This document shows positions 1 to 64,000 of a stretch of 64,000 nt of DNA, piece by piece. Both the position numbers and the translations under genes were made by a program. Where the stretch lies: assembly GCA_001897525.1 (NCBI GenBank), contig MKTB01000017.1:62001-126000 (forward strand), written 5' to 3'. The DNA comes from Bacteroidetes bacterium 43-16 (GTDB lineage: Bacteria; Bacteroidota; Bacteroidia; Chitinophagales; Chitinophagaceae). Within the stretch, counting starts at the first letter, position 1, and every line of letters starts with the position of its first letter. The notes under the pieces were generated by a model. It worked only from the letters and a program-made list of their open reading frames with translations, searched no databases and was not told the origin of the DNA.

Positions 1-76
1 AAATCTTTCTAAATATCAACTAAAAATAGCACTCCTGTATAAGATGTGCCATTCATGCGCGTAATTTTAGGTTAAA

Positions 77-460
77 CTAATATATAGTTGCCTTGATTTT
101 AGTTTCTATTTTTTTGCCAGGATAGCCTTTGTCTTTTTTGTTTTTAGCGATGATCTCATTCACAATCACAGCCAGCCTTTTATTATTTATTGTTGCACTT
201 CCGGCAGTGGTAATGGCGGTGTAATTATCATATTTGAACAACTTCTCCTCATAATCTTTAGTATGGGAGGGTTTCCTTTCAAACAGGGCTAAAATATCTT
301 TCGGGTCAATTTTTATTTCTTTAACAGATGTTCCCTTTGTTTTCGATTCAAAAAAATCGAGAAAATTATCATATTCAATTATCCTGTTCGTCGAGGTCAC
401 GAGTGAGTCCGCAATAATGGCCACTCCTTTTTTAGCAATTACAGAAGCGATAAACGTCAT
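77..460 (-). CDS. Truncated proteasome-like (Ntn-hydrolase-like) protein
   Basis: A 127-residue protein. The N-terminus (MTFIASVIAKKGVAIIADS) resembles the start of proteasome beta/HslV-type Ntn hydrolases: a Thr directly after the initiator Met, then a strand, GV, and an A-D-S turn. A second strand-like segment with TTAGSA follows near residues 83-90. Proteins of that fold are usually around 200 residues, so the protein looks cut short. The frame ends in TAG at 77-79, and a further short open stretch on the same strand (about 9-67) could be displaced coding sequence. The family call rests on motif resemblance only; a free-standing hypothetical protein is the alternative. No conserved partner lies next to it. 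Confidence 0.45.
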   Translation of the reverse strand: MTFIASVIAKKGVAIIADSLVTSTNRIIEYDNFLDFFESKTKGTSVKEIKIDPKDILALFERKPSHTKDYEEKLFKYDNYTAITTAGSATINNKRLAVIVNEIIAKNKKDKGYPGKKIETKIKATIY

Positions 461-556
461 AGGTTTTGGTGTATTTAATTATTTGTAATATTATAAATAA
501 TTAATCAAACACGCAATTGCTTTTAATGTTTTCCTCTTGTTATTTCCAAATGAAAA

Positions 557-583
557 GAAGGAGCTACAGTTTGTAGCTCCTTC
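557..583 (-). terminator. Intrinsic terminator of the outer membrane protein gene
   Basis: A perfect 12-bp stem (GAAGGAGCTACA and its complement) with a 3-base loop lies 27 bases past the stop of the gene at 610-1470. On the minus strand it is followed by a short T-run (CTTTTC). Confidence 0.7.
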
Positions 584-609
584 GGTAAAACTGGTTAATA
601 CCAGGAATA

Positions 610-1470
610 TTAGAAGTGGAACGCCAGGAAGATGTTTCCTGTAGTCACAGTTTGTAAACCCGTAGCTTTAGCTGCAGTGCGGCCTAATCTGCTGGTTTCA
701 GTTTGTACTGAATTAGTAGCAGTATTGAAGCTTTCGTTAGTACCTTCACCAAAGTTTACATTACCATTGGAGTAGAAGGCCAGGCCTAATTCACCACCGA
801 TAGCAATTTTAGGCGCGAAGAAGTACTCAACACCTGCAAAACCACCCAATCCGAAGCGGATGTTAGTGCCGGAAACTTCAGATACCGGGCGCACAGCGCC
901 GGTACCCCATGCTGCTGTAGGGCTTTGGTTCAGAGAAGTCATTGCATTGCCATAGTCATACTCAACTTTTGAACGCTGACGGCCGATCAATACTTCACCA
1001 CCCCAGAAACCTTGTAAACGGCCGTAACCACGACGCATTTCATAACCCAGTCTCAAGTCGAAAGTAGAAGATTTAGTCGTTCTGTAATCCACAGTAGAGG
1101 CATTCACATCTAAAGGATTAGCAGCTACGCGCTGATCGTCCTGTACCGTTGCAGACTCCTGACCGTTTCTCAGGTTCATGTTGAGTCTTACTCTTACAGC
1201 ACTCTTGTCGGTTAAGAAATACTTACCGTAAAGTGCACCCTGGAAACCACTGAATTCAGGAGCATTATTATTGGCACCGGTAAACATATTACCTAAGTAG
1301 CGCAACATAGGAGAAGCATCTACGCCTATAGCGAAATCTTTCGCTTCAGGAATAAGCGTTTGGCCAGACTTGTTCTCTGTACCTGCCTTTCTTACAAAAT
1401 CATTCTGAGCAACAGCTAATGAGCTAGTAGCTAATACTGTGCCGATTGATAAAATAGCTAATTTTTTCAT
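610..1470 (-). CDS. Outer membrane beta-barrel protein
   Basis: A 286-residue protein with a Sec signal peptide (MKKLAILSIGTVLATSSLAVAQ). The rest has alternating strand-like segments rich in Gly and aromatic residues (for example YGKYFLTDKSAVRVRLNMNL and FGLGGFAGVEYFFAPKIAIG), and the last residues are FLAFHF. That terminal aromatic pattern is typical of barrels recognised by the BAM machinery. It probably forms a small barrel in the outer membrane; no ligand or enzyme motif is visible. It lies 50 bases downstream of the lipoprotein gene at 1521-2060 on the same strand, so the two are likely co-transcribed from the promoter at 2117-2147 and end at the hairpin at 557-583. Confidence 0.75.
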   Translation of the reverse strand: MKKLAILSIGTVLATSSLAVAQNDFVRKAGTENKSGQTLIPEAKDFAIGVDASPMLRYLGNMFTGANNNAPEFSGFQGALYGKYFLTDKSAVRVRLNMNLRNGQESATVQDDQRVAANPLDVNASTVDYRTTKSSTFDLRLGYEMRRGYGRLQGFWGGEVLIGRQRSKVEYDYGNAMTSLNQSPTAAWGTGAVRPVSEVSGTNIRFGLGGFAGVEYFFAPKIAIGGELGLAFYSNGNVNFGEGTNESFNTATNSVQTETSRLGRTAAKATGLQTVTTGNIFLAFHF

Positions 1471-1520
1471 TTAATACTTATGAAGTTTAAAACAATTTTT
1501 TGATCCTTAAAAGCACTTGA

Positions 1521-2060
1521 TTAGATATCGTCACCCACAGAGTTGTCGATAGTATAATCAGCAGCACCACTTAATTCCCAAGTAGGTAAGTTGTACACTT
1601 CACCAGGTACTAAATTATTGCTGGTAGCAGTTTTGCTGTTCCAGATTACGTTGATAGTTTCAGTAGAAGGGTTACCGTTTACTACAGCAGGTACTACTAC
1701 CTGACCTTTGAAGTCGGCAAACTTAACTGTGATTACAGAACCGTTAGCGCTCACCGGAGCTACGATAGAGAATTCACCAGTAGTTGCATTGAAAGTAACG
1801 TCCTTAATAGTATAAGTACCGCTTGCGCTTGAATTCAATTGAGCATAAGGTACTGTAGCAATGATCTGTACATTACCGGGAGCAGCCCATTTTGGCGTTG
1901 CAGTATTCTCGTCTTTATTGATTAAGATTTTACCGTTGATCGTTGCAGTTTGTTCTGCATTGATTTCTAAAGGTGTAGCAGGATCTTCTTTAGAGCAAGA
2001 TGCCATACCCATAGATAAACCACCTAAAGCGATTAATGCAAAAATTGATACTTTTTTCAT
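1521..2060 (-). CDS. Surface or periplasmic lipoprotein, beta-rich
   Basis: A 179-residue protein with a lipoprotein signal peptide: MKKVSIFALIALGGLSMGMASC, where the Cys would be lipidated and is followed by SKED. The mature part has repeated strand segments (TINGKILINKDE, GTYTIKDVTFNATTGEFSI), resembling the beta-sandwich carboxypeptidase-regulatory-like domains common in Bacteroidota lipoproteins. It is the first gene of a probable pair with the barrel protein at 610-1470. A strong promoter lies about 57 bases upstream of the start codon. The substrate is unknown. Confidence 0.7.
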   Translation of the reverse strand: MKKVSIFALIALGGLSMGMASCSKEDPATPLEINAEQTATINGKILINKDENTATPKWAAPGNVQIIATVPYAQLNSSASGTYTIKDVTFNATTGEFSIVAPVSANGSVITVKFADFKGQVVVPAVVNGNPSTETINVIWNSKTATSNNLVPGEVYNLPTWELSGAADYTIDNSVGDDI

Positions 2061-2116
2061 GTTTTCTTCTATGTTTTTAATGTTAAATAATTGTTTCCAA
2101 TTCGGGTAATTGTGCG

Positions 2117-2147
2117 CAAAAGTAGCAAAAAAGCGTACATGACCAAA
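2117..2147 (-). promoter_or_regulatory. Bacteroidota sigma-A-type promoter for the lipoprotein/barrel pair
   Basis: Read on the minus strand: TTTG (2144-2147), a 19-base spacer, then TACTTTTG (2117-2124). This matches the Bacteroidota -33/-7 consensus TTTG-N19-TAnnTTTG exactly. Confidence 0.75.
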
Positions 2148-2640
2148 TAATATTATGTGATATGTTTAAATTGTATATATGTTTATGGTAATTGATTGTT
2201 AGTGATTGAAAATCAAAATTTTAAATTTGTTAATGACGTGTTATTATGTTTATTTTTTGTTTATGAATGATGAAATATTTTAATTTGTTTGTGGTATTAT
2301 TATTTCTGCTCATATAATTTATAAGGCTATTGGGTGAGGGGATTTATGGCATTATTTAATGCCATGGTATGTGACCTTTAGGCAAAAGGTTGTTCAGATT
2401 GTATGGGGCATTAAAATTGAACCTGGAAGATGAATATTTGCTTGCTCGGGAGGTCAGTTTTTTGTGGAGCGCTTAATGGAGAAAATGAATGTCGGTAGAA
2501 GTGAGCAGGATATTTTTGTCATAAAATGCCAACTTTAACATTGTATTGTATTAAAATATTGTTAAAACATATGTAGTAACTTGCTTTATTTTGTAAAATT
2601 TTGTTAAAGTTAATTTTTTTCTAATGATTTATACGAAAAA
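2148..2640. other. AT-rich gene-free spacer before rpoB
   Basis: About 490 bases between two divergent promoters. I see no convincing coding frame, RNA gene or strong hairpin. A leader-type rpoB attenuator is not apparent. No rplJ/rplL coding sequence is present. Confidence 0.55.
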
Positions 2641-2671
2641 TTGGAAATTTCATCTTATGGGTGTAAATTTG
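2641..2671 (+). promoter_or_regulatory. Promoter of rpoB(C)
   Basis: TTGG (2641-2644), 19 bases, then TAAATTTG (2664-2671), a good fit to the Bacteroidota promoter consensus. It lies 145 bases before the rpoB ATG, giving a long untranslated leader. It means rpoB has its own promoter here rather than relying on read-through from ribosomal protein genes. Confidence 0.65.
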
Positions 2672-2816
2672 CAATCCCTTATTACATTAAGGATTTGTAC
2701 GTGCACACAAATTTGATCAAAAAAGTATAATTTTTTATTTAATTAACCTGTTTGGATTGGCTTGCCTTTCTATCAGGATTATTTTGTTTATATCCATTTA
2801 AACTGGTTTAGATAAT

Positions 2817-5800
2817 ATGTCGAAACAATTAAAACGCACACAATCGGGCCGTGTCAGCTTTGCTAAGATACACGATGCAGCTACTACGCCTGACTTGTTA
2901 GCCATTCAGCTTCAGTCTTTCCAGGATTTTTTCCAATTGGAAACAACTCCGGACAAGCGGGACAACGAAGGTCTCTTCCGCGTATTCAAAGAAAACTTCC
3001 CGATCACTGATACGAGAAATATCTTCGTATTGGAATTTCTGGATTATTTCATCGATCCGCCACGCTATTCGATTGAAGAGTGTATGGACCGTGGTCTGAC
3101 CTATTCCGTTCCTTTGAAAGCTAAATTGCGTTTGAGCTGTAATGATGAGGAGCACGTGGATTTTGAAACGATTGTTCAGGACGTATTCCTGGGTAATATC
3201 CCTTACATGACCCCACAAGGTACCTTTGTGATCAATGGTGCGGAGCGTGTAGTGGTATCCCAATTACACCGTTCTCCTGGTGTATTCTTCGGACAAAGTA
3301 CCCACCCTAATGGTACAAAAATCTACTCTGCCCGTGTGATTCCTTTTAAAGGAGCCTGGATGGAGTTTGCTACCGATATCAATAACGTAATGTATGCGTA
3401 CATCGATCGTAAGAAAAAGTTCCCTGTAACTACCTTATTACGTTCTATCGGTTTTGAAAACGATAAGGATATCCTGAACTTATTCGGGATGGCGGATGAA
3501 GTGAAAACAGATCGTAAATCTCTTTCTGAAAACATCGGCCGTCGCCTGGCAGAGCGCGTTTTACGCACCTGGACAGAAGATTTCGTAGATGAAGATACTG
3601 GTGAGGTTGTTTCTATCGAGCGTAATGAAGTTTTATTAGAGCGCGACAGCATTCTTGATGATCAGCACATCGACCTGATCCTTGAAATGGGCGTAGAATC
3701 TATCTATATCCAGAAAGAAGAATTAAGTGGTGACTATTCTATCATCTATAATACTTTAAATAAAGATACTTCTAACTCTGAGTTGGAAGCGGTACAGCAC
3801 ATCTACCGTCAGTTACGTGGTTCTGATGCCCCGGATGATGAAACGGCACGTGGTATCATCGAGAAATTATTCTTCTCTGATAAGCGTTACGATTTAGGTG
3901 AGGTGGGTCGTTATAAGATCAACCGTAAGCTGGAAATGGATCTGAGCAATACGAAAAAAGTATTGTCTAAAGATGACATTATCGCGATCATTAAATACCT
4001 GGTACGTTTATCCAACGGTAAAGCAGAGGTCGATGATATCGATCACCTGAGCAACCGTCGTGTACGTACAGTAGGTGAGCAATTATATGCTCAGTTCGGT
4101 GTAGGTCTGAGCCGTATGGCGCGTACCATCCGTGAGCGTATGAATGTACGTGACAACGAGGTATTCACCCCGATTGACCTGATCAATGCAAGAACTTTAT
4201 CTTCCGTGATCAATTCATTCTTCGGTACTTCCCAGTTGTCTCAATTCTTAGACCAAACCAATCCGTTGTCTGAAATTACGCACAAACGTCGTATTTCCGC
4301 GCTCGGACCAGGCGGTCTTTCCCGTGAAAGAGCAGGCTTCGAGGTACGTGACGTTCACTACTCTCACTATGGCCGTCTGTGTACCATTGAAACACCAGAG
4401 GGACCAAACATCGGTCTGATCTCCACTTTGTGTGTACACGCTAAGATCAACGATATGGGCTTCATCGAAACGCCTTATCGTAAAGTAAACAATGGTAAAG
4501 TTGATCTGAAAGATGAAATTTACCTGTCTGCTGAAGAAGAAGATGATAAACGTATCGCCCAGGCGAATGCGATCATTGATGAAAAAGGAAATTTCTTAGA
4601 AGATAAGATCAAATCCCGTGAAACCGGTGACTTCCCGATCCTCGAAAGAGAAGAAGTGGAATTCATGGACGTAGCACCGAACCAGATCGTAGGTTTGTCT
4701 GCATCTTTGATTCCGTTCCTGGAGAATGATGATGCCAACCGTGCCTTGATGGGCTCGAACATGCAACGTCAGGCTGTCCCTTTGATCCGTCCGCAGGCAC
4801 CTATCGTAGGTACCGGACTGGAAGCTAAAGCTGCCCGTGATGCCCGTACCCAGATTCATGCTGAAGGTACCGGTGTGGTAGAATATGTAGATGCTAATGA
4901 AATTCACGTTCGCTACGACAGAACCGACAAACAACGTCTGGTTTCTTTCGAAGATGATCTGAAAGTATATAAATTAATCAAGCACCGCAAAACGAACCAA
5001 AGTACCTCTATCAACCTGAAACCTGCTGTACGTAAAGGACAGAAAGTGGTGAACGGTGATTTCCTGACCGAAGGTTATGCAACACAACAAGGTGAGCTGG
5101 CATTAGGCCGTAACCTGAAAGTAGCCTTCATGCCTTGGAAAGGGTACAACTTCGAGGATGCGATCGTAATCAATGAAAAAGTAGTACGTGAAGACTTGTT
5201 CACTTCTATCCACGTGGATGAGTGGGAACTGGAAGTACGTACGACTAAATTAGGTGAAGAAGAATTAACGGCTGATATCCCGAATATCTCTGAAGATGCT
5301 ACTAAGGACCTGGATGAGCATGGTATCATTCGTATCGGTGCCCGCGTTAAAGAAGGTGATATCATGATTGGTAAGATCACGCCAAAAGGTGAATCTGATC
5401 CTACTCCTGAGGAAAAATTATTGCGTGCCATCTTTGGTGACAAAGCTGGTGATGCAAAAGATGCTTCATTGAAAGCACCACCATCAACTGACGGTGTGAT
5501 CATCGGCAAGCAATTGTTCCAAAGAGCTAAGAAAGATAAATCTCAGAAAGCAAGAGAAAAAACTGATCTGGAGAAAATCGAGAAAGTACACAGCGAGAAT
5601 TCTGAAGAGATCAAGAAATTATTGTTAGAGAAATTACAGGTATTACTGGCAGATAAAGCTTCTGCAGGTGTTACCAATACTTACGGAGAACCAGTAATCT
5701 CTAAAGGTGGTAAATTCTCTTCTAAAGTATTGAACTCTGTAGATTTCCAAAGTGTAAATCCTTTAGGATGGACTGCTGAAGAGGAAACAGATGATTTAGT

Positions 5801-6647
5801 AAACCAACTGTTACACAACTACAACATCAAATACAACGAAGAATTAGGCCGCTACAAGCGCGAGAAATTCAACTTGTCTATTGGTGATGAGTTACCGACC
5901 GGTGTATTGAAACTGGCTAAAGTTTACATGGCGATCAAGCGTAAACTGAAAGTGGGTGATAAAATGGCGGGTCGTCACGGTAACAAAGGTATCGTTGCGA
6001 AAATCGTACGTGCAGAAGATATGCCGTTCCTGGAAGATGGTACACCGGTTGACATCGTGTTGAACCCATTGGGGGTACCTTCAAGGATGAACCTTGGCCA
6101 GATCTATGAAACCATTCTTGGATGGGCAGGCGAGAAACTGAATATGCGTTTCGCTACGCCAATCTTTGACGGTGCTACAGAAGATGAGATCAGGGAGAAA
6201 GTGGAAGAAGCAGGTTTACCTTCATTCGGTCATACTTACCTGTATGATGGTGAAACAGGAGATCGCTTTGACCAGAAAGCTACCGTGGGTATTATCTATA
6301 TGATCAAGCTACACCACATGGTAGATGATAAGATGCACGCCCGTTCTATCGGACCATACTCATTGATCACACAACAACCATTGGGTGGTAAAGCCCAGTT
6401 CGGTGGTCAGCGTTTCGGTGAGATGGAGGTTTGGGCACTGGAAGCATACGGTGCATCCAACATCCTGCAAGAGTTACTGACGATCAAGTCGGATGATATC
6501 GTAGGACGTGCTAAAACTTACGAAGCGATTGTGAAAGGTGATAACATTCCTAAGGCCGGTACTCCGGAATCATTCAATGTATTGGTTCATGAGTTGAGAG
6601 GTCTGGGTCTGGAACTGACTTTCGATAATAACGAAAAATTGAACTAA
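2817..6647 (+). CDS. rpoB: DNA-directed RNA polymerase subunit beta
   Basis: A 1,276-residue beta subunit, about the usual Bacteroidota length. It forms the catalytic core with RpoC and is the rifampicin target. Visible landmarks are [16 protein letters not shown] near residue 144; the rifampicin region from about residue 467, including [20 protein letters not shown] then [16 protein letters not shown], all sensitive-type residues; and the GRHGNKG motif near residue 1053 that helps bind the active-site substrates. The ATG at 2817 gives the conserved Bacteroidota N-terminus [18 protein letters not shown]. rpoC follows after 124 bases that hold only a weak interrupted stem (about 6660-6690) without a T-run, so the pair is probably co-transcribed. 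Upstream there is no rplL, unlike the common bacterial order. Confidence 0.98.
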
Positions 6648-6771
6648 GCTAAATAGGATCGGGGAGCGGTTTGCTTCAAATTGCTCTCCCATTCAACAGT
6701 TTGTTTTAATCAATCATTTAAATAATTAGAGCGGTAGAATGCATCATTCTGAGCTTCAATTCAAATAAAAA

Positions 6772-9700
6772 ATGGCAATAAAAAAAGATAATCGCCCCAA
6801 ATCTGGTTTCGATAAAATCACGATCAGCCTTGCTTCCCCGGATAATATCCTGGATCGTTCCTACGGTGAGGTATTAAAGCCTGAAACGATTAACTATCGT
6901 ACCTACAAACCTGAAAGAGATGGTTTGTTTTGTGAAAAAATATTCGGTCCTGTAAAAGATTATGAATGTTATTGTGGTAAGTACAAGCGTATCCGTTATA
7001 AGGGTATCGTTTGTGACCGTTGTGGTGTAGAGGTTACAGAAAAGAAAGTACGTCGTGAGCGTATGGGTCACTTAAAATTAGTGGTGCCTATCGTACACAT
7101 CTGGTATTTCAAATCTTTACCTAATAAAATTGGTTATCTGTTAGGTACAAGCTCTAAAAAATTAGAGGCTATTGTATACTATGAAAGATATGTTGTTTGT
7201 CAGGCCGGTGAAGCTGAAGAGCTGATCCGTCAGAAATTAAACCTGAAAGACAGCGAAAATACTTATATGCAATTATTGTCTGAAGATGAGTACCTGGAGA
7301 TCCAGGATGCTTTATCTAAAGAGAATCAATATTTGCCGGATGAAGATGAGAACAAATTCGTAGCGAAAATGGGTGCTGAAGCAGTTCAGGATCTGTTAGG
7401 TCGCCTGGACCTGGATGGTTTGTCTTTCTCTTTACGTGCAGCAGCTGCTAACGAAACTTCTCAACAACGTAAACAAGAGGCCTTAAAACGCCTGAGCGTG
7501 GTAGAAGCTTTCCGTGATGCCAACACCCGTATCGAGAACAAGCCTCAGTGGATGGTCATGCAATACTTACCGATCATCCCGCCGGAATTACGTCCTTTAG
7601 TTCCATTGGATGGTGGCCGTTTCGCTTCTTCCGATCTGAATGACCTGTACCGTCGCGTTATTATCCGTAACAACCGTCTGAAAAGATTATTAGAGATCAA
7701 AGCGCCTGAAGTAATCTTACGTAATGAAAAACGTATGTTACAGGAAGCGGTTGACTCCTTATTTGATAACTCCCGTAAATCTAATGCCGTTAAAGCGGAA
7801 GGTGGCCGTGCCCTGAAATCTCTTTCTGATGTATTGAAAGGTAAACAAGGTCGTTTCCGTCAGAATTTGTTAGGTAAACGTGTGGATTACTCCGGTCGTT
7901 CTGTAATCGTTGTGGGACCTGAAATGCAATTGCATGAATGTGGTATCCCTAAAGATATGGCGGCTGAATTGTTCAAACCGTTCATCATCCGTAAACTGAT
8001 CGAAAGAGGTATCGTAAAAACCGTAAAATCGGCTAAGAAATTAGTAGAAAGAAAAGAAGCGGTGGTTTGGGATATCCTGGAGAATGTACTGAAAGGTCAC
8101 CCGGTAATGTTAAACCGTGCCCCTACGCTCCACAGATTGTCTATCCAGGCCTTCCAGCCAAGGATGATCGAAGGTAAAGCGATCCAGTTACACCCATTAG
8201 TATGTTCTGCATTCAATGCGGATTTCGATGGTGACCAGATGGCGGTTCACGTACCTTTAAGTAATGCAGCTATTTTAGAAGCACAAATGTTGATGCTGGC
8301 TTCTCACAATATCCTTAACCCGCAAAATGGTACACCAATCACCCTTCCTTCTCAGGACATGGTATTGGGTCTGTATTATTTAACGAAAGGTAAGAGAACT
8401 AACGATACGGAGACCATTAAAGGTGAAGGTAAAGCATTCTACTCTGCAGAAGAGGTGATCATTGCCCATAACGAAGGCAAGATCGATATGCACGCCTGGA
8501 TCAAAGTTAAAACCAATGTGCGTACAAAATCCGGTGAACTGGAATACAAACTGATCGAAACTACAGTAGGTCGTGTATTGTTCAACCAGGTAGTGCCTAC
8601 TCAAAACGGTTTCGTTGATGCCTTATTGACTAAGAAATCTTTGCGTGAGATCATTGGTACCATTTTGAAAAATACCAATATCCCTACTACCGTTAGGTTC
8701 CTGGATGATATCAAACGCTTAGGATACCGTACGGCATTCAAAGGCGGTCTGTCCTTCAACATTAATGACCTTACCATTCCGGATATCAAAGAAAAATTAG
8801 TTGCAGGTGCACAATTAGAAGTTGATGAGGTTTGGGAAAACTATAATATGGGTCTGATCACGAACAATGAACGTTACAACCAGATCATCGATATCTGGTC
8901 TCGTGTAGATACACGTGTAACCGAAACGTTGATCAGTGAGATGGCTGCTGATAAGCAAGGGTTCAACTCTGTATACATGATGTTGGATTCCGGAGCCCGT
9001 GGTTCTAAACAACAGGTAAAACAGCTGGCCGGTTTAAGAGGATTGATGGCGAAACCACGTCGTTCAGGCTCTTCAGGTTCAGAGATCATTGAAAACCCGA
9101 TCTTGTCCAACTTTAAATCTGGCCTGTCTGTATTAGAGTACTTCATCTCTACGCACGGTGCGCGTAAAGGTCTTGCGGATACCGCCCTTAAAACAGCGGA
9201 TGCGGGTTACCTGACCCGTCGTCTGGTAGACGTGGCACAGGATGTGGTGATCAACACTGCTGACTGTGGTACTTTACGTGGTCTGGCTACTTCTGCATTA
9301 AAAGATAATGAAGAGATCGTAGAACCATTGTTCGACCGTATCTTAGGCCGTACTTCTTTGCATAATGTTTATCACCCTATAACTGATGAACTGATCGCGA
9401 AAGCAGGTATTGAGATCGACGAAGATATCGCACACGAAATCGAAGAATCCGGTATTGAAACTGTTGAGATCCGTTCTGTATTGACTTGTGAAGCTAAGCG
9501 TGGTGTATGTGCCAAATGTTATGGTAAAAACCTGGCAACCGGCTATATGACACAAAAAGGTGATGCTGTAGGTATCATCGCTGCACAGTCCATCGGTGAG
9601 CCGGGTACACAGTTGACACTCCGTACCTTCCACGTGGGTGGTACCGCGAACTCCTCAGCGATCGAGTCCAACTTGTTAGCTAAGTTTGAAGGTACCGTTC

Positions 9701-11094
9701 AGTTTGATGGTCTGCGTACCGTTAAAGCCATCAATGATGAAGGTGAAGACGTACAGATCGTTATCGGACGTACCGGTGAGTTGAGAGTAGTAGATGTAGA
9801 GCAAGACAGGTTGTTGAATACACACAATATCCCTTACGGTTCTACCTTGAAAGTGAAAAACGGTCAGAGCATCAAGAAAGGCGATGTGATCTGTTCATGG
9901 GATCCGTTCAATGCCGTTATCATTTCTGAGATCGATGGGGTTGTTGACTTCGAAAATGTAATCGAAGGCGTGACTTATCGTGAAGAAGCTGATGAGCAAA
10001 CAGGTCACAGAGAGAAAGTCGTTATCGAGACTAAAGATAAAACCAAAATTCCTTCTATCCTGATCAATGGTAAAGAAGTGAAAGAATATAACTTACCGGT
10101 AGGTTCACACATTGGAGTAAAATCCGGTGATAAAGTGAAGTCCGGACAGGTAATCGTTAAGATTCCACGTGTTATGGGACGTTCTAAGGATATCACAGGG
10201 GGTCTTCCTCGTGTAACAGAACTGTTCGAAGCACGTAACCCTTCTAATCCTTCTGTAGTAGCTGAGATTGATGGTGTAGTAAGCTTTGGTAACATCAAGC
10301 GTGGTAACCGTGAGATCGTGGTAGAAAGTCGCGAAGGATTGGTGAAAAAATACCTGGTGCCATTGACCCGTCAGATCACGGTACAAGATGGTGACTTTAT
10401 CAAAGCGGGTAATCCATTATCTGATGGAGCTACCACGCCGAGTGATATCCTGGCCATTAAAGGACCAAATGCCGTACAAGAATACCTGGTGAATGAAATT
10501 CAGGAGGTTTACCGTCTACAAGGGGTAAAAATCAATGATAAACACATCGAGGTAATTGTACGCCAGATGATGCGTAAAGTAGCCGTTCAGGATCCTGGTG
10601 ATACTAAGTTCCTGGAAGATGATACCGTTGATAAAAACGATATCCTGGAAGAAAACGATTGGATCTTTGATAAGAAAGTAATCACCGAAGCCGGAAATTC
10701 TGAGAAATTTGCGCCGGGCCAGATCACTACCTTACGTGAGATCAGGGAAGAAAACAGCTTATTGCGCCGTGCAGATAAGAAATTGGTAGAATACCGTGAT
10801 GCGGTACCTGCAACTTCTTCTCCATTGCTGCAAGGTATTACCAAAGCCTCTTTGGGTGTACCAAGTTGGATCTCTGCTGCATCGTTCCAGGAAACTACGA
10901 AAGTATTGTCTACTGCGGCGATCACCGGTAAATCAGATAACCTGATGGGATTGAAAGAAAACGTAATTACAGGTGGCTTCATTCCTGCAGGTACCGGTAT
11001 GCGTGACTTCAATGACATGGTAGTAGGATCTAAAGAAGAATACGAATTATTATTGAACAACAGAGATGTACTTGAGTTTGACGACGAAGAGTAA
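6772..11094 (+). CDS. rpoC: DNA-directed RNA polymerase subunit beta prime
   Basis: A 1,440-residue beta-prime subunit. The N-terminal zinc site appears near residues 66-84 (CYCG then CDRCG). The catalytic magnesium loop NADFDGDQ is near residue 482, with [20 protein letters not shown] just before it. A second zinc site ([13 protein letters not shown]) lies near residue 904, and the trigger-loop region with [19 protein letters not shown] follows. The ATG at 6772 gives [13 protein letters not shown], the usual start. It follows rpoB on the same strand and ends at a strong terminator 27 bases past the stop. Confidence 0.98.
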
Positions 11095-11121
11095 TCTTTA
11101 AGAATAATGGATAAAAACAGG

Positions 11122-11153
11122 AAGCAGCTCAATTTTGGGCTGCTTTTTGTTTT
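11122..11153 (+). terminator. Terminator of the rpoBC operon
   Basis: A 9-bp stem (AAGCAGCTC pairing with GGGCTGCTT, one G-T pair) with a 7-base loop or less, followed by TTTTGTTTT. Confidence 0.85.
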
Positions 11154-11300
11154 GCATTAAAAGAGATAAATCGGCTGCATTAACGATAAATTAAATGTTT
11201 TTTTTATTTTGGTTAAACTATTGGTATATATTGAAGTCTACCATACCTGGAATACTTGTTTTAACATTTTTTTATTTTAACCATTAAATATCAAATTACC

Positions 11301-12101
11301 ATGATCAAAAATTATTTACTGGCAACAGCCATTGCTTTACTACCGCTATGCTCAATTGCCCAGGACGGCGATGAGGAATATGAATTAAGGGCCAATGAAA
11401 AACAAGGCTGGATTATTGACAAGAAAGGCAATAAAATAGAAGGTGTTGTCAAGTTAATGGGCTCTGCAGAATCACCCTGGGTAAACCAGAAAAAGGTGAA
11501 ATTTATTGCCAATGCCGATATTGATCCGGCTAAAAAACGCCAGAAATTAAAAGTATTGGATGTAGATGATCTAAAAGGCTATGCTGCCTATGACGGGGAC
11601 TTATTACGTGAATTTGAACTGATCAAATATACCAATAAAAGAGAAGCTTCCAGGGCCGGGGGCGGACTTGGTGGTGATATAAAAGCTATTAAGAACTTGT
11701 CTAACACAACTTATATTGCCGAAACCATCGTAAAAGGGCCTATTACCGTATATAAACTTTATGGTATGCCTACTGCAGTAGCTGTCGGTAAAAAACAGGC
11801 AGAAGAAATGGAAGCCGATCTGAACCGCATAAGAACCAGCCCGAGTATTCTTGTTTCCAAAAAGGGAGGGAAGATAGAAGAGCTGAACAGCAGCGATATG
11901 AAAAAATTTACGGAAGACTGTGAGGTGGTGCGTAAAAAAATGCTGAATAGCGAGTACCCGAGTTATAACCCTGAAAAAGAAGAAAAAAAGCGCAGCAAAA
12001 TGGGCGCACTGATAAAGAGTGAAACAGAATTGGACGGGCCTAAAATTCAAACTATGGCCGTAGAGATCTTTACAGATTACAATGCAAATTGTGGCTCATA
12101 A
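11301..12101 (+). CDS. Secreted hypothetical protein
   Basis: A 266-residue protein with a clear signal peptide (MIKNYLLATAIALLPLCSIAQ) and therefore exported. The mature part starts acidic, then has a pattern (GWIIDKKGNKIEGVVKL followed later by KVKFI) seen in uncharacterised Bacteroidota secreted proteins. The C-terminal third is Lys/Glu rich (YNPEKEEKKRSKMG). I recognise no enzyme motif. It is a single gene bounded by the rpoC terminator and by its own long hairpin. Confidence 0.7.
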   Translation: MIKNYLLATAIALLPLCSIAQDGDEEYELRANEKQGWIIDKKGNKIEGVVKLMGSAESPWVNQKKVKFIANADIDPAKKRQKLKVLDVDDLKGYAAYDGDLLREFELIKYTNKREASRAGGGLGGDIKAIKNLSNTTYIAETIVKGPITVYKLYGMPTAVAVGKKQAEEMEADLNRIRTSPSILVSKKGGKIEELNSSDMKKFTEDCEVVRKKMLNSEYPSYNPEKEEKKRSKMGALIKSETELDGPKIQTMAVEIFTDYNANCGS

Positions 12102-12115
12102 ACAGATTTTTTCCT

Positions 12116-12159
12116 AAAACAATACAGGCGGTTCCCGATGGAGCCGCCTGTATTGTTTT
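12116..12159 (+). terminator. Long terminator hairpin after the secreted protein gene
   Basis: A 20-bp stem with a 4-base loop (12136-12139). The arms start AAAACAATACAGGCGG and pair fully apart from one G-T pair. A-run before and T-run after make it usable in both directions. Confidence 0.85.
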
Positions 12160-12281
12160 AAGCATCTGGTAAACACTTTATAGTAAATAACTACAGGAAC
12201 AACAGAAAAACAATTTAATATACACTGCTTTAATGAACATGAAGGAAAAATGGACTATTTTTATCTCCTTAGACTTCAGGT

Positions 12282-13469
12282 ATGTTCCATAATTTTTTCA
12301 ATTTTAATAAGAAACAAGAAGAACCCCTAAATGCAGAGGAGGGGAGTAATACTTCCAGGAGCAATCTCGGGCGCTCGATCACTTATAGCTTACTGGCATT
12401 GGCGTTGATCATTGCTTTTGCTTATGTCCTGCGGACAGTACTTGTTCCCGTGCTCTTTTCCATTATCCTGGCATCCCTCCTGTTCCCGGTATGCATCCGT
12501 TTGGAGCGACTGGGCTTTAGTCGGGCTATGGCCGCTTTAAGCTCCCTGGTATTGATGATCATCCTGTTTGCAGGAATGATTTACCTGCTGGTTTTTCAAT
12601 CCATCAATATCGGCCAGGATGCATCCGAGATCGTAGGTAAAATCGAGACCGTACTGAAGGATGCAGAAAGCTGGGCAGACGAAAAATTAAATCTTTCCAG
12701 GACAGAATTAATAACAAACGGTAAGCAGCAGCTTGAAAAAGTGATGCCCGGTGTAGGGGCTGCTGTAACCGCTTTTTTCGGATCAATAGGTAATTTACTT
12801 TCTATGGGCATCCTGGTACCGCTCATCATCTTTTTCCTGCTTTATTACCGGGAGTTCTTTAAAGCCTTTTTTGTAAAGGCGATAGGGAAAGAACATCAGC
12901 AAAAAGTAGAAACAACCATTACCAAAATTTACGAGGCAATAAAGAACTATATGGGCGGTTTGCTCACCGTAATGGGCATTGTAGCCATATTAAACAGTGT
13001 AGGACTTATGATCATTGGTGTTGAGCATGCCTGGTTTTTTGGCATCATGGCCTCCTTGCTTATGCTGTTGCCGTATATAGGTATCGCAATAGGTTCTGTT
13101 TTGCCGGCCCTGTTTGCGATCGCCACTAAAGATAGCTATTGGTATGCCCTGGCCGTAATCGGTTGGTTCCAGGTGGTGCAAATACTGGAAGGTAACTTTA
13201 TAACCCCTAATATAGTAGGTGGTAAAGTGAGTTTAAATCCATTAGTATCTATATTGTCTATCTTCCTGTTCAGTATGCTGTTCGGCTTTGCCGGACTGAT
13301 CCTGGCACTGCCTTTGATGGCCATCCTGAAAGTCATTTTTGATACCGTTCCGCAGTTGCAACCTTATGGATTTTTGTTTGGCGAGCCTGCCGACCGCTTC
13401 CTGAAAACTGATCAGCAAAAACTGAAAGCCGCTAAAAAGAAAGTATTGGCAGAAAAACAGCCCGATTAA
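12282..13469 (+). CDS. AI-2E family transporter (PerM/YdiK type)
   Basis: A 395-residue inner membrane protein with the AI-2E transporter layout: two adjacent N-terminal membrane helices (about residues 33-75), a third around 85-105, a soluble stretch (about 110-155, KIETVLKDAESWADEKLNLS), and four or five further helices in the second half with the conserved LLPYIGIAIGSVLPALFA segment and ITPNIVGGKVSLNPLVSI. Members export small molecules or serve as Na+/H+ antiporters; the substrate here cannot be read from sequence. The N-terminal 30 residues are hydrophilic and cytoplasmic. The broken YjdI-type gene starts 108 bases downstream. Confidence 0.88.
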   Translation: MFHNFFNFNKKQEEPLNAEEGSNTSRSNLGRSITYSLLALALIIAFAYVLRTVLVPVLFSIILASLLFPVCIRLERLGFSRAMAALSSLVLMIILFAGMIYLLVFQSINIGQDASEIVGKIETVLKDAESWADEKLNLSRTELITNGKQQLEKVMPGVGAAVTAFFGSIGNLLSMGILVPLIIFFLLYYREFFKAFFVKAIGKEHQQKVETTITKIYEAIKNYMGGLLTVMGIVAILNSVGLMIIGVEHAWFFGIMASLLMLLPYIGIAIGSVLPALFAIATKDSYWYALAVIGWFQVVQILEGNFITPNIVGGKVSLNPLVSILSIFLFSMLFGFAGLILALPLMAILKVIFDTVPQLQPYGFLFGEPADRFLKTDQQKLKAAKKKVLAEKQPD

Positions 13470-13577
13470 GGTGAAGAGATAGCTTCCGGCAGAGTGTATA
13501 AAACATTTTATGATTTGTTCTGGTTTTCCACTTATTTTTACATGACAATTTTGTGACAATTCAAAAACAGGTCATAT

Positions 13578-13602
13578 ATGGAAACCAAACAGTATAAAAA
13601 TA
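13578..13602 (+). pseudogene. 5' piece of a YjdI-type 4Fe-4S protein gene, split by the transposon
   Basis: ATG at 13578 encodes METKQYKN, then the frame runs into the transposon and stops within it (TAG-type sequence cannot be read through; the next in-frame codons are AGG TAA). The remainder lies at 22003-22218. Joining 13578-13602 to 22004-22218, which keeps one copy of the 8-bp duplication, gives an uninterrupted 79-residue protein. The typical family N-terminus is of the same length and kind. Confidence 0.85.
13595..13602. repeat. Target site duplication, left copy
   Basis: TAAAAATA, identical to 21996-22003. Eight base pairs is the size expected for IS1595-family transposition. Confidence 0.9.
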
Positions 13603-13625
13603 GGTAACTACATCGCAGTTGTCGG
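13603..13625 (+). repeat. Terminal inverted repeat, left (IRL)
   Basis: Begins GGTAACTACATC and ends AGTTGTCGG. It matches the inverted right end at 20 of 23 positions; differences are at positions 9, 13 and 14. Confidence 0.92.
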
Positions 13626-13651
13626 AAGTGTCTAGTGATAGACACTTTTTT
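13626..13651 (+). terminator. Terminator hairpin just inside the left end
   Basis: AAGTGTCTA, loop GTGA, TAGACACTT, then a T-run. It lies directly after IRL, so it would stop host transcription from entering the element upstream of the transposase gene. It may also be part of the transposase recognition site. Confidence 0.65.
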
Positions 13652-13778
13652 CATAGATAAAATTACTAATAAATTAATTAGTTTATTTATTAGTTAATAA
13701 TTTTCATATAATTATAACTAAGTCGGTCATGTTTTGGCGTAGGTGATGATTAAATTTGTCTTATAAAAGGTACGAAAG

Positions 13779-14711
13779 ATGAAATTTAAGAATCTACAGC
13801 AGTTAATGGATTATTTTAAGGGCGAAAAGAAATGCAAGGCATATCTAGAGAAAGTAAGATGGAACGGTGAAATAAAATGTCCTCATTGCGCCCATGATAA
13901 AGTTTATAGATTAGAAAAAAGGTTTGAATGCGCTAATAAAAATTGCAAAAAGAAGTTTTCAGTAACGAGCGGAACGATCTTTGAAAATACAAAGTTGTCA
14001 TTACGTACATGGTATGCAGCATTTTTCCTCTTAACAACATCAAAGAAAGGTATAAGTTCAGTTCAATTATCGGTTCAGTTAGGCATAACCCAGCGTACCG
14101 CTTGGTTTTTGATGCATCGTGTACGTGAAGTATTGAGAAAAGGTGAGGATATCAGTTTATTAAATGGGCTAGTAGAAGTTGATGAAACCTATGTTGGTGG
14201 TAAGTTGAAAAATAAACACAAGGATAAAAGAAAGGAAGGCGGCCAAGGTAGATCATTAAATGATAAAACGCCAGTAGTTGGGCTGGTTGAAAGGAATGGC
14301 CGTGTTATGACCTTTATCACTGAAAATACCAATACAGAAACATTACACCAAATCATTGACAATAACGTAGCGAATGACGCTATTATAGTAACCGATGGTT
14401 ATAAATCCTATGTTGGATTAGATAAGAAATTTATGCATGTTGTTGTAAAGCATACCGATGGCAATTATATTGTACAGGAAGGCGGTCGGAAATTTCACAC
14501 ACAAAATATTGAGAATTTTTGGTCAATATTTAAACGTGGCTATATTGGCATTTACCATTATATGAGTAAGAAACATATGCATCGTTATACAGTTGAATTT
14601 GGTTTCCGATATAATACAAGAGAGGAAACTGTTCAAGAAAGATTTGAAAGGTCTTTAAGTAACATTAAGACAAGAATGAGATATAAAGACCTTATTCAAA
14701 AAACTGCTTAG
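13779..14711 (+). CDS. tnp: IS1595-family (ISXO2-type) transposase
   Basis: A full-length 310-residue DDE transposase. The N-terminal zinc ribbon spans about residues 34-60 (CPHC then CANKNC). A helix-turn-helix-like segment follows (GISSVQLSVQLGITQRTAWF). The catalytic domain has the first Asp in VEVDETYVGGK (about residue 135), the second in VTDGYKSYVGL (about 207), and the conserved ENFWSIFKRGYIGIYHYMSK block supplying the last acidic residue, then RYTVEFGFRYNTR. No frameshift or stop interrupts it, so it is likely active. It is the leftmost gene of the element and reads inward from IRL; the 150 bases before it are AT-rich. Confidence 0.95.
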   Translation: MKFKNLQQLMDYFKGEKKCKAYLEKVRWNGEIKCPHCAHDKVYRLEKRFECANKNCKKKFSVTSGTIFENTKLSLRTWYAAFFLLTTSKKGISSVQLSVQLGITQRTAWFLMHRVREVLRKGEDISLLNGLVEVDETYVGGKLKNKHKDKRKEGGQGRSLNDKTPVVGLVERNGRVMTFITENTNTETLHQIIDNNVANDAIIVTDGYKSYVGLDKKFMHVVVKHTDGNYIVQEGGRKFHTQNIENFWSIFKRGYIGIYHYMSKKHMHRYTVEFGFRYNTREETVQERFERSLSNIKTRMRYKDLIQKTA

Positions 14712-14783
14712 TTTTTTATTTATTTTTAGTATTTTCATTTATACTAAAAAATATTATTAATTATTTTGCTGTAAATATAAGAT

Positions 14784-15058
14784 ATGATATATCAAGCTAA
14801 AGAAATTCTGACAAGTGACAATCCAAATAGAATGCATCCAAAACCAATAAATAGTTTTGGAGCTATTCACATAAATAATTCTATCAAAAAAGATGAAAAA
14901 ATAGTGATAAAAAAATTTACATAATTGTTGATATATTAAATCATTCGTCCTCTATTGATCAAAAAGAAGAAAATCCAACATTATACGTTAAAGAAATAGC
15001 GTCAGACATTAATGATTTTGAAAATTCTCTTTATATTAGTTCATTAAATAAAAGTTAA
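14784..15058 (+). pseudogene. Small hypothetical protein gene with a frameshift in an A7 tract
   Basis: ATG at 14784 opens a 46-codon frame ending IVIKKFT-stop at 14924. A one-base shift within the run of seven A residues (14909-14915) would continue it as IYIIVDILNHSSSIDQ and on to TAA at 15056-15058, about 91 residues in all. Both halves have coding-like composition, and the join is smooth, so a single-base deletion, a sequencing error or slippage in the A-run are all possible. No function recognised. It converges with the gene at 15060-15383, stop codons one base apart. Confidence 0.4.
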
Positions 15059-15059
15059 T

Positions 15060-15383
15060 TTATTCTATACCAGTTAAACTATGAAAATTTCTCGATAACT
15101 CGTTTAAATATTTATCTCGCTGTTCTTTATCAGTATAATTATTACTAACTAATAAATAATATTCATCATATTGCGCCTTATTCATTAATCTGTTATTTGT
15201 ATGCGTTATGTAAAACCATTCTAGTTTTTTATCCAATAATTGTTTCTTGACCGATTTACAAAATTTTAGAAACTCTTTATCAGTAAAAGGTTTGGGAGAA
15301 CCGAAATTAACATGGGGGCGAAACCATTTCTTTGGTACAAAGGGATAATCTAAAAATTTCAAAAATGAAAATCTGCGTAACAT
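15060..15383 (-). CDS. Hypothetical protein, passenger
   Basis: A 107-residue basic and aromatic-rich protein (FLKFLDYPFVPKKWFRP, then YITHTNNRLMNKAQYDEYYL). No signal peptide or membrane helix is visible and I do not recognise the family. It is a lone leftward gene between the frameshifted small gene and the hairpin of repeat copy A. Confidence 0.5.
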   Translation of the reverse strand: MLRRFSFLKFLDYPFVPKKWFRPHVNFGSPKPFTDKEFLKFCKSVKKQLLDKKLEWFYITHTNNRLMNKAQYDEYYLLVSNNYTDKEQRDKYLNELSRNFHSLTGIE

Positions 15384-15458
15384 ATAATAAGTTGTTTTTA
15401 TTATTATATCATAAATAAATTATTTGTTTTTAGAAAATATCATAACCCATAAGGAATA

Positions 15459-15485
15459 AGAGCGAACCAATTTGGTTCGCTCTTA
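15459..15485. terminator. Bidirectional terminator hairpin in repeat copy A
   Basis: AGAGCGAACC, AATTT-containing centre, GGTTCGCTCT: a long self-complementary stem. It serves the leftward gene at 15570-16022. The same hairpin occurs at 19628-19653. Confidence 0.75.
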
Positions 15486-15574
15486 TTTTATTTGAAGTAG
15501 TTAAATGGTTTGGTAATAAATCTGCTTAACTGCCGCCAAACACATTTTAAGCCATCCGATGGCCACTTCCTACT
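15459..15574 (-). repeat. Internal repeat copy A: terminator plus C-terminal coding tail
   Basis: A segment of about 116 bp repeated at 19628-19744. Read on the minus strand it encodes SRKWPSDGLKCVWRQL then SRFITKPFNYFK and TAA (15488-15490). Against copy B most differences fall at silent positions. Here the tail has lost its upstream part: the frame is closed by TAA at 15575-15577, right at the end of the membrane-protein gene, so it is a remnant. Confidence 0.75.
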
Positions 15575-16022
15575 TTATTTGTTGTTTGATAATTTCTTCT
15601 TTCGTCTGTTGTTGTTCAACGGACTTTTCAACGCTTTTAACCCAATATCCGAGACCAAAAATAATAGGTACTATTATAGTAATGCAAGCTATTAACCATC
15701 CTTCACTCATTCGGCTTAGAAAATTTCCATTTTTTTGAATTCCTTTCACTTCTATAATTTCAATTAAATTTTGAAGGAAGCGGGTTGTACTTTTTTCATA
15801 ATTTGGGTGATCTAAGCTATTAATCATTTGACTTAATGTTCGGTATTCAACAGATTTAGAACCAAATATACTTTCTGTTATTGATAGTGTTTTAAAGAAA
15901 TGATTTCCTTTATGATCACAAGTTGAAAAGGTTGAAATTTGCTGTTTTAATAATCTTTTTGCTTTACGTTTGGTCATTTTACTAACATTTCGATTCCTAT
16001 AAATATATAGAAAATGAATCAA
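15570..16022 (-). CDS. Small protein with a C-terminal membrane segment, passenger
   Basis: Up to 150 residues. The hydrophobic stretch WLIACITIIVPIIFGLGYWV (about residues 109-128) is a likely single membrane helix, followed by a short Gln/Lys/Glu-rich tail (SVEQQQTKEEIIKQQIK). The soluble part has no motif I recognise. The start is uncertain: the Met at codon 16 (15977), giving MTKRKAKRLLKQQ, looks more natural than the first ATG. Its stop abuts repeat copy A, whose hairpin is its terminator. Confidence 0.55.
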   Translation of the reverse strand: MIHFLYIYRNRNVSKMTKRKAKRLLKQQISTFSTCDHKGNHFFKTLSITESIFGSKSVEYRTLSQMINSLDHPNYEKSTTRFLQNLIEIIEVKGIQKNGNFLSRMSEGWLIACITIIVPIIFGLGYWVKSVEKSVEQQQTKEEIIKQQIK

Positions 16023-16242
16023 TAAAAATCAGTGTGAACTTTTTTTCGTTTTTTACTATATAGTAGTATGTTTAAAGGGAAATTTTATAAACTATATGAG
16101 TATTGTGAACAATTTGTTTTGTTAAAACCATTGAGTAGACTATTCTTTTATTTGAATCTTATTCAAAGCAGAAGTATTAAAAAAAGAATGTTCTCCAAGA
16201 AAAGAAATAGACAATTTTTAAACTTAGGTAAAAAAACATAGT

Positions 16243-16701
16243 TTATTCATCAGGTTTATCGATCAAAGCATTTTCTAACATAAGGTAATCATTATTACCC
16301 TTTACTTTTTCTATATTTTTAATTAAATCAGCATCTTCTTCCTCAATACCATTATTTTCAATTAAAAAATTTATTCCTAAATTATATGGATGAATAACGG
16401 ATAATTGATATTTAATACCTTCTTTCATAGATTCCAATAGATCAAATATAGATTGTATTATGGTAGTATTCTTTTCCCCCGAATTAGTTACTGTAATTGT
16501 AAAAATAAATGTAGATGCTATTTGATTATCTATTAAATCCATACCGATATGAGATAATTTAGCTATAATCCAAAGTCTAATTTTTTCACTACAATAGATT
16601 TTAGAGGATTTAACATCATAAGATAAATGGAAAGCTAACTTACTTTGAATGGTGTTTAAATAGGTCACGTCTAAAAAATTTGTCATAATATGGTTATTCA
16701 T
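16243..16701 (-). CDS. Hypothetical protein, third gene of the passenger operon
   Basis: About 153 residues from ATG at 16701 (MNNHIMTNFLDV); an upstream ATG at 16740 would add an unlikely hydrophobic leader (MKILCIFIFKIFK). A TATCTTTA box just upstream also favours the later start. The protein alternates strands and helices (FIFTITVTNSG, then QSIFDLLESMKEGIKYQLSVI) and ends acidic. A SecB-like fold is conceivable but unsupported. It is the last gene of the leftward set 18673-16243, 66 bases after the HEPN-like gene. Confidence 0.5.
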   Translation of the reverse strand: MNNHIMTNFLDVTYLNTIQSKLAFHLSYDVKSSKIYCSEKIRLWIIAKLSHIGMDLIDNQIASTFIFTITVTNSGEKNTTIIQSIFDLLESMKEGIKYQLSVIHPYNLGINFLIENNGIEEEDADLIKNIEKVKGNNDYLMLENALIDKPDE

Positions 16702-16767
16702 TTTAAAAATTTTAAAGATAAAAATGCATAAGATTTTCAAAGATTAATGTGAATTAAAATTCGTTGC

Positions 16768-17505
16768 TCATCTTATAATTGGATAATTTATGATTGTTAG
16801 AATCTCTTCGAATGTAATCCTTATATTTGTTTTCATTGGGTCAATGTCAGCTCTTTTTGCACTAAATCTTTTACTATGGACACTTGAATCTGCAAGGAGT
16901 TTTATATTAGGTAGATTCTCCTTAACTATCTTAGAAAACTTCCATGAGCTTTCTGAAACCGATGCTTTAATTAACTCTGCTAACTGAAAGTAATCGCCTT
17001 TTGGTGTCTTAATTTTGTCTTCGATTCGCTTACTTTCAAATAATTCTATTAAAAGTATTTCTGTGATCTTACGAAGCATAAAAAGACAAGAATTGTATAA
17101 ACCATAATCATAACAATTAGATGCTTCTTTCGAAAACGCAATTAAATAAGTTGGTGCTTTTGCGAAAATCGATTGTGGATACAATGAATCTGTTGGTGGA
17201 GCTTCTACAGGTACATTCAATTCTTTTTCAATTTCATGTCTTGTCTTAGCTAATAAGATATACCCATTTTTAGAACTAAGAAATTCTTGCAAATTACTTT
17301 TTTCTGATCGCTTCTTTAAATATGCGGCAATATTTGAGTAGGGATTAATGTGTAATTCATCAAAACACTCCCTTACATTTTTTGCAGTAATATTCGATAG
17401 TGATTTTTCAATTTGTAAATAGTAAACAAAATACTTTATTTGTTGTGCAGCGTTTAAGTTTGAAAACTCTTTTATTTTAGACACAAATCCTTTTATTTCT
17501 TCCAT
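16768..17505 (-). CDS. HEPN/DUF4145-like protein with an N-terminal winged-helix-like module
   Basis: A 245-residue soluble protein. Residues about 18-100 (IKYFVYYLQIEKSLSNITAK ... AAYLKKRSE ... NGYILLAKTRHEIEKEL) look like a small helix-turn-helix or winged-helix module. Residues about 125-245 resemble DUF4145/HEPN helical domains: EASNCYDYGLYNSCLFMLRK, then EILLIELFES, and a late LADSSVHSKRFSAKRAD segment containing His and Arg where HEPN proteins often carry R-x4-6-H or a related pair. HEPN domains are frequent in RNases of toxin and defence systems; activity here is not proven. It follows the zinc-ribbon gene after 7 bases, so the two are co-transcribed. Confidence 0.6.
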   Translation of the reverse strand: MEEIKGFVSKIKEFSNLNAAQQIKYFVYYLQIEKSLSNITAKNVRECFDELHINPYSNIAAYLKKRSEKSNLQEFLSSKNGYILLAKTRHEIEKELNVPVEAPPTDSLYPQSIFAKAPTYLIAFSKEASNCYDYGLYNSCLFMLRKITEILLIELFESKRIEDKIKTPKGDYFQLAELIKASVSESSWKFSKIVKENLPNIKLLADSSVHSKRFSAKRADIDPMKTNIRITFEEILTIINYPIIR

Positions 17506-17512
17506 TTCTTAA

Positions 17513-18673
17513 TTACTTAAACATTGCTTCTAAATCTACTTTTCCTTTCCTTGTTAACTTCCATACGCCGCTGGTTAAACCGTCAAACCATAATGTATCA
17601 TTTTTTACATTATTCACAATTTGAATTAAGCTATTTTTTCTATCTAGTTTTAAGACACGATAAGCATAATCTATATTGCCAGCAGTGAAAGTTTCAGTTT
17701 TATTGTAAACACATATATAGTAAGAGAGCAAACCAAAGATATCTCTGTTAGAATTTGGTTGATGTTTATTATAAAAGTCTTCTAATGATGGTTTATTCTT
17801 GTCATGAAAGATATCAAACTCTTCCGAAGCAATATCTTTGGCAGCTTTCGAAGTAGTCGTTTTTTCTTTATTAGAACTTGATTTAGCCGCAGATTTAATA
17901 TTCGGTTTACTTCCTTTACTAAATAAATTTACTCTCGTTCCTAAAATAAAATCTGAAACTATATCTAATTTGGAATATTCGAACTTAAAATTTGTTTCAT
18001 TTACTACAGCAAAAAAGTTTGAATGGCATATATTAAAGTTCTTGTGGAAGTTTTTACGTCTGCTTTCATTCTTACGTTTTTCGTAATAAGCATCTCTAAC
18101 TTTCTCAATAGTAAATGTGTCATTACCAAAATTGCTTTCATAAAACGCAAATATCAATACCCATTCAGGTTCAGTACATTTATCCCTTTTTCTTAGTAAA
18201 TCGTTTATATGAGGGTATTCAGGCTTCTCACTTGATTTCAAATCTGAATGAGAAACTTCTACTTTTGGAGCAACTTCTTCTTCAACTGATACACTGTCAG
18301 AGTTATTAGGTTCAAGTGTTATAAAATTGGCATTTTCAATATTATTTCCATTAGTAGGTGCTATCATTCTTCCTGTGGAACTACTAGTGATGCTTTCAAC
18401 GATAGCTTTTATTCCTTCTTTCCCAACTTCATCACTTAAATTAACTGCATATTCTACATCATTTCCTGTACGCTTAAAATGTATACTATTAATATTTACA
18501 CTTCCTGGATGATTTTTATCAATAACAGCAGTTCCGCACTCACCACAGAATTTGCTATCAGAAGCAAGTAAACTTTGACATTCTTTACATTTAAGCCTTT
18601 GACCACAATCCTTACAAAATTTGGCATTTAAGTCAACTGGATGATGACAATTAAAACAGTTAATGGTTTCCAT
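17513..18673 (-). CDS. Double zinc-ribbon protein with two winged-helix-like modules
   Basis: A 386-residue protein. Residues 5-50 hold two or three zinc knuckles: CFNC, CKDCG, CKEC, CGECG. A linker with low complexity follows. Two regions then share one pattern, a hydrophobic helix, an FT-x-EKV or FTAGNI helix start, then a strand and W-x-LT: about residues 165-235 (PEWVLIFAFYESNFGNDTFT) and 308-386 (IFGLLSYYICVYNKTETFTA, ending VWKLTRKGKVDLEAMFK). This resembles the N-terminal module of the neighbour at 16768-17505. It is the first gene of the leftward operon; its promoter must lie in 18674-19064. Function unknown; nucleic-acid or protein sensing is inferred from domain types. Confidence 0.6.
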   Translation of the reverse strand: METINCFNCHHPVDLNAKFCKDCGQRLKCKECQSLLASDSKFCGECGTAVIDKNHPGSVNINSIHFKRTGNDVEYAVNLSDEVGKEGIKAIVESITSSSTGRMIAPTNGNNIENANFITLEPNNSDSVSVEEEVAPKVEVSHSDLKSSEKPEYPHINDLLRKRDKCTEPEWVLIFAFYESNFGNDTFTIEKVRDAYYEKRKNESRRKNFHKNFNICHSNFFAVVNETNFKFEYSKLDIVSDFILGTRVNLFSKGSKPNIKSAAKSSSNKEKTTTSKAAKDIASEEFDIFHDKNKPSLEDFYNKHQPNSNRDIFGLLSYYICVYNKTETFTAGNIDYAYRVLKLDRKNSLIQIVNNVKNDTLWFDGLTSGVWKLTRKGKVDLEAMFK

Positions 18674-19064
18674 ATAGATTATAAACTTTACCTGACAATA
18701 TTACACAATTAAATTTTTAAACATCAGTAATAATTATGCTATAATTTTTACGTGATATTCACAACTAATACACATTTATTTTTTCAGAATTATTTTCCAA
18801 TTTATTACACATTAATAATAGTTCATTTTTTTTAATTAAGAATAATGAATAGTAGTAGTATTGATAATACTATATCGTTATGTTGCACCTTTTTCCACAA
18901 TCTACAGTAACTAATTGTACGGTACAAACAGTTGTATTTTGTTAATATAATGAAATTTATTGTGGAAAACTAATATCATTTGTTTTGTTAAAACACACAT
19001 ATGTGCATATCTTCTTATGGTATAAAGACATAATGTATGGTAACTTTATAAAAAATATCATTCT
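18674..19064. promoter_or_regulatory. Divergent control region between the two zinc-ribbon genes
   Basis: 391 bases without a gene, very AT-rich, between the leftward operon and the rightward gene at 19065. It holds two palindromes that could be operators: TTGTAC-G-GTACAA (18915-18927) and CACATATGTG (18996-19005). A 17-mer ATTTGTTTTGTTAAAAC (18978-18994) also occurs at 16112-16128. I could not place a clean TAnnTTTG promoter; TAACTTTA just before 19065 is the nearest match. Confidence 0.4.
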
Positions 19065-19574
19065 ATGTTTGAAAATTTATTAAAACAACTACAAGAATTA
19101 CAGAATCAGAAAATTAATGTTCCTATTGATCTTGATGACGAGGGTTACCTAGATAGAGAATGCCCAAAAGAAACATGCTTATATCAATTCAAAGTGCTAG
19201 GTGAGGATTGGTCGAAGTTATCTGATGATGCAAGTGTATACTGTCCATCATGCCGACATGAAGCAGGAGTAAACAGTTGGTTTACCAAAGAGCAGTTAGA
19301 ACACGGAAGAAATGAAACCATTAATTACGCTAAGAGCAAGTTGGGATTACCAATTGCTAAAGATGTTAAACAGTTCAATGCTAAACAATCTAATAATTCA
19401 TTTCTAAAAGTAACTGCCGAATACAAAGGATCAACAAAAGAACATGATATTGTTCCAGTCCCTTCTAGAACTAATGTAGACAGAAAGATAGAATGCGTAG
19501 AATGTAGAACACATTATTCTATTACTGGTGATGCTAAATTTTGTCCTTGTTGTGGACATAAATCAGAAAACTAA
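19065..19574 (+). CDS. Zinc-ribbon protein, passenger
   Basis: A 169-residue protein with two separate metal-binding clusters: residues about 32-65 (ECPKETC then CPSCRHE) and the C-terminus (CVECRTHYSITGDAKFCPCC, then GHKSEN). Between them lies a mixed helical segment (FTKEQLEHGRNETINYAKSK) and a strand-rich part. No signal peptide is present, so it is cytoplasmic. It starts the rightward transcript from the divergent region and ends before the hairpin of repeat copy B. The family is unknown to me; the terminal cluster suggests DNA, RNA or protein binding. Confidence 0.6.
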   Translation: MFENLLKQLQELQNQKINVPIDLDDEGYLDRECPKETCLYQFKVLGEDWSKLSDDASVYCPSCRHEAGVNSWFTKEQLEHGRNETINYAKSKLGLPIAKDVKQFNAKQSNNSFLKVTAEYKGSTKEHDIVPVPSRTNVDRKIECVECRTHYSITGDAKFCPCCGHKSEN

Positions 19575-19627
19575 GTTTCTGTAAATGCATAAAATTCAAA
19601 TATTATCATTCATTAGTGAAACAGAAA

Positions 19628-19744
19628 AGAGCGAACCAATTTGGTTCGCTCTTTCTCTTATTTAAAGTAGTTAAATGGTTTGGAAATAAATCGACTTAAC
19701 TGTCGCCAAACACACTTTAAGCCATCTGATGGACACTTCCTACT
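19628..19744 (-). repeat. Internal repeat copy B: terminator plus C-terminal coding tail
   Basis: The second copy of the segment at 15459-15574. It includes the hairpin AGAGCGAACC/GGTTCGCTCT (19628-19653), which can end transcription from both the gene at 19065-19574 and the leftward genes. The coding part is almost the same peptide as copy A, with silent differences plus Cys/Trp and Ser/Thr changes. Confidence 0.75.
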
Positions 19745-19798
19745 TAATGAACTTGATAGTGATGTTGCACCACATTTTTGACATTGATACTTTGGCTC
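19658..19798 (-). pseudogene. Small zinc-ribbon frame without an ATG
   Basis: An open frame of 46 codons: EPKYQCQKCGATSLSSSLSR, then KCPSDGLKCVWRQL and a basic aromatic end. The CQKCGATS ... KCPSDG pattern is like small free-standing zinc-ribbon proteins. It is preceded in frame by TAA (19799-19801) and has no ATG, so it is either decayed or begins at an unusual codon. It lies 22 bases downstream of the lipoprotein gene on the same strand and before the shared terminator. Confidence 0.4.
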
Positions 19799-19820
19799 TT
19801 ATGTTTTAAAGGTGAAAAAA

Positions 19821-20633
19821 TTAGAATTTGTAAATAGCCCTATACTCATATCGGTCTGAACCAACCTTAAATTGAACCTTAGTATAGTGATAATAGTGGC
19901 TGTTAACCTTTTTAAGCACCTTTATTGACATTGATATATCCGACAAAGCATTACTGCCAAATAGAGATGATTCTGAAACAATTTCATTGCCAGTCAAAAT
20001 CTTTGATGCATCTATATTAAACACTTTAGTATTGCTATTCAATAGATCACCATATATGAATCTTTCATAGCTTATAGTAGGAAATGAGATTATAACATCT
20101 GCTACGTTTGTCCCTGTCAAAACCTCATTATTTACATCTAATATAACCACATGGTGAACGCCATAACTTATACCATAGTAATAGAAGTTATTAAGCATTT
20201 CATCTGGCTTTATAACCTGTTTCACGCCATTTTTATACAACTCATGATATGGCATATCAACATAGTAATTTAGTTGTTGAGATGAACTGTTTACATAACC
20301 ACCAAACATTAATTTACTTAATGCATAATCATTATCAACTAGATCATTATCACTTATATTATTGTCAATAATCCAGTTCATTGTAGTATCATAGGTTCCA
20401 TTACTACCATTACCAAATATTGATGAATTTGTCGGTACCGTTGTAGTATCATTCCCGCCATTTCCAGTTGTATCATTTGGATTGGGCAAACAGTTACAGG
20501 TAACCGAATCCATGCCGAATTCACAGACTTTTGGTGGACATCCTGTACTTGGTGTAGGTTTACTTTCCTTGCCACATGAAAACCCAAAAACAAGGCTTAA
20601 AATAGCAGGAATAAATAGATTAAATTTCTTCAT
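19821..20633 (-). CDS. Lipoprotein with a Cys-rich N-terminal segment, passenger
   Basis: A 270-residue protein with a lipoprotein signal peptide (MKKFNLFIPAILSLVFGFSC, lipidated Cys followed by GKES). After a Pro/Thr spacer comes CPPKVCEFGMDSVTCNC, a small Cys cluster like those seen at the bases of Bacteroidota surface lipoproteins, and then a low-complexity Asp/Thr/Gly/Asn linker (NDTTGNGGNDTTTVPTNSS). The C-terminal 190 residues are strand-rich, with no enzyme motif. The signal peptide and the unusual location inside a transposon suggest a surface protein supplied by the element. A divergent XRE gene starts 145 bases away. Confidence 0.65.
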   Translation of the reverse strand: MKKFNLFIPAILSLVFGFSCGKESKPTPSTGCPPKVCEFGMDSVTCNCLPNPNDTTGNGGNDTTTVPTNSSIFGNGSNGTYDTTMNWIIDNNISDNDLVDNDYALSKLMFGGYVNSSSQQLNYYVDMPYHELYKNGVKQVIKPDEMLNNFYYYGISYGVHHVVILDVNNEVLTGTNVADVIISFPTISYERFIYGDLLNSNTKVFNIDASKILTGNEIVSESSLFGSNALSDISMSIKVLKKVNSHYYHYTKVQFKVGSDRYEYRAIYKF

Positions 20634-20778
20634 GACATCATTAAATTAGTTGGCACAAAGGTTATAGAATTCACTGGCTTACCTCTTACGATAAATCGAA
20701 AGTTTCATTGATTTTTAAGGGAATTTTATTTATCTACAAGATATTTTATTACTTTGTAGTTTAATTACTTAATTTACT

Positions 20779-21168
20779 ATGAACACGACTAAGAAGTTGG
20801 GAAATAAGTTAAAGATATTACGTGAAGTACATAATTACACACAGGAGTATGTAGCTAATGTACTTGATGTGGCACCCAGCACTTACTTCCTGATGGAAAA
20901 AGGACAGGCACAACTTACTATAGATAGAATTGAAAAATTAGCTTCTTTATATAATATGGATTTGGTAGATTTATTGAAATTAAACGATCAAACGATTATT
21001 CAACAACATTTCACACATTCATCGGGTGTAAGTGAATCTGTTACCATAAATAACAATGGACTGGCAGAGGACGAAAGAAACCTTTATAAAGACATCATTA
21101 AGCGATTAGAAGAGCAAAATGATACTCTAATCAATCTAATCAAACAACTTTCCGATAAACTTAAATAA
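20779..21168 (+). CDS. XRE-family transcriptional regulator
   Basis: A 129-residue protein. Residues about 8-62 form a Cro/C1-type helix-turn-helix: LGNKLKILREVHNYTQEYVA, then VLDVAPSTYFLMEKGQ and LTIDRIEKLASLYNMDLVDL. The C-terminal half is a probable coiled coil (DIIKRLEEQNDTLINLIKQL) for dimerisation. It is divergent from the lipoprotein gene and probably controls that gene or itself. Its last 66 codons are duplicated at 21742-21939. Confidence 0.85.
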   Translation: MNTTKKLGNKLKILREVHNYTQEYVANVLDVAPSTYFLMEKGQAQLTIDRIEKLASLYNMDLVDLLKLNDQTIIQQHFTHSSGVSESVTINNNGLAEDERNLYKDIIKRLEEQNDTLINLIKQLSDKLK

Positions 21169-21224
21169 TCATTTATTAAAGATAAAAAAACAATACTTGA
21201 TTTTGTTTTTTATAATTTTTCATC

Positions 21225-21584
21225 ATGACTTTTGAACAACAACTAGATTCTTTATTGGACTATATAGCAAAAAATGAAGGAATATCTTATTACGATTTAT
21301 TAGCAAAAAATAATCAAAATAGTAATTTTGAAAAATGTTATGATAAATTAAAAAAGGATGGTTATATTCAAATTGAAAATGAAAATAAGTTTTTTGCCAT
21401 GGGCGTAATAATTACTGCATCAGGAAAACTATTTTACGAAAAGGGCGGTTATCTTTCTATCAGTGAATATAATCGTAAAATTCTAAGTAATGCAACCTCT
21501 GCAAAAATATTAGGTTGGATTACAGTAGGTCTTACTGCAATTGGTGTAGCACTTACTATTGCATTTAATATAACTGAAAAATAA
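21225..21584 (+). CDS. Small protein with winged-helix-like start and C-terminal membrane helix
   Basis: A 119-residue protein. Residues 1-75 look like a compact winged helix (LLDYIAKNEGISYYDLLAKN ... CYDKLKKDGYIQIENENKFF ... ITASGKLFYEKGGY). Residues about 93-114 (ILGWITVGLTAIGVALTIAF) are a membrane segment with a short tail. It follows the XRE gene by 56 bases, so it is likely co-transcribed with it. A membrane-anchored regulator or effector is possible; no family recognised. Confidence 0.6.
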   Translation: MTFEQQLDSLLDYIAKNEGISYYDLLAKNNQNSNFEKCYDKLKKDGYIQIENENKFFAMGVIITASGKLFYEKGGYLSISEYNRKILSNATSAKILGWITVGLTAIGVALTIAFNITEK

Positions 21585-21675
21585 TTCCACCAAGTACAAA
21601 TATATTTATCACAACTGCAATTAGTGAAATTATCATATAACGTTTAGATTTTCTTAGTATTTTATCATAAGACAT
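21565..21675 (-). CDS. Possible 36-residue membrane peptide
   Basis: ATG at 21675 reads MSYDKILRKSKRYMI then ISLIAVVINIFVLGGIIF and ends at TAA 21565-21567. A positive N-terminus followed by one hydrophobic helix is a plausible small membrane protein. It overlaps the 3' end of 21225-21584 in the opposite direction. With only 36 codons it may be chance. Confidence 0.3.
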   Translation of the reverse strand: MSYDKILRKSKRYMIISLIAVVINIFVLGGIIFQLY

Positions 21676-21741
21676 AATAGTTCAATAGTTCTTTTTATAT
21701 CATACTTCATTATTCATTAAAGTTTTTAAATTTCAAAGATT

Positions 21742-21939
21742 TTATTAAAATTAAACGATCAGACAATTATTCAACAACATTTCACACATTCATCGGGTGT
21801 AAGTGAATCTGTTACCATAAATAACAATGGACTGGCAGAAGATGAAAGAAACCTTTATAAAGACATTATAAAGCGATTAGAAGAACAAAATGATACTCTT
21901 ATTGCACTGATAAAACAACTTTCTGATAAACTCAAATAA
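21742..21939 (+). pseudogene. Truncated second copy of the XRE regulator 3' end
   Basis: 198 bases aligned without gaps to 20971-21168. Seventeen bases differ; apart from one Asn-to-Ala codon, all changes are silent, giving the same 65-residue tail (LLKLNDQTIIQQHF ... IKQLSDKLK). It has no start or helix-turn-helix. The pattern means the two copies diverged while both were functional, so one came from a related element by recombination. Confidence 0.8.
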
Positions 21940-21971
21940 AATAAGGATTGCATTTGCAATCCTTATTTTTT
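21940..21971 (+). terminator. Terminator just inside the right end
   Basis: A perfect 13-bp stem (AATAAGGATTGCA / TGCAATCCTTATT) with a 2-base loop, then TTTT. It lies directly after the XRE remnant and directly before IRR, so it isolates host and cargo transcription. Confidence 0.85.
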
Positions 21972-21972
21972 A

Positions 21973-21995
21973 CCGACAACTAAGATATAGTTACC
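21973..21995 (-). repeat. Terminal inverted repeat, right (IRR)
   Basis: Read inward on the minus strand it starts GGTAACTATATC and ends AGTTGTCGG, matching IRL at 20 of 23 bases. Confidence 0.92.
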
Positions 21996-22003
21996 TAAAA
22001 ATA
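21996..22003. repeat. Target site duplication, right copy
   Basis: TAAAAATA, identical to 13595-13602. Confidence 0.9.
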
Positions 22004-22218
22004 ACTCAGACATTATTGTTACCTGGACCCCGTCCAAATGCATACATGCCGGTATTTGTGTAAAAACATTACCCAATGTTTATCATCCTAAAGAACAGCC
22101 CTGGTTAAGGCCGGAACAGGCCACAAAGGACGAATTAATTGCGCAGATCAATAATTGTCCCTCTGGAGCTTTAGGCTATATTATGCCCGAAGAGGATGCA
22201 GGGGAGCGCCCGGTTTAA
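22003..22218 (+). pseudogene. 3' piece of the YjdI-type 4Fe-4S protein gene
   Basis: Continues the frame begun at 13578 and encodes NSDIIVTWTPSKCIHAGICV and later PWLRPEQATKDE, NNCPSGALGY, ending TAA. These Cys-containing motifs (KCIHxGIC, NCPSGAL) are those of the small divergent 4Fe-4S mono-cluster (YjdI/Fer4_19) proteins of about 75 residues. Without its first eight codons and promoter it is presumably not expressed. Excision of the transposon would restore it. Confidence 0.88.
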
Positions 22219-22307
22219 AAGCTTAATTTGTTTGCGAAAATTTATCTGAAAATAATTTACTTACTATTATTTATAGCCTAACTTAGAGTAATTAAATCTT
22301 ATTTTTT

Positions 22308-22793
22308 ATGCACAAAACAATAATAGCTGTTTATGAACACCAGGCCGATGCCATTCAAACAGTAGAGGCATTGAAGTCTAATGGGTACAGTAAGAAACAT
22401 ATTACGATTTTAGGAAAAATAGATGCAGACGACCAGCTTGGTTCAAAGACCATGAGCACGGCCACAAAAGGTGTCGGTGCGACCTTGGCTATCAGTGCGG
22501 CTACAGGTGCATTAGCCGGTGTAGGTTTAATTGCTATTCCCGGTTTAGGCTTCCTGTATGGTGCCGGAGCCTTGGTTGGCGCTATTGTAGGCTTCGATTT
22601 TGGTGCTTTAGCGAGTGGGGTAGTAGCTAATCTCTTACTGGATGGAGAGAAAAGCAGGATCACCGATGCTTACGATGAAGAACTAAGGGCCGGTAATACC
22701 CTGGTAGTACTGCGGTTGAGCCCTGACACTGCAGAGACTGCTATGGAAGTGGTGAAAGCAGGTGCCAATTATAAAGACCTTCAAATGCACTAA
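22308..22793 (+). CDS. General stress protein 17M-like protein
   Basis: A 161-residue protein. The N-terminus (MHKTIIAVYEHQADAIQTVE ... SNGYSKKHITILGK) matches the GSP17M/YflT domain: a ferredoxin-like strand, a helix, then GYsxxxI. The middle is a glycine-rich hydrophobic region (GALAGVGLIAIPGLGFLYGA then GALVGAIVGFDFGALASGVV) typical of glycine-zipper membrane helices. A second strand-helix follows (NTLVVLRLSPDTAETAMEVV). Members are induced by heat or osmotic stress; precise activity is unknown. It stands alone between the broken YjdI gene and a strong terminator. Confidence 0.75.
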   Translation: MHKTIIAVYEHQADAIQTVEALKSNGYSKKHITILGKIDADDQLGSKTMSTATKGVGATLAISAATGALAGVGLIAIPGLGFLYGAGALVGAIVGFDFGALASGVVANLLLDGEKSRITDAYDEELRAGNTLVVLRLSPDTAETAMEVVKAGANYKDLQMH

Positions 22794-22810
22794 CAGAACA
22801 ATATTTCAAT

Positions 22811-22855
22811 AAATAAAGAAATCAGGTAATGCTTCATTACCTGATTTCTTTATTT
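22811..22855. terminator. Bidirectional terminator between convergent genes
   Basis: A perfect 21-bp stem (AAATAAAGAAATCAGG ... ) with loop CTT (22832-22834). It ends the gene at 22308-22793 and, from the other side, the gene at 22924-24201. Confidence 0.9.
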
Positions 22856-22923
22856 ATCCTTGTCCTCCGCCCCGTTTTAATTAAGGGCAAAAAATATACA
22901 GCCAGGGCTGTTCGTATAAGTAA

Positions 22924-24201
22924 CTATTGTTTGCTGATCTTCAGCAAAAACTGTTGCTGGTCTTTCGAGATAGCCTGTACCAGGAACAGGCCGCGGGGTA
23001 AATCACTTATATCTATACGATATTCATTGTTATTCCTCTTAAGTTCCGGTTGTAACAGCATACGACCGTTCATATCAAAGATCCTGATAGCGGCAAGTGA
23101 TTGTTCACTGTGCAGGATCACCTCTCTTTGTGCCGGGTTAGGGTAAATATACGGCTTAACAGTTCCGTTATCTGTTGTCTTTATATCCGTTCCGGAACCT
23201 ATCCTGATCGTGTCTGAAAATATAGCGGTATGATTACACTCATTTTTACGCGCCCTTAAAGTTACTGTATAGAGACCGGCAGCAGTATAGGTATATTGAG
23301 GTGTAGCCAATGTGCTGGATTCTCCGTCACCAAAATCCCAGCTGTACTGGTTGGCATTGAGCGATTGGTTGGCAAAGGCAACACTACTTCCTGTTAAGGT
23401 CTTAGTGAACCGGGCTTCCGGCAAGTCGTCAAATCTTCTCCAGAAGGCAATACTGTCAAAAACAACCGATTTACTCACCGATTTTATAATACCGGCCTCG
23501 GAGGCGTTTAAAGTGAAATTATAAGTGGCCGCAGTGGGATCTTTATCGAAGATCATAGCATAAAAGGTACAGGCAGCCGCAAAAGAACCTTTATTGCTCG
23601 GATGGCTTTCGTCGCCGATGTACAGATCTATGCTTGCATGATCTTGCCTGAGCTTACGCCAAACCTTTGCTACAGGAGCAATAGAAGCATCATTATTGTC
23701 GGCCATAATAGTATAGCGCAGCTGCAGCATACTGTCCATACCTTCATAAGTACAGAGTACGGGCATATTGGCACAGTTACCGGCATCACCGTTTTTTCTG
23801 CCCCAGGTCATGTAAAACATAGTTTGGGCACAAGGGTTATGGGCTTTTACAAGGCTGTCCAGCTTGCGTGCATAAGGGTAAACCTGGTTGGCTACCTGGG
23901 CATCCGGAAAAGAGGGAAGCTGACTTTGCTCCTGCAGGATAACATAGTCCCAGTTGCCGGCCTGGATCAGGTTCAGGCTCGTAGCATTGGTAGTATGTCC
24001 CTGGAAGGTCTGGCCTCCGGGAGTATTTTTGCTATACTCTAAAGTGTCTCCGGCAGATAAGGCCAGTTGCTTGACCAGTTCGGGAAGATTGTTATAGTCT
24101 GTGTAGCTGTTCCCCAGGAACAGCGCTCTTACTTTCCGGGCATTTGCCTGGGAAGTAAAGAAGCATAAAAAGATGCTCAGCAAAAATAATCGATAATTCA
24201 C
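22924..24201 (-). CDS. Secreted SGNH-type hydrolase with PKD domain and T9SS sorting tail
   Basis: A 425-residue exported protein with a signal peptide (MNYRLFLLSIFLCFFTSQANA). Residues about 24-250 have SGNH-hydrolase signs: LFLGNSYT for the catalytic Ser block, WDYVILQEQSQLP, and DESHPSNKGS with Asp and His of the triad. A PKD domain follows (about 285-330: YSWDFGDG ... PQYTYTAAGLYTVTLRA). The end is a type IX secretion sorting domain (YPNPAQREV ... IRIFDMNGRMLL ... LPRGLFLVQ), so it is probably carried across the outer membrane and attached or released. The substrate is likely an ester on a glycan or lipid. It is a single gene. Confidence 0.82.
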   Translation of the reverse strand: MNYRLFLLSIFLCFFTSQANARKVRALFLGNSYTDYNNLPELVKQLALSAGDTLEYSKNTPGGQTFQGHTTNATSLNLIQAGNWDYVILQEQSQLPSFPDAQVANQVYPYARKLDSLVKAHNPCAQTMFYMTWGRKNGDAGNCANMPVLCTYEGMDSMLQLRYTIMADNNDASIAPVAKVWRKLRQDHASIDLYIGDESHPSNKGSFAAACTFYAMIFDKDPTAATYNFTLNASEAGIIKSVSKSVVFDSIAFWRRFDDLPEARFTKTLTGSSVAFANQSLNANQYSWDFGDGESSTLATPQYTYTAAGLYTVTLRARKNECNHTAIFSDTIRIGSGTDIKTTDNGTVKPYIYPNPAQREVILHSEQSLAAIRIFDMNGRMLLQPELKRNNNEYRIDISDLPRGLFLVQAISKDQQQFLLKISKQ

Positions 24202-24271
24202 TATTTCGTTTTGTTTAGAAGACCATCTTTACAAGCCAAAGGTTGGCATATTTATCGTATTTAGATACCTA

Positions 24272-24928
24272 CTATAAGTTGTTATCTTTACTGCTTGTTT
24301 CCGGTAACTCTTTATACGTTTGTTCCAATAAAAAAGATAAGGCGTTTTGGATCTCGGCGCGGTCCTCTTTCTTTTTGAGATCAATCCCGCAAAACATACT
24401 TCCGTTTGCGGCAGGATACAGGTTGAGGTGGTAAAGACCTGCAACGAGAATGGCCGATATAGCTCTGAATTGCCTGGACTGGTTGCCAAAATAAGGGTCC
24501 GTTATCTGTTCAAAAAGTAAGGCACCATTAGCTTCCTGGTCATCAGCAAGCTGCTTTAAAGACTTACGCTGCTCTGAAAGTCCCCATAGGATCAGCTTTT
24601 GAAATGCTTTATTCTTGTGGACATATTCAAACTGGGCATGCAGCATCCGCTTGGTAAAGGCCAATCCCCCGTCTGCAATATCCGTTTCTTCATCATACGT
24701 TACATTGCTCCAGAAATCCTGGGCATGGATATATTCATCAATCAACTGGTCTACACCACCAAAATATTTATAGATCAGTTTTTTGTCTAAACCTGCAGTA
24801 GTGGCAATATCATTGACCTTAAGTGCAGGATAGCCTTTGCTTTTTAATAACTTGCCCACCGCATCCAATAATCGCTGTTTGCTTCTTTCTTTATTCCTGG
24901 CAGGCAATGCCGCTGGTTTCTTTTCCAT
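24272..24928 (-). CDS. TetR-family transcriptional regulator
   Basis: About 218 residues. The N-terminal helix-turn-helix covers about residues 15-60 (SKQRLLDAVGKLLKSKGYPA, then LKVNDIATTAGLDKKLIYKYF). The helical C-terminal half would bind an unknown inducer. I chose ATG at 24928 (MEKKPAALPARNKER) instead of the first ATG at 24958 because a TAATTTTG box on the minus strand (24972-24979) puts transcription start close to 24965. A perfect palindrome just upstream is its likely operator, so it is probably autoregulated. Confidence 0.85.
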   Translation of the reverse strand: MEKKPAALPARNKERSKQRLLDAVGKLLKSKGYPALKVNDIATTAGLDKKLIYKYFGGVDQLIDEYIHAQDFWSNVTYDEETDIADGGLAFTKRMLHAQFEYVHKNKAFQKLILWGLSEQRKSLKQLADDQEANGALLFEQITDPYFGNQSRQFRAISAILVAGLYHLNLYPAANGSMFCGIDLKKKEDRAEIQNALSFLLEQTYKELPETSSKDNNL

Positions 24929-24971
24929 GTTAAAATAATTTATGGCTTGATGCATCATTAAAGGTGCAATA

Positions 24972-24979
24972 CAAAATTA
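24972..24979 (-). promoter_or_regulatory. -7 element of the TetR gene promoter
   Basis: TAATTTTG on the minus strand fits TAnnTTTG. The -33 position would fall within the TetR palindrome, which suits repression by occlusion. Confidence 0.5.
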
Positions 24980-24992
24980 CTTAATTTTTTTT

Positions 24993-25010
24993 AGTCACCA
25001 TTTGGTGACT
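24993..25010. promoter_or_regulatory. Probable TetR operator
   Basis: AGTCACCA-TT-TGGTGACT: a perfect 18-bp inverted repeat with 8-bp arms. It lies between the two divergent -7 boxes at 24972-24979 and 25016-25023, so one bound dimer could block both directions. Confidence 0.75.
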
Positions 25011-25015
25011 TTTTG

Positions 25016-25023
25016 TATCTTTG
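25016..25023 (+). promoter_or_regulatory. -7 element of the rightward promoter
   Basis: TATCTTTG fits TAnnTTTG and lies six bases after the TetR palindrome. It would drive the small frame at 25040 and possibly the hydrolase gene at 25209. Confidence 0.5.
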
Positions 25024-25039
25024 CTACCGGAATTTTTGA

Positions 25040-25135
25040 ATGAAATTTACGATACAGTGTTTATTAGCTTTAACGCTTATGATCTGCCTGTCAGCTACAG
25101 GTAAACTACAGCGGATAATTAGTATAACAGGTTAG
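25040..25135 (+). CDS. Possible 31-residue exported peptide
   Basis: ATG at 25040 reads MKFTIQCLLALTLMICLSAT then GKLQRIISITG and TAG. It looks like a signal peptide with a short tail and starts 17 bases after the -7 box. It may be a remnant of an exported protein or a leader peptide. Too short to be sure. Confidence 0.3.
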   Translation: MKFTIQCLLALTLMICLSATGKLQRIISITG

Positions 25136-25208
25136 TATTGCATTTTTTTTATGATGAAGTATAAATAAGACCTACATCTTTTTGCCTCATTAAAATAAAA
25201 AAATAGAT

Positions 25209-26606
25209 ATGAAAAATCTTTGCCTGACTGCCCTGTTTTTATCGATTGCTTTATGTACATGGGGCCAGGAACGTGCATTGGACAGTATATTTACTATGCT
25301 GCACCGGCAATACCAGTTCAGCGGTACTGTTCTGATTGAGGAAAAAGGTAAAGTGCTGTATGAAAAAGGATATGGTCTGGCCAATGAAACCACAAAAGAG
25401 CGCAATAAAGCAAACACTATATTTGAGTTAGCTTCCTGTAGCAAACAGTTTACGGCTGCAGCTGTCGTTTTACTGCAACGCCAGGGTAAGCTGAATTATG
25501 AAGATAAATTAGCACAATACATTCCCGAACTGGCTTTCTGGAATGACGTAAGAATTGCAGACCTCCTGCACCACACAAGCGGTATTCCGGAGTTTCTCAA
25601 CGATATGAAGGCACCGGAAGGTAAACGTAAAATTTGGACCAATGCCGATCTCGTGCAATTTTATGCAGCACGAAAAGACACTTTACAGTTTGAAACAAGG
25701 AGCCGGTACAGATATTGTAATACCAACTATGTCTTGCTGGCTACCATCATTGAGCGTCTTTCGGGTATGACCTATGCCGGATTTATTGATGCAAATATCT
25801 TTAAGCCTTTAAAGATGACCCATACTTTTGTTTATAACAGGAGATTAGAGCCACGTAAAATAAAACATCATGCCACAGGCTATATATGGACCGTGAACAG
25901 TATGGATAAAACTACCATTGATAGCAAAGACGGAGCGAGTAATCCTGTATATTACCTGGACGGTATTGTGGGTAGTGCTAAAGTTAATTCTACGGTAGGT
26001 GATCTGAATAAATGGATCACTGCATTGAAAAATAATACCTTCTTTACACAAGAAGAGTTTAATGCCATGACTGAAATTACACAAACGAACGCAGGTAAGC
26101 AAGTGCTTTACGGGTTTGGGCTGGATGTCAGGAAAGGTGAAGGTAAGTTTAGCTTTGGGCATACCGGTAGCTGGGATGGTTATACTACATTCACTTACCA
26201 CAACCAGGTAAAGGACAGGACGATCATTATATTGCAGAATTTTTCCCAGGGAGTGGTACCCTTTAATAATATCATGCAGGTGCTGGATAGTACTGAAATT
26301 ACGCCTGAATATCCAAGGAAAATAAAATTAAGTACCGAAGAAATGCAACAGTGGGCAGGCAATTATAAAGACCATGGAGATTCTGCCGCAAAACACCTCA
26401 TTACTTATAAAGAAGGGTATTTGTTTTATAATACCAATCAGGCTGTTTGGGATATGAGGTTTTTCCCTTTGGCTGTAAATGAATTTAAAGGTATTCGCCA
26501 GGGTGGGGCAGATGCGATCATGCGTTTCTCAAAAGATGAAGCCGGTAAAGTGCAATTGGAATTATTGCAGAATGGAAAGGTTATCGGAACAGGGACAAAG
26601 GAGTAA
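25209..26606 (+). CDS. Secreted serine hydrolase, beta-lactamase (class C/PBP) family
   Basis: A 465-residue protein with signal peptide MKNLCLTALFLSIALCTWGQ. The active site set is visible: S-x-x-K in ASCSKQFT (about residue 76), Y-x-N in YCNTNY (about 177), and HTG in GHTGSWDGY (about 318). The C-terminal 100 residues form an extra beta-rich domain (WAGNYKDHGD ... FFPLAVNEFKGIR). The family includes peptidases, esterases and beta-lactamases; here a periplasmic peptidase or esterase is most likely, and drug resistance cannot be claimed. It lies 74 bases after the small peptide frame and may share the TetR-controlled promoter. Confidence 0.85.
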   Translation: MKNLCLTALFLSIALCTWGQERALDSIFTMLHRQYQFSGTVLIEEKGKVLYEKGYGLANETTKERNKANTIFELASCSKQFTAAAVVLLQRQGKLNYEDKLAQYIPELAFWNDVRIADLLHHTSGIPEFLNDMKAPEGKRKIWTNADLVQFYAARKDTLQFETRSRYRYCNTNYVLLATIIERLSGMTYAGFIDANIFKPLKMTHTFVYNRRLEPRKIKHHATGYIWTVNSMDKTTIDSKDGASNPVYYLDGIVGSAKVNSTVGDLNKWITALKNNTFFTQEEFNAMTEITQTNAGKQVLYGFGLDVRKGEGKFSFGHTGSWDGYTTFTYHNQVKDRTIIILQNFSQGVVPFNNIMQVLDSTEITPEYPRKIKLSTEEMQQWAGNYKDHGDSAAKHLITYKEGYLFYNTNQAVWDMRFFPLAVNEFKGIRQGGADAIMRFSKDEAGKVQLELLQNGKVIGTGTKE

Positions 26607-26719
26607 AATAAACTATTCGATTTATTGCACAGGATTCCATGATAGAAAAGTATGAGACTACCGGGCATATCTCATCAAATAATCTTAAGCCTGGAAGCCG
26701 GTTCCACAGCATTGCAGTA

Positions 26720-27118
26720 TTATGAGCATCTTTTTTTATAGATCTTTCTTCGGTGTATGGCCACAGTATCCTTGCTCAGGTAAAGCGTTGTAGCGATTTA
26801 TTTATTGCTTAAACCTTTACAGATCAGTTGCACGATGTCCAGCGCTCTGGGGATAGTATCGGCCTTTAAAATAGCTTCGTGTATAAATATATTATGCTTA
26901 TGTACACTCCTGGTTACTTCCCAAAGAATATGCTTATTGCTTGACTTAGGCAGATATCCTTTGATTCCTGTTTTTTCAATAAGATTATAGGTCATATCTA
27001 CTGCGGTATTCACAGAGAGAATCATGATTTTGACCTCAGCATGCTGCTGCTCGAGGAGTAAGGCCATTTCATATCCATCAATTTGAGGTATCATCAGGTC
27101 CATAATGAGAACATTACT
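26720..27118 (-). pseudogene. Response regulator remnant (NarL/LuxR type)
   Basis: The minus-strand frame encodes SNVLIMDLMIPQIDGYEMAL, the receiver-domain segment with the phospho-acceptor Asp, then KGYLPKSS with the conserved Lys, and the first part of a LuxR-type helix-turn-helix (IVQLICKGLSNK). TAA at 26798-26800 replaces the usual acidic codon, and the same frame goes on as IATTLYLSKDTVAIHRRKIY, the recognition helix. The first 50 or so residues of the receiver are missing, closed by TAG at 27119-27121. So the gene is broken at the start and by an internal stop. No sensor kinase is nearby. Confidence 0.75.
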
Positions 27119-27203
27119 CTATAGTATGCTGTTCTATTTTGGCTTATCCCAATTATGCTTATTGTCTATAGATAAGCAGTTTAAGGGCAGGACTGTAGCG
27201 TAA

Positions 27204-27548
27204 AGAGACAATCTGCCGGGAGGAGATCTGGATGAATTTGGCTGCAAACTCTCAACAGGCTATTTCCGGAGTTCCATCAAAAAAAGATGTGTAGCTCCTG
27301 GTGATCGGGAAGATCTGCTGATCCTCAGCAACGGGACAGAAAATATGCCCGTTATCATCAACAAGCAGCGTACTCTTGCCGAAGTGATCCACCTTCAATT
27401 TGATAACTGCCCGTATAACATACAGCTCAAGGAGGGCGGAAAAGCAAAAGGTAAAGTACTTGAGCCTTGGAAAGGGCAGGGTATTGTACTTGAACGTACG
27501 GGTACAGAATACAAGCTTTATAAAGATGGCAGGTTGCTGTTCAATTAA
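27204..27548 (+). pseudogene. Startless open frame, possibly a gene remnant
   Basis: Open from TAA at 27201-27203 to TAA at 27546-27548. Only a late ATG (27345) exists, giving a 67-residue protein (MPVIINKQRTLAEVIHLQFD ... YKLYKDGRLLFN). The upstream codons also look coding (LDEFGCKLSTGYFRSS, then GDREDLLILSNGTEN), which suggests a longer protein lost its beginning. I do not recognise the family. Nearby decay at 26720-27118 supports a degraded region. Confidence 0.35.
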
Positions 27549-27563
27549 AAGAGTGCTCCCTTT

Positions 27564-27610
27564 TATACTTCAAAGAGCGACTGATAGGATATCAGTCGCT
27601 CTTTGAAGTA
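27564..27610. terminator. Long perfect hairpin
   Basis: Arms of 22 bp (start ATACTTCAAAGAGCGACTGA) with loop GGA (27586-27588). There is no T-run, so it is either an atypical terminator between convergent genes or another inverted repeat. Confidence 0.6.
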
Positions 27611-27682
27611 TGGTATAGGCAAGCTTTCTTTTCTTAATAAAAAGCTTCACCTCTGTTGTTATAGTGAATTTGATTACTTTTC

Positions 27683-29158
27683 TTACCTCTTGATCTTCCA
27701 TTTACTCGGACCATCACTATTTACTGTTTGGGCCATAGCTTGTTTCCCTTCTTCCCAGACGATACCTGCAAGAGCAGCCGCTACCGCTTCTTCATCTTTA
27801 TTCTCCGTATTTAAATATTCTGGTTTGTAATATTTATTGATGAAGTTAGTATCATATTGCCCGGCAACAAAAGCCGGCTGGCGCACTGCCCATTTGCCGA
27901 ATTGAAGCGTTGTCTTAATACCCTTGATCTTGTATTCATCCACCGCACGGCACAAACGATCAATAGCCTCGTTCCTGTCTTTACCCCAAACCACTAATTT
28001 AGCGATCATAGGATCATAGAAGATAGGGATCTCCATGCCTTGTTCATAACCATCATCTACACGTACACCATTACCTTGCGGACGGATGTAAATATCTAAA
28101 GTCCCGGTATCCGGCACGAAATTTTCCAAAGGATCTTCGGCACATACACGCAGTTCAATAGAGTGGCCATTAATATTCAGGTCTTCCTGGCTGAAAGATA
28201 ATTTTTCGCCACGGGCTACCCTGATCTGTTCTTTTACCAAATCAATACCTGTGATATATTCCGTTACACAGTGCTCTACCTGCAGGCGGGTATTCATTTC
28301 CAGGAAATAGAAATTTAAATCATCGTCTACCAGGAACTCAACCGTTCCTGCACCATAATAATTACAAGAGCGGGCCACGTTTACCGCGCTTTCGCCCATT
28401 GCTTTCCGCACATCCTGGGTTAAACAGGAAGAAGGCGCTTCTTCCACCAATTTCTGGTGACGGCGCTGAATCGAACATTCACGTTCAAAAAGGTAAACGT
28501 AATTGCCATGCTGATCGCCTAAGATCTGTATCTCTACGTGTTTTGGAGAGCCTACATATTTTTCAATGAATACATCATCATTACTGAAAGCGTTTAAGGC
28601 TTCGCTTTTTGCCATACGCATCTGCTCTTCCAGTTCATCGGCATGATTCACCACGCGCATCCCTTTACCACCACCACCGGCACTCGCTTTGATGAGGATC
28701 GGGTAGCCTACACGTTCTGCTATTTCTTTAGCTTCGGCAGCATCCACTAAGGGTTTGTCTGTACCCGGAACCATAGGGACATCAAATTTTAAAGCCGCTT
28801 GTTTGGCCGCAATTTTGCTGCCCATGGTATTAATAGAGAAAGCACTCGGCCCGATAAATGTAATACCGGCCTCCGCTACTGATTTTGAAAAATCTGCATT
28901 CTCACTCAGGAAGCCATATCCAGGGTGGATACCGTCTACACCTAATTTTTTCGCTACTTCTATAATTTTATCGGCACGCAAATAAGATTGTGCAGATGGG
29001 GCAGGCCCTATACAAACCGCCTCATCAGCATACTGAACAAAAGGCATGGTACGGTCCGCCTCAGAATACACCGCTACGGTTTTAATGCCCATTTCTTTGG
29101 CAGAGCGCATTACACGCAAGGCTATTTCACCACGATTGGCAACTAATATTTTTTGCAT
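27683..29158 (-). CDS. accC: Biotin carboxylase subunit of an acyl-CoA carboxylase
   Basis: About 491 residues from ATG at 29158 (MQKILVANRGEIALRVMRSA), the canonical family start; an earlier in-frame ATG would add an unlikely hydrophobic leader. It carboxylates biotin with ATP and bicarbonate. Visible are the ATP-grasp glycine loop KASAGGGGKGMR (about 161-172), ERECSIQRRHQKLVEEAPS, EMNTRLQVEHCVTE with catalytic Glu and Arg, and a C-terminal extension after YYKPEYL that many Bacteroidota stand-alone versions carry. No carrier (accB) or carboxyltransferase gene adjoins it, so whether it serves acetyl-, propionyl- or methylcrotonyl-CoA is open. Confidence 0.92.
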   Translation of the reverse strand: MQKILVANRGEIALRVMRSAKEMGIKTVAVYSEADRTMPFVQYADEAVCIGPAPSAQSYLRADKIIEVAKKLGVDGIHPGYGFLSENADFSKSVAEAGITFIGPSAFSINTMGSKIAAKQAALKFDVPMVPGTDKPLVDAAEAKEIAERVGYPILIKASAGGGGKGMRVVNHADELEEQMRMAKSEALNAFSNDDVFIEKYVGSPKHVEIQILGDQHGNYVYLFERECSIQRRHQKLVEEAPSSCLTQDVRKAMGESAVNVARSCNYYGAGTVEFLVDDDLNFYFLEMNTRLQVEHCVTEYITGIDLVKEQIRVARGEKLSFSQEDLNINGHSIELRVCAEDPLENFVPDTGTLDIYIRPQGNGVRVDDGYEQGMEIPIFYDPMIAKLVVWGKDRNEAIDRLCRAVDEYKIKGIKTTLQFGKWAVRQPAFVAGQYDTNFINKYYKPEYLNTENKDEEAVAAALAGIVWEEGKQAMAQTVNSDGPSKWKIKR

Positions 29159-29367
29159 TATTAATTGAATATTAAAAATTGAGCCCAAAAATAAGGAAAA
29201 AATGAGCAGAAGCACTGATTTGGCCTGTAGAATCGCTTTTACAACTATTAACAACGATTGTAAGTGTAGTCTTAAGCAGCAAACTTAAATAAATGCCTCG
29301 TTTGGATGGATAGCCTAATGGCTTCTATATGATGATTTAACAGTGATCAGTATGTATTATTTATTTT

Positions 29368-29415
29368 TATATTCCGCCAAAAGTGCCTTCAGTACACCAC
29401 TTTTGGCGGAATATA
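29368..29415. repeat. Palindrome on the 3' side of the ATPase-nuclease gene
   Basis: Arms TATATTCCGCCAAAAGTG and its complement, 18 bp each, perfect, around a 12-base loop. Its core CGCCAAAAGT recurs in the palindrome at 30850-30893 on the other side of the gene. The rest of 29159-29479 holds no gene that I can see. Confidence 0.8.
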
Positions 29416-29479
29416 GTTATGACTCGAAAAGAGCATCAAGGGTAATGGCGTTTTGTATTAACTCTTTACTGTATTCATT

Positions 29480-30839
29480 TTACTTGATTCCGAAAGTAGT
29501 GATCAGCACTAAAAAAACATTTTTTCGTTTAGCAATATTAGCCTGTACCGCACTCCTTTTTATTTTCAATTTTTGATAATAATCTTTGGTAATGGTATAA
29601 TCTGTGTTAGAAAATTTCATTTCACAAAGGTTCATCACATTGTCGTCTCTGTCAATCAGCAGATCAATCTGAGCTTCATAGTTAAACCAACTGCTTTGTT
29701 GGGTATAAATCCCTCCTATGCCCAAAGCCTGTTTAATCTGCGGTGCATGTTTTAAACAAATCGTTTCAAAGCTAAAGCCGGACCAGGAGGCAAAGCTTGA
29801 GCTTTTATGTAATCTTTGCCAGGTGCCTGTACCGTTATTACGATTTTTCTTAATGAATTTGAGGTAAAATAAGGAGTATTCATCTGAAAGCCGGAACAGG
29901 CTTTGATTCCGTTTATTGCCATAATATTGATACTCGCTTACAAATCCGGACTCGATCAGTTCTTCCAGTTGTCTTGTAAATTCACCGCCACTCCTGGCTC
30001 CAGAATGTTTCAGCAGTTCTTGCCTGGTTATGCCTTTGTGGATCTTTGATAATGCTTTAATAATAGATACGTGCTTTTGCGCATCATCAAACAGGGAAGC
30101 ATAAAGTTGTCCAAATTCTGTACGCAGTAAGCCATCTTTCGAAAAACAAAGTTTGTCGATGTGTTGCGCCACACTTTTGCCTTTTTGAAGCTGATCTAAA
30201 TAGTGCGGCACACCTCCTGTGCACATATATAGTTGTGTGATGTCGTAATGGATATGGTTAATGCCCTTTATTTGCAGAAACGAAGCTGTTTCAGATAAAG
30301 TAAAAGGCATGAGCCGGATCTGCCGGGTGATCCTGTTGTGGAGGCCGCCTTTATTTTTTACTATTTTCAGGATCAGTATAAGAGGCTGCAGAGCCACAGA
30401 TCACAACGATCAGGTCTTTGCGCCGTGTGCAGTAGTTATTCCAAAAATGCTCAAATGCAGCCAGAAACATAGATTTCGCGGTTGCCATCCAGGCAAATTC
30501 ATCGAGGAAGATCACCTTCTTTTGCTTTTTAAGACTTGGCTTGTTCAGATAGTTTTCTAATCTTGAAAAAGCCGACATCCAGTCGCTTGCTGCTTCGGTA
30601 TGTTTGGAACGGCTTTTGTTTTGTAATGTAGTAGAAAACAAGCGGAGTTGTTCCTTTGTATTGGCCCTGTACAGTCCTGTGGTTTCAAATACAAGATGCT
30701 GGCTATAAAAAGAACGGATCAGGAAGGTCTTCCCGATCCTGCGCCTGCCATATATCGCGATCAACTCAGATTTGTTGCTGGTTAAGGCTTCTGTGAGTAG
30801 CTCTGTCTCTTCCTTTCTCCCGATATTATTTTGTATAAT
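29480..30839 (-). pseudogene. AAA ATPase with PD-(D/E)XK nuclease-like domain, frameshifted
   Basis: Together the two frames encode an archaeal-type ATPase (ATPase_2/DUF234 family). The 5' frame has NIGRKEETELLTEA, Walker A GRRRIGKTFLI, Walker B KVIFLDEFAWM and the sensor GSAAS. The 3' frame has the expected continuation KIVKNKGGLHNRI, a winged helix (GITRQELLKHSGARSGGEFT), and a nuclease-like core YEAQIDLLIDRDDN ... LCEMKF. An extra base near 30375 breaks the frame, and the upstream coding region has no ATG, only ATT or ATC codons after a stop at 30846-30848. So it is probably inactive, unless an unusual start and a sequencing error are both involved. Such genes are often multicopy in Bacteroidota. 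Confidence 0.75.
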
Positions 30840-30849
30840 GATTAATTAT

Positions 30850-30893
30850 ATATCGCCAAAAGTATATAAAATAGGTGACTTTTGGCGGCATAT
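30850..30893. repeat. Palindrome on the 5' side of the ATPase-nuclease gene
   Basis: CGCCAAAAGT (30854-30863) and ACTTTTGGCG (30878-30887) with AT-rich outer parts. Its outer arm read inward (TATATGCCGCCAAAAGT) matches the outer arm of the other palindrome (TATATTCCGCCAAAAGT) at 16 of 17 bases, so the gene is bracketed by inverted repeats. Confidence 0.75.
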
Positions 30894-31003
30894 AATTTTT
30901 TTTAATAAATTGCCAATTTGAATTATGTTTACACGTTCTCTGTTCCTCCTGTAGAACTATCCATAATTTTCGGATTCATTTTAGACTTAAAACGGGCTAA
31001 AGT

Positions 31004-31035
31004 TTTGGAAAAACAAATAGCAAGCTGTACCTTTG
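31004..31035 (+). promoter_or_regulatory. Promoter of atpG
   Basis: TTTG (31004-31007), 20 bases, TACCTTTG (31028-31035), a near-perfect Bacteroidota promoter 41 bases before the ATG. Confidence 0.8.
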
Positions 31036-31075
31036 CAGCCAAATTTAACATATTCAAGTTTTATATAAATAATAT

Positions 31076-31945
31076 ATGTCAGGGCAATTAAAGGAAGTAA
31101 GATTACGTATTCAGTCAGTAACCTCTACTCAGCAGATTACTAAGGCCATGAAAATGGTGAGTGCTGCAAAGCTTCGCCGTGCGCAGGATGCTATTTTACA
31201 AATGCGTCCTTACACACAGAAAATGCAGGAAATGCTGAGCAATATCGTAAGCAGTCTTAGTGATGATATGGCTTTATCCTTAGCAGATGAGCGCCCGATA
31301 GAAAAAGTATTGATTATCCCGATTACTTCAGACAGGGGGACCTGTGGTGCTTATAATACCAATGTGATCAAAGCAGCCAAACAACTGATTGCGGATAAAT
31401 ATGCGGATAAAACGGTAACTATGTTGCCAATCGGTAAAAAAGGCTATGAATATTTCCTGAAACATGGTTATAACCTGGTACCGGATTTCTGGACTATGTT
31501 TGCAGACCTTAGCTTTGATAATGTGAAGCGTGCTGCTATTTATGCACAGGAAGCATTTCTGAATGGCGAGTATGATAAAGTTGAACTGGTATACAGCCAG
31601 TTTAAAAATGCCGCTACGCAGGTTTTTGTTACAGAACAATATTTACCTATACCGAAAGTAGAAAAACCGGAAGCGCAAAAAGAGACTGACTTCTTATTTG
31701 AACCTTCTAAGGATACTTTGATCGCAGAATTGATGCCAAGGATCTTAAATACACAGGTATATAAGGCTATATTGGATGCCCATGCTTCTGAGCACGGTGC
31801 CCGTATGACTGCAATGGATAAAGCGACAGAAAATGCGAATGAAATCCTGAAGAATTTGAAGATATCTTACAACAGAGCTCGTCAGGCGGCTATTACTACC
31901 GAGTTGACAGAGATCGTAAGTGGAGCGGCAGCATTGCAAGGTTAA
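31076..31945 (+). CDS. atpG: ATP synthase F1 gamma subunit
   Basis: A 289-residue gamma subunit, the central rotor shaft of the F1 ATPase. The N-terminal helix (QLKEVRLRIQSVTSTQQITK then AMKMVSAAKLRRAQ) and the C-terminal helix (EHGARMTAMDKATENANEIL then YNRARQAAITTELTEIVSGA) are canonical; the middle is a Rossmann-like domain (ERPIEKVLIIPITSDRGTCG). It stands alone with its own promoter: no atpA lies upstream and no other atp gene downstream. tsaC follows on the same strand. Confidence 0.95.
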   Translation: MSGQLKEVRLRIQSVTSTQQITKAMKMVSAAKLRRAQDAILQMRPYTQKMQEMLSNIVSSLSDDMALSLADERPIEKVLIIPITSDRGTCGAYNTNVIKAAKQLIADKYADKTVTMLPIGKKGYEYFLKHGYNLVPDFWTMFADLSFDNVKRAAIYAQEAFLNGEYDKVELVYSQFKNAATQVFVTEQYLPIPKVEKPEAQKETDFLFEPSKDTLIAELMPRILNTQVYKAILDAHASEHGARMTAMDKATENANEILKNLKISYNRARQAAITTELTEIVSGAAALQG

Positions 31946-32017
31946 TAATTTTAATTGATGATATAGTAGAAAGCGGGTTGTTTGCAAAAACAGCTCGTTT
32001 TTCATTTTGAGTTTAAA

Positions 32018-32581
32018 ATGAATACAGAAGTTAATAAAGCATTAGCGATAATAGAGCAGGGGGGCATTATCCTTTACCCTACAGATACCGTATGGGGCCT
32101 GGGCTGCGATGCAACGAATGAAGCCGCTGTACAAAAGATATTTGCCATTAAGGAGCGCGCGGAAAGTAAAAGCCTGGTCATGCTCTTACCCGATGTGAAA
32201 TCGGTCTTTAATTTCGTTGCCGATCCATATCCCGACCTGATGGGTTTGCTGGACAGCTTCGACCGGCCTACAACGGTCATTTACCCGCAGGCAATAGGCA
32301 TTGCTGCCAATGCTCTGCCCACAGATGGTTCTGTGGCCATCCGGGTGACGGCAGATCCTTTCTGTAAAATGTTATTGAAACGATTGAAGAAACCTTTGGT
32401 TTCTACCTCTGCCAACATCAGTGGGATGCCTGCTCCGCAAACATTTGCCACGATTGATGAACGCATAAAATCCAGGGTTGACTATATTGTTGATCACCGG
32501 CAGGAAGAAACGGAAGCAACAGCTCCATCCAGGATTATTAAAATAGGGGACGATGGCAGTATAAAGGTCATCAGGGAATAG
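32018..32581 (+). CDS. L-threonylcarbamoyladenylate synthase (Sua5/YciO/YrdC family)
   Basis: About 187 residues from ATG at 32018 (MNTEVNKALAIIEQGGIILY); an ATG at 31982 would add 12 atypical residues. Makes threonylcarbamoyl-AMP for the t6A base of tRNAs in the cytoplasm. Motifs: YPTDTVWGLGCDA, KSLVMLLPD, RPTTVIYP, and LVSTSANISG. It lacks the C-terminal Sua5 domain, so it is the short TsaC/YciO form. It follows atpG by 72 bases. Confidence 0.85.
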   Translation: MNTEVNKALAIIEQGGIILYPTDTVWGLGCDATNEAAVQKIFAIKERAESKSLVMLLPDVKSVFNFVADPYPDLMGLLDSFDRPTTVIYPQAIGIAANALPTDGSVAIRVTADPFCKMLLKRLKKPLVSTSANISGMPAPQTFATIDERIKSRVDYIVDHRQEETEATAPSRIIKIGDDGSIKVIRE

Positions 32582-32616
32582 TTTTTTCCTTATATTAGCA
32601 TAGGTGATTTATTGCT

Positions 32617-33264
32617 ATGCCTATGCTGATCTTGCGCTATTGTTCTTTCTTATTTCCGCTAGCTGCGGTTTTTGGGTGCTTTTCCTGTACTTCTACCACT
32701 TCTGAAATTCCTGTAAAAAGTGCTGTTGATTCATTGACTCAGAGATTGGATAGTATAGGGTTTGAGCCTTATGCGCAGTCACTAATTATTAATGGTGAGC
32801 TGAAAAATTATGAGTTGTTAGATTCCTGTAAAGAAGAGGATGCTGCATTTTATAAAGACAGTCTTTACTTAGCCATTCAGGAGTCTGATTGGGCTTTCTT
32901 TGGTATTGACTGGCTTTACAGTAATAAAGGGTTTACTTTTTCTACTTATCCTATTAATAAGGAGGAAACTGGTATCCGCATTCTTAATCATCTGTTTGAT
33001 TCATCAGAATACAGTTATCAATTTTCAAAAAATGAATTAGCCCAATTGAAAGGTGTCTTGGACTCTATAAAGGCAATAGCACCTGATCCATATTATACTC
33101 AGGACGTGCTTGTTTGCTCCAAACTAGCATTGGTTTATTATGATGGAAAAAAATTTTATTACCTGGAAAATAGGTCTGGGCAACCTACAAAAGAATTTAT
33201 ATCGCATCTGGGAACTATCTTGAATAAATACTATAATCAAGGTAAGTATAAGAAGAGAAGATAG
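32617..33264 (+). CDS. Hypothetical lipoprotein
   Basis: A 215-residue protein with a lipoprotein signal (YCSFLFPLAAVFGCFSC, lipidated Cys followed by TSTT). The mature part is acidic and helical (VDSLTQRLDSIGF, then a segment with DWAFFGIDWLY). No motif is recognised. Two alternative ATG codons lie close together (MPM); the first is used. It is the last rightward gene before a convergent methyltransferase gene, with 18 bases between stops. Confidence 0.6.
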   Translation: MPMLILRYCSFLFPLAAVFGCFSCTSTTSEIPVKSAVDSLTQRLDSIGFEPYAQSLIINGELKNYELLDSCKEEDAAFYKDSLYLAIQESDWAFFGIDWLYSNKGFTFSTYPINKEETGIRILNHLFDSSEYSYQFSKNELAQLKGVLDSIKAIAPDPYYTQDVLVCSKLALVYYDGKKFYYLENRSGQPTKEFISHLGTILNKYYNQGKYKKRR

Positions 33265-33282
33265 CTAACCAAAGTCATAAGG

Positions 33283-34446
33283 CTACTCTCTTTTACTTCC
33301 TTTATACAGTTCAAATTCCAGTAAGCGGCATTCGATCCGTGCATTATAAAAAGGAATTTTGCGTGCAGCTTTCAAACCGATCCTGCGGGCCAGTTCTGCA
33401 TTACCGGTAAATATGTAACCCGTATATCCCGCACATTTTTTCTTAAAGAAATCACCAATGCGTTCATAAGTATCTTCCAGTTCTCTTTCAGAGCCCAGGC
33501 GGTCGCCATACTCGGGGTTGATCAAGATTACCCCGTTACCGTTTGCCGGCACAGTAGTAGTTTCAAAATCTCCGGTCTCAAAACGGATTAAATCTTTTAC
33601 GCCTGCGGCCACTGCATTTTTCTGGGCATTAATTACCGCCTCCGGGCTTATGTCTGAAGCTATGATCGTTAATCCCGGGATTTCCGTGATCTGTTCTTCC
33701 AGTGCTTCATCTTCTTTCTGGTATACCAGATCATCATAGCCTTTGATATGCATAAAAGCATATTCGGTACGGAAAAGGCCGGGCTTGCGGTTGGTAGCGA
33801 TCAGGCAGGCCTCTATGGCCAATGTACCTGAACCGCACATGGGATTGATAAAAGGAGTTTTCTGATTCCAGTTGCTGCGCAGTATGGTTGCTGCTGCCAG
33901 TGCTTCCAGCATAGGTGCTTTTCCCGGAATGCGGCGGTAACCGTGACGGCCTATAGAATTGCCGGTGGTGTCTAAAAAGATAGCGGCATTTTCATTTTTC
34001 CAGAACAGGTGCACCACCAGGCCCCTGAGTTCAGAGCCGGTGTCGGGTCTTCTGCCCCTGCGCTCGCGCATCTGGTCTACGATGGCATCTTTTACCCTAA
34101 GGTTGGCAAACATACTGTTATTGATACTCGGATGCAGGACATTGCTGGTAATAGAGAAATAGCTGTCTTCGTCCATTATATTCAGCCAGTCGATGTCTGC
34201 AGCGGCATCATATACATCATCTGCACTGTCTGCGATGAAATCTTTTATTTTAAAAAGTACCTGGGAGGCACAATGCAGGTTCAGGTTCAGTTTGATACAA
34301 TCATTCAGGCTGCCTTTCAGCGTGACCCCTGTCGGAAATTCACTGTCCAGCTGATAGCCCAGTGACTTTACTTCTTTGGCCAGAGAAGGAGCAATAAATT
34401 TATGGCAAGTGATCGTGATATCGCCTGCTTCTTTGAAATTCAGCAT
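33283..34446 (-). CDS. THUMP-domain 23S rRNA methyltransferase (RlmL/RlmK-L N-terminal type)
   Basis: A 387-residue SAM-dependent RNA methyltransferase with a THUMP RNA-binding region (about 45-160) and a Rossmann methyltransferase domain (about 165-380). The SAM loop is NPMCGSGTLAIEACL, the acidic SAM-binding residue lies in ASDISPEA, and the catalytic motif reads NPEYGDRLG. In E. coli RlmL this position is NPPYG; the Glu form occurs in related Bacteroidota proteins as far as I recall. The likely product is m2G in 23S rRNA. The neighbouring kinase gene is 40 bases upstream on the same strand. Confidence 0.85.
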   Translation of the reverse strand: MLNFKEAGDITITCHKFIAPSLAKEVKSLGYQLDSEFPTGVTLKGSLNDCIKLNLNLHCASQVLFKIKDFIADSADDVYDAAADIDWLNIMDEDSYFSITSNVLHPSINNSMFANLRVKDAIVDQMRERRGRRPDTGSELRGLVVHLFWKNENAAIFLDTTGNSIGRHGYRRIPGKAPMLEALAAATILRSNWNQKTPFINPMCGSGTLAIEACLIATNRKPGLFRTEYAFMHIKGYDDLVYQKEDEALEEQITEIPGLTIIASDISPEAVINAQKNAVAAGVKDLIRFETGDFETTTVPANGNGVILINPEYGDRLGSERELEDTYERIGDFFKKKCAGYTGYIFTGNAELARRIGLKAARKIPFYNARIECRLLEFELYKGSKRE

Positions 34447-34486
34447 TGTGGAGTACTATTTGTGTTTGAGGGTGTAAAGTTCGTGA

Positions 34487-35326
34487 TTATTTATGATACT
34501 TTACCAGGCCTTGCATCGGGCTTTTGGCAATGGTGCCTATGGTTACGCCATAATGCGCTGCAATATTTTCCAGTACATCTTTAAAGGTATGGGCTACAGA
34601 GCCTACAAAGTTAATGGGGTACTTCCAGCTCTCGCGGTATTTCAGGATATTGGCATTGAAAAATTCGAGGAAAGCATCTTCGATGATATTTTCAACCATA
34701 TAATGTCCCCTGTGCTCATGCAGGAATTCTGTAAAACCGGCGATGTACCTGTTGGGCAACGGTTGTTTATAGATCCTTTCCAGCACAGCCGGGAGGTCAT
34801 TACCATATTTATTGAGGAAGGCCTCGTGCAGATCACCATCGAAGGTGTCGTAGAAGAAGTATTGCAGCACTTTTTTACCCAGGTAGGTACCACTGCCTTC
34901 ATCTCCGATGATGTATCCTAAAGAAGCTCTCTGTTTCATGATCTTGCTGCCATCAAAAAAGCAGGAATTGCTTCCTGTGCCCAAAATGGCGGTTACGCCT
35001 TTTTCGTGGCCGCAGGTAGCACGGGCAGCACCCAGCATATCTGAATGGACAAAAATGTTTTTGATCCCGAAGTGGTTTTTAAGGATTTGCTCAATCAGCT
35101 TTTTATTTTGAGGGGCTTTTACCCCGGCACTATAAAAGTGAATGGCTTCTATATCATTCAGTGCTTTGCCAATCTTTAATTCGTTTGCCAATATCTCAGC
35201 TCCGGAAGTTTCTGACACAAAATAAGGATTAACTCCTGTTGTGCTTAGCTTTTTAGTTTTATCATCTTTAATTAAACTCCAGTCTGTTTTTGTTGAGCCG
35301 CTGTCGGCAACTAAGATGTGTGGCAT
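34487..35326 (-). CDS. N-acetylglucosamine kinase-like (BadF/BadG/BcrA/BcrD ATPase family)
   Basis: A 279-residue protein of the actin-like ATPase superfamily. The phosphate-1 loop is DSGSTKTDWSL near the start; phosphate-2 is ILGTGSNSCF (about 112-121); a GDEGSGTYLGKK segment follows. Bacteroidota members are annotated as N-acetylglucosamine kinases or BadF-type ATPases that recycle amino sugars. The activity is inferred from family. It is transcribed ahead of the RlmL-type gene. Confidence 0.8.
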   Translation of the reverse strand: MPHILVADSGSTKTDWSLIKDDKTKKLSTTGVNPYFVSETSGAEILANELKIGKALNDIEAIHFYSAGVKAPQNKKLIEQILKNHFGIKNIFVHSDMLGAARATCGHEKGVTAILGTGSNSCFFDGSKIMKQRASLGYIIGDEGSGTYLGKKVLQYFFYDTFDGDLHEAFLNKYGNDLPAVLERIYKQPLPNRYIAGFTEFLHEHRGHYMVENIIEDAFLEFFNANILKYRESWKYPINFVGSVAHTFKDVLENIAAHYGVTIGTIAKSPMQGLVKYHK

Positions 35327-35619
35327 GACGAATTTTTAAAGTGTCGACAAATGTTGAAACGTTTTCTACTTTTGGGCGTGCAATGTAGGATAATTAAAAT
35401 AAAAAAGCAGGAAGTCTTTCAAAAGAAATTGTGAAACTATTGCTGCAGGATTATTCATCTGACTAAGATAAAAAAAAATAAACAAATCCAACCTTTTATC
35501 CCGGAAAATCATCCTTATCTACATAATCGCTTTTTTTGCATCATGCAGTGAGCTTTTATTGTTTTTTGAAATATAATACTGGTTTAAAGCAAGGTTAATT
35601 TACCCTTAAATGATTCAAT
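35327..35619. other. Gene-free divergent spacer
   Basis: Roughly 290 bases between the kinase gene and the pterin promoter. No coding frame, hairpin or RNA gene was found. Confidence 0.5.
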
Positions 35620-35653
35620 TTTGGAAAGAAATCTTAAAAACACGTTACCTTTG
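35620..35653 (+). promoter_or_regulatory. Promoter of the pterin gene pair
   Basis: TTTTGG ending at 35624, 21 bases, then TACCTTTG (35646-35653). It fits the Bacteroidota consensus and is 34 bases before the ATG. Confidence 0.7.
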
Positions 35654-35687
35654 TTTCTTGTTATAGAACAGATATAATAAAAAATTA

Positions 35688-36101
35688 ATGATATATCTTA
35701 CCAGAGTAGAACATTTCAATGCAGCCCATAAACTGGCTAACCCGGATTGGTCTGACGATAAAAACTTTGAAGTGTTTGACAAATGTGCCAATCCCAACTG
35801 GCACGGTCACAACTACGAGTTGCACGTCACCTTGAAGGGGGAACCTAGTTCCGATACAGGATTTGTTTTCAACGCCAAGACTTTAGGCAGGCTGATCAAG
35901 GATATTATTCTTGAAAAGGTGGACCATAAAAACCTGAACCTGGATGTGGACTTCATGAAGGGGAAATTTACCAGCGCAGAAAACCTGGCTGTAGGTATAT
36001 GGGACGAGTTAAAGCCGCATATTGAAAAGGAAGGCGCTGTATTACATTGTGTCAAGCTTTTCGAGACCAGGAATATCTATGTCGAGTATTACGGTGCATA
36101 G
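35688..36101 (+). CDS. 6-pyruvoyl/6-carboxy-tetrahydropterin synthase family
   Basis: A 137-residue protein of the PTPS/QueD fold, which converts dihydroneopterin triphosphate. Zinc ligands are in HFNAAHKL and WHGHNYEL; the catalytic Cys is in CANPNWHGH; a late ETRN block is present. The spacing from Cys to HGH (C-x5-H-x-H) is the PTPS-I type rather than the C-x3-H-x-H of E. coli QueD. So it may make 6-pyruvoyl-tetrahydropterin or act in queuosine synthesis. It is followed after 38 bases by the folE gene, whose product is its substrate source. Confidence 0.88.
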   Translation: MIYLTRVEHFNAAHKLANPDWSDDKNFEVFDKCANPNWHGHNYELHVTLKGEPSSDTGFVFNAKTLGRLIKDIILEKVDHKNLNLDVDFMKGKFTSAENLAVGIWDELKPHIEKEGAVLHCVKLFETRNIYVEYYGA

Positions 36102-36139
36102 ATCGTATTATTTTCAAAAACAATTGATAGTAACAGTAT

Positions 36140-36736
36140 ATGGCATATAAGAAGATTGAAACTTATGATGAACAGGTGACCAATAATCTGGCCGGCTTGT
36201 ACAAGTCTGTAATTGCAGAACTAGGGGAAGACCCGGCAAGAGAGGGCCTGGAGAAGACACCGGAAAGAATGGCTAAGGCGATGCAGTATTTAACGCAGGG
36301 CTACCAGCAGGATGCGCATGAGATACTGAATAGTGCAAAGTTTAAGGAAGATTATAATGAAATGGTGATTGTGAAAGACATCGAGTTGTATTCTATGTGT
36401 GAACACCACCTGCTGCCCTTTATAGGTAAAGCGCATATTGCATATATCCCTAACGGCTATATTACCGGTCTGAGCAAGCTGGCGCGTGTGGTGGACTGCT
36501 TTGCACGCAGGCTGCAGGTACAGGAACGCCTGACCGACCAGATACTGGCGGCCATCCAGGATACGCTGGCACCACAGGGGGTTGCAGTAGTTATAGAAGC
36601 CAAACATATGTGTATGATGATGCGTGGGGTTCAGAAGCAAAACAGCAGTACGACGACTTCTGCATTCAGCGGTCAGTTCCTGCAAAATGAAACGAGATCA
36701 GAATTTTTAAGACTTATTTCAGCAGATTTGTCTTAA
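36140..36736 (+). CDS. folE: GTP cyclohydrolase I
   Basis: A 198-residue enzyme opening the GTP imidazole ring to form dihydroneopterin triphosphate, first step to folate, queuosine and tetrahydrobiopterin. The zinc ligands are in [11 protein letters not shown] and HMCMMMRG; other blocks are [20 protein letters not shown] and [10 protein letters not shown] at 36140 gives [16 protein letters not shown]. It shares the promoter with the PTPS/QueD gene. Confidence 0.95.
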
Positions 36737-36782
36737 ATTAGCAAGGTTTTTAAATAAACAACAAAATAAAGAACAGTTATAT

Positions 36783-38132
36783 ATGAACAAAAAGTTATTA
36801 ATAGTAGTAGGTGGATTGTTACTTGCTTCTGCTACTACATTTGCTCAAAAGGCTAAAATAAAAGAAGCAAATAGGGCTTATGAAAAAGCGGCCGAAGAGA
36901 TGGTCAAAGCAAGTGCAATGAGTGCAGGAGATCCTAAAGGATTTAATTCAGATGCAGTTACTGAGCCATTATTGAAAGCTAAAGCCGCTGCTGATGAAGC
37001 GGTGGTAAATGCTGAAACAGCTAATAATGCGGATGCCTGGTTTGCAAAAGGGGTTACTTATATTGAGTTATCTCGTGTGCCAAAGTTTGCCGATAAAAAA
37101 TATTACAATGAAGGGATCGAAGCTTTGAAAAAAGCATTTAGCATCAATCCTAAAGTTGTCAACAAAGAAGGTGCAGAGAACAGTATTTTCAATGCAGGTA
37201 TTTTTGCCTTCAACGGTGCCCTGGGCGAGTTGAATGAAGGTAATTATGATGCGCTTTTTAAAGCATTAAATACAGCCAGAGATGCGTTTGCCTTCAACGA
37301 TAAAAAACTGTTCAAAGACAGGAAAGACAGGGATACTTTACTGGCAGATATTGACTATTACGAAGGTTTTGGTTACTACTCCAAGAAAGATTACCCTAAA
37401 GCGATCACTGTATTAGAAGAAGCGCTTAAGAACCCGATCACCCAGGGTAAATTAGATCCATACCGGATCCTGGCCTTTTCTTATGGTGAAGTGAAAAACG
37501 CGGACAAGCAAATTGCCACTATCGAAGCGGCTAAGAAAAAGTTTCCGAACAATAAGGACCTGGAAGCAGATGAACTGAACTATTTCATTACGCAGGGTAA
37601 AGAAACGGACCTGATCAATAAGTTTGAAGGTGCTGTTGCCAAAGAGCCTAACAACTCTTTATATGTAAACAACCTGGCTGTACTGTACCGTAACATGGGT
37701 ATGGAGAAAAACGGGAAGTTTGCCGACAATGCATCTGAATGGCATAAGAAAGCGGAAGATCAAATGAAGAAAGCGATCGAGCTGGAGCCGAACAATGCTA
37801 TTTACAATTATAACCTGTCTACAATTTATGTCATTAAAGGTGATTATGTAGCCAATAAAATGAATAGCCTGGGCACTTCTAAAACCGATAATCAGAAGTA
37901 TGATGAAATGGTGAAGATCAGGAAAGGTTATTTGGACCAGGCCATTGCAGCATTAAGTAAAATGGAGTCTATACTGGAGCCTAAGCTGAAGAATAAAACA
38001 ATTAATCCGGAAGAAAAAGGATACTTGTTTGAAGGAATCCAGACCATGGCACGTATTTATGCGCAAATGAATAATGCGGATAAAGCAAAAGAATACAATG
38101 AAAAATTAAGAGAATACGAGGACAAGTTCTAG
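36783..38132 (+). CDS. Exported TPR-repeat protein
   Basis: A 449-residue protein with signal peptide MNKKLLIVVGGLLLASATTFA. It contains helical repeats of TPR type, such as AWFAKGVTYIELSRVPKFAD, YYEGFGYYSKKDYPKAITVL and NNLAVLYRNMGMEKNG, ending in a helical Lys/Glu-rich tail. It is periplasmic and probably scaffolds another protein. It is transcribed toward the MoxR cluster but is separated from it by a terminator. Confidence 0.8.
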   Translation: MNKKLLIVVGGLLLASATTFAQKAKIKEANRAYEKAAEEMVKASAMSAGDPKGFNSDAVTEPLLKAKAAADEAVVNAETANNADAWFAKGVTYIELSRVPKFADKKYYNEGIEALKKAFSINPKVVNKEGAENSIFNAGIFAFNGALGELNEGNYDALFKALNTARDAFAFNDKKLFKDRKDRDTLLADIDYYEGFGYYSKKDYPKAITVLEEALKNPITQGKLDPYRILAFSYGEVKNADKQIATIEAAKKKFPNNKDLEADELNYFITQGKETDLINKFEGAVAKEPNNSLYVNNLAVLYRNMGMEKNGKFADNASEWHKKAEDQMKKAIELEPNNAIYNYNLSTIYVIKGDYVANKMNSLGTSKTDNQKYDEMVKIRKGYLDQAIAALSKMESILEPKLKNKTINPEEKGYLFEGIQTMARIYAQMNNADKAKEYNEKLREYEDKF

Positions 38133-38157
38133 TAGTTTCTTAATTAAATAATATACA

Positions 38158-38230
38158 AGCCGTTATTTTTCCGGTGTTTTCGACTGATGGTCGTTAATAC
38201 TGTGGAAATAACGGCTTTTTCGCATATTTT
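38158..38230 (+). terminator. Terminator of the TPR gene
   Basis: AGCCGTTATTT (38158-38168) pairs with AAATAACGGCT (38216-38226) around a long loop, then TTTT. The loop of 47 bases is unusually long. Confidence 0.65.
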
Positions 38231-38329
38231 TATTGGTATCTACCTGCTTTTTATCATATTTTTTGCAGGAAAAATGAATAAATTGCGCCATATTGTGTGA
38301 TAGATTAATCTAAGAAACATCAGACTTCA

Positions 38330-39337
38330 ATGGAATCAAGTTCAGTAGGCATGAATATCAGTGCCCTTAACGAGAAAATTAAAGAAAAGAGTGCCTTTAT
38401 CGACATCCTGAACCTGGAATTGAATAAAGCAATCGTTGGCCAGAAACATATGGGTGAAAGTCTTTTGATAGGGCTGTTGACCAATGGTCACATCCTTTTG
38501 GAAGGTGTGCCGGGCCTGGCAAAGACCCTGGCGATCAAAAGCCTTGCAGCTGCCATCGATGCGAAATTCAGCCGTATCCAGTTTACCCCGGATCTGTTAC
38601 CGGCAGATGTTGTGGGCACCATGATATACAATCCCAAAGAGCATAGTTTCGAGGTGCGTAGAGGTCCCATCTTTGCAAATTTTGTTTTAGCAGATGAGAT
38701 CAACCGTGCCCCGGCCAAAGTACAATCTGCCCTTTTGGAAGCCATGCAGGAAAAGCAGGTCACTATTGGTGATAAGACCTATAAGCTGGATGAGCCTTTC
38801 CTGGTGATGGCCACCCAGAACCCGATCGAGCAGGAAGGTACTTACGCTTTACCGGAAGCCCAGGTCGATCGTTTCCTGCTGAAAGTAGTGATCGGCTATC
38901 CAGAAAAAGAAGACGAGCGATTGATCATCCGTCAGAATATTAATCCTAAAGGAGCTCCTAAGGTGAATGCAGTGGTCTCTGCCAATGATATTATTGAGGC
39001 CCGCCAGCTGGTTCGCGAAGTCTATATGGACGAGAAGATAGAGCAATACATCCTGGATATTGTTTTTGCCACCCGTAATCCCGAGGAGTACAGGTTAGGT
39101 AAATTAAAGGCATATATCGCATTCGGATGCTCTCCCAGGGCGAGTATCAGCCTGGCCATAGCTGCCAAGGCTTATGCATTCATCAAGCACAGAGGCTATG
39201 TGATACCGGAAGATATCCGTGCCGTTTGCCATGATGTATTGCGCCACAGGATAGGGATTACCTATGAAGCGGAAGCAGAAAACATCAATTCTGTAAACAT
39301 TATAGATGAAATATTGAATGCCGTAGAAGTGCCTTAG
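38330..39337 (+). CDS. MoxR-family AAA ATPase
   Basis: A 335-residue ATPase. Walker A is LLEGVPGLAKTLAIK, Walker B is VLADEINRAPAKVQSALLEA, and the sensor and arginine-finger regions follow (VMATQNPIEQEGTYALPEAQ, then RFLLKV). MoxR proteins act as chaperones for VWA-domain partners. It begins the set of four genes 38330-42243 with DUF58, BatD-like and BatA genes, all on one strand and close together. Confidence 0.92.
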   Translation: MESSSVGMNISALNEKIKEKSAFIDILNLELNKAIVGQKHMGESLLIGLLTNGHILLEGVPGLAKTLAIKSLAAAIDAKFSRIQFTPDLLPADVVGTMIYNPKEHSFEVRRGPIFANFVLADEINRAPAKVQSALLEAMQEKQVTIGDKTYKLDEPFLVMATQNPIEQEGTYALPEAQVDRFLLKVVIGYPEKEDERLIIRQNINPKGAPKVNAVVSANDIIEARQLVREVYMDEKIEQYILDIVFATRNPEEYRLGKLKAYIAFGCSPRASISLAIAAKAYAFIKHRGYVIPEDIRAVCHDVLRHRIGITYEAEAENINSVNIIDEILNAVEVP

Positions 39338-39401
39338 ATCATACAAAGCCACGATTCACCGCATATTCAAATTTACCCGCTTTTAACAGCGTAATGCATC
39401 A

Positions 39402-40271
39402 ATGACCACAAGCGAGATTTTAAAGAAAGTCAGAAAAATTGAGATCAAGACAAGAGGACTGAGCAGCCATATTTTCTCCGGAGAATATCATTCAGCCTTC
39501 AAGGGCCGGGGTATGTCTTTCAGTGAAGTGAGGGAGTATATGCCGGGAGATGACGTACGTGCGATTGACTGGAATGTGACGGCACGTTTATCTGCTCCTT
39601 ATGTCAAGGTGTTTGAAGAAGAGCGGGAACTCACCCTTATGTTACTGGTGGATATCAGCCGCAGTTCGGTCTTCGGTTCAGATGCGATGAGTAAAAGGGC
39701 CCTGATCACGGAAATAGCAGCCGTACTTTCTTTTTCTGCCAGTACCAATAATGATAAGGTAGGCGTGATCTTTTTCAGTGATAAAATTGAAAAGTTTATT
39801 CCTCCCAAGAAAGGGAAAATGCATGTGCTCCGTATCATCCGGGAACTGGTCGCTTTAGAACCGGCAACCGACAGCCGTACCGATATCAGCGTTTGCCTGG
39901 AGTTTTTTAATAATGTCATTAAACAGCGCTGCATCGGTTTTTTGTTGAGCGATATGATCGCGCCTCCTTATGAGCAGGCCCTTAAAATGTCTGCCCGGAA
40001 GCATGATCTTGTAGGACTGCAGGTATTTGACAAACTGGATGCGGAATTGCCTGATGTGGGCATCATTGAGGTGAAAGATGCAGAATCGGGGCGTAGTGTC
40101 AGCATGGACACATCAGATAAAAAGACCCGGCAGCAGTACCAGTTTAGCTTCAAAAAACACCAGGATTATTGTAAAGATATTTTTTTAAGATCAGGAGCGC
40201 AGTTGTTGAATGTGCGTACCGATCAGGATTATATAAAGGTATTACAAAGCTTTTTCAGAGGCAGAATTTAG
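39402..40271 (+). CDS. DUF58 protein
   Basis: A 289-residue protein with the DUF58 signature GMSFSEVREYMPGDDVRAID then WNVTARL, followed by a VWA-like fold (LTLMLLVDISRSSVFGS) carrying a D-x-S-x-S metal site. It is the usual partner of MoxR ATPases. It lies 64 bases after the MoxR gene. Confidence 0.9.
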   Translation: MTTSEILKKVRKIEIKTRGLSSHIFSGEYHSAFKGRGMSFSEVREYMPGDDVRAIDWNVTARLSAPYVKVFEEERELTLMLLVDISRSSVFGSDAMSKRALITEIAAVLSFSASTNNDKVGVIFFSDKIEKFIPPKKGKMHVLRIIRELVALEPATDSRTDISVCLEFFNNVIKQRCIGFLLSDMIAPPYEQALKMSARKHDLVGLQVFDKLDAELPDVGIIEVKDAESGRSVSMDTSDKKTRQQYQFSFKKHQDYCKDIFLRSGAQLLNVRTDQDYIKVLQSFFRGRI

Positions 40272-40282
40272 CAGCAGAGCAA

Positions 40283-41227
40283 TTGAAAACATTATACTCA
40301 TATATTCAGCGATTCATGATCGTACTCGGCATCTGCCTGGGTACGGTGACGGCTTTTGCGCAGGCTAAAGCGACTGCCAGGAGCGATGCCAGGCAAATAG
40401 AGATCGGGGACCAGTTTCATCTTTTCCTCGAGGTGCAGGTGCCTGCCGGCAGCGGCAAACTATCCTGGGCGGCTATCCCGGAATTGCCGGGCCTGGAAAT
40501 TGTGGATACCGGAAGTGTTGATTCCGTATTAAACGGTAAAGACCTTATCTATAAGCAAAAGCTTACCCTTACCGGCTTCGATTCCGGTGTATATGTGATC
40601 CCTGCTTTTACATTTCCCTTGACTGAAGCTTCGGGCAATACCCTGAATGTAGTTACCGATACGCTTGCTCTTCATGTGCGTACTTTAGCGGTAGACACAA
40701 CTGCACCCATAAAACCGATTAAAGATATTGAAGAAGTTGAAAGAGACTGGTGGTCTTACTGGCCCTGGTTCCTTGGGGGGCTGATCGCCTTAGTCGTATT
40801 GGTATTATTACTGGTCCGCATTGTGAAGAGCATATCCAGGAAAAGAAAGTCGGCGGCCAAAGGGCAGGAAAAAGCAGACCAGAAAGCATTAAGGCTTTTG
40901 AAAGAACTGGAAGCAACACACTTTGAAGGCGAAGACGGGCAAAAGAAATACTTCTCTATGCTGACCCAGGTCATCAAAGATTATATAGAAGCGCGCTTTG
41001 GTATCTCTATCGCAGAAATGACCACAGACGAGTTATTGAAAGCTACCAAACAAAATAATGAATTGAGGCATTTAAGGGCTGAATTGAAACTTATTTTCAG
41101 GACCGCTGACCTGGCAAAATTTGCAAAAGCCACACCAGGCCAGGAAGCGCAAAGCGAATGCCTGGATGCCGCTGTGCTCCTGGTCCGTAAAACACCAATC
41201 GTACAAGAGGAGGGTACACCATCATAA
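40283..41227 (+). CDS. BatD-like membrane-anchored protein
   Basis: A 314-residue protein read from TTG at 40283; this start gives a proper signal peptide (basic start, then FMIVLGICLGTVTAFA). An ATG at 40316 would lose the positive residues. An exported beta-rich domain is followed by one membrane helix (WFLGGLIALVVLVLLLVRIV, about 158-178) and a cytoplasmic helical tail (LLKELEATHFEGEDGQKKYF). BatD/DUF4381-type proteins accompany Bat VWA proteins. It overlaps the BatA gene by one base. Confidence 0.78.
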   Translation: MKTLYSYIQRFMIVLGICLGTVTAFAQAKATARSDARQIEIGDQFHLFLEVQVPAGSGKLSWAAIPELPGLEIVDTGSVDSVLNGKDLIYKQKLTLTGFDSGVYVIPAFTFPLTEASGNTLNVVTDTLALHVRTLAVDTTAPIKPIKDIEEVERDWWSYWPWFLGGLIALVVLVLLLVRIVKSISRKRKSAAKGQEKADQKALRLLKELEATHFEGEDGQKKYFSMLTQVIKDYIEARFGISIAEMTTDELLKATKQNNELRHLRAELKLIFRTADLAKFAKATPGQEAQSECLDAAVLLVRKTPIVQEEGTPS

Positions 41228-42243
41228 TGCGTATTCCTTTTACTTCCTACCAGTTTGCCAGTCCCTGGTACTTTTTGCTGTTGTTGCTGTTGCCTGTAAT
41301 TTATTTGTTGTGGGAACGGTTCCGGAGTAAAAAGAACCTGAGCTATACTCTTTCCACCACCTTAGGGCTGGAAAGAGTTCCTGTGAGCACAAAAGCCAGG
41401 CTGCAACCTTATTTAAAATCGATCACCTATATTGCCGCTGTGTTTATGGTTATTGCCTTGGCCCGTCCCCAGGATACGGCCATCAATGAGGCTATTAATG
41501 CAGAAGGGATCGATATCATACTGAGCCTGGACATATCGCCGAGTATGGATGCGGAAGACTTAAAACCTTCCCGTCTCGAGGCAGCAAAGCAGGTAGCCGT
41601 TGATTTTATCAAAGGCCGCCCTTCAGACCGGATAGGCCTGGTGATCTTTGCCGGGGAGAGTTTTACTCAATGCCCCGCCACGATCGATCATAATGTATTG
41701 ATCGCTCAACTAGAAAGCCTGCACAGCAACCTTTTGGTGAAGAGTACGGCAATAGGTATGGGGCTTGCCTCTGCGGTCAATAACCTCCGTCATATGACCG
41801 GGAAGAGTAAAGTGGTTATATTGATGACCGATGGGGTAAATGAAGGTGGTACCATCAGCCCGGAGACGGCTTTAGAGATAGCACAGCTTTATGGCATTCG
41901 TGTCTATACCATAGGTGTAGGTTCTGCCGGGGAGACCTTTATGCCTGTTACCGATGAAAACGGGAATGTGATCTCGCGGCAGAGGATGCCGGTGATGATC
42001 GATGAAGCCATACTGACCAAGATCGCCAACGGTACAGGGGGGAAATATTTCCGGGCTACAGATAATGGCTCACTGCAGAAGATCTACAACGAAATTGACC
42101 AGCTCGAGAAAAGTAAAATTGAATCCAACAGCCTGATACAATATAAAGACTGTTACCGGCCTTTCCTGCTTATTGCAGTGCTTCTATTGCTGGCCCAATC
42201 TATCTTGTCTTTAACCTATTTCAGGTCGCTTACCAACTCTTAG
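41227..42243 (+). CDS. BatA-like VWA-domain membrane protein
   Basis: A 338-residue protein with an N-terminal membrane segment (YFLLLLLLPVIYLLW), a second hydrophobic segment near 60-75, a von Willebrand A domain (about 85-290) with MIDAS motif DISPSMD and KVVILMTDGVNEGG, and a C-terminal helix (FLLIAVLLLLAQSILSLTYF). It is the last gene of the set; the other Bat genes (batB, batC) are not present next to it. Role: envelope stress or folding, inferred from family. Confidence 0.88.
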   Translation: MRIPFTSYQFASPWYFLLLLLLPVIYLLWERFRSKKNLSYTLSTTLGLERVPVSTKARLQPYLKSITYIAAVFMVIALARPQDTAINEAINAEGIDIILSLDISPSMDAEDLKPSRLEAAKQVAVDFIKGRPSDRIGLVIFAGESFTQCPATIDHNVLIAQLESLHSNLLVKSTAIGMGLASAVNNLRHMTGKSKVVILMTDGVNEGGTISPETALEIAQLYGIRVYTIGVGSAGETFMPVTDENGNVISRQRMPVMIDEAILTKIANGTGGKYFRATDNGSLQKIYNEIDQLEKSKIESNSLIQYKDCYRPFLLIAVLLLLAQSILSLTYFRSLTNS

Positions 42244-42256
42244 CGTGACTTATGTT

Positions 42257-42619
42257 TTAGGCTTGCGCTTTTGCGCTTAAATAGTCTAAGATCAATTCCG
42301 GGGGTCTGCCGATGAAAGCCGTATTGCCGTCTATTAAAATCGGTCTCTGTAAGAATTGTGGTTGTTGCACCAGGATATCCAGGTAGGTCTCTTCATCGAG
42401 GGTTTCTGTTCCGAATTGTGCGATGAAGTCTTTTTCAGTTATTCTCACGATCTCCCGGGCTGGTAATTGTAATTTTTGTACCAGCTCCTGCAGTTCTGTT
42501 TTGCTTAAAGGATCTTGCACATACCATCTTGTCTGTATGGCCAATCCCGGGAATTGCAGGCTGTAATCCATCGCACAGCTACTTTTAGAGCAGGCAGGGT
42601 TATGTAATAGTGTGATCAT
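42257..42619 (-). CDS. ArsC/Spx-family arsenate reductase-like protein
   Basis: A 120-residue thioredoxin-fold protein. The active loop is HNPACSKSSCAMDYS; the family normally has CSKSR, so a second Cys replaces Arg. Later blocks RPILIDGNTAFIGRPPE match the ArsC C-terminal RP motif. It may reduce arsenate or act as a general thiol reductase; no ars genes are near. Confidence 0.8.
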   Translation of the reverse strand: MITLLHNPACSKSSCAMDYSLQFPGLAIQTRWYVQDPLSKTELQELVQKLQLPAREIVRITEKDFIAQFGTETLDEETYLDILVQQPQFLQRPILIDGNTAFIGRPPELILDYLSAKAQA

Positions 42620-42670
42620 CGGTCATTCGTTTTAATAAAGCTTATGTTCGTAGCGGGCAAATCCTGCTTC

Positions 42671-44512
42671 CTAAAATTTATTCTTTAACCGGGACAGGCT
42701 GGCCCCGTTTACGAAGAAACGATTGATCTGCTCCTCTACCTCCGGGTCCTGGATCAATGGCGGTGCATGATGCGGCTTCACCCGTGCATCAATGACCACG
42801 GCATCGCAACCCCAATGTTTGTTCTCATAAAAACTGTTGATCCCATGCATATCATGAGAAGGATTGCTCCGCGTAAAGGTCACCCATAAAAAATTGCTCA
42901 GGTTGGCTGCGGTAAAGTTGGCATCATCTACGATCACGATCATCGGGCATTCCTTCAGGAAAGGTGATTGGCCCAGGGCTGCTTGCAGGTATTGCATTTC
43001 TACAGCCACCTGCTGGCTGGAGACAAAAGCGCTCGCCTGGATGGCAATAATGCCCGGCATGACCAGCTGCGGATTTTTGAAACCACCGATCTCATAGAAC
43101 ACATTCGGTATCTGTGTACACAATTGTCTTTGCTGGTCCCCGTATGCGGCAAAGATCACTTTACTGCCTGCATTTAAGCCCGTACCGGAATAGTCCAGGG
43201 TATCAATCGTCGTATTGGTCTGGAAGTGAAGATCACGTCTCAGGTTGATTCTTTCCAGTATATATTTCAGGAATTCTTTCTCTTTATGTGTGCTCACGGG
43301 CTGGCTGTCTTTAGCCGTGATGAATAAATACTTGGCCAGGCTGAGCTGCCCGGTGCCCAGTATCCTGTTGGCCAGCGTGAGGATCTCCATCGGCTGCTTC
43401 GGGTTCTGGTAAGGGGTATAGCGTTCGCTGCCTATGGCAAAGAGCAAAGGATGTACACCTGCAGCATCTACTGCATGTACTTCTTTTACGCCCGGGATCT
43501 CAGCAGGAATGGCATCCCCGGTTAATTCATGAATAAGGTCGCCGAAAGCGGTATCTTCCTGTGGCGGACGGCCCACTACGGTGAACGGCCAGATAGAGTC
43601 TTGCCTTGCATATACCTTCCGCACTTTCATCAGCGGGAAGGGATGGGTAAGACTGTAATAACCCAGGTGGTCGCCAAAAGGTCCTTCGGGCTTTACGTCT
43701 TTAGGGTAGATGTCTCCCGTGATCACGAAGTCGGCATCTGCACTTATGGCATAGCCACCCTCATCATAGGCATAGCGGAACCTGCGACCGGCAAGCAGAC
43801 CGGCAAAAGTCAGCTCACTTAAGCCTTCCGGTAAAGGCATGACGGCCGATAAGGTATGTGCCGGAGGTCCTCCTACAAAAATGCTCACTTTTAAAGGTTG
43901 TCCTTTGCCATTGGCCTTGCCCTGGTGCACGCCTATGCCCCTGTGGATCTGGTAGTGCATACCGATCTCTTCATTGGGAATATATTTATTGCCCGAAAGC
44001 TGTACGCGGTACATACCCAGGTTGGCATTCATCAATCCCGGCTTATCTATATCTTCAGAGAAGACCTGGGGCAGGGTGATGAAGGCACCGCCATCCATAG
44101 GCCAGTGTTTGATCTGGGGAATGTCGCTGATCCTGATCTCCTTGAAATTTGTAGGAATATGTTTGAGTCTTTTAGGCAATGCTTTTAAAGCACTTAAGCC
44201 GGTATTCAGGTGCCTGAAAGGATGCCTGAGCGCTGATGCCGGATTGCTTTTGAGGGCGATGATCTCCTGTGTTTTTTCTATCGTATGGCGAAACAGGAAT
44301 TTGCTGCGTTCCAGGTTGCCGAAAATATTAGAGGCTGCTCTGAATTCAGATCCGATCACGTTTTCGAAGAGCAGGGCAGGGCCATTCATTTCAAATACTT
44401 TAAGGTGCAAAGCGGCCATCTCCAGGTTAGGGTCGATGGGCTCTGTAACTCTGATCAGCATTTTATTCCTTTCTAAATCCAAAAGACAATCCTCAAGACT
44501 ACGATGCAGCAT
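42671..44512 (-). CDS. UbiD-family decarboxylase
   Basis: About 613 residues from ATG at 44512 (MLHRSLEDCLLDLERNKMLI). This start fits the -7 box at 44532-44539; an upstream ATG would add a Cys/Tyr-rich leader. UbiD enzymes decarboxylate aromatic acids with prenylated FMN made by UbiX. Family blocks are seen: LGMYRVQLSGNKYIPNEEIG, HYQIHRGIGVHQ, EGPFGDHLGYYSLTHPFPLM, TVVGRPPQEDTAFG and FVSSQQVAVEMQYLQAALGQ. The length exceeds E. coli UbiD (about 500 residues), as in other Bacteroidota menaquinone-pathway versions. No ubiX is in the window. Confidence 0.88.
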   Translation of the reverse strand: MLHRSLEDCLLDLERNKMLIRVTEPIDPNLEMAALHLKVFEMNGPALLFENVIGSEFRAASNIFGNLERSKFLFRHTIEKTQEIIALKSNPASALRHPFRHLNTGLSALKALPKRLKHIPTNFKEIRISDIPQIKHWPMDGGAFITLPQVFSEDIDKPGLMNANLGMYRVQLSGNKYIPNEEIGMHYQIHRGIGVHQGKANGKGQPLKVSIFVGGPPAHTLSAVMPLPEGLSELTFAGLLAGRRFRYAYDEGGYAISADADFVITGDIYPKDVKPEGPFGDHLGYYSLTHPFPLMKVRKVYARQDSIWPFTVVGRPPQEDTAFGDLIHELTGDAIPAEIPGVKEVHAVDAAGVHPLLFAIGSERYTPYQNPKQPMEILTLANRILGTGQLSLAKYLFITAKDSQPVSTHKEKEFLKYILERINLRRDLHFQTNTTIDTLDYSGTGLNAGSKVIFAAYGDQQRQLCTQIPNVFYEIGGFKNPQLVMPGIIAIQASAFVSSQQVAVEMQYLQAALGQSPFLKECPMIVIVDDANFTAANLSNFLWVTFTRSNPSHDMHGINSFYENKHWGCDAVVIDARVKPHHAPPLIQDPEVEEQINRFFVNGASLSRLKNKF

Positions 44513-44531
44513 ACCTAAAAACTTTAGTTTG

Positions 44532-44539
44532 CAAATATA
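44532..44539 (-). promoter_or_regulatory. -7 element of the UbiD gene
   Basis: TATATTTG on the minus strand, 20 bases upstream of the chosen ATG. No clear -33 partner was found. Confidence 0.5.
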
Positions 44540-44595
44540 GTATATTGTACAGGAGGAAGAAGGGTAGAAAAGCAAAAAGAGAGGGCCGAAAAGTT

Positions 44596-44640
44596 AAATG
44601 CTTCCTGTACCCCGGAACAAGTCCGGGACAGGAAGCATTT
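44596..44640. terminator. Terminator after the TonB receptor
   Basis: AAATGCTTCCTGT ... CCCGGA, loop, TCCGGG ... ACAGGAAGCATTT. It is a nearly perfect stem of about 19 bp. Confidence 0.75.
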
Positions 44641-44683
44641 GATTGATTTGAGCCAGCTCTTGAGTTAAGATCAGCCGGGAAGA

Positions 44684-47600
44684 CTAAAAGATATAGCGGA
44701 TGCCGAATTGCATACCCCAGGTACTGGTTGCAGAAAAGTTATTTCTGAAAGGCGTGGTCGGCAGCACGGTATTATTGTCCTTATCCCTGATCGTATTCAT
44801 CTGGAAGGTAGGTACGCCGTTTGCATCAATTTTATCTACTTTCAGCAGGCCGTAAGAATAATCATTACCTGCATTCAATTGTTTGTACACACCCCAGTCT
44901 TTGTTGAGTAAATTACCCACATTCATGATGTCTAAACTCAATTGTAATTTCTGACCGTTTTTCTTGTTCAGGTCAATGTCCTGCATGAACCTGAAATCGA
45001 ATTTATGTAACCAGGGCATCAGTCCATTGTTGCGCTCTACATAAGTACCCTTATACTTTTCCAGTCCGTTATCTTTTACAAAAGTCTCAAAGGCATTCCT
45101 TTGCTCTGCAGCAGAAAATACGATGTCGCCGGAACTGTTGGTGATATCAGAGAAGTTCATCTGGTTCATATCATCAGGAATATACAATAAGTCTAAAGAT
45201 ACACCGTCCCTGTTGATATCATTGCTGTACACATAAGCAAAGCGTCCCTGGTGGGATCCGTTGTAGAATACAGAGAACGTAGTATTCTGGATTTTGTAAG
45301 AAACATTGGCCATCACACGGTGAGGAATAGCGTATTGGGAATAGCCCAATCTCTGCTCATTGGGATCATTGACACTATAGTTATTGCTCCATACCGATCC
45401 TGAAGAGGAACCCGGGTTGCCGGTAATGTCTTTAGAAGCAGAATAGGTGTAGAATACCGAACCGAAGAGACCTTGCGTATACTGCAGGGTTAAGCCTAAG
45501 CTACCTGCAAATGAACTGCCCAGGTTGGTATTGCTCAATACCGGGATCACCGTACCTGTGCCTGCATTGTATTTGGCATCATTGGCACTGGCCCAAAGAT
45601 CCCTGTTGTCATTTTCAAAATTCAAAGAAGCCGTTGCTGCTTTGCGGTTAGCATTGTACTGGTACACGCCAACGATGTCTTTAGTATAGATCAGGTCTGC
45701 AGTAAGCACCAGCGGAGATTTGCCTAATTTGACATCAGCACCAAGATTAGAGCGCCATACCTGTGGCATTTTAAAATTCTTATCGATCAGGGAAAAGGTT
45801 CCCGGAGCTCTTAAGCCGCCCTGGGCCGGGAACTCCTCCGGTAAAGCTTTCACCCAATGCATAGGATCGGCCTGCAGGCTGGTGATCTTGGCCAGGGTAG
45901 CATCGCTTACCGGCTCAAAGGTATTTTGCAGCATACCGGAGTTGGTAGGCATATTGGTGAACCATACGAAAGGAATATTTCCCGTAAAGATACCCGTACC
46001 ACCACGTACCTGCAGGCTTCTGTCGCCATTCACATCATAGTTGAACCCAACCCTTGGTGAGATCAAAGGTTGTACGCCCGGCCATTTTGCGGTACTGAAG
46101 GTAGTCGCATTGCCTTTTTTATCCAACAGTTCTATTTGCTCAATCGTAGGATTGTTAACCGGTGCATTCAGGAAGAAAGGCATATCTACACGGATGCCGC
46201 CTGTGATGTTCAATTTATTGTTCACCGAATATTTATCCTGGATATAAATACCTCCCAAGGCATAATTGACACGTGCATAGCCATCCTGCCCCTCATAAGG
46301 ATAAGTAACGCCATAGACATCCGGAGCGCCGCCGCTTAAGAAGGTATTGAGGTCATTGTAACGATAATAAGAGGTACCCATACGTTTGTAAGAATTACCA
46401 AAACCCATATACTGGAAGCTCAGACCTCCTGTAAACAGGTGTTTATCCATCGTATAGGTCAGGTTATTCGTGATGTTGACATTATTGTTGATGACCTCAT
46501 TATCGTAGGAGAACAATTCGGTACCAAAGCTCATATAGTTCATCCCGTCTTTCCAGATATCTACAAAGGGGAAGAGGTCTCCTGTAGTACCACGCTTATC
46601 ATTGATGCGGCTGTAGGTAGCCAGTAACTGGTTACTCATCTTATTGCTGAGCCTGGAGTTTAACTCGGCCGTCAAAGAAGTTACACGGTTGTCTTGCGTA
46701 TAGTTGCCGTGCTCAAATACCATAGATTCTTTACTGATACGTGCAGCGCTGGACCTTGGATTGGGGCCGGAGCTGGCGTTGGCACCCAGCTGGTTAGAAC
46801 CCATCATGGTATTGAAACGCACCGTTAGCTTGTTATTATCATTGATGTTCCAGTCCAGTCGCAATAAGCCTTTGATGTTTGAGTTCACATAATTGTCTGC
46901 ATAACCCTGGAACCTGCCCGGGTTGTAGCCATATTTAGACTGCAGGTAGCCGGACACATTTTGCAGGTCCGATTCCAATACGCGGGTTACATTAGCTCCG
47001 GCATCAGTACCGGTTTTATTGGCCAGCCATGGATTGCCCGGGCTGCTGGATTGTTCATATTCCAGTGATCCGAAGATAAATAGTTTATTCTTGATGATGG
47101 GGGCACCGATACGGCCACCGATGATGCGGTTATTGGTCCTGGCTGAGGTAGCTAAGGTCTGGTCGCCTACATCCAGCCCGGTAAAGGATTTCGGGCGTTC
47201 ATAGAGGTACACGCTTCCTTCCACCTGGTTGGTACCGCTCCTGGTAATGGCATTGATGCCGGCACCTGTAAAGCCTGTTTGGCGTACATCATAAGGGGCA
47301 ATGTTAACCGACATTTCATCTACCGCATCTAATGAGATCGGCTGATTGCTACCGCCGGGCAGCGGATCAGAACTTAGACCGAATGCATTATTAAAGTTGG
47401 CCCCGTCGATCTGGAGATTGTTGTAGCGGCCATCTCTTCCGGCAAAGCCATTGCCATTGGCCTGGGGCGTAAGACGGGTAAAATCAGTAAGACTTCTGCT
47501 GATAGAAGGCAGGCGGCTTAATGCCCGGTTGCTGATATTTGTAGAAGCTCCTGTTCTTTCACTGTTCAGGATATCGTTGCGGAAAGCCGTTACGGTTACA

Positions 47601-47953
47601 CCGGTTAATGCTTCTGAAGATTCTGTAACTTTTGCATTTAAAATATAATCTTCCCCTAAGTTCAGGAAGATATTGCTGAATGTTTTTTGCCCGGTACCTA
47701 CCGCTTCTATAGTCACTGTATAAGGGCCTCCGGTCCTCATACCCTGTACCACGAAGATACCCGTTGGCGAGGTCACTGCCTGGTATTTGGTGCCCGATGG
47801 CGTATGTACAATCTCCACGTAAGCACCCGGAATAGTTTCATTTTTGTCGTCCTTTACCGTTCCTCTCATACCGGAAGTGGTCACCTGGGCAACAGATACC
47901 ATAGACGTAGCAAGCAGGGCAGCAGATAATCCTAATGTAATTTTACTCCTCAT
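44684..47953 (-). CDS. TonB-dependent receptor (Oar-like, CarboxypepD-regulatory domain)
   Basis: About 1,089 residues from ATG at 47953 (MRSKITLGLSAALLATSMVS, then VAQ), a standard signal peptide. Residues about 35-110 form a carboxypeptidase-regulatory-like domain (MRGTVKDDKNETIPGAYVEI). A plug domain follows (about 125-245, RYNNLQIDGANFNNAFG) and a large beta-barrel ending GIRYIF. These receptors import a ligand using TonB-ExbBD energy; the ligand is unknown. No SusD-like gene adjoins, so a polysaccharide PUL is unlikely. Confidence 0.88.
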   Translation of the reverse strand: MRSKITLGLSAALLATSMVSVAQVTTSGMRGTVKDDKNETIPGAYVEIVHTPSGTKYQAVTSPTGIFVVQGMRTGGPYTVTIEAVGTGQKTFSNIFLNLGEDYILNAKVTESSEALTGVTVTAFRNDILNSERTGASTNISNRALSRLPSISRSLTDFTRLTPQANGNGFAGRDGRYNNLQIDGANFNNAFGLSSDPLPGGSNQPISLDAVDEMSVNIAPYDVRQTGFTGAGINAITRSGTNQVEGSVYLYERPKSFTGLDVGDQTLATSARTNNRIIGGRIGAPIIKNKLFIFGSLEYEQSSSPGNPWLANKTGTDAGANVTRVLESDLQNVSGYLQSKYGYNPGRFQGYADNYVNSNIKGLLRLDWNINDNNKLTVRFNTMMGSNQLGANASSGPNPRSSAARISKESMVFEHGNYTQDNRVTSLTAELNSRLSNKMSNQLLATYSRINDKRGTTGDLFPFVDIWKDGMNYMSFGTELFSYDNEVINNNVNITNNLTYTMDKHLFTGGLSFQYMGFGNSYKRMGTSYYRYNDLNTFLSGGAPDVYGVTYPYEGQDGYARVNYALGGIYIQDKYSVNNKLNITGGIRVDMPFFLNAPVNNPTIEQIELLDKKGNATTFSTAKWPGVQPLISPRVGFNYDVNGDRSLQVRGGTGIFTGNIPFVWFTNMPTNSGMLQNTFEPVSDATLAKITSLQADPMHWVKALPEEFPAQGGLRAPGTFSLIDKNFKMPQVWRSNLGADVKLGKSPLVLTADLIYTKDIVGVYQYNANRKAATASLNFENDNRDLWASANDAKYNAGTGTVIPVLSNTNLGSSFAGSLGLTLQYTQGLFGSVFYTYSASKDITGNPGSSSGSVWSNNYSVNDPNEQRLGYSQYAIPHRVMANVSYKIQNTTFSVFYNGSHQGRFAYVYSNDINRDGVSLDLLYIPDDMNQMNFSDITNSSGDIVFSAAEQRNAFETFVKDNGLEKYKGTYVERNNGLMPWLHKFDFRFMQDIDLNKKNGQKLQLSLDIMNVGNLLNKDWGVYKQLNAGNDYSYGLLKVDKIDANGVPTFQMNTIRDKDNNTVLPTTPFRNNFSATSTWGMQFGIRYIF

Positions 47954-48180
47954 GTTTTTTTGTATTGTGTTTGGGCGCAAAACTATCTTCAGGATATTAC
48001 GGGGATATTAAGGGGGCATTAAGAAACCGATAAAACGGGCTTCCCGGCCATAAATGATCATAGGAAGCATTAGGAGATATAATAAAAAGAGTTGAATTAT
48101 TGCTGCATTTCGACAGGGCTTAATGTGACAATAATTCAAGTATCAAATTTATTGGTATCACGATAAGATTGATGTAACAC

Positions 48181-48211
48181 AATAAAGGAGGCTTTAATAG
48201 CCTCCTTTATT
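48181..48211 (-). terminator. Terminator of the GH3 gene
   Basis: AATAAAGGAGGC, loop of 7 bases, GCCTCCTTTATT: a perfect 12-bp stem with flanking A/T runs, 18 bases past the stop. Confidence 0.82.
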
Positions 48212-48228
48212 TAGATATCATTAATTGC

Positions 48229-49761
48229 TTAAGATTGTTTCAGGAATTCTTCCCAGTTCCTGAGTTGTACGCCTTTTAATACGCGCGGGAACTTGTTCAT
48301 CGCACCAAACTTACCCATATGTTTCAGGTAATCTATAAAAGTTTCTTTAGGCAACACTTCAATAAAAATTTCTTTTAATGCCGATTGCCGCTCTACTGCG
48401 TAGTCGTCATTGATGGCACAAAGTGTTTTATCAATAATGGCTTTGATGGTTTCATTGTCAACTGTAGGGTTGTCGCAACCAATGAACCACCTGTGAGCAA
48501 ACCTGTTTTCGTAAGGGAAACCGGCAACGGTAAATTCCCCGATATCCATACCCGTTTCATTGCCTAAAGCATCAATGGTTTTGTTGATATTATCTACCGA
48601 CATATGCTCTCCGCAAAGGCTTAAGAACTGTTTGGTCCTGCCGACAATCACGATCTCTGCTTCGCTGACCGAGGTAAAGCGTACCACGTCGCCGATGATG
48701 TATCGCCATGCGCCCGAGCAGGTAGACAGCATCACCGCATAGTCAATGCCTTTCTCTACTTCGTGGATACATTTGGTAACGGCAGTCGGTTTTATTTCCC
48801 CGTCGTCGGTAAAGTTTTCTTCATTAAAGGGAACGAACTCATAGAAGATACCAGCGTTTAATTCAAGCTTGATGCCGTCTACACCGGGCCTTGCCTGGAA
48901 GCCGAAAGAACCTTCGGAAGCCATATAGGTCTCGATATTCGTTACCGTCTTGGCATACAATTTCTTTAAAGGTTCACGGTAGGGCTCAAAGGCTACACCA
49001 CCATGGATGTAGACCGCAAAATTAGGCCAGATATCGTGTATGTTATTTAACTTATGTCTTTTGATGATCTCTTCCAGCACGATCTGTACCCAGGCAGGCA
49101 CACCGCAGACCGTTCCTACATCCCATTTGGGTGCATTCTCTACAATCAGTTTAATACGGTCTTCCCAATTCGGAGTTTTAGCGATCTTTTTTCCCGGCTT
49201 ATACATTAACCTGGAGAACAGGCGCGGCATATTCTTGGCACTGATCCCACTCATGTCTCCTTCAAAATAATCATCCTTCTCCATCAGTGTGGTGGTACCA
49301 CCCAGCATCAATACCCCTTTACCAAAGGCTGCAGCCGGAATGTCAAAATTGGTCAGCGAATAGAATTGCTTCATCGCTACTTTTTTGGTAGACTTGATCA
49401 TGTCGTTGGTTACCGGTATATGCTTACTGGCAGACTCAGAAGTGCCGGAGCTCAGGGCAAAGTACTTAACCTTTCCCGGCCAGGTCACATCTTCTTCCCC
49501 ATCCAGGCATTTGTGCCACCATTGCTCAAACATGGAGTTGTAATTGTGGTAAGGAATAGCGTTTTTGAAGTCTGCAATGAAGTCCACAGACGTGCCCAGC
49601 ATCTTATCAAATTGATAGGCTTTGCCGAAAGAAGTGTACTGGGATTTTTCCAGTAGCTTGATCAGTGTCTTTTTCTGTACGTTCCAGTTATTATCTCTTT
49701 TTTTTGTAAATCTTTTTCTGATCTTTAAAGAGCGGGCAATGATTTCTCCTATTATGGCCAT
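48229..49761 (-). CDS. Bacterial GH3 auxin-responsive-promoter family protein
   Basis: A 510-residue protein of the acyl-adenylating superfamily. The phosphate loop is ALSSGTSESASKHIPVT (about 103-119); later ATP/AMP-binding blocks are YMASEGSFGFQ and YIIGDVVRFTS, and a VGRTKQFLSLCGEHMS segment starts the C-terminal domain. Plant homologues conjugate amino acids to auxin or jasmonate; bacterial versions are widespread in Bacteroidota but their substrates are unknown. Single gene with its own terminator. Confidence 0.88.
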   Translation of the reverse strand: MAIIGEIIARSLKIRKRFTKKRDNNWNVQKKTLIKLLEKSQYTSFGKAYQFDKMLGTSVDFIADFKNAIPYHNYNSMFEQWWHKCLDGEEDVTWPGKVKYFALSSGTSESASKHIPVTNDMIKSTKKVAMKQFYSLTNFDIPAAAFGKGVLMLGGTTTLMEKDDYFEGDMSGISAKNMPRLFSRLMYKPGKKIAKTPNWEDRIKLIVENAPKWDVGTVCGVPAWVQIVLEEIIKRHKLNNIHDIWPNFAVYIHGGVAFEPYREPLKKLYAKTVTNIETYMASEGSFGFQARPGVDGIKLELNAGIFYEFVPFNEENFTDDGEIKPTAVTKCIHEVEKGIDYAVMLSTCSGAWRYIIGDVVRFTSVSEAEIVIVGRTKQFLSLCGEHMSVDNINKTIDALGNETGMDIGEFTVAGFPYENRFAHRWFIGCDNPTVDNETIKAIIDKTLCAINDDYAVERQSALKEIFIEVLPKETFIDYLKHMGKFGAMNKFPRVLKGVQLRNWEEFLKQS

Positions 49762-49900
49762 TACAATATGTTAATGTTATTTTTTAGTTTCGTCGGCGAA
49801 ATTAATCATTTATTAATTCAGGATTTTGTCAAAAGACTAAATTCTTTTCATAACAAAATGTTTTTAAGGAAAAACAATCAGGGAAAGAGGAGTGCAGGTA

Positions 49901-50257
49901 TTAAATATCCTGCATCCATTTCTTGAACACCCGTTTTACGCGAATGCAACCTGAAATAGCATCATTCAGTTGTTGAAGATTATCCTTGTCCATCTCCAGC
50001 TCCTGGTGATAGATATTGGGTGATTGCTTGATGGAGAATTTTTCCAGGTCGGCATAGTCCAGCTCAAATTCACAGATATAAGCAATAGGACAAGTGGCGG
50101 CATCCAGTTCCTGGGAGATCTGGACGGCATAGCCTTCATTTAATACAGGATTGCATAAAAAGCTATCCGGGAACCTTTTGCATCCCGTGGCCTCTATCGA
50201 TTCAAGTATATCATGATTTACAGGCCAGTAAAGCGTAACAGTTGCTTGCTTTTTCAT
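49901..50257 (-). CDS. Hypothetical protein
   Basis: A 118-residue cytoplasmic protein (MKKQATVTLYWPVNHDILES), ending with a basic helix (CIRVKRVFKKWMQ). Two Cys pairs are scattered (CKRFPDSFLC, CPIAYIC) but do not form a typical zinc knuckle. Unknown family; codon use matches its neighbours. Confidence 0.55.
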   Translation of the reverse strand: MKKQATVTLYWPVNHDILESIEATGCKRFPDSFLCNPVLNEGYAVQISQELDAATCPIAYICEFELDYADLEKFSIKQSPNIYHQELEMDKDNLQQLNDAISGCIRVKRVFKKWMQDI

Positions 50258-50570
50258 TGCAATATAATTTTAAGAAAAATGTAATCCTGTTCCTTGATCT
50301 GTTTAGTAGCGCATGACCTTTCTGTAAATTAATTGCCTGCCTGTAGTATGATGTAAAGTTACGAAATATATAAGAGAACGATTATGTAATAAATGCTAAA
50401 AAGCCATCTATAAAAATGCGTTTTATTTGTGATTTAATTAAGAGGCAAGATCGATTAATTACAATTTGCTCCTAAAATTAGCGGCTCAGCATAAATTGAT
50501 TTGCAGTTCTGGCATTTGTTCAATATATTGCCAAAACTATTTAATGCTTTTTTTTAAAGCATTTAGACCT
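50258..50570. other. Gene-free divergent spacer
   Basis: About 310 AT-rich bases between the hypothetical gene and tamB. Apart from the -7 box listed next, nothing was found. Confidence 0.5.
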
Positions 50571-50578
50571 TACTTTTG
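50571..50578 (+). promoter_or_regulatory. -7 element of tamB
   Basis: TACTTTTG, 13 bases before the ATG, fits TAnnTTTG. The -33 element is not clear (TTTT in place of TTTG). Confidence 0.5.
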
Positions 50579-50591
50579 CTTATACTGATAC

Positions 50592-53500
50592 ATGAAGAAG
50601 ATATTAAAAATATTTATGTACATATTGTTGTCAATCCTGGTCCTGGTGATCGGATTGATAGTGGCAATAAATACACCCTGGGGTAAAGAGCAAATAAGAA
50701 AATATGCGGTCAGTTTCCTGGAAAAGAAACTGGATACAAAAGTAGCCATAGGTAAGATAGACTTTAGCATTCCTTCTGCGGTTAACCTTTCCGGTGTACT
50801 AGTATTAGATAAGGCACAGGACACGATGGTCTGGATCAACCAGCTTGATGTCAATGTCAATATGCTCAAACTCATAGAGGGCAGGATCTCCGTCAGTAAA
50901 CTCAACCTTGACGGTGCTGATGTGCATATGTACCGTACTGCCACCGATACAAATTATAACTACCAGTTCGTAATCGATTCCTTTGTGGGCAAGCCGGAGG
51001 CCAGCAACCAGGAAGTGATCGATACGGCACAGGCTTCTCCTATCTACTTAGATGCCGGTACCATCACCATTACCAATACGCGTTACCGGCTGAGCGATAC
51101 CATAGGCGGTACCTTATTTGGTATTAAACTGAATAGCCTGGTATTAAAGCCCAGGAATATTGACCTCAATACCATGCGTTTTGAGGTAGCCGACTTTGTA
51201 GGGGATACTATTAACTCCTACTTCTTCAGTATCCCTTCCTCTTTGCCACCTCCACCACCTGATAGCAGTGAAGCTTCAGACGTGGTGCTCATCGTGGATA
51301 AACTGACCCTGAACAAAGCCAGCTTTGCCATGAAGGACAGTTCCTCCGGGATGGATTTCAATATCATTGCTAAAGAGTTGTCTGCTTCCATGCCCTGGTT
51401 CAGCCTGGTGGAGCAAAAGATCAATATTGATTATTTCAATTTAGTACAAAGCAATACATCTATTGCCTTTAATAAGACAAGCGTGCCTAAAGCGCCTCCT
51501 GAACCGGTAAGTACATCTGAAGATTCAGGCTCCTGGCGTGTTGTGGTGAATGATCTCTTGCTGAAAGAAATAGGTTTCAAGATGGATGATAACCTTAAAC
51601 CTGCCCTGAGAGATGGTATCGATTATGCACACCTGGATGTAAAGAATTTTTACATGACTGCCAGCGACGTACTGTATAGCGTAGATACGATTTCGGGGAT
51701 TATCAAGAACCTTTCCATGCTGGAGAAAAGCGGGCTGGATATCCAGACCCTGCGTACTGCCTTTACCTATCATGCCAAAGGTGCTATCCTGGATGAGTTT
51801 TACCTGAAAACACCAAATACTTTGCTACAGGATAAAATGGCCGTTTCTTACCGCTCTTTAGAGAGCCTGGATAAAGAAATGGGCAAGATGAACCTGGACC
51901 TGGCCCTCAAGCAAAGTGTGGTAGGCTTCAAAGACCTGTTCATCTTCCTGCCCGAATCGCAAAAGAAACAATTAAGGGATTACCGGAACCAGAGAGTGAA
52001 CCTGACCCTTATTGCCAAAGGTCCGCTGGACGCATTAAACATTAATAAACTCTTCTTAAAAGGTCTGACCCGTACCGCTATTGATGCCAATGGCGTATTG
52101 TATGGCCTGCCCGATGCCGGTAAATTGCGCTATGACTTAAACATAGCCGAGATGAGCAGCGGTCTTAATGATATAAAACCCTTCCTGCCTGCTTCTGTTC
52201 AAAAGCAGGTCAGCATTCCGGCCTGGTTTTCCATTTCCGGGAAAATCAATGGAACTACTACAGCCTACAGGCCTAACCTGAAAATCAGGACCGCTGACGG
52301 AGATGCCGATATCAACGGGGCTATAGACATGAGCAGATCGGGTAAAGAGACCTACGACCTGCTGCTGGTGACCCGCGGACTGAACCTGGGTAAAATACTG
52401 AGGATGGACAGCACGCTGGGCCGCATTTCCATGAACGGTAAGGTGAAAGGCGTAGGCTTTGACCCTAAAACAATGGATGCCACTTTAGATGCGACCATAG
52501 CAGAAGCCTTCCTGAATGGTTACAATTACCGTGACTTTTCCGCTAAAGGCTATATGAAAGGTAAGCTGGGAGAGATCGCACTCACATCAAGAGACCCTAA
52601 TGCCTTCATGACCATGCAGGCTTATCTTGATATGAGTAATGAGTACCCTGCGATCACTTCTAACCTGAACATTGAATACATCAATCTTAAAGAACTTAAA
52701 CTTACAGAACAGGATATCGTATTTACCGGGGATATTGATATGAACGTGCCTTCGGCCAATCCCAATTACCCGGCAGCACAGGTAAATGTCAACAGTCCCT
52801 TCATTACCATGAACGGTACCACCTATGTGCTCGACAGTATCTACCTGTATTCCAATCCTGTGGATAGTATGCAGGATATTACCCTTTCCCTGGGCAATAT
52901 TGTGAATGCACGCCTGACGGGCCATGTACCCGTGACCAAAATGGGTGATGTGATCCTGGCACACGTCAACAAGTTTTACCGCCTGAACGATCAGAAATAT
53001 TTACAGCCATTGGGTTATGATATGAACCTGTCCGGCACCGTGAATTACCATAGACTGTTCCGCCAGCTGGTGCCCGATCTTAGGCCTTTTGATACCGTAA
53101 GATTTTATGCATTGGCCAATGCACAAAGTTTAGACCTTGGTTTATCTGCTCCGCGTTTACGCTATTCAGACATGATCATCGATACACTGGGCTTCTCTGC
53201 CGTAGAGCAGGACAGCGCCCTGATGTATGTACTTTCCTTAAATAAATTTACCAAAGGCGGCATCGAATTTTACAATTCCTCTTTGTTTGGTAGTGTGAAG
53301 GACGATAGCATCAGCTCCTTCCTTAACCTTACCGATAAGGACGGGGTCGACCAGTTTGGTCTTGGCCTTTACACCGCCATCGATGCGAATGATAATATTC
53401 ATTTGAAAATGGCACGTGGCCTGAAGCTCAACTATGAAGACTGGGCCGTAAACCCGCTGAACAGGGTAGTGCTGGGCGCGCAGAATAAAGGATTTTTTAT

Positions 53501-55679
53501 AGATGCCCTGCAATTGAGCAGCGGTAATCAATCTATAAGTGTGCAGAGTAAAGACACCGCGCTGAATAGTCCTTTCAGCCTGGCCATTAAAAACTTTACG
53601 ATTGCCAACATCACAAGAATGCTCAGTAAAGACACCATTCTTGCAGACGGTATTTTAAATGTGGATGGAGAACTTGACCTAAGGGGCGATTTTGCAAAAA
53701 TAAATGCAGATGCACGTATAGACAGCCTCCAGGTTTTAGGTGCCGGTCTGGGCAACCTGTCTTTAAATGCATTTAATGAGTCGGCAGATGCTTACCAGGC
53801 TAAACTGAACCTGGTGGGTAGCGGCAATGACCTGGGTATCAGCGGTCATTACTACACAAAAGCGCAGAATGGTAATGACCTGGATTTTAACGCAGACATT
53901 AAATCCTTCGCTTTGAAGAGCATTGAAGGCATCACTTTTGGTGCCATCAGGAACAGCAGTGGTACACTCTGGGGCAATCTTAAAATAAATGGTTCCCTCA
54001 CTAATCCTTTGATAGATGGTACTTTAAATACACAAGAACTGCAGACCACCTTGTCCTCGTTCAATACCTTCCTGCGTATGCCTAAAGAGCAGATCAGGTT
54101 TGTTCCGGGTAAAGGCCTGAGTTTTTCTGATTTTGAGATCTATGACCGTTTAAACAGGAAGGCCACTTTAGACGGTGACCTGATCACTAAGAATTTTACA
54201 GAATTTGCGCTTAATGCCCGCTTTAATGCTACCAAGTGGGAAGCCATGAACTCTACCAGCAAGGATAATGAAGCTATTTACGGAAGAATCCTGCTGAGTG
54301 CCGCCCTGGGATTGAAAGGCCCGATGACCGCGCCTGCCATTGACGGAAATATTACCATACATGATAGTACAGACTTTAACTATGCACTGCTGGACAATCC
54401 TGAATTAGTATCGAATGAAGGTATTGTAGAGTTCTACGACAGTAAGGTCATAGAATCTTTAGACGAATATGGCGAAAAAATGGAACGTGCCAAATACTTA
54501 TTGTCACAGAGTTCCTCGCTGAATGTGAATGTAGATATCGACAAAGGCGCACAATTCACCATACTCATCGATCCGGAAACAGGGGATAAACTTAATGTAA
54601 AAGGTAAAGCATTCCTGAACGCCAACCTGGGATCAGACGGTAATATGTCACTTGCCGGTACCTATGAGCTGGAAGATGGCTATTATGACCTGAGTATAGA
54701 GATCATCAAAAAGAAATTTAAGATACAGAAAGGAAGCATCATCCAGCTGGCCGGTGATCCTTTAGATGCCGAGGCCAATATCACGGCCGTCTATGAAGCC
54801 AATGTAGCGCCTATAGACCTGGTGCAGAACCAGGGGCAGCAGGGCGAGTCCGGCGTGTTCCGCCAGAGAATGCCTTTCCAGGTATTGTTGAAAATGAGCG
54901 GTAAGGTGATGAAACCGACCATCAGCTTTGACATAGTTGTTTCTGAAAAGGGTAATACAGCCGTTGAAGATGTGAGAGCTACCGTGGAATCTAAGTTGAA
55001 TGAACTGCGCAACAATCCGACCGAGATGAATAAGCAGGTAGTGGCCGTACTGGCCCTGGGCAGGTTCATTTCAGAAGATGTATTCAGTTCTGGCGGGGGT
55101 GGTTTAGGCCTTGAGAATGCTGTTCGCCAGAGTGCCAGCCGTTTCCTGAGTGAGCAATTAAACCGGATGGCCGGTAACCTGATCGCAGGTATAGAACTGG
55201 ATATGGGCTTAAATTCTTCTGAGGATTACTCTACGGGTAACCGCGTTAATCGCACCGATCTTAATGTAACGGCCTCTAAGCGCCTCTTCAATGACCGCCT
55301 GAAAGTATCTATAGGTAATGACTTCCAATTAGAAGGCCAGGCCAGCAATTCCAATCCGAGCTATCTGCCCGGCAACCTTTCTGCCGATTATATGATCACG
55401 CCTGATGGAAGATATGTGCTGAGGGGATACCGGAAAACAGAATTACAGAACATCGTTAATGGATTTATCATTGAAACCGGCCTGAGCTTTAGGCTGGGAC
55501 TGGAATATAACCGCTTCAGGCAACTGTTGCTGGGACAGAAAAAATTTAGAGAGTACATGAGACAGCGCAGGGAAGAAGAGCGCAAGCAACAGGAAGAGCA
55601 AAGTAAACTGGGCCAGTCTCTGGGTATTATTTACGAATTGAACAGAAAGAATAAAAACATAATTAAAATCGGTGAATAG
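50592..55679 (+). CDS. tamB: Translocation and assembly module protein TamB
   Basis: A 1,695-residue AsmA-like/DUF490 protein. An N-terminal membrane helix (FMYILLSILVLVIGLIVAIN) anchors it in the inner membrane; it then spans the periplasm by long repeated beta strands. The C-terminal DUF490 domain is seen at about 1350-1600 (YELEDGYYDLSIEIIKKKFK, DPLDAEANITAVYEA). TamB helps move lipids or barrel proteins to the outer membrane. It is followed by tamL with an 8-base overlap. Confidence 0.9.
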   Translation: MKKILKIFMYILLSILVLVIGLIVAINTPWGKEQIRKYAVSFLEKKLDTKVAIGKIDFSIPSAVNLSGVLVLDKAQDTMVWINQLDVNVNMLKLIEGRISVSKLNLDGADVHMYRTATDTNYNYQFVIDSFVGKPEASNQEVIDTAQASPIYLDAGTITITNTRYRLSDTIGGTLFGIKLNSLVLKPRNIDLNTMRFEVADFVGDTINSYFFSIPSSLPPPPPDSSEASDVVLIVDKLTLNKASFAMKDSSSGMDFNIIAKELSASMPWFSLVEQKINIDYFNLVQSNTSIAFNKTSVPKAPPEPVSTSEDSGSWRVVVNDLLLKEIGFKMDDNLKPALRDGIDYAHLDVKNFYMTASDVLYSVDTISGIIKNLSMLEKSGLDIQTLRTAFTYHAKGAILDEFYLKTPNTLLQDKMAVSYRSLESLDKEMGKMNLDLALKQSVVGFKDLFIFLPESQKKQLRDYRNQRVNLTLIAKGPLDALNINKLFLKGLTRTAIDANGVLYGLPDAGKLRYDLNIAEMSSGLNDIKPFLPASVQKQVSIPAWFSISGKINGTTTAYRPNLKIRTADGDADINGAIDMSRSGKETYDLLLVTRGLNLGKILRMDSTLGRISMNGKVKGVGFDPKTMDATLDATIAEAFLNGYNYRDFSAKGYMKGKLGEIALTSRDPNAFMTMQAYLDMSNEYPAITSNLNIEYINLKELKLTEQDIVFTGDIDMNVPSANPNYPAAQVNVNSPFITMNGTTYVLDSIYLYSNPVDSMQDITLSLGNIVNARLTGHVPVTKMGDVILAHVNKFYRLNDQKYLQPLGYDMNLSGTVNYHRLFRQLVPDLRPFDTVRFYALANAQSLDLGLSAPRLRYSDMIIDTLGFSAVEQDSALMYVLSLNKFTKGGIEFYNSSLFGSVKDDSISSFLNLTDKDGVDQFGLGLYTAIDANDNIHLKMARGLKLNYEDWAVNPLNRVVLGAQNKGFFIDALQLSSGNQSISVQSKDTALNSPFSLAIKNFTIANITRMLSKDTILADGILNVDGELDLRGDFAKINADARIDSLQVLGAGLGNLSLNAFNESADAYQAKLNLVGSGNDLGISGHYYTKAQNGNDLDFNADIKSFALKSIEGITFGAIRNSSGTLWGNLKINGSLTNPLIDGTLNTQELQTTLSSFNTFLRMPKEQIRFVPGKGLSFSDFEIYDRLNRKATLDGDLITKNFTEFALNARFNATKWEAMNSTSKDNEAIYGRILLSAALGLKGPMTAPAIDGNITIHDSTDFNYALLDNPELVSNEGIVEFYDSKVIESLDEYGEKMERAKYLLSQSSSLNVNVDIDKGAQFTILIDPETGDKLNVKGKAFLNANLGSDGNMSLAGTYELEDGYYDLSIEIIKKKFKIQKGSIIQLAGDPLDAEANITAVYEANVAPIDLVQNQGQQGESGVFRQRMPFQVLLKMSGKVMKPTISFDIVVSEKGNTAVEDVRATVESKLNELRNNPTEMNKQVVAVLALGRFISEDVFSSGGGGLGLENAVRQSASRFLSEQLNRMAGNLIAGIELDMGLNSSEDYSTGNRVNRTDLNVTASKRLFNDRLKVSIGNDFQLEGQASNSNPSYLPGNLSADYMITPDGRYVLRGYRKTELQNIVNGFIIETGLSFRLGLEYNRFRQLLLGQKKFREYMRQRREEERKQQEEQSKLGQSLGIIYELNRKNKNIIKIGE

Positions 55680-58038
55680 ATCTCTTACTTTCATATATTG
55701 GTTGAAGACTTTAAGTGTAGTACTTGCCCTGTGGGGGCTGGCATCTTGTGCTTCTTATAAAAATCACCTGCCAGAGAAAGAAACATTATATACAGGCAGT
55801 AAATTGAAAGTGATCGATAGCCAGATAACAGAGCGCTCTGTACTGGAGGATGAACTAAAGGATGCCATAAGACCTAAGCCCAATAAAAAGATCTTTGGTC
55901 TGCGCTTTAAACTCGGTGTGTACAATATGGTAGGTGAGCCGAAGAGCGAGAAGGGCATGCGTAAATACATCCGCGATAAGATCGGGGAGCCTCCTGTTTT
56001 GGGCAGCACCTTCAACCTCGGCAGGAACCAGAACATACTTTACAATAAGCTGCAAAACAACGGATACTTTAACCCCGAAGTAAGGGCAAAAAGAATAGAT
56101 GATACGGTTGCTAAAAAAACCTCCGGTGAATTTGAGGTCATTGCTGGCAAAAGAAAATACTTTAAAGACGTACACTTTTTAGAAGGCGATACCACTGATA
56201 TTGCCATTGAGATCAGGAGCGTGGCCAAAGGCAGCCTTATCAAAAAAGGGAATCCTTATTTCCTCGATGCCATTTCGGCCGAGCGCAACCGTATAGACCT
56301 GGAGTTGAAAAACAAGGGCTACTATTTCTTTTCTCCGGACTTCCTCATTGCCCGCATTGATACCGGTTTACATGCCGATTCCCTGGATGTGCACATGACC
56401 CTCAAATATGAAGTCATGCAGCCAAAGTCATTCCAGGTGTACCACATCAAGGACATCTTTATTAATCCTAACTATGTAGTACGCTCCAATATAACCAATG
56501 CGAATAACAGCAAGGCCGACTCGGCAGCTACCGCGGCCAGAAGAATGCGGCAGATAGATACCATTAACTATGAGATCTTTAATATTGTAAAGCGCAGAGA
56601 AGAAAATTTCAAACCCTTTTTATTTAAATCCTCAGTTGTTTTCAAACCGGGTGATGTGTATTCCCGTAGGGTACAAAACCTTTCACTGAGCAGGCTGGTG
56701 AGCCTGAATGCCTTCAAATTTGTCAAGAATGATATGATTGAAAGCTATGACAGTACAGGCAGGCCCATGCTTACCGCTATTTACCTGCTTACCCCTCATC
56801 CGTCTAAATCATTGAACTTTGAAACCTCTGCATTCTCCCAGAATGACAGCAGGGTAGGTTCCAGGGTCTCCCTGGGCTGGAGGCACCGCAATATCCTGAA
56901 AGGCGCAGAACAGCTGGAAATAAAGCTGAGTGGCGGCTTTGAGATGCAGTATGGCGGTACCATGAAAATACCCAACCTCTACCAGGCAGGCCTGGAAACC
57001 AATTTAACCGTTCCCCGTTTATTGTTCGCGCGTTCTTTAGGTATTTCTTCCACCAGCAACTTTGTGCCCCGTTCCAATATTAAACTGGGTTACAACTACT
57101 ACCTGAGAGAAACAGCCTACCGTTTGAACACATTTAACCTGGGCTTTGGCTATCAATGGAAAGAATCCATCAATAAAGACCACAAACTATTCCCGATCAA
57201 TATTACCTACGTAAGAACAGATACCATCGGTACCACGACAGATTACCGCTTAAGTAATATCCTGTTCAACGGGGTTATCATCGGCCCTACTTACCAGTTT
57301 ACCTACAACTCCAGCGTTGCAGGCCGCCAGGATCTGAATTTCTTTTTCGACGGCCTGGTAGACCTGTCCGGGAACATACTTGGTCTGGCTCAGGGTGCAA
57401 AATTAAGCGAGCCCAGCAAGAAAATCTTTGGGGCTAACTTCGCACAATACGTAAAACTACAAACCGATTTCAGGGTTTATAAAAACTTTGGTAAGCAAAG
57501 CATGTGGGCCAGCAGGCTCTTCCTCGGTGCAGGATATGCCTACGGCAACTCTTACAATATGCCCAATGTGAAACAATTCTTTGTGGGCGGGGCCAGCAGC
57601 TTAAGAGGATTCAGGTCCAGGATGCTGGGACCTGGTACTTACCACCAGGATACCTTACCCGATGCACAAAGATTCCTGGAACTGCTGGGCGATATAAAAT
57701 TAGAAGCCAGTACAGAATTCAGGTTCCCTATATACAGTACCTGGGCCAAAGGTGCCGTGTTTGCAGATGCCGGTAACATCTGGCTCTGGAGAGATAATCC
57801 TGAAATGCCGGGCGGAAAATTCAGCAGTGATTTCTACAAATACATAGCCGTCAGTGGCGGTTTCGGTCTCCGCTTCGACTTTTCCATAGTTGTATTACGT
57901 ACCGACTTTGGTATCCCGCTCCGCAAACCCTGGTATGAGGATGGCAACCGCTGGGTATTTGATGAAATCAACTTTCGCTCTGCCCAGTGGAGAAGAGAAA
58001 ATATTGTCTTCAACCTCGCGATCGGTTATCCATTCTAG
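55672..58038 (+). CDS. tamL: Omp85-family lipoprotein TamL (BamA/TamA-like)
   Basis: A 788-residue outer membrane protein beginning at GTG (55672), overlapping the tamB stop by 8 bases. A lipoprotein signal ends LASC (about residue 26), so it is lipidated, unlike TamA of Proteobacteria. POTRA-like periplasmic repeats follow (about 45-400), then a barrel with the Omp85 motif GGASSLRGFRSRMLGPGTY and a C-terminal strand ending FNLAIGYPF. It partners with TamB. Translational coupling is suggested by the overlap. Confidence 0.9.
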   Translation: MNRSLTFIYWLKTLSVVLALWGLASCASYKNHLPEKETLYTGSKLKVIDSQITERSVLEDELKDAIRPKPNKKIFGLRFKLGVYNMVGEPKSEKGMRKYIRDKIGEPPVLGSTFNLGRNQNILYNKLQNNGYFNPEVRAKRIDDTVAKKTSGEFEVIAGKRKYFKDVHFLEGDTTDIAIEIRSVAKGSLIKKGNPYFLDAISAERNRIDLELKNKGYYFFSPDFLIARIDTGLHADSLDVHMTLKYEVMQPKSFQVYHIKDIFINPNYVVRSNITNANNSKADSAATAARRMRQIDTINYEIFNIVKRREENFKPFLFKSSVVFKPGDVYSRRVQNLSLSRLVSLNAFKFVKNDMIESYDSTGRPMLTAIYLLTPHPSKSLNFETSAFSQNDSRVGSRVSLGWRHRNILKGAEQLEIKLSGGFEMQYGGTMKIPNLYQAGLETNLTVPRLLFARSLGISSTSNFVPRSNIKLGYNYYLRETAYRLNTFNLGFGYQWKESINKDHKLFPINITYVRTDTIGTTTDYRLSNILFNGVIIGPTYQFTYNSSVAGRQDLNFFFDGLVDLSGNILGLAQGAKLSEPSKKIFGANFAQYVKLQTDFRVYKNFGKQSMWASRLFLGAGYAYGNSYNMPNVKQFFVGGASSLRGFRSRMLGPGTYHQDTLPDAQRFLELLGDIKLEASTEFRFPIYSTWAKGAVFADAGNIWLWRDNPEMPGGKFSSDFYKYIAVSGGFGLRFDFSIVVLRTDFGIPLRKPWYEDGNRWVFDEINFRSAQWRRENIVFNLAIGYPF

Positions 58039-58063
58039 TGAAAGCTTAATCTTTAATATATTT

Positions 58064-58096
58064 AAAGTCATCTTTATCAAAAAGATGACTTTTTTT
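58064..58096 (+). terminator. Terminator of the tamB-tamL operon
   Basis: AAAGTCATCTTT, loop of 5, AAAGATGACTTT, then TTTT. Confidence 0.85.
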
Positions 58097-58157
58097 ATGG
58101 AGATACTTTTCTGATATGTTAAATCGTTTAAGAGATGAAACCAATCAATGTATAGAT

Positions 58158-58871
58158 ATGAGAAAATTTGCAGTATTATTCCTGTTTGTTCTGAAAGCAT
58201 TATCCCTGAGTGCACAGGAAACGGAGGCCACCCAAAATAAGTTGAATAATTCTTTGAAAGAAAGAAAGAGCGAACTTGGTCTGCTGTTCCAGATTTTTGA
58301 GGGCTCAGATCAGTTCAGAGGGCAAGCTATGATGGGACTGCAGTTTAAACACCGGGTGAAACCAAATATGGCTTTCCGGGTTCTGGCTGCTTATAACCCC
58401 TATAATTATTCACAAAGGCCCTACTTTGTGGAGACGTACAGTATAGATTCTGTTAAGGTGAAAGATAGCAGGAGTAGCGTAGATATGTTTGCACTTGGCA
58501 TTGGCTTAGAAACGCAAAGGCGTTTTTATAAGCGGGTATTTTTCTTTGCAGGACTGGAATTACGGGCCGGGTATGGTGAAGGTACTACCGTCAGTCATTC
58601 GAGGATTGTACCGGTAGAAGGTATGTACCGGTCTTATCTGGGTAATGCCTATGGCGACTATGAAGAGATCTTATACAGAAGAGCCTATGCTAAATTGATC
58701 CCCGGTGTAGGGGTAAAGATTGTATTTAATAAAGTAAATTTTGGGCTTGAAACACAATTTGCCAGTATAGGTATCGATGCCGACCGCACCGGGAGGAGAA
58801 GCACAACACTTGCCTCAATTGATGCATTTGGTAATATGGGCTATCGCTTCCAGGCCAATTACCGCTTTTGA
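58158..58871 (+). CDS. Outer membrane beta-barrel protein
   Basis: About 237 residues from ATG at 58158 (MRKFAVLFLFVLKALSLSAQ), a signal peptide; the first ATG at 58116 would add a hydrophilic leader. Barrel-like strands follow (LELRAGYGEGTTVSHSR, VKIVFNKVNFGLETQFAS) and it ends FQANYRF. Ligand unknown. Confidence 0.7.
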   Translation: MRKFAVLFLFVLKALSLSAQETEATQNKLNNSLKERKSELGLLFQIFEGSDQFRGQAMMGLQFKHRVKPNMAFRVLAAYNPYNYSQRPYFVETYSIDSVKVKDSRSSVDMFALGIGLETQRRFYKRVFFFAGLELRAGYGEGTTVSHSRIVPVEGMYRSYLGNAYGDYEEILYRRAYAKLIPGVGVKIVFNKVNFGLETQFASIGIDADRTGRRSTTLASIDAFGNMGYRFQANYRF

Positions 58872-58891
58872 TGCTGCTGCAATGAAGGTAT

Positions 58892-58933
58892 AATAAAAAA
58901 GCGATTGACCTGCAGGTCAATCGCTTTTTTATT
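58892..58933. terminator. Bidirectional terminator
   Basis: A perfect 19-bp palindrome arm (AATAAAAAAGCGATTGACC) with loop TGCA. It lies between two convergent genes. Confidence 0.9.
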
Positions 58934-58950
58934 ATTGATAATTTTATTGT

Positions 58951-59364
58951 TTAGCAATACATCTCGTAAGCAGATTTCAGGTTCGCTGAGATCATCTCTG
59001 CAGAACGGCCTTCGATCATATGACGCTCGATCATGTGCACCAATTCTCCGTTTTTCAATAAAGCAATAGCCGGAGAAGATGGAGGATAAGGTAATAAGTG
59101 TTTACGTGCTGCAGACACACCTTCAACATCAAAACCTGCAAATGAAGTAGTTAAAAAATCCGGTTTTTTACCTTCACCTTGTATGGAATCCAGTACACCC
59201 GGGCGTGCTGTTCCTGCAGAACAACCACATACAGAGTTGATAAACAATAAAGTAGTGCCTTCTTTTTGCATAGCTTCTTCAACTGCTGCTGCATTTACTA
59301 ATTCCTGGAAACCCTTAGAAGTCATTTGTTCTTTCATCGGGCCTACTAATTCTGCTGGGTACAT
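58951..59364 (-). CDS. Bacilliredoxin (BrxA/BrxB, YphP/YqiW family)
   Basis: A 137-residue thiol protein with the CGC motif in NSVCGCSAGTARPG (about residues 45-58), LLPYPPSSPAIALLKNGELV and MIERHMIEGR. In bacilli it removes bacillithiol from proteins; in Bacteroidota, which include bacillithiol producers, the same role is likely. The start is ATG 59364 (MYPAELVGPMKEQM). Confidence 0.9.
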   Translation of the reverse strand: MYPAELVGPMKEQMTSKGFQELVNAAAVEEAMQKEGTTLLFINSVCGCSAGTARPGVLDSIQGEGKKPDFLTTSFAGFDVEGVSAARKHLLPYPPSSPAIALLKNGELVHMIERHMIEGRSAEMISANLKSAYEMYC

Positions 59365-59483
59365 ATTTATAAAGTTTTTATTTTTTTTCGGTTAAACCAA
59401 TTTAATTATTGCAAAGATATTATTTATTCGCCCATCCTACAATAAATTCCGCTGAACAAGCCATACGAAAAGCTTATACTTAC

Positions 59484-59491
59484 TACATTTG
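59484..59491 (+). promoter_or_regulatory. -7 element of the arginase-family gene
   Basis: TACATTTG fits the consensus. It overlaps the ATG at 59489, which rules that codon out as the start and supports ATG at 59513. Confidence 0.55.
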
Positions 59492-59512
59492 TTTAAATTT
59501 TTAAACAATTTT

Positions 59513-60526
59513 ATGCAAACTGTCCACCTGTTCGCAAAAGAAGACCTGGAGCAATATTGTAGTCCCAGGGAAGGAGAAATAAAGATCGGCCAGACCATCC
59601 TGCTACCAGAAAGCAGTAACTGGCAAAACTGGCTGGTCAACCAGAAAGCACCATTCGTGCTGCTGGGCATACCCGAAGATATAGGAGTGAGGGCCAATGG
59701 CGGCATAGGCGGTGCGCAAACGGCCTGGACCTCTTTCCTCAAGGCATTTCTAAATATCCAGGACAATACTTTCCTCAAAGGCAAGCACATGATCCTGCTG
59801 GGTACGGTAGCCGTACAAGACCTGATGGACCAGTACACTCCTGATGCACCACTGAATGCGCTGAGAGCAGGGGTGGCCTCCTTAGACGAGCTTTTGGCCC
59901 CCATCATTGAAGCCATTGTGAGCGCCCGCAAGATCCCTGTATTGATCGGGGGAGGTCATAATAATGCCTATCCTTTATTAAAAGGCCTGAGCATGGCCAA
60001 GGCAGCAGCCGTAAACGTGATCAATCTCGATGCTCATGCAGACTTCAGGGCCAGGGAAGGCAGGCATAGCGGCAATGGCTTCAGCTACGCTTATGAGGAA
60101 GGTTATTTGAAAAAATATGCAGCCCTGGGTTTGCACCAGGCCTATAACAATACCGCTATTATAGACCAGTTCACGGCCAATCCCGACTTGAAAGCCATCT
60201 GGTTTGAATCCATGTATTTACAACAGGAACTTACTTTCAAACAGGGCTTACAACAGGCTTTGCAGCACGTGAAAGAGCAGTTTTTCGGTGTAGAGCTCGA
60301 CCTGGACTGTATCACAGATACCTTAAGCAGTGCGCAAAGTCCTTTAGGCCTCAGCCGTACAGAAGCCTGGCAATATGTATTTGAATGTGCCGGACAACCA
60401 GGTTCTGCCTACCTGCATTTAACAGAAGCAGTGGCGGCAAGGGCCGATGGCCTGCAATATCCCATGACCGGTAAACTCCTGAGCTACCTCGTACAGGCAT
60501 TTGTAAAAGGAAAACAAAAGCGCTAA
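59513..60526 (+). CDS. Arginase/formimidoylglutamase-family hydrolase
   Basis: About 337 residues from 59513 (MQTVHLFAKEDLEQY). The metal-binding motifs are PVLIGGGHNNAY, INLDAHADFR and FGVELDLDCI, so the dimanganese site is present. The last block lacks the usual DP after Asp, as in Bacteroidota formimidoylglutamase-like proteins. Substrate is either formimidoylglutamate or another guanidino compound; no hut genes are near. Confidence 0.85.
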   Translation: MQTVHLFAKEDLEQYCSPREGEIKIGQTILLPESSNWQNWLVNQKAPFVLLGIPEDIGVRANGGIGGAQTAWTSFLKAFLNIQDNTFLKGKHMILLGTVAVQDLMDQYTPDAPLNALRAGVASLDELLAPIIEAIVSARKIPVLIGGGHNNAYPLLKGLSMAKAAAVNVINLDAHADFRAREGRHSGNGFSYAYEEGYLKKYAALGLHQAYNNTAIIDQFTANPDLKAIWFESMYLQQELTFKQGLQQALQHVKEQFFGVELDLDCITDTLSSAQSPLGLSRTEAWQYVFECAGQPGSAYLHLTEAVAARADGLQYPMTGKLLSYLVQAFVKGKQKR

Positions 60527-60589
60527 AGCAGTCCCTTATCCAAATGCCGATTATACACAGGCGCTCCCCGTAATTTGCGGTCAATTTAG

Positions 60590-60597
60590 TATCTTTG
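60590..60597 (+). promoter_or_regulatory. -7 element of the DUF3822-rsmD operon
   Basis: TATCTTTG, 24 bases before the ATG at 60621; fits TAnnTTTG. No good -33 element. Confidence 0.5.
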
Positions 60598-60620
60598 TCC
60601 GCTATAGCTAAAATAGAAAT

Positions 60621-61421
60621 ATGGTAGATACATTAAGCCCATACTGGACCTATTCGGTAGAAGGATATAAACCTGCAGATATTGTGGGCGAAGAATTGAT
60701 GATCTGGAAAAATGGATGTTGTGTATATATCTATAGCGAAAACGATATCCTGGAGGCCCATGTGTACACCACAGATACGCCCTGGGAATCCATCTTTTTT
60801 GAAAAAATATTACTCAATGAAGCAATGGGGCAGAACAATCAGAAGATCCGCAAAGTCTGGATCGCAGATGAGCGCTCTTTGATTATCCCCGATAAACTAT
60901 ACCTGGGAGAAGCCTCTAAATTATGGTTGAAACGCCTGCACCATATCAGTGCCGACGATGAGATCTTTGCCAATCCCATACCCGAGATCCATACCCATAT
61001 TGTGTATGCCTATGATGCCGGGATTGCCACATTGATGAAAAAGTACTTCAATCATTTAGATGTATTTTCACTTTCCAGGTTTTCTTTGAGCAACTTAAAA
61101 CAATTTGGTTCACAGGAAAGCGTGGCCAGCTTAATACTCTTGCAAAACACCGCATTGCTCAGCGTGACCAATGCCGGTAAGCTGCTGGCACACCAGACCT
61201 TCGAGTTTGAGACCGTGGAAAATGTAGTGTACAAAATTGCACTCATTGCAGAGAAAAACGATTTTGACCCGATGATGGTCCATTTTAATGTGACCGGTAT
61301 CATCGATTCCGTGGAAGAGTTTGCACTCGACCTGAGGTCTTATTTTAAGCAAGTAGATATCATAACCGGGGACAACGGACCCATTTTAGAATTATTAAAA
61401 CAAATTAAAGCATGCGGATAA
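60621..61421 (+). CDS. DUF3822 protein
   Basis: A 266-residue cytoplasmic protein of the DUF3822 family, restricted to Bacteroidota and usually next to rsmD. It may have an actin-like fold (VYAYDAGIATLMKKYF, then ASLILLQNTALLSVTNAGKL), which is my inference. It overlaps rsmD by 10 bases, so the two are translationally coupled. Confidence 0.75.
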   Translation: MVDTLSPYWTYSVEGYKPADIVGEELMIWKNGCCVYIYSENDILEAHVYTTDTPWESIFFEKILLNEAMGQNNQKIRKVWIADERSLIIPDKLYLGEASKLWLKRLHHISADDEIFANPIPEIHTHIVYAYDAGIATLMKKYFNHLDVFSLSRFSLSNLKQFGSQESVASLILLQNTALLSVTNAGKLLAHQTFEFETVENVVYKIALIAEKNDFDPMMVHFNVTGIIDSVEEFALDLRSYFKQVDIITGDNGPILELLKQIKACG

Positions 61422-61963
61422 TAGGCGGCAAATTTGGCGGGCGTAAATTTCAGCCCCCGGCAAAACTGCCCAATACAAGGCCTACGACAGATATAGCCAA
61501 AGAAGGATTATTTAATACCCTACAGAATTTAATAGATTTTGAAGATGCCCGTACATTAGACCTTTTTGGCGGGACCGGGAGCATCAGTTACGAGCTGGCT
61601 TCCAGGGGTGCAAGTGACCTCACCATTGTAGAGCGCGACAAAGTACCTTTCGGTTTTATCAAAAAAACTATGGAAGAGCTCAAAGTCGAAGGCGTTAACC
61701 TGGTTTTCGGAGATGTATTCAGGTTCCTGTCTTCCTGCAATGAACAATATGATTTTATTTTCGCAGGCCCTCCCTATGCCTTGCAGGAAATAGACGATCT
61801 GCCCCGTATAGTATGTGAACGTAACTTAATCGCAGAAGATGGCGTTTTTGTATTGGAGCATACCCCGAGGAACAACTATGAAGATCATCCTAATTTGTTT
61901 AAAGTAAAAAACTACGGAACCACCATTTTCTCTTTTTTTGGTTCCGGAGTGGTAGCAAAATAA
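61412..61963 (+). CDS. rsmD: 16S rRNA (guanine966-N2)-methyltransferase RsmD
   Basis: A 183-residue SAM-dependent methyltransferase. Blocks: MRIIGGKFGGRKF, RPTTDIAKEGLFN, SAM loop LDLFGGTGSISYELASRGA, and the acidic VERD. The catalytic motif normally reads DPPY; here it is FAGPPYAL, with Gly at the Asp position. Fold and neighbours support RsmD; the altered motif should be noted. Confidence 0.88.
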   Translation: MRIIGGKFGGRKFQPPAKLPNTRPTTDIAKEGLFNTLQNLIDFEDARTLDLFGGTGSISYELASRGASDLTIVERDKVPFGFIKKTMEELKVEGVNLVFGDVFRFLSSCNEQYDFIFAGPPYALQEIDDLPRIVCERNLIAEDGVFVLEHTPRNNYEDHPNLFKVKNYGTTIFSFFGSGVVAK

Positions 61964-61986
61964 ATACAAAGCTTCAATCGCGATTT

Positions 61987-62565
61987 ATGAATGAGATGAA
62001 CCCTAACGAATCCCTGTATAATGACCTGGTGAATGATTGGCAGGAGCAAAAGACCATGATCAAAGAGCAGATCAAGCTCATCGATCCAATGGCTACCTCC
62101 CTCCGTAAATCAACCGCACAAAGGTTCCTGAATGCAACATTGAATGTGATGATGGAGATCCTGATGTACCTGTTGGCGATCGGGAGCATTGCTTACCTGT
62201 TCTTTTTAGATAACCTCGGTCCTTTTTACATAGTAGGGAAAATAACAGCCATGCCCGAAATTAAAACCCTGTTTGCATCAGGCGAATTGTCCGGCTTTAG
62301 CATGGCGATCAAAGCAATGTTTGTCCTAATGGCCCTCCTGTTTTTGATCATAGGAAGGATGCTGGCCAACATCAGGCATAAGAACAGTACCCTGAGCCTG
62401 GCAGGAAAGAATATGAAAACCATTTCCGGGCAGCACCTGGCCCGTAAAACAGCCATTGAATCACTGGAGCAAAGGCACGTTATGGTCCTGCCCCAGACAG
62501 ATATAAATGTTGATTCCATACAGACCATCAGGAAAGAAGACGATCACAACGATATACTCCTATAA
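61987..62565 (+). CDS. Two-helix membrane protein, hypothetical
   Basis: A 192-residue protein with two membrane helices: about 59-77 (LMYLLAIGSIAYLFFLDN) and 108-125 (IKAMFVLMALLFLIIGRML). A hydrophilic N-terminus and a charged C-terminus (IRKEDDHNDILL) face the same side. No known family. It lies between rsmD and the phosphorylase gene, 23 and 8 bases apart, so all three may be one transcript. Confidence 0.6.
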   Translation: MNEMNPNESLYNDLVNDWQEQKTMIKEQIKLIDPMATSLRKSTAQRFLNATLNVMMEILMYLLAIGSIAYLFFLDNLGPFYIVGKITAMPEIKTLFASGELSGFSMAIKAMFVLMALLFLIIGRMLANIRHKNSTLSLAGKNMKTISGQHLARKTAIESLEQRHVMVLPQTDINVDSIQTIRKEDDHNDILL

Positions 62566-62573
62566 TTAATATT

Positions 62574-63389
62574 ATGATATTCGAAAAAATTCAGGAAACA
62601 GTAGCTTTTATTAGCAGCAAGGTCACTACATTACCTAAATATGCTGTGATATTAGGTTCCGGCCTGGGCGGATTGACCAAGGCCATACAGGTGGAGCATG
62701 AACTGCCTTATTCCGAAATCCCTAACTTTCCCCAGTCTACCGTTGAAGGTCATGATGGGAAACTGATCTTCGGTACCATAGGAGATAAACCCGTAATGAT
62801 GATGGCAGGCCGCTTTCACTATTACGAAGGCTACAATATGCAGGAAGTAACCTTCCCGATGCGCGTGATGAAAGCATTAGGCGTAGACACCATGATCGTG
62901 AGCAATGCGGCAGGAGGGATGAATAAAGATTTCAGGATCGGTGACATCATGTTTATCCGTGACCATATCAACCTCTTCCCCGAACACCCTTTAAGAGGTA
63001 AGAATGATGAACGCCTGGGCGTACGCTTCCCGGATATGAGCGAGCCTTATAACCTGGCATTGCTGGATAAGGCCCATGCAATAGCCCGTGATGCAGGCAT
63101 TGATGTGAAAGAAGGCGTGTATGTAGGTTTGCAGGGTCCTACCTTTGAAACCCGTGCCGAATATAAATGGCTGCATGTGATCGGTGGAGATGCCGTAGGC
63201 ATGAGCACCGTTCCGGAAGTGATCGTGGCCATTCACAGCGGTATGACCGTCTTTGCGGCCAGCATAATTACCGACCTGGGCATCCGTGAGGAGCAGAATA
63301 CCATCACCCATGAAGAAGTATTAGCTGCGGCCAACGAGGCAGCACCTAAACTGGAAAAAATTGTTTCTGAATTAATCAAATCAATATAG
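62574..63389 (+). CDS. punA: Purine nucleoside phosphorylase
   Basis: A 271-residue trimeric-type PNP that cleaves inosine and guanosine with phosphate. Motifs: ILGSGLGGLT, GRFHYYEGY, VSNAAGGMN, GPTFETRAEYKWL and DAVGMSTVPEVIVA, including the Glu and Asn region that binds the purine. Start ATG 62574 (MIFEKIQETVAFISS). Confidence 0.93.
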   Translation: MIFEKIQETVAFISSKVTTLPKYAVILGSGLGGLTKAIQVEHELPYSEIPNFPQSTVEGHDGKLIFGTIGDKPVMMMAGRFHYYEGYNMQEVTFPMRVMKALGVDTMIVSNAAGGMNKDFRIGDIMFIRDHINLFPEHPLRGKNDERLGVRFPDMSEPYNLALLDKAHAIARDAGIDVKEGVYVGLQGPTFETRAEYKWLHVIGGDAVGMSTVPEVIVAIHSGMTVFAASIITDLGIREEQNTITHEEVLAAANEAAPKLEKIVSELIKSI

Positions 63390-63393
63390 TTTT

Positions 63394-63708
63394 ATGAAAA
63401 AGATATTATTAGCCGCTGCTGTCGCTTTTGCACTTACCTCTTGTGGTGAAGATAACACTGCTGCAAAAGCAGACGGGCACGATGATCATGCAGGACATAA
63501 CCACGGTACAGAGCAAACCGATAAAGGTACTGCAGCTACACCGGAAACACCTTCAAAATATACCGATAAAGATCCGGTATGTGGCATGGACAGGAACGAG
63601 AAATGGACTGAGTTTACCGCTAAAGGTACCGATACCACCTGGTTTTGCAGCCCCGTTTGTAAAGAGCAATTTGATGCAGATCCTGCTAAATTCCCCAAGA
63701 AAGCATAA
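63394..63708 (+). CDS. YHS-domain lipoprotein, His-rich
   Basis: A 104-residue protein with a lipoprotein signal (MKKILLAAAVAFALTSC, then GED). A His/Asp-rich segment follows (DGHDDHAGHNHG) that could bind metal. The C-terminal half is a YHS domain (DPVCGMDRNEKWTEFTAKG, later WFCSPVCKEQFDADPAKF), a small metal-related domain often seen with copper ATPases and metal chaperones. A metal-binding role in the periplasm or outer membrane is inferred. It is 4 bases from the PNP stop. Confidence 0.8.
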   Translation: MKKILLAAAVAFALTSCGEDNTAAKADGHDDHAGHNHGTEQTDKGTAATPETPSKYTDKDPVCGMDRNEKWTEFTAKGTDTTWFCSPVCKEQFDADPAKFPKKA

Positions 63709-63766
63709 TTTATTCTGAATAAATATCAGCTTGTTGTTTTACGTCGATCGTAATAACAATAATTGG

Positions 63767-63808
63767 AAGCGGCAATCTCCTTATCAACCGGGATTGCCGC
63801 TTTTTTTT
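63767..63808 (+). terminator. Terminator of the operon ending with the YHS gene
   Basis: AAGCGGCAATC (63767-63777), loop, GATTGCCGCTT (63792-63802), followed by a T-run. Confidence 0.85.
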
Positions 63809-63846
63809 AATATTTGCCCCTCTTTAATCCATTCCTGTTTCCCCTT

Positions 63847-64000
63847 ATGAATCCACATATTCCATTTATGCAACGTGCCCTCTATCTCGCCCGCCTGGGA
63901 GCGGGTAGGGTAGCCCCTAATCCTTTAGTGGGCGCTGTATTAGTTCATGACGGCACCATAATCGGGGAGGGCTGGCACCATACTTATGGCGCGGCCCATG
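63847..64000 (+). CDS. ribD: Riboflavin biosynthesis protein RibD, 5' part
   Basis: The first 51 codons, cut off by the window edge: [20 protein letters not shown], then [16 protein letters not shown] and [12 protein letters not shown]. PNPxVGAV and the HxxxGxxH zinc-binding motif belong to the N-terminal deaminase domain, which deaminates a pyrimidine intermediate from GTP. Start ATG 63847. Confidence 0.92.

Follow-up and report, generated by a model that had tools for sequence, protein, structure and literature searches.

The palindromes that accompany genes of PDC-S27, a widespread family of possible phage-defence proteins, are very probably read by the proteins that these genes encode, as suggested by amino acid residues that track the letters of the palindrome arms and by the correct prediction of arm letters at unseen loci. 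The letters differ between paralogs, following the residues of each protein, and appear to be largely predictable from a few amino acids in each. We consider it probable that the palindromes are cognate sites of the protein encoded between them, with autorepression as the likely use. A preliminary description of one such locus had raised the idea of a self-binding operator system, and this is strongly supported by the covariation of winged-helix residues with bases, by a prospective test and by promoter overlap, all of them read from sequence.

A decayed PDC-S27 copy between matching palindromes

PDC-S27 proteins consist, in this order, of a STAND-type ATPase, a winged helix and a PD-(D/E)XK nuclease. 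The gene found in the window, the whole analysed stretch of 64,000 nucleotides from Bacteroidetes bacterium 43-16, is a decayed PDC-S27 copy: it has no ATG at the homologous start, a frameshift puts its ATPase ORF and its winged helix–nuclease ORF in different frames, and an early stop makes it, with these other lesions, a relic (Table 1). The PADLOC PDC-S27 profile (PDLC04984) matches both frames (E 1.3e-52 and 4.5e-117), which cover positions 25-151 and 152-455 of the 474 in the model. Pfam gives 41.6 bits for ATPase_2 and 23.9 bits for DUF234, while NCBIfam has no match to the pieces of the gene, and a PDB sequence search with the C-terminal frame has none up to E 1; the searches with Pfam, NCBIfam and the complete PADLOC library covered only the pieces from the window. 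The fusion of an ATPase with a PD-(D/E)XK-like nuclease that had been proposed for the locus is thus borne out by the Pfam matches, but not for an intact gene, as the frames differ. Likewise, the many copies per genome expected of the family are found in relatives (about 22 in one), whereas in its own genome the window gene, one broken copy, is the only one of three matches above the Pfam ATPase_2 cut-off. Its nearest homologue in the tree (L099, genome G116) is identical to it at 280 of 470 positions.

Table 1. Positions of the features of the decayed gene and its palindromes in the window.
Feature	Positions	Strand	Remarks
Downstream palindrome	29368..29415	.	perfect 18-bp arms, 12-nt spacer; core letters the same as in the upstream palindrome
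Former C-terminal tail behind the early stop	29417..29479	-	profile match to 29426; next in-frame stop codon 29417-29419
C-terminal frame after the frameshift	29480..30397	-	remainder of ATPase, winged helix, DUF234/PD-(D/E)XK nuclease; catalytic D, E and K kept
Winged-helix region	29882..30082	-	about residues 250-316 of L099; holds positions 280, 283, 286 and 308; coordinates derived by hand
N-terminal frame, STAND-type ATPase	30351..30836 (ORF 30351-30764)	-	Walker A GRRRIGKT, Walker B FLDE; no ATG start
Upstream palindrome, putative operator	30844..30897	.	20-nt arms, 90%; directly before the former start codon; layout as in relatives

Protein homology continues beyond the early stop at 29480, to about 29426, so that the former stop codon almost adjoins the downstream palindrome; one base separates this palindrome from the next in-frame stop. 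A perfect palindrome with 18-bp arms after the gene, a related one before it and outer arms that form an inverted repeat at 16 of 17 bases had all been claimed from the outset, and direct reading bears them out with unchanged positions. In the frame of the family, each of the two is made of two 20-nt arms and a 12-nt spacer. The pattern CGCCAAAAGT-N5..25-ACTTTTGGCG occurs at only two places in the 4.7-Mb genome, namely the two window palindromes, and is absent from all 194 other genomes of the family searched, and its reversed-pattern control has no match in the same genome. The pair is not due to chance. As the window also contains further perfect inverted repeats with arms about as long or longer, what is unusual about the locus is the matching pair and not one long palindrome. 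Four of the other repeats, at 22809-22857 (arm 23), 27565-27611 (arm 22), 58890-58935 (arm 23) and 12115-12160 (arm 17), are possibly terminators.

Palindromes across the PDC-S27 family

PDC-S27 is known from guilt-by-embedding as an ATPase fused to PD-(D/E)XK, with 3503 archaeal and 4562 bacterial instances, and the passages of that account dealing with the family mention no operators, code or mechanism (PMC12988326); the window copy, for its part, is broken. The family has also been counted in rumen genomes, according to the section concerned (PMC13356809). Members at E <= 1e-60 are present in 55 of 298 genomes of the order, with at most five candidates scored per genome. At E <= 1e-40, a search of three genomes yielded 23, 17 and 12 matches, where a single G338 copy accounts for two. 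K36, D110 and E111 are invariant across 40 aligned rows. The structure model from 40 homologues (pLDDT 93.1) comprises ATPase, winged helix and nuclease, with a recognition helix at residues 282-293, and STAND (MNS-like) features are present, with Walker A/B and an AAA-like fold followed by the winged helix. Its best fold matches are PABY2304 (2qen, Z 19.7 with model residues 1-325) and SSO1545 (2fna, Z 19.0 with residues 1-324), the chains of which, at about 350 residues, align to ATPase and winged helix only; plant NLR, CED-4 and ORC chains come next.

A search for palindromes beside other homologous genes, as the preliminary description had proposed, found a clear unit of 20-nt arms and an 11-12-nt spacer ahead of the start codon in 187 of 236 relatives. 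Upstream hairpins scoring at least 12 are found at 68 of 106 genes; the downstream side gives 11 of 107, and control stretches give 12 of 1774. Arm matches of at least 15 in a 19-mer are found upstream at 147 of 187 loci, compared with 28 of 182 on the downstream side and 48 of 2877 among controls. Spacer lengths of 0-23 were allowed, yet 132 of the 139 clear cases, and 37 of 37 new ones, have a spacer of 11 or 12. The arms share a skeleton of TTTATA, some free bases, GC, a CAAA-like stretch and T. It should be taken into account that the arm model was seeded with a hand-written consensus and so could favour the letters GCCAAA, against which the majority-base baselines used below guard only in part. 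With the arms of another locus swapped in, the upstream unit is still detected in 23 of 187 loci.

Homologues without flanks and palindromes without the gene had been named as observations that would speak against the arrangement, and both exist: the downstream palindrome is absent in 161 of 181 loci, and a clear upstream unit, under the criteria used, in 49 of 236 (12 of 49 among the new loci). A blind pattern search of 298 genomes with one core detected the palindrome on both strands at 18 loci; 13 of them adjoin the gene (in one case a gene fragment) and 5 do not. Counted by genome, the palindrome is present in 13 of 55 with the gene versus 2 of 243 without a match at E <= 1e-60, one of these two having a fragment; this tally assumes that both draws of 298 genomes are one set. 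At the five loci without the gene (G408, G369, G338 C3, G426 and G416 C34), it is absent from the flanks searched (about 4 kb, or 1.5 kb per side at G408 and G369), with a paralog about 3 kb away from G338 C3. Such palindromes may be what is left of lost genes, or sites on which other paralogs act in trans. Dispersal of the REPIN/RAYT type was considered and rejected, given two palindromes in the window's own genome and the 13 of 18 loci beside the gene.

Palindromes with the family skeleton, mostly as doublets, are found in gene-less DNA at L179, L180, L181, L151 and L160, and a tandem pair of PDC-S27 genes has a palindrome in between (L163, G383 C112). G245, which has no PDC-S27 match at E <= 1e-60, carries a dispersed palindrome of the kind GCCAAATTTTGC...GCAAAATTTGGC at five places on contigs C66, C105, C113 and C219, and this is a different repeat family.

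Skeleton palindromes also accompany distant homologues in Emticicia (L344), on a Butyrivibrio plasmid (L346) and in an IMG/VR sequence (L271). A different tandem palindrome is seen in Wolbachia phage WO (L349), L263 and L264, and other inverted repeats in some further viral loci; the distant homologues L345, L347, L348 and L350 have no clear palindrome. In phage WO (MN180249.1), the PDC-S27-like gene at 1489-2952 adjoins phage head genes and is preceded by the tandem palindromic repeat of different layout. The Butyrivibrio fibrisolvens plasmid pNP243 belongs to Bacillota, and its skeleton palindrome, ahead of a 37%-identical homologue, indicates that the arrangement extends beyond Bacteroidota.

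The position of the units points to the promoter. Among the 139 clear cases, the unit ends 0-14 bp from the start codon in 51 and 50-64 bp from it in 38, and two or more units lie within 400 bp at 92 of the 187 loci with a clear unit, at distances of 50-55 bp in 96 of 109 gaps. The box TAnnTTTG occurs 170 times upstream, compared with 20 times in one mononucleotide shuffle, and peaks 24-35 bp before the ATG (61 of 170 boxes), so that the proximal unit, where present, sits on the promoter region. A strict -7 box lies inside the loop in only 21 of 122 proximal units and 8 of 174 distal ones. The overlap of operator and promoter is in this way drawn from consensus evidence only. Strong inverted repeats near start and stop codons might alternatively function within the RNA, be it as terminators or as structures of the 5' UTR, but the arm bases follow residues of a DNA-reading protein (see below), the units are phased, the promoter box peaks at the proximal unit, an Rfam search of the window stretch gave no match, and mismatches in the arms, 183 of them G-U-compatible versus 152 of the opposite kind, have no significant bias (p 0.10). 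An action as RNA hairpins is therefore very unlikely.

Covariation of protein residues and arm letters

The letters of the arms were compared with all 470 protein columns, making 9400 residue–base pairs, in the 140 of 187 loci that passed filters for symmetry, spacer, score and ATG. The five best pairs all lie within the winged helix: residue 280 with base 12 (Z 26.5), 308 with 14 (Z 18.3), 283 with 9 (Z 17.0), 280 with 13 (Z 13.5) and 286 with 9 (Z 12.0). Outside it, Y56 with base 12 is sixth overall (Z 9.0), R172 with base 12 has Z 8.0, and residue 118, in the ATPase domain, pairs with base 5 at Z 8.7. The maximum in 200 full permutations was Z 8.3. Permuting within clusters (200 times) gave a mean of 10.9 and a maximum of 16.5 for 280/12, compared with the observed 26.5, and maxima of 3.1 versus 18.3 for 308/14, 5.4 versus 17.0 for 283/9 and 2.4 versus 8.7 for 118/5. 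Part of the signal is phylogenetic. Together, the reversed-pattern, hairpin, arm-match and permutation controls refute chance or convergent AT-rich sequence without function as the origin of the palindromes, and we give this virtually no probability.

The resulting code reads as follows. At bases 12-13, S or T at position 280 goes with CA, N with T at base 12, D with GG and E with GA. At base 14, K308 goes with A and R308 with T or C. At base 9, R286 goes with G (67 of 68 arms), T283 with A (53 of 72) and D283 with C (7 of 8), and at base 5, H118 goes with T or C (70 of 72) and P118 with A (116 of 126). Out of 470 columns, 280 is the best for bases 12 and 13, 308 for base 14, 283 for bases 8 and 9 and 118 for base 5; the best columns for bases 6, 7, 10, 16 and 17 lie elsewhere (313, 25, 457, 381 and 275, respectively). 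The window arms fit the code at bases 12, 13, 14 and 5 and break the rule for R286 at base 9, with C instead of G, which may be explained by E283 acting like D283.

The code was tested by leave-one-out prediction, with training only on proteins of <60% identity outside the winged helix. Base 12 was right in 254 of 280 arms, compared with 181 when copied from the nearest such protein and 168 with the majority base; for bases 12 and 14, the code reached 91%, and the nearest such protein 65% and 63%. In 69 disjoint sister pairs, Fisher's test was significant for 280/12 (p 1.4e-5), 308/14 (p 3e-7), 283/9 (p 3.6e-5) and 286/9 (p 0.0079), and not for 280/13 (p 0.27). Changes were also counted in independent pairs on a tree built without the winged-helix columns. 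The averages for the same direction, the opposite direction and no residue difference were 10.0, 0.0 and 1.0 for 308/14; 12.3, 0.0 and 3.7 for 286/9; 10.6, 0.1 and 4.4 for N280/T12; 8.9, 0.0 and 2.1 for D,E280/G12; 5.9, 0.0 and 4.1 for S,T280/C12; 10.8, 0.6 and 4.6 for T283/A9; and 14.6, 0.1 and 8.3 for 118/5, where A was grouped with H even though it mostly pairs with base A, which works against the signal.

For the prospective test, 70 further loci yielded 67 with the gene, of which 18 were duplicates and 49 new, and 37 were used. The frozen code was right at base 12 in 61 of 70 arms (majority base 37), at base 9 in 32 of 34 (majority 21), at base 14 in 47 of 48 (majority 43) and at base 13 in 61 of 70 (majority 57, a small gain), with 4, 40, 26 and 4 of 74 arms receiving no prediction for bases 12, 9, 14 and 13, respectively. 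Compared with the training set, the unseen proteins have a median best identity of 52%; four of the 37 loci share at least 70% identity with a protein used in training, and eleven belong to a single genus. When this over-represented genus is removed, the figures are 39 of 48 versus 15 for base 12, 26 of 28 versus 17 for base 9, 41 of 42 versus 37 for base 14 and 39 of 48 versus 35 for base 13.

Paralogs of the same genome differ in these letters. In the three genomes with 13, 12 and 9 palindrome-bearing paralogs (34 in total), the five-base signatures are all distinct within each genome, while random sets have 4.88 repeats on average; the P of 0.0036 is somewhat generous, as the random pool holds orthologues of different genomes and with them more chance collisions. 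Mean arm similarity within a genome is below that of random sets, though not significantly for any one genome (0.137, 0.197 and 0.100). The palindromes could in principle serve a separate regulator of the host as operators, or be markers for some other reader, and the five palindromes found without the gene would agree with this. However, paralog-specific letters that co-vary with residues of the same paralog, and the lack of any shared signature within each of the three genomes, make such a reader extremely unlikely.

Bracketed units and possible uses of the palindromes

A second unit with the same arms within 300 bp downstream, as in the window, is found in 20 of 181 loci, compared with 2 of 181 when the arms of another locus are used, and in 16 of these 20 its distance from the stop is at most 25 bp. 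This bracketed form is present in all six nearest tree relatives of the window gene and in 8 of the 10 nearest; over the tree, the trait requires 14 changes, while 200 shuffles required at least 17 and on average 20.0. The matching downstream palindrome is thus characteristic of a clade. Of the six nearest relatives, one is from a further genus of the family, one from a further genome of the order, one from Crocinitomicaceae, one from Ignavibacteriae and two from other Bacteroidota bins. In pairwise comparison of seven members, DNA homology reaches no further than just beyond the two palindromes, with the exception of a 31-bp flank match between L216 and two places in L184, and flanking ORFs are unrelated in 21 of 21 pairs; for two members, one of the flanks compared is short. 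That the units lie among unrelated neighbours indicates that the cassette spreads, and the G428 genome of the same genus, which has no unit between the same neighbours (the accC side and atpG), indicates that it is gained and lost.

Direct duplications of host DNA on both sides, within about 500 bp, are seen in 7 of 220 loci (L184, L185, L290, L116, L194, L088 and L268), compared with any direct repeat in 3 of 146 same-side control block pairs; these seven are our own selection of non-palindromic cases from 24 direct-repeat rows, several of which are the palindromes themselves. In L184, the duplication is 260-270 bp long and 95% identical (2123-2391 and 4130-4389). Insertion with long target duplication has been proposed for restriction-modification genes, and the flank duplications are reminiscent of it; they offer a post hoc lead pointing to such insertion here.

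These observations lend partial support to the possibility, also contained in the preliminary description, of a stand-alone selfish unit. It would be a cassette of about 1.5 kb that mobilises itself, with the palindromes as element ends recognised and cut by the ATPase–nuclease. The brackets inherited in the window clade, homology that stops at or near the palindromes among unrelated neighbours and the G428 site without a unit are in its favour, and the flank duplications, four of them at bracketed loci (L184, L185, L116 and L290), raised our estimate slightly. On the other hand, the downstream copy is confined to a small part of the loci, DNA identity of about 70% would in any case leave neutral flanks beyond recognition, and the flank duplications are post hoc, heterogeneous (gene ends, a tRNA-like piece) and not clearly above the control. 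A fresh transposition is not seen either: the highest identity between paralogs of a genome is 69% in the three genomes, which means no fresh copy, and the search for empty sites in relatives found no clean one, as the intergenic DNA of G428 is too diverged for a junction comparison and relatives of G116 have no clean empty site for the G116 unit. Ordinary horizontal transfer would give much the same picture. We consider self-mobilisation of the cassette fairly unlikely.

Autorepression, which we infer to be the likeliest use of the palindrome because the proximal unit lies on the promoter region, can be pictured as follows from the computed layout, covariation, unseen-site prediction and promoter position. 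One protomer would occupy each 20-nt arm, and two protomers would bind one palindrome. Residues 280, 283 and 286 of the recognition helix, together with 308 of the wing, would read the GC-containing core (bases 8-14), while a loop of the ATPase domain with residue 118 would probably read the AT-rich outer end at base 5. Adjacent units, about five helical turns apart, would seat more protomers on one DNA face; by simple arithmetic, the spacing of about 30 bp between arm cores and about 53 bp between units is near 3 and 5 helical turns, which suits such an arrangement. A unit covering the promoter would keep the potentially toxic ATPase–nuclease low, with expression restored once the protein is consumed or released, the latter perhaps by a phage-related signal. 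Residue and base would switch together in paralogs, and paralogs would thereby stay independent. In the window clade, the second palindrome of the same specificity after the gene may allow looping or mark the end of the cassette.

Autorepression does not account for the downstream copies or the gene-less palindromes. The palindrome may also be a docking and cutting site, making each paralog a self-addressed nuclease with a freely evolving code, although we regard this as distinctly unlikely. Two protomers on inverted arms would then hold their PD-(D/E)XK domains over the fixed 11-12-bp spacer, in an arrangement resembling a designed two-armed nuclease, and the nuclease would either stay inactive while docked on its own site, serving as an immune sensor, or mobilise its own palindrome-bounded cassette.

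Proposed self-recognition by PDC-S27 has partial parallels. In REPIN/RAYT systems, palindromes flank a gene and some palindrome doublets lie elsewhere; PDC-S27, however, lacks the tyrosine transposase, and its palindromes are few and mostly beside the gene. C proteins are a case of a self-regulated defence module in which the regulator is small and separate. Orc1/Cdc6 initiators combine AAA+ with a winged helix and are fold matches, as in PDC-S27, but are not known to carry a nuclease, and they bind origins rather than self-operators. Contact with DNA by both N- and C-terminal regions, as described for Cdc6/Orc1 in part of one source (PMC4599002), resembles the pattern of 118 plus 280-308 in PDC-S27. 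The same excerpts, on the NLR Rx1 (PMC4599002), and those on IniR (PMC5760070) give further STAND-fold ATPases that bind DNA; the predicted DNA-binding domain of IniR is a separate C-terminal domain, with no nuclease described in the sections concerned (PMC5760070). Another case of self-regulation, from the portion of the account dealing with a restriction-modification island, is RptR, a repressor that controls a nuclease-bearing defence locus via promoter repeats (PMC12255303). RptR is a small separate protein, whereas PDC-S27 would have reader and nuclease in one chain, with specificity diversified among paralogs. A literature search that covered few subscription papers and no bioRxiv preprints found neither palindromes nor a DNA code of PDC-S27 among the matches listed.

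PDC-S27 is an abundant candidate defence gene for which the relevant passages give no mechanism (PMC12988326). A cognate site with a readable code would provide a handle on what the protein binds, on the reading of bases by residues and on promoter control, and the code offers a route to how one genome can hold about 22 paralogs with differing sites. The family may represent a natural case of NLR-like ATPases that use the winged helix, and probably the ATPase domain too, for sequence-specific reading of DNA. With a cognate site at hand, the question of what triggers the nuclease would become directly testable.
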